From the NCBI GenBank assembly GCA_947476065.1, contig CANJPG010000026.1:1-40114 (forward strand): a stretch of 40,114 nt of DNA, given 5' to 3'. Of this stretch, positions 1 through 40,114 are shown piece by piece (position 1 is the stretch's first letter; every line of letters begins with the position of its first letter). A program made the translations under genes and the position numbers. The notes under the pieces are model-generated. The model saw only the letters and a program-made list of their open reading frames with translations. It made no database searches and was not told the DNA's origin. This stretch comes from Fidelibacterota bacterium. Its GTDB lineage: Bacteria; Pseudomonadota; Alphaproteobacteria; Rhodospirillales; Rhodospirillaceae.

Positions 1-776
1 ACGATGATTTCCTTTTTTTGCGCGACTGCTTCGCGGGCCAGCGCCAAGCCATAAAGCATCTGGCCTTTATGGAAGAGCGGCGTGTCGGGCGAATTGAGAT
101 ACTTGGGCTCGCCTTCGCCCATGACGCGGCCGCCAAAAGCTACCGGGCGGCCGCGCAGATCGAAGATCGGGAACATCACGCGGTCGCGGAAAAAGTCGAA
201 CCTATCGCGGCCGTCCTTGCCGGGCGACAGCAGGCGCGTCTCCAGCAGAATGTCCTCGGGCGTGCCGCGCGCTTTGAATCTGGTTTTGATGACATTTCCA
301 TTGGGTGCGTAACCCAAGCGGAAACGCTTGATGGTTTCGTCGGTGAGACCGCGGCCTTTCAAGTACTCCAGCGCGCGCGCGCCTTCGGGCGCACGAAGCG
401 CCTGTTCATAGAGCACGCAGGCCGCCTCCACCGCTTCCCGGCCGCGCGTGCCCTGCTGTGCTTGCTCGGCGTCCTGCGGGCTTTGCTGCGGCATCTCAAG
501 GCCGGCTTCTTCGGCCAGGCGTTCCACCGCTTCGGGGAATGAGAGATTCTGCATCTTCATCGTGAAGGTGAAGATGTCGCCGTGTTCGCCGCTGGAGAAG
601 CAGTGGTAAAAGCCCTTGTCGTCGTTGATGGTGAACGATGGCGTTTTTTCGTTGGTAAATGGGCTGAGACAGACGAATTCCTTGCCGCGGCGAATCAATC
701 GCGCACGGCGTCCAACGACCGATGACACCGAAATGCGGGTGCGGATCTCGTCAAGGAATTGTGGGGGAAAAGCCAT
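1..776 (-). CDS. dnaG: DNA primase DnaG, N-terminal part (cut by window edge)
   Basis: DnaG makes the RNA primers for replication. The first 258 codons are present and the gene runs off the left edge. The start ATG (776-774) opens with MAFPPQFLDEIR and is followed by the CHC2-type region (residues 34-70: SPFTNEKTPSF, then FYHCFSSGEHGDIF) and the start of the catalytic core (YLKGRGLTDETIKRF, FPIFDLRGRPVAFGGRVMG, KYLNSPDTPLFHK). Compared with the E. coli zinc ligands C-x2-H...C-x2-C, the equivalent positions are Ser38, Thr41, Cys59 and Ser62, so three of four ligands are gone; a nearby Cys36 is out of register. Loss of this site is, as I recall, common in alphaproteobacterial DnaG. It follows yqeY by 30 bp and is probably in the same operon. 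Confidence 0.96.
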   Translation of the reverse strand, partial: MAFPPQFLDEIRTRISVSSVVGRRARLIRRGKEFVCLSPFTNEKTPSFTINDDKGFYHCFSSGEHGDIFTFTMKMQNLSFPEAVERLAEEAGLEMPQQSPQDAEQAQQGTRGREAVEAACVLYEQALRAPEGARALEYLKGRGLTDETIKRFRLGYAPNGNVIKTRFKARGTPEDILLETRLLSPGKDGRDRFDFFRDRVMFPIFDLRGRPVAFGGRVMGEGEPKYLNSPDTPLFHKGQMLYGLALAREAVAQKKEII

Positions 777-806
777 GCAGCTTCGGTCCCGGTCGCGGAA
801 AGATGA

Positions 807-1259
807 TTAGCCCAGGCTCTGCTTCACAACGCCGGAAACGCGGCTGAAGTCGATGCGTCCGGTGTATTTCTCCTTAAGCACGGCCATGACCTTGCCCATG
901 TCCTTGACCGACGCGGCGCCGGTTTGCGCGATCGCCTCTTTCACGGCGGCGGCGGTTTCGGCTTCGTCCATTTGCGTCGGCATAAAGCTTTGGATGATAT
1001 CGATCTCTTCCTGCTCCTGCTTCGCCAGTTCGGGGCGGTTGCCCTTTTGGAACATGTCGATGCTCTCGCGCCGCTGTTTGATCATCGAGTTGAACATCTG
1101 CAGGATTTCGTCGTCGGGAATGGCGGTTATGCCTTTTGGACGCGCCGCAATATCGCGATCCTTGAGGGCGGCCATAATCAAACGCACTGTGGCGGTCACG
1201 CGTTCGTTCTTGGAACGCATGGATTCTTTATACGCATCGCTGAGACGGGTGCGCAGCAT
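807..1259 (-). CDS. yqeY: GatB/YqeY domain protein
   Basis: A 150-residue stand-alone YqeY protein. It is related to the C-terminal tRNA-binding domain of the amidotransferase subunit GatB, but its own cellular role is not settled. Family hallmarks are the N-terminal LRTRLSDAYKESMRSKNERVTATVRLIMAALKD-like helix (residues 2-34), the EILQMFNSMIKQRRES stretch and the C-terminal AVLKEKYTGRIDFSRVSGVVKQ. The length matches the family norm of about 150. The ATG at 1259-1257 is the natural start. It stands just upstream of dnaG on the same strand, a frequent arrangement (yqeY-dnaG-rpoD) in proteobacteria; rpoD itself would lie outside the window. Confidence 0.93.
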   Translation of the reverse strand: MLRTRLSDAYKESMRSKNERVTATVRLIMAALKDRDIAARPKGITAIPDDEILQMFNSMIKQRRESIDMFQKGNRPELAKQEQEEIDIIQSFMPTQMDEAETAAAVKEAIAQTGAASVKDMGKVMAVLKEKYTGRIDFSRVSGVVKQSLG

Positions 1260-1573
1260 GGGAACTCTCGCAGAAGGGTGGCGGAAAGGTTGAAAGTAAC
1301 CGATTCACCGGCCCTTGGCAAAACCTTCCGCCCCCTGACTAACTAATTGAATTATTGAGCATAAATGACATTTGACTTAGGGCGGTCGATTGCTTAAACA
1401 CCGCCAAGTTTTGCTGCAAACACATCATCTAGTGTGACGCGTTTGCGGCATCACAAGCGGGCCAGAGTCACTGCAGAAAAACGCCGTTTCAGGCTGTCAA
1501 ATCCGGGGCTTAGCCCTTGGAGGGACGGCGCGCCCTGATGCGAGCCAAATTTAGGAATGGGTCAGACTCGACC
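1260..1573. other. divergent intergenic region yqeY/carA
   Basis: This 314-bp gap carries the control regions of both yqeY-dnaG and carAB. On the plus strand, TTGACT (1372-1377) is followed after 17 bp by TAAACA (1395-1400), a weak promoter candidate for carA. An inverted repeat GGCGGT-N13-ACCGCC (1381-1386 and 1400-1405) lies across its spacer and -10. Further down, TGTGA (1433-1437) and TCACA (1451-1455) form another inverted repeat around CGC/GCG. No convincing small gene was seen. Confidence 0.45.
1293..1321 (-). promoter_or_regulatory. candidate sigma70 promoter for yqeY-dnaG
   Basis: On the minus strand, TTGCCA (1321-1316) and TACTTT (1298-1293) are separated by 17 bp and lie about 34 bp before the yqeY start. 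The -35 is close to consensus and the -10 is weak. Predicted by eye only. Confidence 0.35.
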
Positions 1574-2761
1574 ATGAACACCATCGTCCCTCAAAAGCCT
1601 GCCGGAGCCACCGCCGTTTTGGTTTTAGGCGACGGAACGGTGTTTTGGGGTCGCGGCGTCGGTGCGGTCGGCACGAATGTCGGCGAAGTCTGCTTCAACA
1701 CCTCGATCACCGGTTACCAGGAGGTCCTCACCGACCCATCCTACGCCGGCCAGATCATCACGTTCACGTTTCCGCATATTGGCAACGTCGGCACCACGCC
1801 CCAAGACCTGGAAAGTAACGTTCCGGCGGCGCGCGGTCTGATCATCCGCGACGACATCACGGAGCCCTCGAACTACCGCTCGACGCAGCATCTGGATACC
1901 TGGCTGAAGGCCAACAATATGATCGGCCTCGCCGGCCTGGACACGCGCCGCCTAACGCGCCATATCCGCGACAAAGGCCCGCCGAACGGCGTCATCTGTC
2001 ACGATCCCAGTGGCAATTTTGATATCGCAGCGTTGCTCAAGCAGGCGAAGGATTGGCCCGGCCTCGACGGCATGGACCTCGCCAAAGACGTCACCTGCAC
2101 GCAGACCTACACCTGGACCCAGACCCGCTGGACCGAGAAGCTGCAGGACCACGGCGATCTGGACAAAGATGGCCGCACACCCGATTTCCACGTCGTCGCC
2201 GTCGATTACGGTGCCAAGCGCAACATTCTGCGCTGCCTGGCCGACGCCGGCTGTAAAGTCACGGTCGTACCGGCGACCGCCACCGCCGATGATATCCTGC
2301 GCCACAAGCCCGACGGCGTGTTTCTGTCCAACGGCCCAGGCGATCCGGCGGCCACCGGCAAATACGCGGTGCCGGTCATTCAGGAAATCATCAACACCGG
2401 AAAGCCCGTTTTTGGGATTTGTTTAGGACACCAGCTGCTGTCGCTGGCCTTCGGCGCCAAGACTTACAAGCTGCCCATGGGCCACCGCGGCGCGAACCAG
2501 CCGGTGAAGGACCTGGAAACCGGCAAGGTGGAGATCACCTCGCAGAACCACGGCTTCTGCGTCGACCGCAAGACACTGCCGAACAATGTCGTCGAGACAC
2601 ACACGTCGCTGTTCGACGGCATCATCGAAGGCATGCGCGCCACTGACAAACCGGTGTTCTCGGTGCAGTACCATCCCGAGGCTTCGCCTGGCCCGCAAGA
2701 CAGCCATTACCTGTTCCATCGGTTCACGAAACTTATGGCTGATCAGAAGAAGAAGGCTTGA
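1574..2761 (+). CDS. carA: carbamoyl-phosphate synthase small (glutaminase) subunit
   Basis: CarA hydrolyses glutamine and channels ammonia to CarB to make carbamoyl phosphate for arginine and pyrimidine synthesis. The protein is 395 residues, normal for the family. The N-terminal domain is recognisable ([49 protein letters not shown]). The C-terminal class I glutamine amidotransferase domain carries FGICLGHQ with the nucleophile Cys283 and [10 protein letters not shown] with His367 and Glu369. The frame stays open upstream to an ATG at 1538 and a TTG at 1517, but MNTIVPQ at 1574 gives the usual N terminus; none of the three has an ideal ribosome site. carB starts 1 bp after the stop, so the two are co-translated. 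Confidence 0.97.
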
Positions 2762-2762
2762 G

Positions 2763-6026
<3,264 letters not shown>

Positions 6027-6052
6027 CAGGCGAAACCGAATCTAAGTCCGAA

Positions 6053-6088
6053 GCCCGCGCCATCCCGGCGTGGGCCGTTCTGTTCTTT
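6053..6088 (+). terminator. possible terminator after carB
   Basis: GCCCGCGCC (6053-6061) and GGCGTGGGC (6067-6075) form a 9-bp stem with one mismatch around a 5-base loop, followed by the T-rich stretch CGTTCTGTTCTTT. It is imperfect and only 30 bp before greA, so partial read-through into greA is likely. Confidence 0.4.
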
Positions 6089-6104
6089 AAGGCTGGGGCC
6101 TCGC

Positions 6105-6581
6105 GTGGTTGAAAAAATTCCCATGACGGCAGAAGGCCTGGAGCCGCTCAAAGAAGAGCTGCACCAGCTGAAAACCATTGAGCGCTACTCGGTGATCAAA
6201 CAGATCGCCGAAGCGCGCGAGCACGGCGATCTGTCGGAAAACGCCGAGTATCATGCTGCACGCGAGAAGCAGAGCTTCATCGAGGGCCGCATCCTGGAAC
6301 TCGAGGACATCGTCAGTCGCGCCGACGTTATTGATCTATCGAAGCTAACGGGCAAGGTAGTCCGGTTTGGTGCGTCGGTGACCGTCGCCGACGTGGATAC
6401 CGACGAAGAGACGACCTACCAGATCGTTGGGCCTTACGAGGCCGACATCAATAAGAAGAAGATCTCGGTGCAATCGCCCTTGGGCCGCGCGCTCATCGGC
6501 AAGACCGAAGGTGATACGGCTGAAGTCACTGCGCCCGGTGGCGGAAAAGCCTACGAAGTCCTCAAAGTAAAATTCAAATAG
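6105..6581 (+). CDS. greA: transcription elongation factor GreA
   Basis: GreA rescues backtracked RNA polymerase by stimulating transcript cleavage in the secondary channel. It is 158 residues, the usual size. The N-terminal coiled coil includes the conserved tip AREHGDLSENAEYHAAREKQ with the acidic residues that act at the polymerase active site. The C-terminal FKBP-like domain holds ISVQSPLGRALIGKTEGD. The start is taken as GTG at 6105 (MVEKIPMTAEG), because GreA proteins normally begin M-x-KIPMT; ATG at 6123 would remove this conserved peptide. It follows carB in the same direction. Confidence 0.96.
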   Translation: MVEKIPMTAEGLEPLKEELHQLKTIERYSVIKQIAEAREHGDLSENAEYHAAREKQSFIEGRILELEDIVSRADVIDLSKLTGKVVRFGASVTVADVDTDEETTYQIVGPYEADINKKKISVQSPLGRALIGKTEGDTAEVTAPGGGKAYEVLKVKFK

Positions 6582-6597
6582 GCGCGGGTTTCGCTAC

Positions 6598-7116
6598 CTA
6601 TTCAGCCGGCAACGTCAGGGGCGGTTGGGCCGGTTTGTCACCATCAACAGCAATCGGCACGCCGGGCAGGCTTTTGGCGCTGCGGATCGCCAGGGCCGAC
6701 TTCACGTTGGCGACTTTCGGGGCCGCAGTGAGTTTCTCGGTGACAAACCGCTGATAGGCGTCCCAGTCTTTAGCGACGATTTTGAGCAGGAAATCAGTCT
6801 CGCCGGCCAGCATGTGACACTCGCGCACCTCGGGCCATTCCTTCACTAGGGCCTCGAAGGCCGTCAGGTCGGCTTCCGCTTGGCTATTAAGCCCGACGTG
6901 GGCGAAGACGGTGACCGTATACCCCAATGTCGCCGGGTCCAGCTGGGCATGGTAGCCCTTGATGTATCCGGCCTGCTCCAGGGCGCGTACGCGGCGCAAG
7001 CAAGGCGGGGCCGAAATACCGGCGCGCTGCGCTAGGTCCACATTGGTCATTCGCCCATCGTTCTGCAAATCGCTCAGAATCTGGCGATCAATGCGGTCGA
7101 GCTTCACCCTTTGCAT
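6598..7116 (-). CDS. Lrp/AsnC family transcriptional regulator
   Basis: A 172-residue regulator with an N-terminal winged helix-turn-helix (residues 5-60: KLDRIDRQILSDLQNDGR, then LAQRAGISAPPCLRRVRALEQAG) and a C-terminal RAM/AsnC effector domain (VFAHVGLNSQ, VRECHMLAGETDFLLKIVAKD). The last 20 or so residues, rich in Pro, are an extension beyond the usual family end. It is divergent from trxB over a 251-bp gap, so it may control itself and possibly trxB; its ligand cannot be read from sequence. Its 3' end lies 16 bp from the end of the convergent greA. Confidence 0.92.
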   Translation of the reverse strand: MQRVKLDRIDRQILSDLQNDGRMTNVDLAQRAGISAPPCLRRVRALEQAGYIKGYHAQLDPATLGYTVTVFAHVGLNSQAEADLTAFEALVKEWPEVRECHMLAGETDFLLKIVAKDWDAYQRFVTEKLTAAPKVANVKSALAIRSAKSLPGVPIAVDGDKPAQPPLTLPAE

Positions 7117-7174
7117 CGTGTGCCTTGTGTTTGAAGAGATTCCCCCGCGGCGCGAGCGCCGCCTATGCGAAATA

Positions 7175-7204
7175 TTATTACAAAGACGCCCCCGAGTCCC
7201 GCAA
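7175..7204 (-). promoter_or_regulatory. candidate promoter for the Lrp-type gene
   Basis: On the minus strand, TTGCGG (7204-7199) is followed after 18 bp by TAATAA (7180-7175), inside an AT-rich patch that stands out from the GC-rich surroundings. It is about 60 bp before the start codon. Confidence 0.35.
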
Positions 7205-7278
7205 TAGGAAAGATTAATTGCAGGGTTTGACGTAACGGCGCCGCAGGCAGGTCGCAGGACCGTGAGGGGCGGTTGCCT

Positions 7279-7322
7279 TGCGCCATACGCATAGCAACTC
7301 TATGTTACCCTGCAATATTGCA
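7279..7322 (+). promoter_or_regulatory. candidate trxB promoter and 12-bp palindrome
   Basis: TTGCGC (7279-7284) and TATGTT (7301-7306), 16 bp apart, could form the trxB promoter. Four bases downstream is the perfect palindrome TGCAATATTGCA (7311-7322), well placed for a repressor or an Lrp-type dimer. The promoter is weak by consensus; the palindrome is exact. Confidence 0.4.
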
Positions 7323-7367
7323 TCGCACCCCGCTTTTTAAGGCATTTTTCGCGTCTCGTTATGCATC

Positions 7368-8309
7368 ATGGCTAATACGCGCACCAAAGTACTGATCCTG
7401 GGCTCCGGCCCTGCCGGCCTAACGGCCGCCATATATGCCGCCCGTGCCAATCTGGCGCCCATCATCGTCGCGGGCATGCAGCCCGGCGGTCAAATGACCA
7501 TCACCACGGACGTGGAGAACTATCCGGGCTTTCCGGACGTCATCCAGGGCCCTTGGCTGATGGAACAGATGCAAAAGCAGGCCGAGCACGTCGGCGCCAG
7601 GGTCATGCACGACCTGGTCGTCAGCATCGACCTGTCCAAACGGCCGTTCACCTGCACCGGCGATTCGGGCGATGTCTACACGGCCGATACCTTGATTGTG
7701 ACCACAGGCGCTTCGGCGCGCTGGCTTGGCCTCGAGTCTGAAAAGAAATACCAGGGCTTCGGCGTATCGGCTTGCGCCACCTGTGACGGCTTTTTCTTCC
7801 GCGGCAAGGAAGTCGTGGTCGTCGGCGGCGGCAATACCGCCGTCGAGGAAGCGCTTTACCTCACCAACCACGCGACCAAAGTGACGCTGGTACATCGCCG
7901 TGATTCGCTGCGCGCAGAGAAGATCCTGCAAAAGCGCATGTTCGATCATCCGAAGGTCAAAGTGGTCTGGGATTCCGCCGTCGAGGAAGTCATCGGCAAG
8001 GAAGGCCCCTTGGGCGTGACGGGCGTGCGCCTGAAGAACGTCAAGACCGGAGCGACCGAAGAGATCAAGACCGATGGTCTGTTCGTCGCCATCGGCCACA
8101 CGCCGAACACCGACCTGTTCAAGGGCGTGCTGGATATGGATGAGAACGGCTACCTCATTACGCAGGCGGATTCCACGCGCACCAATATTCCCGGCGTCTT
8201 TGCCGCAGGCGACGTACAGGACCATGTCTACCGGCAGGCGGTGACCGCGGCCGGAACGGGGTGCATGGCGGCACTGGAAGCTGATCGCTTCCTCGCCGCC
8301 AATGGTTAA
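7368..8309 (+). CDS. trxB: thioredoxin-disulfide reductase
   Basis: TrxB is a cytoplasmic FAD enzyme that reduces thioredoxin with NADPH. It has 313 residues, typical of low-molecular-weight reductases. The FAD-binding GSGPAG is at residues 12-17, followed by PGGQMTITTDVENYPGF. The redox-active pair is CATC at 136-139. The NADPH Rossmann motif is VVVGGGNTAVEEALYL, with VHRRDSLRAEK after it, and the C-terminal FAD motif is GVFAAGDVQDHVYRQAVTAAGTGCMAALEA. ATG at 7368 gives the standard N terminus; an ATG at 7361 is out of frame. A LysR gene follows 51 bp downstream in the same direction. Confidence 0.97.
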   Translation: MANTRTKVLILGSGPAGLTAAIYAARANLAPIIVAGMQPGGQMTITTDVENYPGFPDVIQGPWLMEQMQKQAEHVGARVMHDLVVSIDLSKRPFTCTGDSGDVYTADTLIVTTGASARWLGLESEKKYQGFGVSACATCDGFFFRGKEVVVVGGGNTAVEEALYLTNHATKVTLVHRRDSLRAEKILQKRMFDHPKVKVVWDSAVEEVIGKEGPLGVTGVRLKNVKTGATEEIKTDGLFVAIGHTPNTDLFKGVLDMDENGYLITQADSTRTNIPGVFAAGDVQDHVYRQAVTAAGTGCMAALEADRFLAANG

Positions 8310-8316
8310 ACCCACC

Positions 8317-8337
8317 CCTCTGCCATTTGCGCAGAGG
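8317..8337 (+). other. hairpin between trxB and lysR
   Basis: CCTCTGC (8317-8323) and GCAGAGG (8331-8337) pair perfectly around a 7-base loop, just after the trxB stop. No T-run follows, so it is more likely an RNA-stability or processing stem than a terminator. Confidence 0.4.
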
Positions 8338-8360
8338 ATCTGACGGGGAAAGGGCGAGCC

Positions 8361-9323
8361 ATGCCGCTACGCAGCAACGGACGTCTCGATTGGGATAAAT
8401 TGCGGGTGTTTCACGCCGTAGCCGAAGCCGGCAGCTTCACCCATGCCAGCGAAACTTTGAACCTTAGCCAATCTGCGGTCAGCCGCCAGATCAGCGCGCT
8501 TGAGGAAGCTTTGGGTGTTAGCCTGTTTCATCGCCACGCGCGCGGTCTGATCCTCACCGAGCAAGGCGACCTGCTGTACAAAACCGTGCACGACGTTTTT
8601 GCCAAGCTGAACAACGTCGAAAGCCTGCTGACCGAGACCAAAGAGAATGCCGAGGGCACATTGCGCGTGACCACGACAGTTGCCTTCGGTTCGGTATGGC
8701 TGACCGGGCGTCTGAAGGAATTCATCCGCACCTATCCGGATATTGAAGTCACGCTGCGCCTCGACGACCAGGAACTCGACCTGGCCATGCGCGAGGCCGA
8801 TGTGGCAATTCGCTTCAACGAGCCGAAGCAGCCCGATCTGGTGCAGCGTCACCTCGGTACACTACGTTCGAATCTCTACGCCTCGCCGGAATACCTGAAG
8901 GAGCGCGGGTTGCCGCAGACGCTAGCGGATTTGAACCAGCATGACGTCGTGCTGTTCGGCGAAGGTGTTGCGCCGACCAGCGCCGTGCATTGGCTCGCGG
9001 AGATTCTCAACAAGAACAACATCAATTGCCGCTCGACCTTACGCGTCAACAATCTCTACGGCATCTATCGCGCGGTGAAGGCGGGAATCGGAATCGGACC
9101 GCTGCCCGAGTATTTCCTGCAAGAAGGCCGCGGAATTGTTCAGGTGCTGCCCGACTTGGAAGGCACGCCGATCGACGCCTATTTCGTTTATCCCGAGGAA
9201 TTGCGTAATTCCGCCCGTGTCGCAGTGTTCAGGGATTACCTGGTACGTGAAATCGCCCGGGCCCGGTCGCAATTGACCGTGGTCGCAGCCCAGTCGTCGG
9301 ACACTTTGAGGACCGCCAGCTAA
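8361..9323 (+). CDS. LysR family transcriptional regulator
   Basis: A 320-residue LysR-type regulator. The N-terminal winged helix-turn-helix is clear (LDWDKLRVFHAVAEAGSF, then LNLSQSAVSRQISALEEALGVSLFHRHARG, about residues 9-65), followed by a linker helix and a periplasmic-binding-protein-like effector domain from about residue 98 (GTLRVTTTVAFGSVWL). The start ATG at 8361 is preceded by the purine-rich GGGGAAAGGG. LysR genes usually sit divergent from their targets; this one instead follows trxB in the same direction, so its target is not evident, although a redox link is possible. Downstream is the hairpin-rich region at 9578-9870. Confidence 0.92.
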   Translation: MPLRSNGRLDWDKLRVFHAVAEAGSFTHASETLNLSQSAVSRQISALEEALGVSLFHRHARGLILTEQGDLLYKTVHDVFAKLNNVESLLTETKENAEGTLRVTTTVAFGSVWLTGRLKEFIRTYPDIEVTLRLDDQELDLAMREADVAIRFNEPKQPDLVQRHLGTLRSNLYASPEYLKERGLPQTLADLNQHDVVLFGEGVAPTSAVHWLAEILNKNNINCRSTLRVNNLYGIYRAVKAGIGIGPLPEYFLQEGRGIVQVLPDLEGTPIDAYFVYPEELRNSARVAVFRDYLVREIARARSQLTVVAAQSSDTLRTAS

Positions 9324-9577
9324 GATTTTTGAATCTATTGGCGGAACTAAAGTAGGGCTGTTGAGCCGATTAAAAAATAGTCAAATGAACCAAATGGTCT
9401 TTTTTTGGCGTAAAATTTGGCTGGCTAGAGGCAATCCGCCACTCTGCGACGTTGTCACGTCCCTTGGGATAACCGCCAAAAACACCCCCATAGTTATGCG
9501 CATGCTGCATAGCGGCATGATCAATTTGCATTGGAAATGCTGGGTTTTTGTGGGTAATGTCTCTTCAGATGTTGCAA
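9324..9577. other. intergenic, no recognised feature
   Basis: Following lysR, this 254-bp stretch is noticeably more AT-rich than its surroundings and contains T-runs (around 9403-9407). No credible gene, tRNA or strong promoter was seen. If the hairpin region downstream is an independent RNA, its promoter should lie here, but no convincing -35/-10 pair was found. Confidence 0.5.
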
Positions 9578-9588
9578 CGCAGCAATCG

Positions 9589-9789
9589 GGTCCTCCCCCC
9601 GAAGCGGCCGAGTAACAAGGAAACTTGCGGTGAACGGTCCTCCCCCGGACGCCGCATGGTCTAAGGGTAGACGGGGTGTTCTAGGGTCCTCCCCCCGAAC
9701 AACACCATCGCCAGGGGTAAAACCCCGGCTACGTCTAATCAGGTGTCGAAGCCTCCCTCTAGAAACTTTCGCCCCGAGGGTCCTCCCCC
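9589..9789 (+). repeat. four copies of the 11-mer GGTCCTCCCCC
   Basis: Exact copies at 9589-9599, 9636-9646, 9685-9695 and 9779-9789, spaced 47, 49 and 94 bp apart (start to start). The last gap is about twice the others and holds the variant CCTCCCTC at 9752-9759, as if a fifth unit has decayed. A further exact copy is at 36154-36164 on the minus strand. Confidence 0.9.
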
Positions 9790-9801
9790 CTCGGGGCGAA
9801 A
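9767..9801 (+). other. perfect 12-bp hairpin with GGTCCTCCCCC loop
   Basis: TTTCGCCCCGAG (9767-9778) pairs without mismatch with CTCGGGGCGAAA (9790-9801), leaving exactly the shared 11-mer as the loop. It is the most stable unit of the array. No T-run follows directly (AACTTTATGG), so it is not an ordinary terminator. Confidence 0.85.
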
Positions 9802-9836
9802 ACTTTATGGGGGTATGTGATCACGCTCAGCCAAGC

Positions 9837-9870
9837 AAAAACGGCGCCTTTTTGGGGCGCCGTTTGGCTT
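9837..9870 (-). terminator. terminator of the aminotransferase gene, possibly bidirectional
   Basis: AAACGGCGCC (9839-9848) and GGCGCCGTTT (9856-9865) form a perfect 10-bp stem with a 7-base loop. On the minus strand the stem's own terminal TTT runs on into further T (TTTTTGC), so it fits a terminator about 20 bp after the aminotransferase stop. On the plus strand it is followed by GGCTTTATT, so it may also end the candidate RNA. Confidence 0.75.
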
Positions 9871-9887
9871 TATTGACCGGCTTAAGC

Positions 9888-13459
<3,572 letters not shown>

Positions 13460-13581
13460 CAGCAGTGTAAACATCCTTCCCCAAAAGGGGTTAATGCGCT
13501 GCGATCACAACAATTTGAACATACCCCGCAATGCAGCAATCTGTATTGCCCGCAGCCCGCCATTCCGATAGAAACCCGCCT

Positions 13582-13615
13582 GTGTAAGGCAGCTTACACG
13601 TGAGCGTTGTGTAAG
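13582..13615 (+). promoter_or_regulatory. operator-like inverted repeat before RND efflux operon
   Basis: GTGTAAG (13582-13588), a 4-bp spacer and CTTACAC (13593-13599) form a perfect inverted repeat, and a third half-site GTGTAAG follows at 13609-13615. The shape fits a TetR/AcrR-type repressor dimer. The 283-bp gap from uvrB to the efflux genes holds no regulator gene, so the binding protein must be encoded elsewhere. Confidence 0.5.
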
Positions 13616-13742
13616 CTGGTTGGGCGTCCGCTTTACCCCCCGAAAACGTTGGCGATTTTCGAGACCAGGCCGCGCGGGCATGGAATCTCGGAATGACGCT
13701 TCCGATCGAGATTGAAAAGCCCGGCCTTAAGGAAACGAAGCA

Positions 13743-15242
13743 GTGGCGTTGGCAAAAAAAATCACAAGTGCTGCGGCCCTCAGCCTGATATTGGCCGGCT
13801 GCGCGGTCGGCCCCGATTTCGAACGTCCGGCCGCTCCAGACGTGAACGGCTTCACCGGCACGCCCCTGCCCGCCGAGACGGCGTCAGCCGCCGTTCCCGG
13901 CGGCAGTGCACAGAAATTTATCGTCGGCGAAAACATCACTGCGCAGTGGTGGACGCTGTTTCAATCGCCGCAGCTCAACGGTTTGATCGAGCTGGCGATC
14001 CGCAACAATCCGAGCCTACAGGCCGCGCAAGCCTCATTGCGTCAGGCGCAGGAAAACCTTTCTGCAACCAAGAGCGTGCTCATTCCTTCGGTGGACGGTC
14101 ATCTCGATGCACGGCGCCAGAAGAGCTACGGGAATTTCGGCGGGCCGACTGCGGTGACAATTCCAGCGTATACCGTGACAACCGCCTCGGTGTCGGTATC
14201 CTATGCGCTGGATATTTTCGGTGCCTCGCGCCGCGCCTTGGAAGGAACCCGCGCCCAGACCGAGCAGGCGCGCTTCCAGATGGAGGCCGCTTACCTCACC
14301 CTGACGTCCAACGTTGTCGTGACTGCTGTACAGCAGGCCTCGCTGCGGGCCCAGGTGGCCGCGACGCAAACAATTCTCGATGCCCAGGAACAGCAGCTCG
14401 GCGTTCTGCAAAAGCAATTGGAGCTGGGTGGCGTGGCGGAAGCCGACGTTTTGACCCAACTGACCGCCGTCGCGCAGACGCGCGCGCAGCTTCCGCAGCT
14501 GCAGAAGCAGCTTTTCCAGACCAATAACCAGCTACTGGCCCTGACCGGCCGTTTCCCTGATCGCGTTGCGGAAGAATTCGACCTCGGCGCGCTGCAGCTG
14601 CCAGTAACGCTGCCGGTGAGTCTGCCGTCACAACTTGTCGAGCAGCGCCCCGATATCCGTGCCGCGCAGGAAGTGATGCACGCCGCGAGCGCCGACATCG
14701 GATTCGCGACGGCGATGATGCTGCCGCAGATCTCGCTGGGCGCCACCTACGGCAGCTCCGCCTCAGCCTTCGACCAGCTGTTCGCGGCGAGCTCCGGCAT
14801 CTGGACCTTAAGCGGCGGACTGGTCCAGCCAATCTTCCACGGCGGCGAGCTTTTACACAAACGCCGCGCGGCCGTGGCCGCCTACGACGCCGCCGCCGCG
14901 CAATACCGCGGCACTGTTTTGGGGGCGTTCCAGAATGTCTCTGACGTGTTGCGCGCGCTCGAGGTAGATGCCGAAGCCGTCAAGGCACAGCTGGAGGCGG
15001 AACGCGCGGCGGCCCAAAACCTGGAGATCGCCCAGAACCGCTATCAGTCCGGCGCCACCAATTTCCTCACGCTGCTTGATGCACAGCGCACCTATCAGCA
15101 GGCGCGCATCGCGCTCGTGCAGTCGCAAAGTGCGCGCTACGCCGACACCGCCGCGCTGTTCGTAGCCTTGGGCGGCGGCTGGTGGAACCGCCCGGAAAAC
15201 AAAGACGATACCGCCGAAAATACCGTCGCAGACAACAAGTAA
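13743..15242 (+). CDS. outer-membrane efflux lipoprotein (OprM/NodT family)
   Basis: The outer-membrane channel of a tripartite RND pump. It is 499 residues with a lipoprotein signal: hydrophobic stretch to LILAGC, lipidated Cys20, followed by AVGPDFERPAAP, the typical OprM/NodT start of the mature protein. Two TolC-type repeats are visible (QWWTLFQSPQLNGLIELAIRNNPSLQAA; later RPDIRAAQEVMHAASADIGFATAMMLPQISL and NRYQSGATNFLTLLDAQRTY). Start is GTG at 13743 with AAGGAAACGA upstream. First gene of a three-gene operon; placing the outer-membrane gene first is less common than last. An operator-like repeat lies 130-160 bp upstream. Confidence 0.94.
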   Translation: MALAKKITSAAALSLILAGCAVGPDFERPAAPDVNGFTGTPLPAETASAAVPGGSAQKFIVGENITAQWWTLFQSPQLNGLIELAIRNNPSLQAAQASLRQAQENLSATKSVLIPSVDGHLDARRQKSYGNFGGPTAVTIPAYTVTTASVSVSYALDIFGASRRALEGTRAQTEQARFQMEAAYLTLTSNVVVTAVQQASLRAQVAATQTILDAQEQQLGVLQKQLELGGVAEADVLTQLTAVAQTRAQLPQLQKQLFQTNNQLLALTGRFPDRVAEEFDLGALQLPVTLPVSLPSQLVEQRPDIRAAQEVMHAASADIGFATAMMLPQISLGATYGSSASAFDQLFAASSGIWTLSGGLVQPIFHGGELLHKRRAAVAAYDAAAAQYRGTVLGAFQNVSDVLRALEVDAEAVKAQLEAERAAAQNLEIAQNRYQSGATNFLTLLDAQRTYQQARIALVQSQSARYADTAALFVALGGGWWNRPENKDDTAENTVADNK

Positions 15243-15256
15243 TCGAGAGACCGAAG

Positions 15257-16396
15257 ATGAACGTAACAATGAAACGCATGGTGATCATGCTGGTCGCCGT
15301 CGGTGTAGTGCTGGGGCTGATTTTCGGCTTCGGTGTTTTCAAAGGCGTGATGATCAAGAAGTACTTCGCCTCGCAAGGCGCGCCGCCGCAGACGGTCTCG
15401 ACCATAACCGCCCAGATGGACAACTGGCAGCCAACGGTGAACGCCGTCGGCAGCCTGAAGGCCGCCAAGGGGGCCGATCTTTCGCTGGAAGTGCCTGGGA
15501 TTGTCGAGGAGATCATGTTCACCGGCGGCGAAGACGTGAAGGCCGGCACGGTGCTTCTGCGTCTGCGTGCCGAAGATGACGAAGCCCGCCTGCGTTCACT
15601 GGAGGCTTCGGCAGCTTTGTCCGCGAGCACCTTTGAGCGCAACACGAAGCAATTCGAGGCCAAGGCTATCAGCCGGGCCTCGCTAGACGTCGATGCCGCC
15701 AACTTGAAAAGCGCGCGTGCGGCGGTCGAAGAGGCGCGCGCCACGCTGAACAAAAAGATCGTCAAGGCGCCGTTTTCGGGCCGCCTGGGCGTGCGCGCGG
15801 TTGACGTGGGTCAATACCTGACGCCTGGCACCCCTATCGTCACGCTGCAGGCGCTGGACCCGATTTACGCCGACTTCTATCTGCCGGCGCTGCAGGTCAA
15901 CCGCATCGAGGCTGGCCAGAAGGCGATTGTGAAGGTCGATAGCGAGACCGACGGGGGCAACGTCGGCCAGATTTCCGCGATCAATCCGAAGGTCGAAACC
16001 GCGAGCCGCAACGTGCTGGTGCGGGCAACTTTGAAGAACCCGACGCTGAAACTGCTGCCGGGAACATCTGTCACAGTCGATATCGATACCGGCAAGGCGC
16101 AGCGTTACATCACGCTGCCGCAAACCGCGATCACCTACAACCCATACGGCGATACGGTTTACATCGCCCAGGAAGACGGCAAGGACGACAAAGGCCAGCC
16201 CAAGTACAAGGCCCGCCAGACCTTCGTCGTCACCGGCCCGACGCGCGGCGATCAGGTGGCGGTGTTCGAAGGCGTGAAGGAAGGCGACAAGGTGATCACC
16301 GCCGGCCAGTTAAAACTTCAGAACGACTCACCGCTGATCATCAATAACGCCGTGCAGCCACCCAATAGCCCGAACCCGAAGCCGGTCGATCAATAA
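15257..16396 (+). CDS. RND efflux periplasmic adaptor (membrane fusion protein)
   Basis: The adaptor that joins the inner-membrane pump to the outer-membrane channel. It is 379 residues with an N-terminal membrane anchor (MLVAVGVVLGLIFGFGVF, about 10-27), barrel-sandwich/lipoyl half (LEVPGIVEEIMFTGGEDVKAGTVLLRL), an alpha-hairpin (about 105-155), the second lipoyl half (IVKAPFSGRLGVRAVDVGQYLTPGTPIVTLQ), and beta-barrel and membrane-proximal domains (GTSVTVDIDTG, DQVAVFEGVKEGDKVITAGQLKL). ATG at 15257 sits 14 bp after the preceding stop, with GAGA upstream; the frame is open earlier, but that is coding sequence of the outer-membrane gene. Confidence 0.94.
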   Translation: MNVTMKRMVIMLVAVGVVLGLIFGFGVFKGVMIKKYFASQGAPPQTVSTITAQMDNWQPTVNAVGSLKAAKGADLSLEVPGIVEEIMFTGGEDVKAGTVLLRLRAEDDEARLRSLEASAALSASTFERNTKQFEAKAISRASLDVDAANLKSARAAVEEARATLNKKIVKAPFSGRLGVRAVDVGQYLTPGTPIVTLQALDPIYADFYLPALQVNRIEAGQKAIVKVDSETDGGNVGQISAINPKVETASRNVLVRATLKNPTLKLLPGTSVTVDIDTGKAQRYITLPQTAITYNPYGDTVYIAQEDGKDDKGQPKYKARQTFVVTGPTRGDQVAVFEGVKEGDKVITAGQLKLQNDSPLIINNAVQPPNSPNPKPVDQ

Positions 16397-16435
16397 AGCA
16401 TTGGATCAATAAGCTGTAAGGGCGAGGTTACCGAC

Positions 16436-19400
16436 ATGAAGTTCACCGATATCTTTGTCACCCGTCCGGTGCTTGCCACCGTCGTCAGCCTGACGATCTT
16501 GGTGCTTGGCCTGCGCGCGCTGGGCGCGCTGTCCATTCAGCAGTATCCCCACACCGAAAGCGGCGTGGTGACGGTGACGACGTCCTACTACGGCGCCGAC
16601 CCGGACGTGGTCGCGGGCTTCATTACCACGCCTTTGGAAAACGCCATCGCTCAGGCCAACGGCATCGATTACATGACCTCCAGCAGCCGCAGCGGCCTGT
16701 CGACGATCACCGTCAACCTGCGCCTGAACTATGATTCCAACCGCGCGCTGACCGAGATCAACACCAAGGTCAACGCCGCCATCAACAGTTTACCCCCTCA
16801 GTCTCAGCAGCCGATCCTGGCGGTCAGCGCCGGCCTCGGCACGGCCTCGATGTACATGGGCTTCTACAGCACGGTGCTGCCGCAGAACAAAATCACCGAC
16901 TATCTGGTGCGCGTGGTTCAGCCCAAATTGCAGGCCGTGGAAGGCGTGCAGAACGCCGAAATACTCGGCGGCCAGAACTTTGCCCTGCGGGCCTGGCTCG
17001 ACCCTGCCAAGCTCGCCGCCTACTCCCTGACGGCCGGCGACGTGCGCGATAAGCTGGGACAAAACGACTACATCTCAGGCATCGGCAACACCAAGGGGCT
17101 GATGACTCAAACCACACTGACCGCCTCGACAGGCGTGCATACGGTTGAGGAATTCGAGAACCTGGTCATCAAGGGCCAAGGCGACGCCATCGTACGCCTG
17201 AAGGACGTCGCCAAGGTGACGCTGGGTTCGGAGGACTACGAGTCCAACTTCTCCTTCGACGGCAAGGACAGCGTCAGCATGGGCATCAATATCGCCCCTG
17301 GCGCCAACCTGCTTGACGTCATCAAGGGCGTGCGCGCCGTGTTTCCTGAAATCCAGGCCAACCTTCCGGCCGGTCTTGATGGCGAAATTGTTTATGACGC
17401 CACCAACTTCGTCAACTCGGCCATCAACGAAGTGATCAGCACGCTGGTCGAGGCCCTGGTGATCGTCACGTTCGTGGTTTTTGCCTTCATGGGCTCGCCG
17501 CGCGCGGTGTTCATCCCCACCATCGCCATGCCGCTGTCGCTGGTTGGCACCTTCGCGATGATGTTGGCCTTCGGTTTCTCGATCAATCTGCTCACTCTCT
17601 TGGCGCTGGTATTGGCCATTGGTCTGGTGGTGGACGACGCCATCATTGTCGTCGAAAACGTCACCCGCCATCTGGAAGAAGGCATGCAGCCCATACCGGC
17701 CGCCATACGCGCGGCGCGCGAGCTGGGTGGACCGATTATTGCCATGACCATCGTGCTGGTGGCGGTCTACGTGCCCGTGGGCTTCCAAGGGGGGCTAACC
17801 GGCACGCTGTTTAAGGAATTCGCGCTGACGTTGATCGGCGCCGTGACGATTTCCGCAATCATTGCCCTCACGCTGTCGCCGATGATGTGCTCGCGCATGC
17901 TGCGGCCGCGTGGCGCACCCGTCAGCAACTGGGAAAAGGCACTGGTAGCCTTCATTGATCGCCAGTTCGACCGTGTGCACCAAGGTTACATGCGCTTGCT
18001 ACGCGCCAGTCTGCAGACGATTTCTGTGACGCTGGTGTTCGCCGCCATCATCCTGTCCAGCATCTACTTCCTCTATAGCGGCTCGCGCAGCGAACTGGCG
18101 CCAGCCGAGGACGAAGGCTTCCTGATCGCCTTCTCGACACCCTCGACGAATTCCACGCTGGAACAGCGCCTGATGTACGGCAAACAGTTGCGCGGCTATG
18201 CAGCGAAACACGAAGAAGTTGAGCACATGTTCCAGATGGATTTTCCGGGACAGTCGATCTCCGGCTTCGTGATGAAACCCTGGGAGAAGCGCAGCCGCTC
18301 GGTGGCGCAGATCCAGCAAGCCATGCAGCAGGACTACAATATGATCCCGGGCAGCCAAGTCGCAGTGTTTGCGCCGCCGTCCCTGCCGGGCGCTCAGGGC
18401 CTGCCGGTGCAGTTCTCCATCGGCACCACGCAGTCCTTCAACCAGCTGAACGACGTCAGCTCGGCTTTCATGCAGGAAGCCCTGAAAAGCGGCATGTTCA
18501 TCTTCCTGAACTCCGACCTCAAGATTAACCGTCCGCAGTCCAATATCGAGATCGACCGCGATAAGGCGGCTCAGCTTGGCCTGACCATGAGCGACGTCGG
18601 CAATGCGATGTCGGCGATGCTGGGCGGCGGGTACGTCAATTACTTCAGCATCGAGGGACGGTCGTACAAAGTCATTCCCCAGGTGCAGCAGAGCTCGCGT
18701 CTCAACACCGAGCAATTGCTCGACTATCATATCCGTGCGCCAAACGGCACGACGTTGCCGTTGTCGACCATCGCCACCATCTCGACCAAGACCGTGCCGG
18801 AAGCCATCAATCACTTCCAGCAGCTTGCCTCGTCGACGGTCCAGGGTGTGCCGATGCCAGGCGTCAGCCTGGGAACCGCGACGGCGTATCTGCAGGATCT
18901 GGCCACGCGCACTCTGCCGGCGGGCTACTTCGTCGATTACGGCGGCCCGACGCGCCAGTTCATCAAGGAATCCAGCGGTTTCGTAGTGACCTTCGGCTTT
19001 GCGCTGATCATCATTTATCTCGCCTTGGCAGCACTGTTTGAAAGCTTCCGTGACCCGGTGATCATCCTGGTGTCGGTGCCCATGTCCATTGCCGGCGCGC
19101 TGATCTTCATCAACATCGGCATCGGCGGCGCCACCTTGAACATCTACACGCAAGTAGGATTGGTCACGCTCATGGGCCTGATCAGCAAACACGGCATCCT
19201 GCTGGTGGAGTTTGCCAACGAGATGCAGAAAGCCGGCAAGACAAAATTAGAAGCCATCGAGGCGTCAGCCAGCATCCGTCTGCGCCCAATCATGATGACC
19301 ACCGCCGCAATGGTGTTTGGTGTGTTCCCGCTGGTGTTTGCGAGCGGTGCGGGCGCCGCGTCGCGCTTTAGTATTGGCCTGGTCATAGCGACGGGCATCT

Positions 19401-19516
19401 CGATCGGCACGCTTTTCACGCTGTTCGTGGTGCCCGCGGTTTACATGCTGATGGCCACGGCCCACCAGCGCGAAGGCGCCTTGGACGAAGCCACCTACCC
19501 GGTTGCGGCTGATTAG
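16436..19516 (+). CDS. RND multidrug efflux pump, HAE-1 family permease
   Basis: The proton-driven inner-membrane pump of the system, 1026 residues, the usual size of AcrB/MexB-type proteins. It starts MKFTDIFVTRPVLATVVSL (TM1), followed by the first large periplasmic loop. The proton-relay aspartates are in GLVVDDAIIVVENV (Asp400, Asp401) and the matching TM10 lysine in GLISKHGILLVEFANE (Lys918). The second half repeats the pattern. Substrates cannot be read from the sequence; drug, dye or solvent export is typical. The last base pairs overlap the convergent pssA: the two stop codons share 19514-19515. Confidence 0.96.
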   Translation: MKFTDIFVTRPVLATVVSLTILVLGLRALGALSIQQYPHTESGVVTVTTSYYGADPDVVAGFITTPLENAIAQANGIDYMTSSSRSGLSTITVNLRLNYDSNRALTEINTKVNAAINSLPPQSQQPILAVSAGLGTASMYMGFYSTVLPQNKITDYLVRVVQPKLQAVEGVQNAEILGGQNFALRAWLDPAKLAAYSLTAGDVRDKLGQNDYISGIGNTKGLMTQTTLTASTGVHTVEEFENLVIKGQGDAIVRLKDVAKVTLGSEDYESNFSFDGKDSVSMGINIAPGANLLDVIKGVRAVFPEIQANLPAGLDGEIVYDATNFVNSAINEVISTLVEALVIVTFVVFAFMGSPRAVFIPTIAMPLSLVGTFAMMLAFGFSINLLTLLALVLAIGLVVDDAIIVVENVTRHLEEGMQPIPAAIRAARELGGPIIAMTIVLVAVYVPVGFQGGLTGTLFKEFALTLIGAVTISAIIALTLSPMMCSRMLRPRGAPVSNWEKALVAFIDRQFDRVHQGYMRLLRASLQTISVTLVFAAIILSSIYFLYSGSRSELAPAEDEGFLIAFSTPSTNSTLEQRLMYGKQLRGYAAKHEEVEHMFQMDFPGQSISGFVMKPWEKRSRSVAQIQQAMQQDYNMIPGSQVAVFAPPSLPGAQGLPVQFSIGTTQSFNQLNDVSSAFMQEALKSGMFIFLNSDLKINRPQSNIEIDRDKAAQLGLTMSDVGNAMSAMLGGGYVNYFSIEGRSYKVIPQVQQSSRLNTEQLLDYHIRAPNGTTLPLSTIATISTKTVPEAINHFQQLASSTVQGVPMPGVSLGTATAYLQDLATRTLPAGYFVDYGGPTRQFIKESSGFVVTFGFALIIIYLALAALFESFRDPVIILVSVPMSIAGALIFINIGIGGATLNIYTQVGLVTLMGLISKHGILLVEFANEMQKAGKTKLEAIEASASIRLRPIMMTTAAMVFGVFPLVFASGAGAASRFSIGLVIATGISIGTLFTLFVVPAVYMLMATAHQREGALDEATYPVAAD

Positions 19517-20394
19517 GCGGCGGGGCCCGAAGTCGCAGCAGCGGTTTCGGCCTGGGCGCGTTTCTCAAGGCGCCGGAACGACGCCGCGCTGAGTGGAATG
19601 GTGACCAGGTAGAGCAGGCCCACGAGGCTCAGCGTCGCCCAGGGGTCGGTCACCAGGAAGGCAGCAAAGGCCCCGATGAAGATCATTAGCGGCAGCACCC
19701 ATTGCGGTTTCAGCCGCATGTGTTTGCCGGCATAAACCGGCACGCGGCTGACCATCAAGATGGACGACGTCAGCAGAAAAGCGCCGGCCAGCACGGGCGA
19801 CATCAAAAAGTCAGAGCCGGCATAAAGCCAGAGAATCAGCGGCATGATGGCAATGCCAGCCCCGCCCGGCGAGGGTACGCCGGTGAAGTAGTTGTGCGCC
19901 CAGGCCGGCAAACCCGGCTGCCCGACCATGGTATTGAAGCGGGCCAGGCGCAGGACGCAGCAGACCGCATGCAAGAGGCAGAGCGCCCAGCCGATGCCGC
20001 CGGCATCGTGCATGACCCACAAATACATCAGCATTGCAGGCGCCACGCCGAAACTTACAGCATCAGCCAAGGAATCCAGTTCCGCGCCGAATTTGGTCGT
20101 GCAGCGCAGCATGCGTGCAACGCGGCCGTCCACACCGTCCAGCATGGCGGCGATCACCAGCGCGACCGCCGCGCGGTCCCACTGGCTGTTGATGCCGTAG
20201 CGTATGGCGGTAAGCCCTGCGCACAGCGCAAGCAGAGTCAGGATATTTGGGAAGATCCGGTTGAACGACAGGCTTTGCAGACGCCGCCGGGCAGCGCCGC
20301 CCATGACGCCACCGCCGAACCTGCGCCGCCGCGGCCGCTCAACCGGGTCGTCGTCATGTTCAGGATCGACTGCATCGGGGCGGCTGTCATCCAT
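19513..20394 (-). CDS. pssA: CDP-diacylglycerol-serine O-phosphatidyltransferase
   Basis: PssA makes phosphatidylserine from CDP-diacylglycerol and serine in the inner membrane. It has 293 residues. After an Arg/Asp-rich N-terminal tail come FPNILTLLALCAGLTAIR and the CDP-alcohol phosphatidyltransferase motif D-G-x2-A-R-x8-G-x3-D-x3-D (DGRVARMLRCTTKFGAELDSLAD), then several membrane helices. ATG at 20394 shares one base with the psd stop (TGATG), so it is translationally coupled to psd; a TTG just before it is less likely. Together with psd it forms the phosphatidylethanolamine pathway. It is convergent with, and overlaps, the RND gene. Confidence 0.95.
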   Translation of the reverse strand: MDDSRPDAVDPEHDDDPVERPRRRRFGGGVMGGAARRRLQSLSFNRIFPNILTLLALCAGLTAIRYGINSQWDRAAVALVIAAMLDGVDGRVARMLRCTTKFGAELDSLADAVSFGVAPAMLMYLWVMHDAGGIGWALCLLHAVCCVLRLARFNTMVGQPGLPAWAHNYFTGVPSPGGAGIAIMPLILWLYAGSDFLMSPVLAGAFLLTSSILMVSRVPVYAGKHMRLKPQWVLPLMIFIGAFAAFLVTDPWATLSLVGLLYLVTIPLSAASFRRLEKRAQAETAAATSGPAA

Positions 20395-21116
20395 CAACGC
20401 ACTTCACCTTCGCGCATGGTTTCATCGCTATTCATATCGGCGAGCACGGTTTCACCGGCGACCGCCTTCTGGCCGACGACCACCAGCGGGGCGACGCCCT
20501 TGGGCAAATAAACATCCAACCGGCTGCCGAAGCGGATCATGCCAAAACGTTGGCCGGTCAAGACGTGCTGACCTTCGCGCACATCGCAGCGGATACGCCG
20601 CGCGACCAGGCCCGCAATTTGGACCACGGCAAAGTCCCGTCCGTCGGCTGTTCGGATGACCAAGGCCTGACGTTCATTGTCTTCACTGGCTTTGTCCAAG
20701 GTCGCATTGAGGAATTTTCCCGGTGTGTATTCGTCCTTGATAACGGCGCCGGCGATCGGCGCACGATTCACATGGCAGTCGAACACACTCATGAAAACGC
20801 TGACGCGGAGCATCGGTTCCGTGCCGATGCCCAATTCGAGCGGCGGGACGGCGGGCCCAATCAACTGCACCGTGCCGTCGGCGGGGCTGACCACCAGGCC
20901 GGGGCGGGTCGGGGTGACCCGGTCGGGATCACGGAAGAAGAAGAAGCACCAGATCGTAAGCGCGAGTCCCACCAGCCCGAGTGGCGTCCAGATCCACCAC
21001 AAGATGAGCGCTCCGAGCGCAAAAATAGCAACGAATCCCGGACCTTCCGGATGCAGCGGCGGCAGGAGATAGTCACGCCAGCCGATCTCGGCGGATTTCA
21101 TTTCAGAGGTGGACAC
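20394..21116 (-). CDS. psd: phosphatidylserine decarboxylase, short proteobacterial type
   Basis: Psd converts phosphatidylserine to phosphatidylethanolamine. The proenzyme is 240 residues, the short class typical of alphaproteobacteria. It has N-terminal hydrophobic helices (about 28-61), SPADG with Asp80, FDCHVNR with His115, and the self-cleavage site FGS (Gly197-Ser198), where Ser198 becomes the pyruvoyl group; this is FGS rather than the E. coli LGST. Start is GTG at 21116, supported by GGAAGG eight bases upstream; the first ATG (Met6) has no ribosome site. It overlaps pssA by one base. Confidence 0.95.
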
Positions 21117-21223
21117 GTAAGCATTCCTTCCATTTCTCGCGCCGGGGGCATGCCACGCCGGGACGCCAGCCAGTCATAACATTGCCGGCAAAAAAAATCA
21201 GGAGGAAGAGGCAGATAAGCCGA

Positions 21224-22144
21224 CTAGGGGCGGTTTTTCGAGGGCAGATTGAAGACCTGACCGGGGTAGATCAGGTTGGCGTCCTTGATCTGGTCCTTGT
21301 TGGCCTCATAAATCAGGCTGTACATCACGCCCTCGCCGTAGGTCCTCCGGGCGATGCGCCAGAGGCTGTTGCCATAGACGATGGTGACCGAGCCGGGCGG
21401 CATGGTGGCTTGGGCGGGGTCGAGCGTGAAAGGCACCTCGAGGCGCGAGATGACGTTGTTGTTGAGGCCCAGCTGGTCGGCGCGGATGGTGTGCTTGCCG
21501 GCGGCGGCCTTGCTTTTCGGCTCGACCTCCCAGGTGCCCTTTTCCGTCGCCGTGGCGCGGCCGATAAATTCGTTGTCGAGATAGATCTGGATGGTGCTTC
21601 CAGGGTCAGCCTTGCCGCTAAGGGCGAATTTGCCGTCGGCGCTGTAGTCGATGGCTTCAACCGTCAACGAGCCTGTGCCGGGTGCATTGGGGCCCTGCAG
21701 CACGCGGCTGCGCCCGCCTTCGCGGGACTGCTCAACGATCAGGATCTCGCCGTTGCGTTCGGGCACCGACATGACCACGACCTTCTCGGAGTTGAGCTCC
21801 TTGCCGCCGGGGCCGGGGGCCCGCAGCGAAAACTGGCGCGTGCCGGGGGATATCGGTGTGGTCGGCAGGAAGACCCATTCGCCGCGGGCATCGGCGGTGA
21901 CGCGGCCGATTTCCTTGTCGCCATCGAGAATCACCACGACCACACCGGGCTGGGCGCGCCCGGCCATGACCATGTTGCCTTTGGGATCGATGCGCACGAC
22001 GTCAAAACTGGGCGCGCCGGGTCCGGTCACGACAGCCGCCGGGCGGCCGCCAAAGCCACCTGGGCGCTGCAGCGTATAGTTCAGCACCAGGGCGCCGGCA
22101 ACGATCAGGACCCCGACGATTGCGACTATGAGCGGACGGTTCAC
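21224..22144 (-). CDS. LysM domain protein with Ig-like repeats, membrane anchored
   Basis: A 306-residue envelope protein. A single N-terminal hydrophobic helix (about residues 4-22) acts as signal anchor. The middle holds two beta-rich, Ig-like units with similar wording (VMAGRAQPGVVVVILDGDKEIGRVTADARGEWVF and LSGKADPGSTIQIYLDNEFIGRATATEKGTWEV). The C terminus is a LysM peptidoglycan-binding domain (VTIVYGNSLWRIARRTYGEG...IKDANLIYPGQVFNLP). It probably binds the cell wall; its precise role is unknown. It is on the same strand as psd-pssA, 107 bp upstream of psd. Confidence 0.88.
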   Translation of the reverse strand: MNRPLIVAIVGVLIVAGALVLNYTLQRPGGFGGRPAAVVTGPGAPSFDVVRIDPKGNMVMAGRAQPGVVVVILDGDKEIGRVTADARGEWVFLPTTPISPGTRQFSLRAPGPGGKELNSEKVVVMSVPERNGEILIVEQSREGGRSRVLQGPNAPGTGSLTVEAIDYSADGKFALSGKADPGSTIQIYLDNEFIGRATATEKGTWEVEPKSKAAAGKHTIRADQLGLNNNVISRLEVPFTLDPAQATMPPGSVTIVYGNSLWRIARRTYGEGVMYSLIYEANKDQIKDANLIYPGQVFNLPSKNRP

Positions 22145-22283
22145 GAAATCTCCGCGCTGGTTAATGTGCGGTTACAAAGTACGAATAACAAAGAGTTGTT
22201 CACAACTGGTTTACGCAATTAGCAGCGGTGATGCAACCAAGCCTGACCCAAATCCGGGGCAGAAATAAGGCGTATCCGGGGCC

Positions 22284-23117
22284 TTATGACCGGACTGTTA
22301 CGTAAACGACGAGGACCGCCAGCGCCACCGGCAAGGCCGCCAAAACGACGAGAATCAGCGGATATAGAACGGCACTGATGCGCGCCTGTGGCAACGGCAC
22401 GCGCTTGGCCGTGCCCTCGGCGAAGAAAATCAGCGGTACCAGCAATAGAGCCAAGCGCGACGCGGGGTGCATATGGCCAAGAGTCCATGCCATGGCAAGG
22501 AGCGCGCTGCCGGCGCCGAGAATGATGCTGTCACCCACCGGCACTTTGAACAGTGCCTGGGCCACGACATAGCCGAGCACGGCCAGGGCCAGGATGGCGC
22601 CGGAGGCGGCGAGCTTGGGATCCCCGGCCACAGCGGCCATGACCGCTATGCCCGAGGCCGAGACCGCCAGCAGGATCGTCGCGGTGAGGCCCTGGGTACG
22701 CAACACGTCGAGGCGTGCGATACCGAGGAAGGCGAGGACCGCGAGAATCGCCGTGGGCGCCAGCAGGTCGAGATTTGGCGCCGTCGGCAGCTCCAGCTTG
22801 CCGGTGACACTGCTCCAGGCGGAGCCCAACAGAAAAATGGCGGCCACCGCGGCAGCCCAGAAGCGCCTGGGCGCCAGCAGGTCGAGTGCCAGGCCTGCGA
22901 CCGCGGCCCCGAGGGCTATGTGTCCTATACGCGTGAGATCGGTCACCGGCGCCCAGCCGGGCTTGACGAAGATGACCCAGGACACGGCAAAAGCCAGCAT
23001 GACGCCGATGCCGGCGCCGCGCGCGGCCCGTTCAGGTCCGCCAAAAACGCGCAGCCCACCAGCCCAAAGCAGCGCTAGCGCAAACGGCACGATATGAATC
23101 AACGCGGATTTCAGCAT
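22284..23117 (-). CDS. polytopic membrane protein of unknown function
   Basis: A hydrophobic protein of 277 residues with about nine or ten predicted membrane helices, rich in Ala, Leu and Val, and few charged residues. I do not recognise the family. ATG at 23117 (MLKSALIHIVPFALALLW) is chosen because it puts the first helix near the N terminus; the frame stays open to a GTG at 23162. It lies between the LysM protein and the triheme cytochrome on the same strand, with 139-bp and 141-bp gaps, so co-transcription is uncertain. Confidence 0.75.
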   Translation of the reverse strand: MLKSALIHIVPFALALLWAGGLRVFGGPERAARGAGIGVMLAFAVSWVIFVKPGWAPVTDLTRIGHIALGAAVAGLALDLLAPRRFWAAAVAAIFLLGSAWSSVTGKLELPTAPNLDLLAPTAILAVLAFLGIARLDVLRTQGLTATILLAVSASGIAVMAAVAGDPKLAASGAILALAVLGYVVAQALFKVPVGDSIILGAGSALLAMAWTLGHMHPASRLALLLVPLIFFAEGTAKRVPLPQARISAVLYPLILVVLAALPVALAVLVVYVTVRS

Positions 23118-23258
23118 GCGGCGGATATCAACTGCACAGGCTTGTGAACCCAGAGGGCGCACGCCCCCATGACGCCGCCCCTACCCCACAGCTATGCCGG
23201 GCCCGCTTTTATGCCGGGTTTAGCGGCGAAAACCAACCGCGTCTCCAAATGCAGCAGC

Positions 23259-24593
23259 TTAACGCTGCTTGGCGACGTCGGCGGCGGTGACGGGGCCGCC
23301 CTTATTGTCCCAATTGCTGCGCAGGAAGTTCGCCAGCGTCGCGATTTCCGCGTCGTTCATCTTGGTGGCGAAGGAGGGCATATCTTCCCAGGCTCCGAAG
23401 GGCGCCGGGCCGCCCTTGCCGACCTTGGCGCCGTAAAGGATGACGTTGATCAGGGATGCGGGATGCGCGGCCTGCACGATGGCGCTGCCGGCGACCGGCG
23501 GCGCTTTCATGAATGCACCGCGGCCCGAGGCGATATGGCACTCATCGCAGTGCTTTTTGTACAGCGCTTCGCCGGCGGTCTTCTGTTCTTCGGTCAAGGT
23601 CTGCTTCGGCACATCGTCGATGGGCGGCAGGCTCTTTATGTAAACCGCCATGGCCTTGGCATCTTCGTTCGTCAGGTGCTGCAGGCTGTTGACGATCACT
23701 TCGTTCATAGGACCGAAGATGCCCGCTTTAGTGCTATGGCCCAATTTCAGATATTTGGAGATTTGATCGACGGACCAGCCGCCGAGGCCGACCGGCGCCG
23801 ACGTTAGATTTGCCGCAGACCAGGTGCGCACTTTGCCTTCGGCGACGAGGTCAGGCTGCGTGCCGCCCGAGAATTTCTTGTCGCTGCGTTCGGCGAGCAG
23901 GAGGTTGCGCGGCGTGTGGCAGGCGCTGCAATGGCCGAGGCCTTCCACCAGATATGCGCCGCGATTCCACTCGTCGGACTGCTTGGCGTCGGGCTGATAG
24001 CGGCCTTCTTTGAAGAACAACGCATTCCAGAACATCATCGGCCAGCGCATGGCGAAGGCAATGCCGTTCGACGGCGCGGTGTACTTCACCGGCGCGACGG
24101 TCTTGAGGTAGGCGTAGATCGCCTTGACGTCCTCGGTCGTGGTCAGCGTGAACGCCGTGTACGGGAACGCCGGAAGCAGGCGACTGCCGTCGGCGCCGAC
24201 ACCTTCGTGCATGGCGCGAATGAACTGCTCTTCAGTCCAGGTGCCGATACCGGTCTCGGCATCGGGCGTGATGTTGGTCGAATGGATCTGGCCGAGGAAG
24301 GTGTAGGGCGCAGGCAGGCTGAACGCGAGGCCGCCGGCGAAAGGTTCGCCGCCGGGACGGGTGTGACAACTGATGCAGTTGCCGGCGCGGGCGAGATACT
24401 CGCCTTTTTGCACCAGCGGATCGACCGGCGGCGCCGCGGGCGCTTCGGCGGCGGGCGCTTCGGCGGGGGCCGCTGCGTCTTGCGCCATCGGCGCGGTCGA
24501 AACCAGGACGGCCGCGCCAAGGGCAGCAATAGTGAGGGCTAACGGCCAAGCCAAAGGCCGGATTTTGTTGCGTTTCTGCTTGGTATTTTGCAT
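23259..24593 (-). CDS. triheme c-type cytochrome (dehydrogenase cytochrome subunit type)
   Basis: A 444-residue exported protein with three CxxCH haem sites: CISCH (73-77), CSACH (222-226) and CDECH (349-353). It has an N-terminal signal helix (about 13-34) and a Pro/Ala/Glu-rich linker. The three-domain layout resembles the cytochrome subunits of membrane alcohol and nicotinate-type dehydrogenases, which pass electrons from a periplasmic dehydrogenase to ubiquinone or an oxidase. No dehydrogenase catalytic subunit is encoded nearby, so its partner is unknown. It is the third consecutive cytochrome gene on this strand; a strong hairpin separates it from the two class II cytochromes. Confidence 0.9.
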   Translation of the reverse strand: MQNTKQKRNKIRPLAWPLALTIAALGAAVLVSTAPMAQDAAAPAEAPAAEAPAAPPVDPLVQKGEYLARAGNCISCHTRPGGEPFAGGLAFSLPAPYTFLGQIHSTNITPDAETGIGTWTEEQFIRAMHEGVGADGSRLLPAFPYTAFTLTTTEDVKAIYAYLKTVAPVKYTAPSNGIAFAMRWPMMFWNALFFKEGRYQPDAKQSDEWNRGAYLVEGLGHCSACHTPRNLLLAERSDKKFSGGTQPDLVAEGKVRTWSAANLTSAPVGLGGWSVDQISKYLKLGHSTKAGIFGPMNEVIVNSLQHLTNEDAKAMAVYIKSLPPIDDVPKQTLTEEQKTAGEALYKKHCDECHIASGRGAFMKAPPVAGSAIVQAAHPASLINVILYGAKVGKGGPAPFGAWEDMPSFATKMNDAEIATLANFLRSNWDNKGGPVTAADVAKQR

Positions 24594-24652
24594 GACAGTT
24601 GCCGTTTCAGCTTTGGATCAAATTGCTTAAGACGCCGGGTCTTTAAAAGCGT

Positions 24653-24685
24653 AACGCCCGTCACACTGATGCGACGGGCGTTTTT
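24653..24685. terminator. hairpin terminator between cytochrome genes
   Basis: AACGCCCGTC (24653-24662) and GACGGGCGTT (24673-24682) form a perfect 10-bp stem with a 10-base loop. The T-run is on the plus strand (TTTTTG); on the minus strand, TTACGCTTTTA follows. It most likely ends the class II cytochrome transcript and separates it from the triheme gene. Confidence 0.7.
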
Positions 24686-24708
24686 GCGTTCTTTTAAGTC
24701 AGAAGAAC

Positions 24709-25155
24709 TTATTTCTTACTGCGGTAGACGTCGTGGCAGCCTTTGCAGGTCAACGCGTCGACCATCTGCTCCATGACCACGGGCACGCCGCCGGTCTTGG
24801 CCGAGGCGGCGAGCTTGTCGGTCTTTTCGACGAAGTCCTTCATACGCTTTTCGAAGTCGGGCCAGTTGGACCAGACTTCCGGCTTGGACTCGCCACCCGG
24901 CACTTTCGCTTCGAAGCTCTTGAGCGCCTGCTTGGCGGTGACCGCGATGGCTTCGGCATGGGCGACGAGGTTGTCGTCACCTACCTGCGTCGAGACGATC
25001 ATGCCGATGGCCGCGGTTTGCGCGTCCAGGGTCTTCATGATGTGCTCGCGGTAGTCGATGACATCTTTGTCGTCCGCGCGGGCAATGATCGGCAGGGCGG
25101 TAACCATTGCAACGGCGACGGCAAATCCACCAACAAATTTAGCGAAACGAGTCAT
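24709..25155 (-). CDS. class II cytochrome c (c'/c556 type), copy 1
   Basis: A 148-residue periplasmic cytochrome with a signal peptide (cleavage probably after ARA, near residue 27) and a single haem motif CKGCH (137-141) close to the C terminus, as in four-helix class II cytochromes. The N-terminal helix reads DYREHIMKTL; a Met at this position is the sixth haem ligand in c556-type members, so this is more likely low-spin c556 than five-coordinate c'. ATG at 25155 has GGAGG eight bases upstream; the longer frame to 25188 is not needed. It follows a clear paralogue (25251-25694) on the same strand. Confidence 0.92.
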   Translation of the reverse strand: MTRFAKFVGGFAVAVAMVTALPIIARADDKDVIDYREHIMKTLDAQTAAIGMIVSTQVGDDNLVAHAEAIAVTAKQALKSFEAKVPGGESKPEVWSNWPDFEKRMKDFVEKTDKLAASAKTGGVPVVMEQMVDALTCKGCHDVYRSKK

Positions 25156-25214
25156 TTCGAAGCCTCCAGTATTGGAGCTACAGCTCACGAACTTGTTACA
25201 TAAGTTACAGCGGC

Positions 25215-25238
25215 AAACCGCCCCGCTGGGAGCGGTTT
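25215..25238 (-). other. hairpin between the two class II cytochrome genes
   Basis: AAACCGC (25215-25221) and GCGGTTT (25232-25238) pair perfectly around a 10-base loop, just after the upstream cytochrome stop. With no long T-run following, it may be a partial terminator or a stem that protects the upstream mRNA and gives unequal expression of the two copies. Confidence 0.45.
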
Positions 25239-25250
25239 AGCGTACGGCTG

Positions 25251-25694
25251 CTATTTCTTTTCGCGATAGAGGTCGTGGCAACCCTTGCAGGTCAAGGCCG
25301 ACGCCAGTTTCGGCTGGGCAGCGGCCGCGCCGCCTTCCTTAGCCGTCTTGGCGAGGTCGGCCGTATTGGCTGCAAGTTCCTTCATGCGCTTTTCGAAGTC
25401 GGGCCACTTCGCCCAGACGTCCGGTTTGGAGCCGCCGCCTTCGACCTTTTCTTTGAAGGCCACCAGCGCCTGTGACGCCGCGACCGCCAGCACCTGCGTA
25501 TGCAGGACGAAGTTCTCGGCGGGCGCCTTGCCCTGCAGAGTGGCCTGCATGGCGGCGCTCTGCTCGCCCAGCGTCTTCATGATGTGTTTGCGGTAATCAA
25601 TCACGTCGGTGGGGTCGGATGCCTGCGCGGCGAGCGGCAGCCCCGCTAACACGGCGACGGCCAGACTTGCGGCAAACTGCGACAAACGGTTCAT
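25251..25694 (-). CDS. class II cytochrome c (c'/c556 type), copy 2
   Basis: A 147-residue paralogue of the next gene downstream, aligning nearly end to end (DVIDYRKHIMKTL, KPDVWAKWPDFEKRMKEL, LTCKGCHDLYREKK). It has a signal peptide (cleavage probably after AQA, near residue 25), the haem site CKGCH at 136-140 and the same candidate axial Met in the first helix. ATG at 25694 is preceded by GGAGGG. The tandem pair looks like a local duplication that has since diverged, mostly in helices 2 and 3. Such proteins are used in electron transfer or gas binding; the partner is not visible here. Confidence 0.92.
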   Translation of the reverse strand: MNRLSQFAASLAVAVLAGLPLAAQASDPTDVIDYRKHIMKTLGEQSAAMQATLQGKAPAENFVLHTQVLAVAASQALVAFKEKVEGGGSKPDVWAKWPDFEKRMKELAANTADLAKTAKEGGAAAAQPKLASALTCKGCHDLYREKK

Positions 25695-25838
25695 TTGGGA
25701 AGCCCTCCAGTAATCTGCAAAATGTCCAATTTCAGGATTCTCGACGCAAACCTTTACAAAGAAGCGGGCAGAGTGGCAAGAGCGTCTACCCGTCCATCGT
25801 CAGATCCCTGAAACATAAAACCCGATTGTGACCGCCGT

Positions 25839-26447
25839 ATGTCGCCTGCAGCCCCAGAATCCGCATCAAATCTCACATCTCTGTGTGTGTTCTGCGGCTC
25901 CCAAGCGGGTACGGACCCGGCCTACGCCGCCGCCGCCGCCGCCCTGGGCACGGATCTGGCCCGGAACGGGGTTGCGCTGGTGTTTGGCGGCGGGCGTGTG
26001 GGGCTTATGGGGATAACCGCCGACGCCGCTCTGGCCGGGGGCGGACAGATCATCGGGGTGATCCCCACTTTCCTCAAAGACAAGGAACTGGCCCATGCCC
26101 GCGCCACCGAGATGCTGGTGGTGCCCGACATGCACACGCGCAAGAAAACCATGTTCGAGCGCAGCGACGCCTTCTGCGTCCTGGCCGGAGGCGTCGGCAC
26201 GCTGGATGAGATGTTCGAGATCATCACCTGGCGGCAGCTGCACCTACATAACAAGCCGATCATCATTTTGAACACCTCCGGCTACTGGTCCCACCTCGTG
26301 GCGTTGCTGGAGCGCATGATCGGTGAGGGTTTTGCGCATCTAGGCCATGACGCGCTGATCACTGTCGTCGAGCGCCCTGAAGACGTGCTCGCCACCGCCC
26401 GTGCCGAGCTGGCCGCCCCGAAGCCCCCGGTCGTGTTCAAGGTTTAG
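25839..26447 (+). CDS. LOG family protein (TIGR00730)
   Basis: A 202-residue Rossmann-fold protein of the LOG family, whose studied members release cytokinin bases or ribose 5-phosphate from nucleoside monophosphates. Key segments are CVFCGSQAGTDPAY (16-29), GGGRVGLMG (50-58), the catalytic Arg/Lys area HTRKK (99-103) and AGGVGTLDE (116-124), the family's PGGxGTxxE with Ala in place of Pro. The active-site Glu124 and Arg101 are present. It opens a plus-strand group with icd, but a 179-bp gap with its own promoter-like sequence separates them. In bacteria it is usually a nucleotide-salvage or housekeeping enzyme. Confidence 0.9.
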   Translation: MSPAAPESASNLTSLCVFCGSQAGTDPAYAAAAAALGTDLARNGVALVFGGGRVGLMGITADAALAGGGQIIGVIPTFLKDKELAHARATEMLVVPDMHTRKKTMFERSDAFCVLAGGVGTLDEMFEIITWRQLHLHNKPIIILNTSGYWSHLVALLERMIGEGFAHLGHDALITVVERPEDVLATARAELAAPKPPVVFKV

Positions 26448-26626
26448 GGCCTCGTCCCGCGCCCGCAACCCCACCTAAGGGGCTGGGATCAGGGGTGGAA
26501 TCCCGGCTTGCGTGATTGTCCTGGGATGCACTACTTTCGCCGCTCAATCCGAGGCATTTTCACGCGCTCCGGACGATCAGCTGATGGGGCGACGGCTGCC
26601 GCCACGCCCCCTAGAAGGGAACGCTC
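26448..26626 (+). other. intergenic region before icd
   Basis: CTGGGAT (26483-26489) and ATCCCGG (26500-26506) form a 7-bp stem with one G-T pair, a weak terminator candidate for the LOG gene. TTGCGT (26508-26513) and TACTTT (26532-26537), 18 bp apart, are a possible icd promoter. AAGGGAAC before 26627 is the icd ribosome site. Confidence 0.35.
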
Positions 26627-27841
26627 ATGGCCAAAATCAAGGTGAAGACCCCCGTTGTCGATCTCGACGGCGACGAGATGACGCGGATCATCTGGCAGTT
26701 CATCAAGGACAAGCTGATCCTGCCTTACCTCGATATCGATATTAAATACTACGACCTGAGCGTCGAGAACCGGGACAAGACCGAAGACAAGGTCACCGTG
26801 GACTCCGCTAATGCCATCAAGCAGTACGGCGTGGGCGTGAAGTGCGCCACCATCACCCCCGACGAAGCGCGCGTGAAAGAATTTAATCTCAAGAAGATGT
26901 GGAAGTCGCCCAACGGCACAATCCGCAACATCCTGGGCGGCACCATCTTCCGCGAGCCGATCATCTGCAAGAACGTGCCGCGCCTGGTGCCCGGCTGGAC
27001 CCAGCCCATCGTCATCGGCCGCCATGGCTTCGGTGACCAGTACAAGGCGACCGACTTCAAGGTGCCCGGCAAGGGCAAGCTGACCATGACCTTCACGCCT
27101 GCAAACGGCGACGCGCCCACCAATTACGAGGTCTTTGATTTCCCCGGCCCCGGCGTCGCCATGGGCATGTACAACCTGGATGACTCGATCTCGGACTTCG
27201 CACAGTCGTGCCTTAACTACGGCTTGGCACGCGGCTATCCGGTGTATCTGTCGACCAAGAACACTATCCTCAAGGGCTACGATGGCCGCTTTAAGGACAT
27301 TTTCCAGGAAATCTACGACCGCGACTTCAAGAGCCGCTACGAAGCCAAGCGACTGACTTACGAACACCGCCTGATCGACGACATGGTCGCCTCGGCCCTG
27401 AAGTGGTCGGGCGGCTTCCTGTGGGCGTGTAAGAACTACGACGGCGACGTGCAGTCCGATACGGTTGCGCAGGGCTTCGGCTCGCTGGGTATGATGACCT
27501 CGGTGCTGCTGACGGCCGACGGCAATACGGTGGAGGCCGAAGCGGCCCACGGCACCATCACGCGCCATTACCGCCTGCACCAGCAGGGCAAAGAAACCTC
27601 GTCCAACCCGATCGCCTCGATCTTCGCTTGGACTCAAGGCCTGAAGTACCGCGGCCAGTTCGACAACACGCCCGATGTGGTGCACTTCGCTTCGACGCTG
27701 GAGAAAGTCTGCGTCAAAGCGGTTGAAGCGGGCTTCATGACCAAGGATCTCGCGATCCTCGTTGGTCCCGAGCAGCCGTGGATGACCACGAACGCCTTCC
27801 TGGGCAAGCTGGACGAGATGCTGCAAGCGGCAATGAAATAG
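26627..27841 (+). CDS. icd: NADP-dependent isocitrate dehydrogenase, eukaryotic-like type
   Basis: Oxidatively decarboxylates isocitrate to 2-oxoglutarate in the TCA cycle, making NADPH. It has 404 residues and belongs to the homodimeric, mitochondrial-like class common in alphaproteobacteria (start [23 protein letters not shown]; the E. coli enzyme is of a different type). Substrate-binding elements include [19 protein letters not shown] and the metal-binding YDGDVQSD; the coenzyme region reads [33 protein letters not shown] at 26627 follows AAGGGAAC. A carbonic anhydrase starts 12 bp after the stop and is probably co-transcribed. Confidence 0.97.
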
Positions 27842-27853
27842 GTCACAGTAACT

Positions 27854-28462
27854 TTGGAAAAGTTCCTCGTTGGCTACCGGCAGTTCCGCGAAACCTATTT
27901 CCGAGAGAACCAGGCGTTCATCAAAGAACTGATGTCCAAGGGCCAGACGCCCAAGGCATTGATGATCGCCTGCTCGGATTCCCGCATCGATCCGTCGCTC
28001 AAATTCGGCGTCGAGCCGGGCGAGATGTTCATCGTGCGCAACGTCGCCAACCTCGTGCCGCCCTTCGATCCTGACGGTCACGCCCATGGCACCAGCGCGG
28101 CCTTGGAATTCGCCGTGCGCGGCTTGCAGATCGAAAATGTTATCGTGATGGGCCACGCCCGCTGCGGCGGTATTCAAGCCCTGATGAATGCCCCCCAAGG
28201 CGGCGACTTCCTGGCCGCGTGGATGCAGATCGCTCTGCCGGCCCGTGAAAGAGCGATCAAGGCATCGCCAGTCCCCGCCGTGGCGCAAAGGTGCTGCGAA
28301 CAGGAAGCGGTGCGTCTGTCGCTGCAAAATCTGCTGACGTTCCCTTGGGTCAAAGACGCGGTCGATGCCGGCAAGCTGACCACGCACGGCTGGTACTTCG
28401 ACCTCGAGACTGCGACGCTGTCGATCCTCAACAAGACGACCGACGTGTTTGAGCCGGTCTAA
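27854..28462 (+). CDS. beta-class carbonic anhydrase
   Basis: Interconverts CO2 and bicarbonate in the cytoplasm. It has 202 residues. Zinc ligands and the dyad are intact: Cys40, Asp42 and Arg44 in CSDSR, and His101 and Cys104 in GHARCGG. The TTG at 27854 is the likely start (MEKFLVGYRQFRETYF matches the usual N-terminal helix); the next Met, residue 27, would remove it. It follows icd by only 12 bp; pairing with a CO2-releasing enzyme, and with a bicarbonate-using carAB in the same window, is reasonable but not proof of a link. Its stop codon overlaps that of the convergent EamA gene by two bases. Confidence 0.95.
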   Translation: MEKFLVGYRQFRETYFRENQAFIKELMSKGQTPKALMIACSDSRIDPSLKFGVEPGEMFIVRNVANLVPPFDPDGHAHGTSAALEFAVRGLQIENVIVMGHARCGGIQALMNAPQGGDFLAAWMQIALPARERAIKASPVPAVAQRCCEQEAVRLSLQNLLTFPWVKDAVDAGKLTTHGWYFDLETATLSILNKTTDVFEPV

Positions 28463-29364
28463 CGCGCCAGCACCACCATCAAGATGCCCGCCAGCGTGAC
28501 GCATATACCGGCAAACTCGCCCGCCGTGGTGCGTTCCTTGAACAGGAAGCGCGAGTATAAATACGTGATCACCAGTTCCACCTGCCCGAGCGCCAGCACG
28601 TAAGCGGTGACCTGCTGCGAGAAGGCTATGTACCAGGCGGCGGATGCGAAGGCGCCGGTGACGCCGATCCAGATGGCATAGCGCCACGAGCGCAGCGTGT
28701 CCCGCAGGACAGCGGGCTGGTACACCCGCAACCACACACCCATGATCAGCTCCTGGATCAAGCTGACCCAGGCCAGGGTGAGGATCGACGCCAGGGTCTG
28801 GTCGTCGGCTTGCAAACCCAGGATGGCACCCCGGTAGGACGTCGAGCCGACAGCATAGAGCGCTCCCACCCCCAGGCCGTAGAGCATTTCGCGGGACAGG
28901 AATGAGTTGCGCAGGGCGCGCGGCGTCAACACGCCCTTGCCCGCGGCCAGCACCATGACACCCAGGAACGTGATCAACACGCCGGCAAAGCCGGTCAAAC
29001 TTAAAGTGTCGTTGAGTAAGACAAACGAGAACAGCGCACTGATCACCGTTTCGGTTTTGATGTAGGTGGTGATCACCGTGAAGTTGTTGGCGCGGACGAG
29101 GTGAATAAAGATGGCGTTGCCCAGAATCTGCGCCAAGCCACCCAACGTGACGTACAGGAAGAAAGCCGGCCCCGGCTGCGGCAGGCTATGCCCTGTCGTC
29201 ACAAGCATGCCGGCAACCATCAGCCAGGCCAAGGGCGAGCCGTAGAGGAAACGGGAGTAGGTGGCGCCGCCGACGGAGAGGCGGCCGGTGAGGTTTTTCT
29301 GGAGGACGGTTCGGCCGCTCTGGATGAGCACGCCCAGCAGCGACAGGCCGATCCAGGACTCCAT
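28459..29364 (-). CDS. EamA/DMT-type transporter
   Basis: A 301-residue inner-membrane protein with about ten helices arranged as two EamA-like halves (first half to about residue 145, second from GLGVGALYAVGSTSYRGA). The ends read GVLIQSGRTVLQKNLTGRLS and AGICVTLAGILMVVLAR. Members of the drug/metabolite transporter superfamily export or import small metabolites, and the substrate here is unknown. The ATG at 29364 is followed by a typical first helix. It is convergent with the carbonic anhydrase: its stop (28459-28461) overlaps the other stop (28460-28462). Confidence 0.88.
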   Translation of the reverse strand: MESWIGLSLLGVLIQSGRTVLQKNLTGRLSVGGATYSRFLYGSPLAWLMVAGMLVTTGHSLPQPGPAFFLYVTLGGLAQILGNAIFIHLVRANNFTVITTYIKTETVISALFSFVLLNDTLSLTGFAGVLITFLGVMVLAAGKGVLTPRALRNSFLSREMLYGLGVGALYAVGSTSYRGAILGLQADDQTLASILTLAWVSLIQELIMGVWLRVYQPAVLRDTLRSWRYAIWIGVTGAFASAAWYIAFSQQVTAYVLALGQVELVITYLYSRFLFKERTTAGEFAGICVTLAGILMVVLAR

Positions 29365-29391
29365 TGCCTCTCCCGTGTGTGCGGTCAGCGC

Positions 29392-30075
29392 CTAGGGGGC
29401 GAAGTTGGGAAAGCCGCTGCGCAGTTCCAATAGGTCTTTTTTCTTCGCTGGGATCATCTCGCCGCCCGAGTGCGGCAATACCCAGAAATAGCCGCCGTCA
29501 CGCGCGATGACCGGGAATCTTTCGCCTTTGCGCGAATGCACGCGGCGCATCGTCGCCGACTGTTCCTTGTAGGTTTGCGCCCACTGCGGGTCGGCCTTGA
29601 ACAGCATCTCATGGGCTTCGATCATTTCATCGACGAAGGGCTTTTCGACGATGGTGATATTGGAGATCACCCAGCATTGGCCCTCGAAGGCCCAATATGT
29701 CGCCAGGCCGACCATCTCGCCGTCGGGATTGAAATAGGGGAAAAACGGAAAGGTGCGGCAGGCCATTGAGCGGTTATCGCGTTCGCAGTGGCGGGCCCCT
29801 TTGCACTCGACGGCGCGGCAGTCCGAGCCCTTGAGATCGGCAATTTCGGCGCGGTCGCCGGCGGATTTCGGCTTGAAAGGCGTCCACATGTCGGTCCGGC
29901 TTTTAAGCAACTCGTACTCGCTATGCTCGACGATGGGAATGGCGTGGCCTGTCGTGCAGCACACCGGCTCGCCGTTGTTGAACGGTGCGCACTTTTTACC
30001 GCAATCGTAGACCGTGGAGATGGGGGCCTGGAGGCGCTTGTAGATGCGCGCGTAGTCCTTGGGCGTCGGCGACAT
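29392..30075 (-). CDS. cysteine-cluster protein, YkgJ-like
   Basis: A 227-residue soluble protein. Eight cysteines fall in two clusters: C25, C29, C39, C40 (DCGKKC...VCC) and C86, C91, C97, C106 (DCRAVEC...HCERD...ACRTFPFFP). The CxxxC...CC and CRxFPFFP wording resembles YkgJ-type cysteine-cluster proteins, thought to bind a metal or iron-sulphur centre; this match is from memory and the function is not known. An additional Cys is in the middle of the protein. It ends 27 bp before the EamA transporter starts, so the two are probably co-transcribed, and it is divergent from crcB. Confidence 0.75.
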   Translation of the reverse strand: MSPTPKDYARIYKRLQAPISTVYDCGKKCAPFNNGEPVCCTTGHAIPIVEHSEYELLKSRTDMWTPFKPKSAGDRAEIADLKGSDCRAVECKGARHCERDNRSMACRTFPFFPYFNPDGEMVGLATYWAFEGQCWVISNITIVEKPFVDEMIEAHEMLFKADPQWAQTYKEQSATMRRVHSRKGERFPVIARDGGYFWVLPHSGGEMIPAKKKDLLELRSGFPNFAP

Positions 30076-30186
30076 GTCAACAACACTGAACTAAAGATGA
30101 AACGAGATGACCGATATAACTTGCCTGCTGCGGCAGCGCAGCAAAATTCGGATGCGCATCGGCCAAGGGCGTGGCACATTTCGGGC

Positions 30187-30576
30187 ATGCAAGCTTATCT
30201 GTGGATTGGGTTGGGTGGCGCGCTGGGCAGCATGGCGCGCCATTGGTCCAATGGAATCATCGCCGCAATGGCCGGCGTGGGATTCCCTTGGGGCACGCTG
30301 GTCATCAATATACTGGGATCGCTGGTGATTGGTTTTGCCGCCGCGGCGATGGGTAGCGAAGGCCGCTTCCCAACTGGGGATGCTCCCCGCCAGTTCGTCA
30401 TGGTGGGCCTGTGCGGTGGGTATACGACCTTCTCGGCTTTTAGCCTGCAGACTCTGGCACTGCTTCAGGGCGAGCAATGGCTCCCCGCTGCAGCCAACGT
30501 AGGGCTGTCCGTGGGCCTATGTATGATCGCGGTCTGGGCAGGCTATGTCCTGGGTATGGCGCTCGCGCCTAAATAG
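30187..30576 (+). CDS. crcB: fluoride exporter CrcB/Fluc
   Basis: A small dual-topology fluoride channel of 129 residues with four helices. It starts MQAYLWIGLGGALGSMARHW; helix 2 carries GTLVINILGSLVIGF, with the conserved Asn, and helix 3 has GLCGGYTTFSAFSLQ, whose Phe residues line the fluoride path. The frame is open upstream to 29788, but ATG 30187 gives the family start and length. No fluoride riboswitch core was seen in the 111 bp upstream. The stop is 3 bp from the stop of the convergent MacB-type permease. Confidence 0.94.
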   Translation: MQAYLWIGLGGALGSMARHWSNGIIAAMAGVGFPWGTLVINILGSLVIGFAAAAMGSEGRFPTGDAPRQFVMVGLCGGYTTFSAFSLQTLALLQGEQWLPAAANVGLSVGLCMIAVWAGYVLGMALAPK

Positions 30577-30579
30577 CCC

Positions 30580-31791
30580 CTATTCGTGACGCAGGGCTTC
30601 AATCGGATTGAGGCGTGCGGCACGGCGCGCCGGCATAAAGCCGAAGACGACTCCAACGGCACCTGAAAAGGCGAAAGCCTGGGCAATCGTCAGCAGCTGA
30701 AAGACAAATGGGACATTGATGGCGGGCGCGATCCCGGCCGCCCCAATCAAGCCCAGGGTAATGCCGACAAGGCCGCCGAAGGCCGACAGCATGGCGGCCT
30801 CCACCAGGAACTGCAGCAGCACTTCGCGCTCCGTCGCCCCAATTGCCAGCCGGATGCCGATTTCACGTGTGCGCTCGGTGACCGAGACCAGCATGATGTT
30901 CATGATTCCGATGCCGCCGACCAAGAGGCTCACCGCAGCAATGGCGCTGAGGAACGCGGTCATGACGCCGATGGTGTTCTGCATGACATTGGAGACCTCG
31001 GTCATGTCCATGATGTTGAAATCGGACCGCGCCCCTTCGGTAATGTGACGGCGTTCGCGCATGACCTGGACGACCTGGAGCTTGAGGTCGGCGAGGCTAC
31101 CCTGATCGTCGCCGGAGATGAAGATCTGGCCGACCTTGTCGCCGCTGCCGGCGATCCGCCGCTGGAAGGTGCGCATCGGCAGGACGACGGTGGAATCCTG
31201 GTCGCCGCCGAACATGGCCTGGCCTTTGGGCTCAAGCACGCCGATGATTTCGCAGGAGACTTTGCCCACGCGCACGGTGGCGCCCAGGGGCTCTTGCCCG
31301 CCCATCATCTCGTTGCGGATGGTGGCACCAACGATACAAACGGCTTTGCCGGAGCGTTCCTCGGACGGCGTGAACAGACGCCCCTCCACGACTTTCCAGT
31401 TCCGTACCGTACTGATCTCAGCACCCGTACCGACAATGTTGACGCGGCGGTTCTCGTTGCCGATGACGATTTGGTCCATGCGCTGGGAATAGGGTGCGAT
31501 GGCCGCGATGCCGACAACCTCGCGACGGATAGCATCAGCATCCGCAGTGGTGAAAGGGGGCGCCGAGCCCGCGGCGCCGCCCATACGCATGTCCCCGCCA
31601 GGCATCAGGGTGAGCATGTTACTGCCCATTTTCGAGATCTCGCTGCCAACCTGCTGGGTGGTCCCGGCCCCCAGGGTGACGATGACGATGACGGCGGCAA
31701 CGCCGATAATAATGCCGAGCACGGTGAGCCCGGAGCGCAGCAGGTTGCGGCGGATTTCGCGCAGCGACATCAACAGGGTATTGACCAGCAT
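30580..31791 (-). CDS. MacB-type ABC transporter permease (FtsX family)
   Basis: A 403-residue permease with one N-terminal helix (about 20-42, GLTVLGIIIGVAAVIVIVTLG), a large periplasmic MacB_PCD domain (about 50-265) and three C-terminal helices in an FtsX domain (LVGGIGIMNIMLVSVTERTREIGIRLAIGA, LVGITLGLIG, GVVFGFMPARRAARLNPIEALRHE). It works as a mechanotransmitter that drives periplasmic or outer-membrane export rather than a classical pump. In E. coli MacB, ATPase and permease are fused; here they are separate, with the ATPase gene 2 bp upstream. No outer-membrane channel gene is next to it. Confidence 0.93.
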   Translation of the reverse strand: MLVNTLLMSLREIRRNLLRSGLTVLGIIIGVAAVIVIVTLGAGTTQQVGSEISKMGSNMLTLMPGGDMRMGGAAGSAPPFTTADADAIRREVVGIAAIAPYSQRMDQIVIGNENRRVNIVGTGAEISTVRNWKVVEGRLFTPSEERSGKAVCIVGATIRNEMMGGQEPLGATVRVGKVSCEIIGVLEPKGQAMFGGDQDSTVVLPMRTFQRRIAGSGDKVGQIFISGDDQGSLADLKLQVVQVMRERRHITEGARSDFNIMDMTEVSNVMQNTIGVMTAFLSAIAAVSLLVGGIGIMNIMLVSVTERTREIGIRLAIGATEREVLLQFLVEAAMLSAFGGLVGITLGLIGAAGIAPAINVPFVFQLLTIAQAFAFSGAVGVVFGFMPARRAARLNPIEALRHE

Positions 31792-31793
31792 GG

Positions 31794-32549
31794 CTAGGCC
31801 CTCCGTTCGGAGCGGGTTTCGCGTACGATCTTGCCGTCGCGAAACTCTATCCGGCGCTGGGCGTAGGCAGCGATGTCCTCTTCGTGGGTCACCAGCACGA
31901 CAGTCAGACCGCGCTCGCGGTTGAGCCGGGTGAGCAGCTGCATGATTTCATGACTGCGGGCGGAATCGAGGTTGCCCGTGGGTTCATCAGCCAGCAATAG
32001 ACTCGGGTTGGTGACAATGGCGCGGGCAATGGCGACACGCTGCTGCTGGCCGCCGGACAGTTCCGAGGGTGTGTGGTGCTCGCGCCCCAACAGACCGACG
32101 ACATCGAGCGCCTCCATGGCCATGGCACGGCGTTTGGTTTTTTCGATGCGCTGGTAGATCAAAGGCAACTCAAGGTTCTCCAACGCAGTTGTGCGCGCCA
32201 GTAAATTGAAGCCCTGAAAAACGAAGCCAAGGAAATGACGGCGCAGCATGGCGAGCTGTTCCGTGGTCAGACTGCTGACATCGACGCCCTTGAACAGGTA
32301 GCGTCCGGCCGTGGGCTTATCCAGGCAGCCCAGGATATTCATGCTGGTGGATTTGCCCGAACCCGAGGGGCCCATGACGGCAACGAACTCGCCCGCCTCG
32401 ATCTGGAGGTCGACGCCGTTGAGGGCGCGCACTTCGGCGTCGCCCTTGCCGTAGATTTTGTAGACGTTCTCAAAGGCCACCAAGGCACCCGGCGACTGGT
32501 CCGCCAGCAACTTCGCCCCCAGGTTCCGGGCGGTGTTCTGGGCCGTCAT
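31794..32549 (-). CDS. MacB-type ABC transporter ATPase
   Basis: A 251-residue nucleotide-binding subunit. It has Walker [11 protein letters not shown]-loop FVFQGFNLL, signature LSGGQQQR, Walker [13 protein letters not shown] and H-loop VTHEED. This places it in the LolD/MacB group that pairs with FtsX-type permeases. Its ATG (32549-32547) overlaps the stop of the upstream adaptor gene (TGA 32548-32546), giving an ATGA junction, and its own stop is 2 bp before the permease start. The three genes form one translationally linked unit. Confidence 0.95.
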
Positions 32550-33817
32550 GGCTTGCGCACGTCCAGGCCGGTGATGACGCGGTCTCCGGGTTTGATCTCG
32601 CCGGCGCTGACTTCGGTGTAGAGACCATCGCTAATGCCGACCTTGATTTCGACGGCTTGGGGCGTTTTACCCTTGAGGATCCATATCCGCTGCGTTGAGC
32701 CGGCTTTGGCAGCGCTGGGCATCGCCGGCGCAAGCCCGAAGTCCGGCGGCGGGCCGAAGAAGTTGCCCTTGCGCGGCGCGGGCGGGGGCGACGGCGTGAA
32801 GCGCAAGGCCGCGTTGGGAATGAGCGTCGCGTCGGCGCGCGTCGCCGTGGTGATGGTGGCCGTTGCGGTCATGCCGGGGCGCAGCAAGAGGTCGGCGTTA
32901 TTGACCTCCAGTACGGCCTGATAGGTCACGACGCTGTCTTTGGTTTTCGGCGCGAACCGCACCTGGGTGATGAGGGCCGGAAACTGCCGGTCCTGGAACG
33001 CATCAACGGTGAAGGTGCCTTGCTGCTTTTCCTGCACGTGGCCGATATCGGCCTCGTCGACATCGACCTCCAGCTGCATCTTGGTCAGGTCTTCGGCAAG
33101 CTTGAACAGGACCGGCGTCTGGAAGGTGGCGGCGACCACCTGCCCCGGCTCGACGGCGCGCGATAACACGATCCCGTTGATCGGCGATTTGATTTCGGCT
33201 TTGGCGAGGGAGGTTTCATCGGAACTGAGCGTTGCGGCTGCCACAGCGACCTGGGCATCCGCACTGCCCACCGCGGCGCGCGCGCGGGCTTCGGCGGCTT
33301 CGGCTGAGTCGAGTTCCTGCTTCGAGGAGTTTCCGCGCGTAAAAAGTTCGCGGATGCGGCCAAGCTTGGCGCGCGCTTCGTTTGCGGTCGCTTTGGCATC
33401 CTCGACCCGGGCACGCGCTGCAGTAAGCGACGCGCGAGACTGGAGCACGCGCGCGCTCAGCATGTCGGTGTCCATGACCGCCAAGATTTGACCAGCGGTG
33501 ACGCGGTCGTTGAAGTCAACTTTGACGGTGTCGATCTGACCGGAAATCTCCGGACCGATATCGACGGTGTTGACAGGCTGCAGTGTGCCTGTCGCGGTGA
33601 CCGTGGCGATCAAACCACCGCGCGTGACCTCGGCCTGGCGGTAACTCGCCGCCGGCGAGGCGACGACAAAGCGCACGCCGATGCCGACAACCAGCAGCGC
33701 GGCAACCGCACCACCCGCAATCCACCAGCGGTTCCAGCGCCGCAATCCTGACGCCGCGCCGAGGCCGAGCAGCGTCTTCATATCGGCGCCAGACTCCACG
33801 CGCCTTTCGTCGTCCAT
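32546..33817 (-). CDS. MacA/HlyD-type periplasmic adaptor
   Basis: A 423-residue adaptor for the MacB-like transporter. After a short cytoplasmic tail comes an anchor helix (WWIAGGAVAALLVVGIGVRFVV), a barrel-sandwich half (GTLQPVNTVDIGPEISGQIDTVKVDFNDRVTAGQILA), an alpha-helical hairpin (about 115-190) and the second half (KAEIKSPINGIVLSRAVEPGQVVAATFQTPVLFKL). The C-terminal domain ends [15 protein letters not shown] at 33817 is chosen because of the upstream GGTGGGGACGG; a longer open frame reaches 33889. It may export a macrolide, peptide or lipid; the cargo is unknown. Confidence 0.92.
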   Translation of the reverse strand: MDDERRVESGADMKTLLGLGAASGLRRWNRWWIAGGAVAALLVVGIGVRFVVASPAASYRQAEVTRGGLIATVTATGTLQPVNTVDIGPEISGQIDTVKVDFNDRVTAGQILAVMDTDMLSARVLQSRASLTAARARVEDAKATANEARAKLGRIRELFTRGNSSKQELDSAEAAEARARAAVGSADAQVAVAAATLSSDETSLAKAEIKSPINGIVLSRAVEPGQVVAATFQTPVLFKLAEDLTKMQLEVDVDEADIGHVQEKQQGTFTVDAFQDRQFPALITQVRFAPKTKDSVVTYQAVLEVNNADLLLRPGMTATATITTATRADATLIPNAALRFTPSPPPAPRKGNFFGPPPDFGLAPAMPSAAKAGSTQRIWILKGKTPQAVEIKVGISDGLYTEVSAGEIKPGDRVITGLDVRKP

Positions 33818-33974
33818 GAGCCGTCCCCACCAAAACTTGCCGCAATTATATGGGGCCTGCACGACACCCGCGCACCCCCTCGCCGTCACACAGAATGTAT
33901 TTCTAAATCAGAAATGTTCTATATGCGAAATATATTTTGATGACGCGCGCCATGCCACTAAACTATCAGCAATT
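33818..33974 (-). promoter_or_regulatory. AT-rich control region of the MacAB-type operon
   Basis: Between the VWA gene and the adaptor lies an AT-rich patch holding the perfect inverted repeat ATTTCT-N5-AGAAAT (33899-33904, 33910-33915). Just before it in the minus sense is CATATAGAAC, a possible -10 region. A repressor site is plausible, but no clear -35 was found. Confidence 0.35.
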
Positions 33975-35159
33975 TCAGTGCGTTAGCTCTGCGATTGCGG
34001 AATCCAGGCCGCCCAGTGTTAGGGGGTACATGCGCCCGTCCATAAGCTTGCGGATCATTCCGATGGACTCGGTGTAAGTCCATTGGCGCTGCGGCAACGG
34101 GTTGAGCCACACGGCGCGGGGCCAGGTCGCGAGATAGCGGCGCATCCAGACCTCGCCCGCTTCTTCGTTCCAATGCTCAGCAGCGCCGCCGGCATAGACG
34201 ACTTCATAGGGGCTCATGGAGGCATCGCCGACAAAGATTAGCTTGTAGTCGGGCGGATATTTGTGAAGCACCTGCCAAGTGGGAATGCGTTCGGTGTGGC
34301 GGCGACGGTTATCCTTCCACACAAAGTCGTAAACACAGTTGTGGAAGTAATAGCTTTCCAGATGCTTGAACTCGGCGCGGCAGGCCGAGAACAATTCCGA
34401 GCAAAGGTTGACGTGATCGTCCATAGAGCCACCAGCATCGAGCAGCAGCAACACCTTTACCGCGTTGTGCCGCTCTGGACGCATTTTGAGATCGAGCAGA
34501 CCGCCATGGTGGGCGGTTGATTGGATGGTGCCGTCCATATCGAGCTCAGTCTCGGCGCCGACACGGGCGAAACGCCGCAGGCGGCGTAGCGCCATTTTGA
34601 TATTGCGGGTGCCCAGCTCAACACTGTCATCGAGGTTGGCAAACTCGCGTTTGTCCCAGACTTTGACCGCGCGGCGGTGGCGGCTTTGGTCCTGGCCGAC
34701 GCGCACGCCTTCGGGGTTATATCCGTAAGCGCCAAACGGAGAGGTGCCGCCGGTACCGATCCACTTTGAGCCGCCTTCGTGGCGGCCCTTCTGCTCCTTG
34801 AGGCGCTGGCGCAGGGTATCCATGAGCTTGTCCCAGCCGCCGAGGGCTTCGATGCGTTTTTTGTCTTCTTCGCTGAGGGCCAGCTCGCTGAGGGACTTCA
34901 GCCACATTTCGGGAACGTCGAGCTTAACGCCCTCGACCGCATCGGGGCCCTCAAGGCCCTCGAAGACCTTGCCGAAAACCACATCGAACCGGTCGAGATT
35001 GCGCTCGTCCTTCACCAGGGCGGCGCGCGACAGGTAGTAGAAATCCTCGATGTTCCAGCCGGCCACACCGGCCTCGACGGCTTCGATCAAGGCAAGATAT
35101 TCAGTGACCGAAACCGGCAGGCCCGCGCGCTTCAATCCTTCGAGCAGGTTGAGGAACAT
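33975..35159 (-). CDS. VWA domain protein, CoxE-like
   Basis: A 394-residue protein with a helical N-terminal half and a C-terminal von Willebrand A domain (about residues 220-394). The MIDAS-like site is LLLDAGGSMDDH, with Gly where the canonical DxSxS has its first Ser. It pairs with the MoxR ATPase encoded 12 bp upstream. MoxR-VWA pairs act as chaperones that load cofactors or remodel protein complexes. CoxD-CoxE in CO dehydrogenase maturation is the named example, but no coxLMS genes are in the window. The start ATG at 35159 has AAGGGGCC upstream. Confidence 0.9.
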   Translation of the reverse strand: MFLNLLEGLKRAGLPVSVTEYLALIEAVEAGVAGWNIEDFYYLSRAALVKDERNLDRFDVVFGKVFEGLEGPDAVEGVKLDVPEMWLKSLSELALSEEDKKRIEALGGWDKLMDTLRQRLKEQKGRHEGGSKWIGTGGTSPFGAYGYNPEGVRVGQDQSRHRRAVKVWDKREFANLDDSVELGTRNIKMALRRLRRFARVGAETELDMDGTIQSTAHHGGLLDLKMRPERHNAVKVLLLLDAGGSMDDHVNLCSELFSACRAEFKHLESYYFHNCVYDFVWKDNRRRHTERIPTWQVLHKYPPDYKLIFVGDASMSPYEVVYAGGAAEHWNEEAGEVWMRRYLATWPRAVWLNPLPQRQWTYTESIGMIRKLMDGRMYPLTLGGLDSAIAELTH

Positions 35160-35171
35160 GGCCGCGGCCCC

Positions 35172-36020
35172 TTACTGGCCTTCGCGCTTGGCTAGGAAGG
35201 CGATGCGTTCAAGCATATGCACGTCCTGTTCGTTCTTCAGCAGGGCGCCGTGCAGGGGCGGCAGCACGGTTTTGACGTCCTTGGAACGCAGCACTTCCGG
35301 CGGCACGTCGTCGGCCATCAGCAGCTTGATCCAGTCCAGTAGTTCCGAGGTCGAGGGGCGTTTCTTGAGGCCGGGTACCTCACGGATGTCGAAGAAGACA
35401 TTAAGCGCTTCGCCGACCAGGTTCTTTTTCACGGCCGGAAAATGCACGTCGACGATGCGCTGCATGGTCTCGCGGTCGGGGAAGCGGATGTAATGGAAGA
35501 AGCAGCGGCGCAGGAAGGCGTCGGGCAGTTCCTTCTCATTGTTGGAGGTGATGATCACCACGGGGCGCTGCTTGGCTTTCACCACCTGGCCGGTCTCGTA
35601 GACCAGGAACTCCATGCGGTCGAGTTCGAGCAGCAGGTCATTGGGGAACTCGATGTCGGCCTTGTCGATTTCGTCGATGAGCAGAACGGTGCAGCCCTGT
35701 TCGGCATCGAAGGCCTGCCACAGGCGACCGGGTTTGATGTAGTTGGCGATGTCCTTGACGCGCGCGTCGCCCAGCTGGGAATCGCGCAAACGCGAGACCG
35801 CGTCGTATTCGTAAAGACCATGCTGCGCCTTGGTTGTGGACTTGATGTGCCAGGTCAGCAGCGGCATGCCCAGTGCGGCCGCGATCTCGTGGGCCAACAC
35901 GGTCTTGCCCGTACCGGGCTCGCCCTTCACCAGCAGCGGCCGCTCTAAGGTGATGGAAGCGTTCACGGCGACTTTGAGGTCGTCGGTGGCGATGTAGGTG
36001 GCAGTACTGGAGAAACGCAT
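35172..36020 (-). CDS. MoxR-family AAA+ ATPase (CoxD-like)
   Basis: A 282-residue AAA+ ATPase. Walker A GEPGTGKT is at 33-40, Walker B is VLLIDEIDKAD, sensor 1 is IITSNNEKELPDAFLRRC and a C-terminal lid domain follows. MoxR ATPases work with VWA partners, here the next gene. ATG at 36020 has GAGG nine bases upstream; the open frame runs on to a TTG at 36038. A strong terminator (36063-36105) ends the upstream phasin transcript about 45 bp before this start, so the pair most likely has its own promoter or depends on read-through. Confidence 0.93.
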   Translation of the reverse strand: MRFSSTATYIATDDLKVAVNASITLERPLLVKGEPGTGKTVLAHEIAAALGMPLLTWHIKSTTKAQHGLYEYDAVSRLRDSQLGDARVKDIANYIKPGRLWQAFDAEQGCTVLLIDEIDKADIEFPNDLLLELDRMEFLVYETGQVVKAKQRPVVIITSNNEKELPDAFLRRCFFHYIRFPDRETMQRIVDVHFPAVKKNLVGEALNVFFDIREVPGLKKRPSTSELLDWIKLLMADDVPPEVLRSKDVKTVLPPLHGALLKNEQDVHMLERIAFLAKREGQ

Positions 36021-36062
36021 CGGTGACCTCAGGAACAAGCCGGGGTGAACAAGCCAGCAGCA

Positions 36063-36105
36063 TAAAAACTTTGGGCCCTGATCCTAAAGAGGAGCAGGGC
36101 CCAAA
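36063..36105 (-). terminator. rho-independent terminator of the phasin transcript
   Basis: TTTGGGCCCTG (36070-36080) and CAGGGCCCAAA (36095-36105) pair over 11 bp without mismatch; an inner TCCT/AGGA extends the stem. On the minus strand it is followed by GTTTTTATG. It is a textbook intrinsic terminator about 110 bp after the phasin stop. Confidence 0.85.
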
Positions 36106-36140
36106 TACAGCAAGATAGAAGGCAGAATTTTGAGGTCGGC

Positions 36141-36210
36141 GAAAGGCCCGGCTGGGGGAGGACCAGTCGGGCCTTTCTAAAGACTGCCTAAAATCTAGAA
36201 GGGGGGAGGG
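36141..36210 (-). ncRNA. phasin 3'UTR element with GGTCCTCCCCC hairpin loop
   Basis: On the minus strand, GAAAGGCCCG (36177-36168) and CGGGCCTTTC (36150-36141) form a 10-bp stem; after one A/C mismatch an inner CT/AG closes exactly on the loop GGTCCTCCCCC (36164-36154), the same 11-mer as the four loops at 9589-9789. A related stretch, CCCTCCCCCC (36210-36201), lies just after the phasin stop codon. Together with the terminator downstream this could be a 3'UTR-derived small RNA or a control element within the phasin mRNA. No separate promoter was identified. Confidence 0.55.
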
Positions 36211-36213
36211 ATA

Positions 36214-36576
36214 TTAGGCGGCCTTTTTGGTGGCCTTCGTCGCAACGGCGACGCCGACCTTGAAACGTTCTGCGATCGGCGAGGTCACGTCCTTGGCAAT
36301 GCTGGTCGCCATCTCGGAGACCTTCTTGCCTTCTTCGAGCGCAACTTCGATCGACTCTTGCGTCAGCTTGGTCTGGATCTGGACGAATTCGACCACGGTC
36401 TTCGCGGCGGCGAGCTTCTTGCTGGCGGCAACGGCGTCTTCGAAAGACTTGCCGGCCAAATCAACAAAATACTTCGTCATCGCCTCGTAGCCTTTTACGG
36501 CTGCGGTGTTGGTCTTCACAAAGGTGTCGAGCGTGTCCTGATTGAAAGCGGCGAAATCGGTGTAGGAGGGAGTCAT
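36214..36576 (-). CDS. phasin family protein
   Basis: A 120-residue phasin, a protein that coats polyhydroxyalkanoate granules. It is mostly helical and amphipathic (FNQDTLDTFVKTNTAAVKGYEAMTKYFVDLAGKSFEDAVAASKKLAAAKTVVEFVQIQTKLTQ pattern, described here in parts), ending in an Ala/Lys tail (VGVAVATKATKKAA). ATG at 36576 (MTPSYTDFAAFNQ) has AAGGA upstream; the frame is open to 36702, but that part is control region. The upstream region carries two TGCANTGCA sites and the 3'UTR an unusual hairpin. No PHA synthase gene is in the window. Confidence 0.9.
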   Translation of the reverse strand: MTPSYTDFAAFNQDTLDTFVKTNTAAVKGYEAMTKYFVDLAGKSFEDAVAASKKLAAAKTVVEFVQIQTKLTQESIEVALEEGKKVSEMATSIAKDVTSPIAERFKVGVAVATKATKKAA

Positions 36577-36692
36577 GGAGTTAATCCTTATGTCGTGCTG
36601 TTTACGGTGACTTGCTTGTGCAACGCGGCCGTAAAACAACCCAGGCGGCCGATTATTGTTCTTGGTCTTATGCAGCTTTTTCTGAGCCATGC

Positions 36693-36759
36693 TGCATTGC
36701 ACACAAGATGGTGACGCACCCCGTCCGCGTCAAGGAAAAATGGTGCAGTGCACACAAGA
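36693..36759 (-). promoter_or_regulatory. phasin promoter with paired TGCANTGCA sites
   Basis: Two 16-base direct repeats, TGCATTGCACACAAGA (36693-36708) and TGCAGTGCACACAAGA (36744-36759), differ at one base; each has a TGCANTGCA core. Between them on the minus strand is TTGACG (36733-36728) and, 17 bp on, CATCTT (36710-36705), so one site lies upstream of the -35 and the other at the -10/start. The TGC-rich sequence resembles sites of PhaR, the PHA-responsive repressor of phasin genes; this assignment is inference. Confidence 0.5.
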
Positions 36760-36820
36760 AAATTTTGTGACCCCGCAGCGCCGCGCTAGCGTGACGGTAA
36801 TCCAATGATTTTATTGTAAA

Positions 36821-39490
<2,670 letters not shown>

Positions 39491-39510
39491 AGCGCACATT
39501 ACCTTGTAAG

Positions 39511-39544
39511 GCAGCCCACCTTGAAAAGCAGCCCACCGTGAAAA
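39511..39544 (-). repeat. 17-base tandem repeat before alaS
   Basis: GCAGCCCACCTTGAAAA (39511-39527) is followed directly by GCAGCCCACCGTGAAAA (39528-39544), one mismatch. It lies 21 to 54 bp before the alaS start, probably within its leader or promoter. Confidence 0.8.
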
Positions 39545-39630
39545 GCGCCGGAGGGCCGGACGCCGCAGAGGCTGGCGGAGTCAGGGCCGGGGCGGCTTTT
39601 TACCCTGGGCGGCCCCGGTGAGTCCAGAAA

Positions 39631-39653
39631 AGCCCCCGGCACTGCAGGGGGCT
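39631..39653 (-). terminator. hairpin with T-run between recA and alaS
   Basis: AGCCCCC (39631-39637) and GGGGGCT (39647-39653) pair perfectly around a 9-base loop. On the minus strand the stem runs into TTTTCTGG, so it can act as a terminator or attenuator downstream of the recA terminator and upstream of alaS. Confidence 0.55.
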
Positions 39654-39689
39654 GGAGAGGGCGCGGGCGCCAACTCCATAGGAGCTGGG

Positions 39690-39733
39690 CCAGAAAAAGA
39701 ATGGGGCGAGGTTGTCTACACACAACCTCGCCC
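39690..39733 (-). terminator. rho-independent terminator of recA
   Basis: GGGCGAGGTTGT (39704-39715) and ACAACCTCGCCC (39722-39733) form a perfect 12-bp stem with a 6-base loop. On the minus strand CATTCTTTTTC follows. It lies about 90 bp after the recA stop. Confidence 0.85.
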
Positions 39734-39822
39734 GAAAGCCGTCGCGGGAACAGGGGAAACGGCGGCGTTATCTTTTGGTGGTATCGCCTTGGTTGGTTAG
39801 GCCACGGACATTGCGCGGAACA

Positions 39823-40114
39823 CTACTCGGCGGCGTCCTCGTCGCCTTCGAGCTCGGCGGTCATGGCGTTCGCCAGGAGGCCGGCATTGACGCGAATCTG
39901 GTTCTCGATCTGGGCAGCAACCTGGGGGTTATCCTTCAGGAAGGTTTTAGCGTTCTCGCGGCCCTGGCCGATGCGCTCGGAGTTGTAGGAGAACCAGGAG
40001 CCGGATTTCTCGACGATACCGGCTTTGACGCCGAGATCGAGAAGTTCACCGGTCTTGGAGACGCCCTCGCCGTACATGATATCGAATTCGATCACCTTGA
40101 ACGGCGGCGCGACT
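39823..40114 (-). CDS. recA: recombinase RecA, C-terminal part (cut by window edge)
   Basis: RecA carries out homologous recombination and triggers the SOS response. Only the last 96 residues are in the window; the gene continues past the right edge. The sequence [40 protein letters not shown] and the acidic tail [10 protein letters not shown] are clear RecA C-terminal features. The stop is at 39825-39823 and is followed by a strong terminator. alaS lies downstream on the same strand. The promoter and any SOS box are outside the window. Confidence 0.97.

Follow-up and report, generated by a model that had tools for sequence, protein, structure and literature searches.

A conserved, structured RNA with four identical anti-Shine-Dalgarno-type loops downstream of lsrB in a genus of Rhodospirillaceae

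Identification of the RNA and its architecture

Directly downstream of a LysR-type regulator gene, the 40,114-nt stretch of alphaproteobacterial DNA analysed here (contig CANJPG010000026.1, positions 1 to 40,114; hereafter the window) encodes an RNA that is real, conserved and structured, and very probably functional, its function being inferred. In the reading that we favour, to which we give a probability of roughly 0.6, it would be a trans-acting anti-Shine-Dalgarno sRNA resembling NfeR1 (alpha-r14), with its own promoter and activated by LsrB; its expression, its control by LsrB and its targets are predictions. The 5' end of the RNA probably lies near 9566, and its 3' end either beyond 9801 or at a possible second terminator near 9838–9868. 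The features of the element are as follows.

9566–9806 (+): sRNA as modelled (alignment A1, covariance model R1), 241 nt; present in 17 of 19 genus genomes, with covariation
9570–9617 (+): hairpin 1, loop UCCUCCC at 9591–9597; from folding; 3/3 inner pairs changed on both sides
9626–9656 (+): hairpin 2, loop UCCUCCC at 9638–9644; from folding; 4/6 outer pairs covary, loop the same in 9/9 relatives
9675–9706 (+): hairpin 3, loop UCCUCCC at 9687–9693; from folding; 4/6 outer pairs covary, loop the same in 9/9 relatives
9733–9759 (+): conserved segment GTCTAATCAGGTGTCGAAGCCTCCCTC, with CCTCCC in 8/9 relatives
9767–9801 (+): hairpin 4, in terminator-like position, loop UCCUCCC at 9781–9787; 14-pair stem, 2 pairs changed on both sides
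9838–9868 (+): possible second terminator ahead of a convergent aminotransferase-like gene; one terminator-like site, where shuffles would give 1.0

Compared with shuffled sequence, the fold of the region is more stable (z −2.90; 2 of 200 shuffles as stable). The first-pass annotation had reported four exact copies of GGTCCTCCCCC, each in a predicted hairpin loop. The copies, starting at 9589, 9636, 9685 and 9779 on the plus strand, and their location in hairpins were borne out, but the unpaired part is shorter than the motif: G-C pairs close each hairpin and leave only the heptamer UCCUCCC (7 nt) open, with mean unpaired probabilities of 1.00, 0.99, 0.81 (minimum 0.33) and 1.00 in hairpins 1 to 4, respectively. 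Two further details had to be corrected. The last stem has 14 pairs in both the region fold and the consensus, and 13 when folded alone; the first-pass annotation had described one stem, without saying which, as perfect with 12 bp. The supposed decayed fifth unit, CCTCCCTC (9752–9759), located within segment GTCTAATCAGGTGTCGAAGCCTCCCTC, is not decayed, as CCTCCC is kept in 8/9 relatives; it is paired in the model (mean unpaired probability 0.05) and forms no loop.

Hairpin 1 is the least constant of the four, with another C-rich loop in 3/9 relatives and an outer pairing that differs between the consensus fold and the fold of the window alone. The tail of hairpin 4 is T-rich in several relatives and weak in the window. 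Two ORFs on the plus strand (9361–9615 and 9630–9980) overlap the RNA; since the alignment of the relatives has gaps of one or two bases, it is suggested that they are not genes.

Copies of the loop in the window, the genome and the genus

With up to one mismatch allowed, GGTCCTCCCCC matched the window five times, always exactly, and none of 100 dinucleotide shuffles had five matches. The additional copy, absent from the first-pass annotation, lies on the minus strand at 36154–36164. These same five copies make up the total for the genome to which the window belongs (3.26 Mb), compared with one for the reversed pattern. Among the 19 genomes of the genus, 77 exact 11-mers were found, versus 19 for the reversed pattern. 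Sorted by place and fold, 43 of the 77 belong to the lsrB-linked RNA, 16 to the 3' region of a phasin gene and 1 to a third 3' region, while the 17 found elsewhere, outside hairpin elements, are at about the level of the reversed-pattern control (19). Five of these 17 lie 2–5 bases ahead of a potential start codon (ATG, GTG or TTG) with a frame of 79–499 aa, where the message would carry the complement. The third 3' region is that of a PII-like gene (named by eye; L128, genome G005), where a terminator-like hairpin with the GGTCCTCCCCC loop was observed in this one genome only. The phasin locus of the window comprises three features.

36214–36702 (−): phasin gene (Pfam Phasin_2, E 2.9e-23)
36186–36219 (−): companion C-rich hairpin, from folding, with the phasin stop codon inside its 5' stem arm
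36141–36177 (−): hairpin with the shared loop (11-mer at 36154–36164) in the phasin 3' region; from folding; 16 copies in 15/19 genus genomes

The phasin 3' regions were aligned for 14 loci (alignment A4), representing 14 of the 16 copies, one copy being cut by a contig end and genome G012 being represented by the second of its two only. Both sides had changed in 6 of 19 pairs, all of them in the shared-loop hairpin, and none of 500 shuffles scored as high; for the companion hairpin covariation says nothing, because 4/5 of its stem pairs never vary. A phasin-like C-terminus was readable in 12 loci, and the other three were assigned by likeness of the 3' region, the gene being cut off by the contig or fetch limit. 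The Rfam model ar14 gave 32.8 bits for the phasin 3' region (gathering score 58.8), and no description of a phasin UTR-derived sRNA was found in the open-licence literature.

Conservation and covariation

Covariance model R1, built with alignment A1 from 9 of the 17 RNA-carrying genomes of the genus, which were picked for keeping the full-length form, gave a match in 17 of the 19 genomes of the genus, the best one in each lying directly downstream of lsrB. The two misses, G004 and G006, are genomes without a full lsrB match (partial or distant LsrB match only). A match to the LysR protein, paralogues included, was present in 60 of 61 genomes, and for the 30 best of these matches the downstream sequence was extracted. 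Exact copies of the loop number four in G000, G001, G007, G014 and G015, three in G009, G011, G016 and G018, two in G002, G005, G012 and G013, and one in G003, G008 and G017, with none in G010. In G003 (L021/L051) there is no array; two tandem single-loop hairpin units, similar in their preceding sequence, are located downstream of lsrB. Across the order, R1 matched 5 of 199 genomes, 4 of these 5 being in the genus, so that under the strict search filters used the RNA looks genus-level.

In the named structure, 96.5% of the alignment cells form standard pairs, a figure favoured by the derivation of the structure from the same alignment, and the two-sided changes are the stronger part of the evidence. 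These occur in 17 of 51 pairs, 13 of them within the four hairpins; shuffles gave 9.0 ± 1.8, none of the 500 reaching this count, and slid controls at most 5. Compensatory change in the stems of related genomes, on which the first-pass annotation had made its case depend, is thus present, and its main proposal, a regulatory RNA with selected anti-Shine-Dalgarno loops on covarying stems, is well supported, its interpretation as a whole partly so.

The pairwise identities of the 11-nt loop regions of hairpins 1 to 4 are 0.76, 1.00, 1.00 and 0.98, respectively, whereas in hairpins 2 and 3 the outer stems have identities of 0.64 and 0.69; the stem of hairpin 4 has 0.91 and the whole alignment 0.67. 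Hairpins 2 and 3 therefore bear out the idea that the loop is preserved in sequence and the stem in its pairing; hairpin 1 is different, its loop being another one in 3/9 relatives.

Proposed mechanism and likely targets

We propose that LsrB, a LysR-type activator reported to be redox-responsive in relatives, would bind the ATGC-N7-GCAT box, some 64 nt ahead of the predicted start, and thereby switch on a trans-acting sRNA that has a promoter of its own immediately behind lsrB. As supported by folding and covariation, the four hairpins each hold out the heptamer UCCUCCC, and each loop may pair with GGGGAGGA-type Shine-Dalgarno sequences and block ribosome binding. With four equal seeds a hit would become more likely, and one RNA could serve several mRNAs; for NfeR1, the three anti-Shine-Dalgarno motifs are described as redundant (PMC10746234). 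The predicted targets may lean towards exported and outer-membrane uptake proteins, e.g. TonB-dependent receptors.

Paired as bare oligonucleotides, that is, leaving out the cost of the hairpin context, the loop and seven GGGGAGGAC-type ribosome sites of the window's own genome gave energies of −20.6 to −23.3 kcal/mol, compared with −7.1 kcal/mol for a made-up control site. On the same seven sites a 16S tail, which we took to be of the E. coli type, gave −11.3 to −12.8 kcal/mol; the own genome has no match to GGATCACCTCCTTN, hence its own 16S tail is not readable. In the 19 genomes, GGGGAGGAC followed by ATG after 2–9 bases was found 102 times (three of the matches being second readings of one site) versus 6 times for the reversed pattern, a difference that mainly reflects Shine-Dalgarno-like sequences ahead of ATG. 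Since reversal also reverses the ATG, that pattern is a poor control, and a second ribosome-site pattern, AAGGAGAAC, was used.

With 30 loci taken per pattern, and 4/30 and 10/30 dropped because the ORF was shorter than 60 aa, an export-like N-terminus was predicted in 15 of 26 ORFs (≥60 aa) behind GGGGAGGAC versus 4 of 20 behind AAGGAGAAC (Fisher p = 0.016), where orthologues are unmerged, row L214 is the same as own-genome locus L230, and the export rule is a simple and unvalidated one of our own. Within the own genome alone the bias was not discriminating (4/7 vs 3/6, with the rule applied by hand and the control comprising 6 of 8 loci, two having ORFs below 60 aa). The Pfam TonB plug domain was detected in 5 of 17 candidate targets, namely 1/7 from the own genome and 4/10 from the others, the latter ten having been chosen by eye, out of 30 loci, as likely exported. 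TonB-dependent receptor mRNAs are described as targets of SisA in Caulobacter (PMC12559287). The target pairing and the export bias support the proposed mechanism, without proving it.

A modest export bias that disappears when the own genome is taken by itself would also fit a broad damping of translation, in which loops resembling the 16S anti-Shine-Dalgarno tail vie with ribosomes for strong Shine-Dalgarno sequences and have no defined set of targets, CCTCC being the general anti-Shine-Dalgarno core (PMC3522020). We consider this unlikely, as the conserved loop extends beyond the core and is fixed in 9/9 relatives in hairpins 2 and 3, and as outside hairpins the 11-mer is no commoner than its reverse (17 vs 19).

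The lsrB neighbourhood, box and promoter

The sequence between the regulator gene and the RNA contains a predicted promoter and a candidate regulatory site.

8361–9323 (+): lsrB/vtlR-type LysR regulator gene, directly downstream of trxB (Pfam HTH_1 and LysR_substrate; gene order)
9496–9510 (+): ATGC-N7-GCAT, a LysR-type box proposed as the LsrB site; both ATGC and GCAT invariant across 15 aligned sequences; position about −64 relative to the predicted start
9531–9560 (+): predicted promoter, TTGGAA (9531–9536), 18 nt, TAATGT (9555–9560); from conserved columns

The LysR-type gene is preceded by a thioredoxin-reductase-like gene (7368–8309; Pfam Pyr_redox_2), and the element is bounded on its other side by a convergent aminotransferase-like gene (9888–11267, named by eye). 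In Alphaproteobacteria, vtlR/lsrB is reported to follow trxB in a well-conserved arrangement, and in Agrobacterium the AbcR sRNAs come next (PMC7486931); it is because of this synteny that the regulator is called LsrB here. The closest named LsrB records, with 86–90% identity, come from metagenome-assembled genomes.

In the promoter alignment (15 sequences, mean column identity 45%), columns 9532, 9534, 9555, 9556 and 9560 are invariant and 9533 is nearly so; a generic sigma-70 promoter scan of the region returned no site. Within 700 nt downstream, 61 of 78 lsrB loci contain ATGC-N7-GCAT, 75 times in all (80 loci were fetched, and two with less than 300 nt downstream were left out), which amounts to 1.39 per kb versus 0.029 per kb in other parts of these loci, the sites not being independent since 20/80 lsrB records are Thalassospira. 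Spacings of 3–6 and 8–11 in lsrB loci gave 0 to 0.074 per kb. The window box contains T-N11-A, a motif noted for LysR regulators (PMC8844928); compared by eye, it does not fit the rhizobial consensus GCAT-N3-TG-N3-T. LsrB is reported to activate NfeR1 from a site at −72 to −57, with which the distance of the window box, about −64 from the predicted start, agrees (PMC10746234).

The promoter hexamers and the LysR-type box conserved between lsrB and the RNA argue against the hairpins being a structured 3' UTR of the lsrB mRNA, or being processed from it, in which they would protect or terminate the message and the loop would be kept for a protein or an RNase. The element does lie directly after lsrB, hairpin 4 is terminator-like in position, and the same loop recurs in two other 3' regions, those of the phasin gene and of one PII-like gene; nevertheless, a terminator does not need the identical loop in further hairpins, and we judge this reading improbable.

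The box and promoter also bear on the choice of strand. It is very unlikely that the minus strand acts instead, through four GGGAGGA-loop hairpins binding a CsrA/RsmA-like protein in the manner of CsrB, since both signals are on the plus strand and the downstream genes differ among relatives (by eye). GGA, which is the rule in Csr RNAs, would be presented in each loop, and when folded the reverse complement is more stable than most shuffles (z −1.97; 8 of 200 shuffles as stable). If every helix other than the invariant pair 7–17 is counted, the plus strand has scarcely more G-U cells (8) than A-C cells (7), but in hairpins 2 and 3 the outer stems have six G-U cells versus one A-C cell. Chance folding of a C-rich repeat, as the C-rich 11-mer repeated within 201 bp might suggest, is hardly credible in view of covariation beyond all shuffles, presence in 17/19 genomes and an excess of copies over shuffles.

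A different lsrB-linked RNA in other Rhodospirillales

Downstream of lsrB in other Rhodospirillales, a different RNA was found, with ACGTCTCCCAGACGT, GAAGCCTCCCTG and a terminator; its exact core is present in 40 of 57 loci scanned. In many Thalassospira loci (L066, L067, L070, L071, L075 and others) the core is present twice in tandem and each copy is preceded by a separate ATGC-N7-GCAT box, an arrangement reminiscent of tandem AbcR1/AbcR2. A covariance model (R2), built from 24 sequences of other lsrB loci, matched 111 of 289 alphaproteobacterial genomes and 87 of 224 genera. When the 30 best-scoring R2 loci were fetched, 23 had a LysR relative (44–63% identity) inside the stretch, and among the 28 with a core that could be located, 19 had the box upstream; in 20 of these 30 loci, which were scanned against Rfam, no family was present at gathering score. 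The R2 hairpin holds CUCCCA in many other genera, and since this is AbcR motif M1 of Brucella (PMC5461406), kinship of R2 with AbcR is suggested.

As a common model that would include the window RNA, R2 was rejected on score (3.7 bits, E 0.23 with filters off), and up to E 1 it matched neither the window nor any of the 15 genus loci among 29 sources. Segment GTCTAATCAGGTGTCGAAGCCTCCCTC of the window RNA resembles GAAGCCTCCCTGTT of R2, with an R2 score there of only 3.7 bits. From position, box and this short shared segment, we put forward as a hypothesis that the two RNAs may share a common descent.

Extending this further, LsrB might be wired across the Alphaproteobacteria to an adjacent anti-Shine-Dalgarno sRNA of common origin outside Rfam, from which both AbcR and the window RNA would be derived; the genus would have rebuilt this RNA as an array, with loop number as regulatory dose, and placed the heptamer in the 3' region of the phasin mRNA, so that a redox regulator and carbon storage would share a base-pairing code. 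We regard this wider scheme as possible but doubtful. The natural series of up to four identical seeds within one genus poses the question of why anti-Shine-Dalgarno loops should be multiplied per RNA. The findings carry the LsrB–sRNA link known from Rhizobiales over into Rhodospirillales and yield a sharp binding-site prediction; they also point to R2 as a widespread lsrB-adjacent RNA (no Rfam match at gathering level in 20 loci) that is testable in cultured genera, e.g. Thalassospira.

Comparison with known sRNA families

At gathering level, Rfam gave nothing for the window, a DNA similarity search in plasmids gave no match, and no description of the window RNA was found in the open-licence literature. 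Sub-threshold matches, to Pxr, the rnk leader, STnc320, ar14 and BjrC80 in the window and to ar7, ar14, suhB and others in relatives, were rejected as being below the cut-off. Membership in a known family, raised by the first-pass annotation, is supported by no Rfam model. For Pxr (RF01812, gathering 80), the score of 36.8 bits at 9763–9872 comes from hairpin 4 and the second terminator; for suhB (RF00519, gathering 41), no match was listed for the window, and scores were below the cut-off in L026 (31.4 bits) and L114 (26.5 bits).

Repeated C-rich units of the anti-Shine-Dalgarno type are also found in cuckoo/CcsR RNAs of alphaproteobacteria, which are defined by CCUCCUCCC loops, two per RNA. 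The window RNA has another loop, with four per RNA, and is set apart from them by this definition. In addition, CcsR1–4 of Rhodobacter sphaeroides are described as four separate sRNAs that arise by processing of a transcript that includes a DUF1127 gene (PMC10253847), whereas the window has one RNA downstream of lsrB.

The alpha-R8 sRNAs (MmgR, which corresponds to suhB, and SisA–D of Caulobacter) have a 10-mer with an anti-Shine-Dalgarno signature, and MmgR is reported to affect PHB storage (PMC12559287). They differ from the window RNA in having one shared 10-mer rather than four identical loops (PMC12559287).

AbcR1 and AbcR2 (ar15) of Rhizobiales resemble the window RNA in their location downstream of lsrB/vtlR in Agrobacterium and in their C-rich pairing motifs, and AbcR1 is reported to be activated by the lsrB/vtlR regulator there (PMC7486931, PMC8844928). 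The window RNA shares this position, directly downstream of an lsrB that is named from synteny. In Brucella, the first hairpin of AbcR is described as carrying motif M1 (CUCCCA) and the stretch between hairpins motif M2 (GUUCCC) (PMC5461406); by eye, 9566–9806 contains neither. The ar15 model (RF02345) was absent among the 17 Rfam matches listed up to E 10 for 9324–9900, and genome searches with it gave one weak match below the cut-off in 41 genomes, outside the genus, and none in 142, with nothing in 14 control genomes either, which makes these genome searches uninformative.

The closest parallel in design is alpha-r14/NfeR1 of Sinorhizobium meliloti, in which several hairpins are described as exposing an identical unpaired anti-Shine-Dalgarno motif on unlike stems (PMC10746234), so that the type of design to which the CCUCC-type loops had initially been compared is documented. 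In the Rfam model of ar14, as in the window RNA, the last motif lies in the terminal hairpin. The two differ in that NfeR1 is described with three CCUCCUCCC motifs (PMC10746234) and the window RNA has four UCCUCCC loops. The latter lie within GGUCCUCCCCC, and the three identical CCUCCUCCC hairpins that characterize ar14 were not found; CCTCCTCCC occurs 8 times in the own genome, with no copy on the window's contig. The ar14 model (RF02344) gave 20.3 bits at 9667–9803, versus a gathering score of 58.8. What is shared with alpha-r14, namely several anti-Shine-Dalgarno loops on unlike stems, is a likeness of design, not of descent. For NfeR1, AbcR and SisA, the mode of action that we propose for the window RNA has itself been reported or proposed; the multi-hairpin anti-Shine-Dalgarno design is known from rhizobia, and its four-loop form looks like a new variant.
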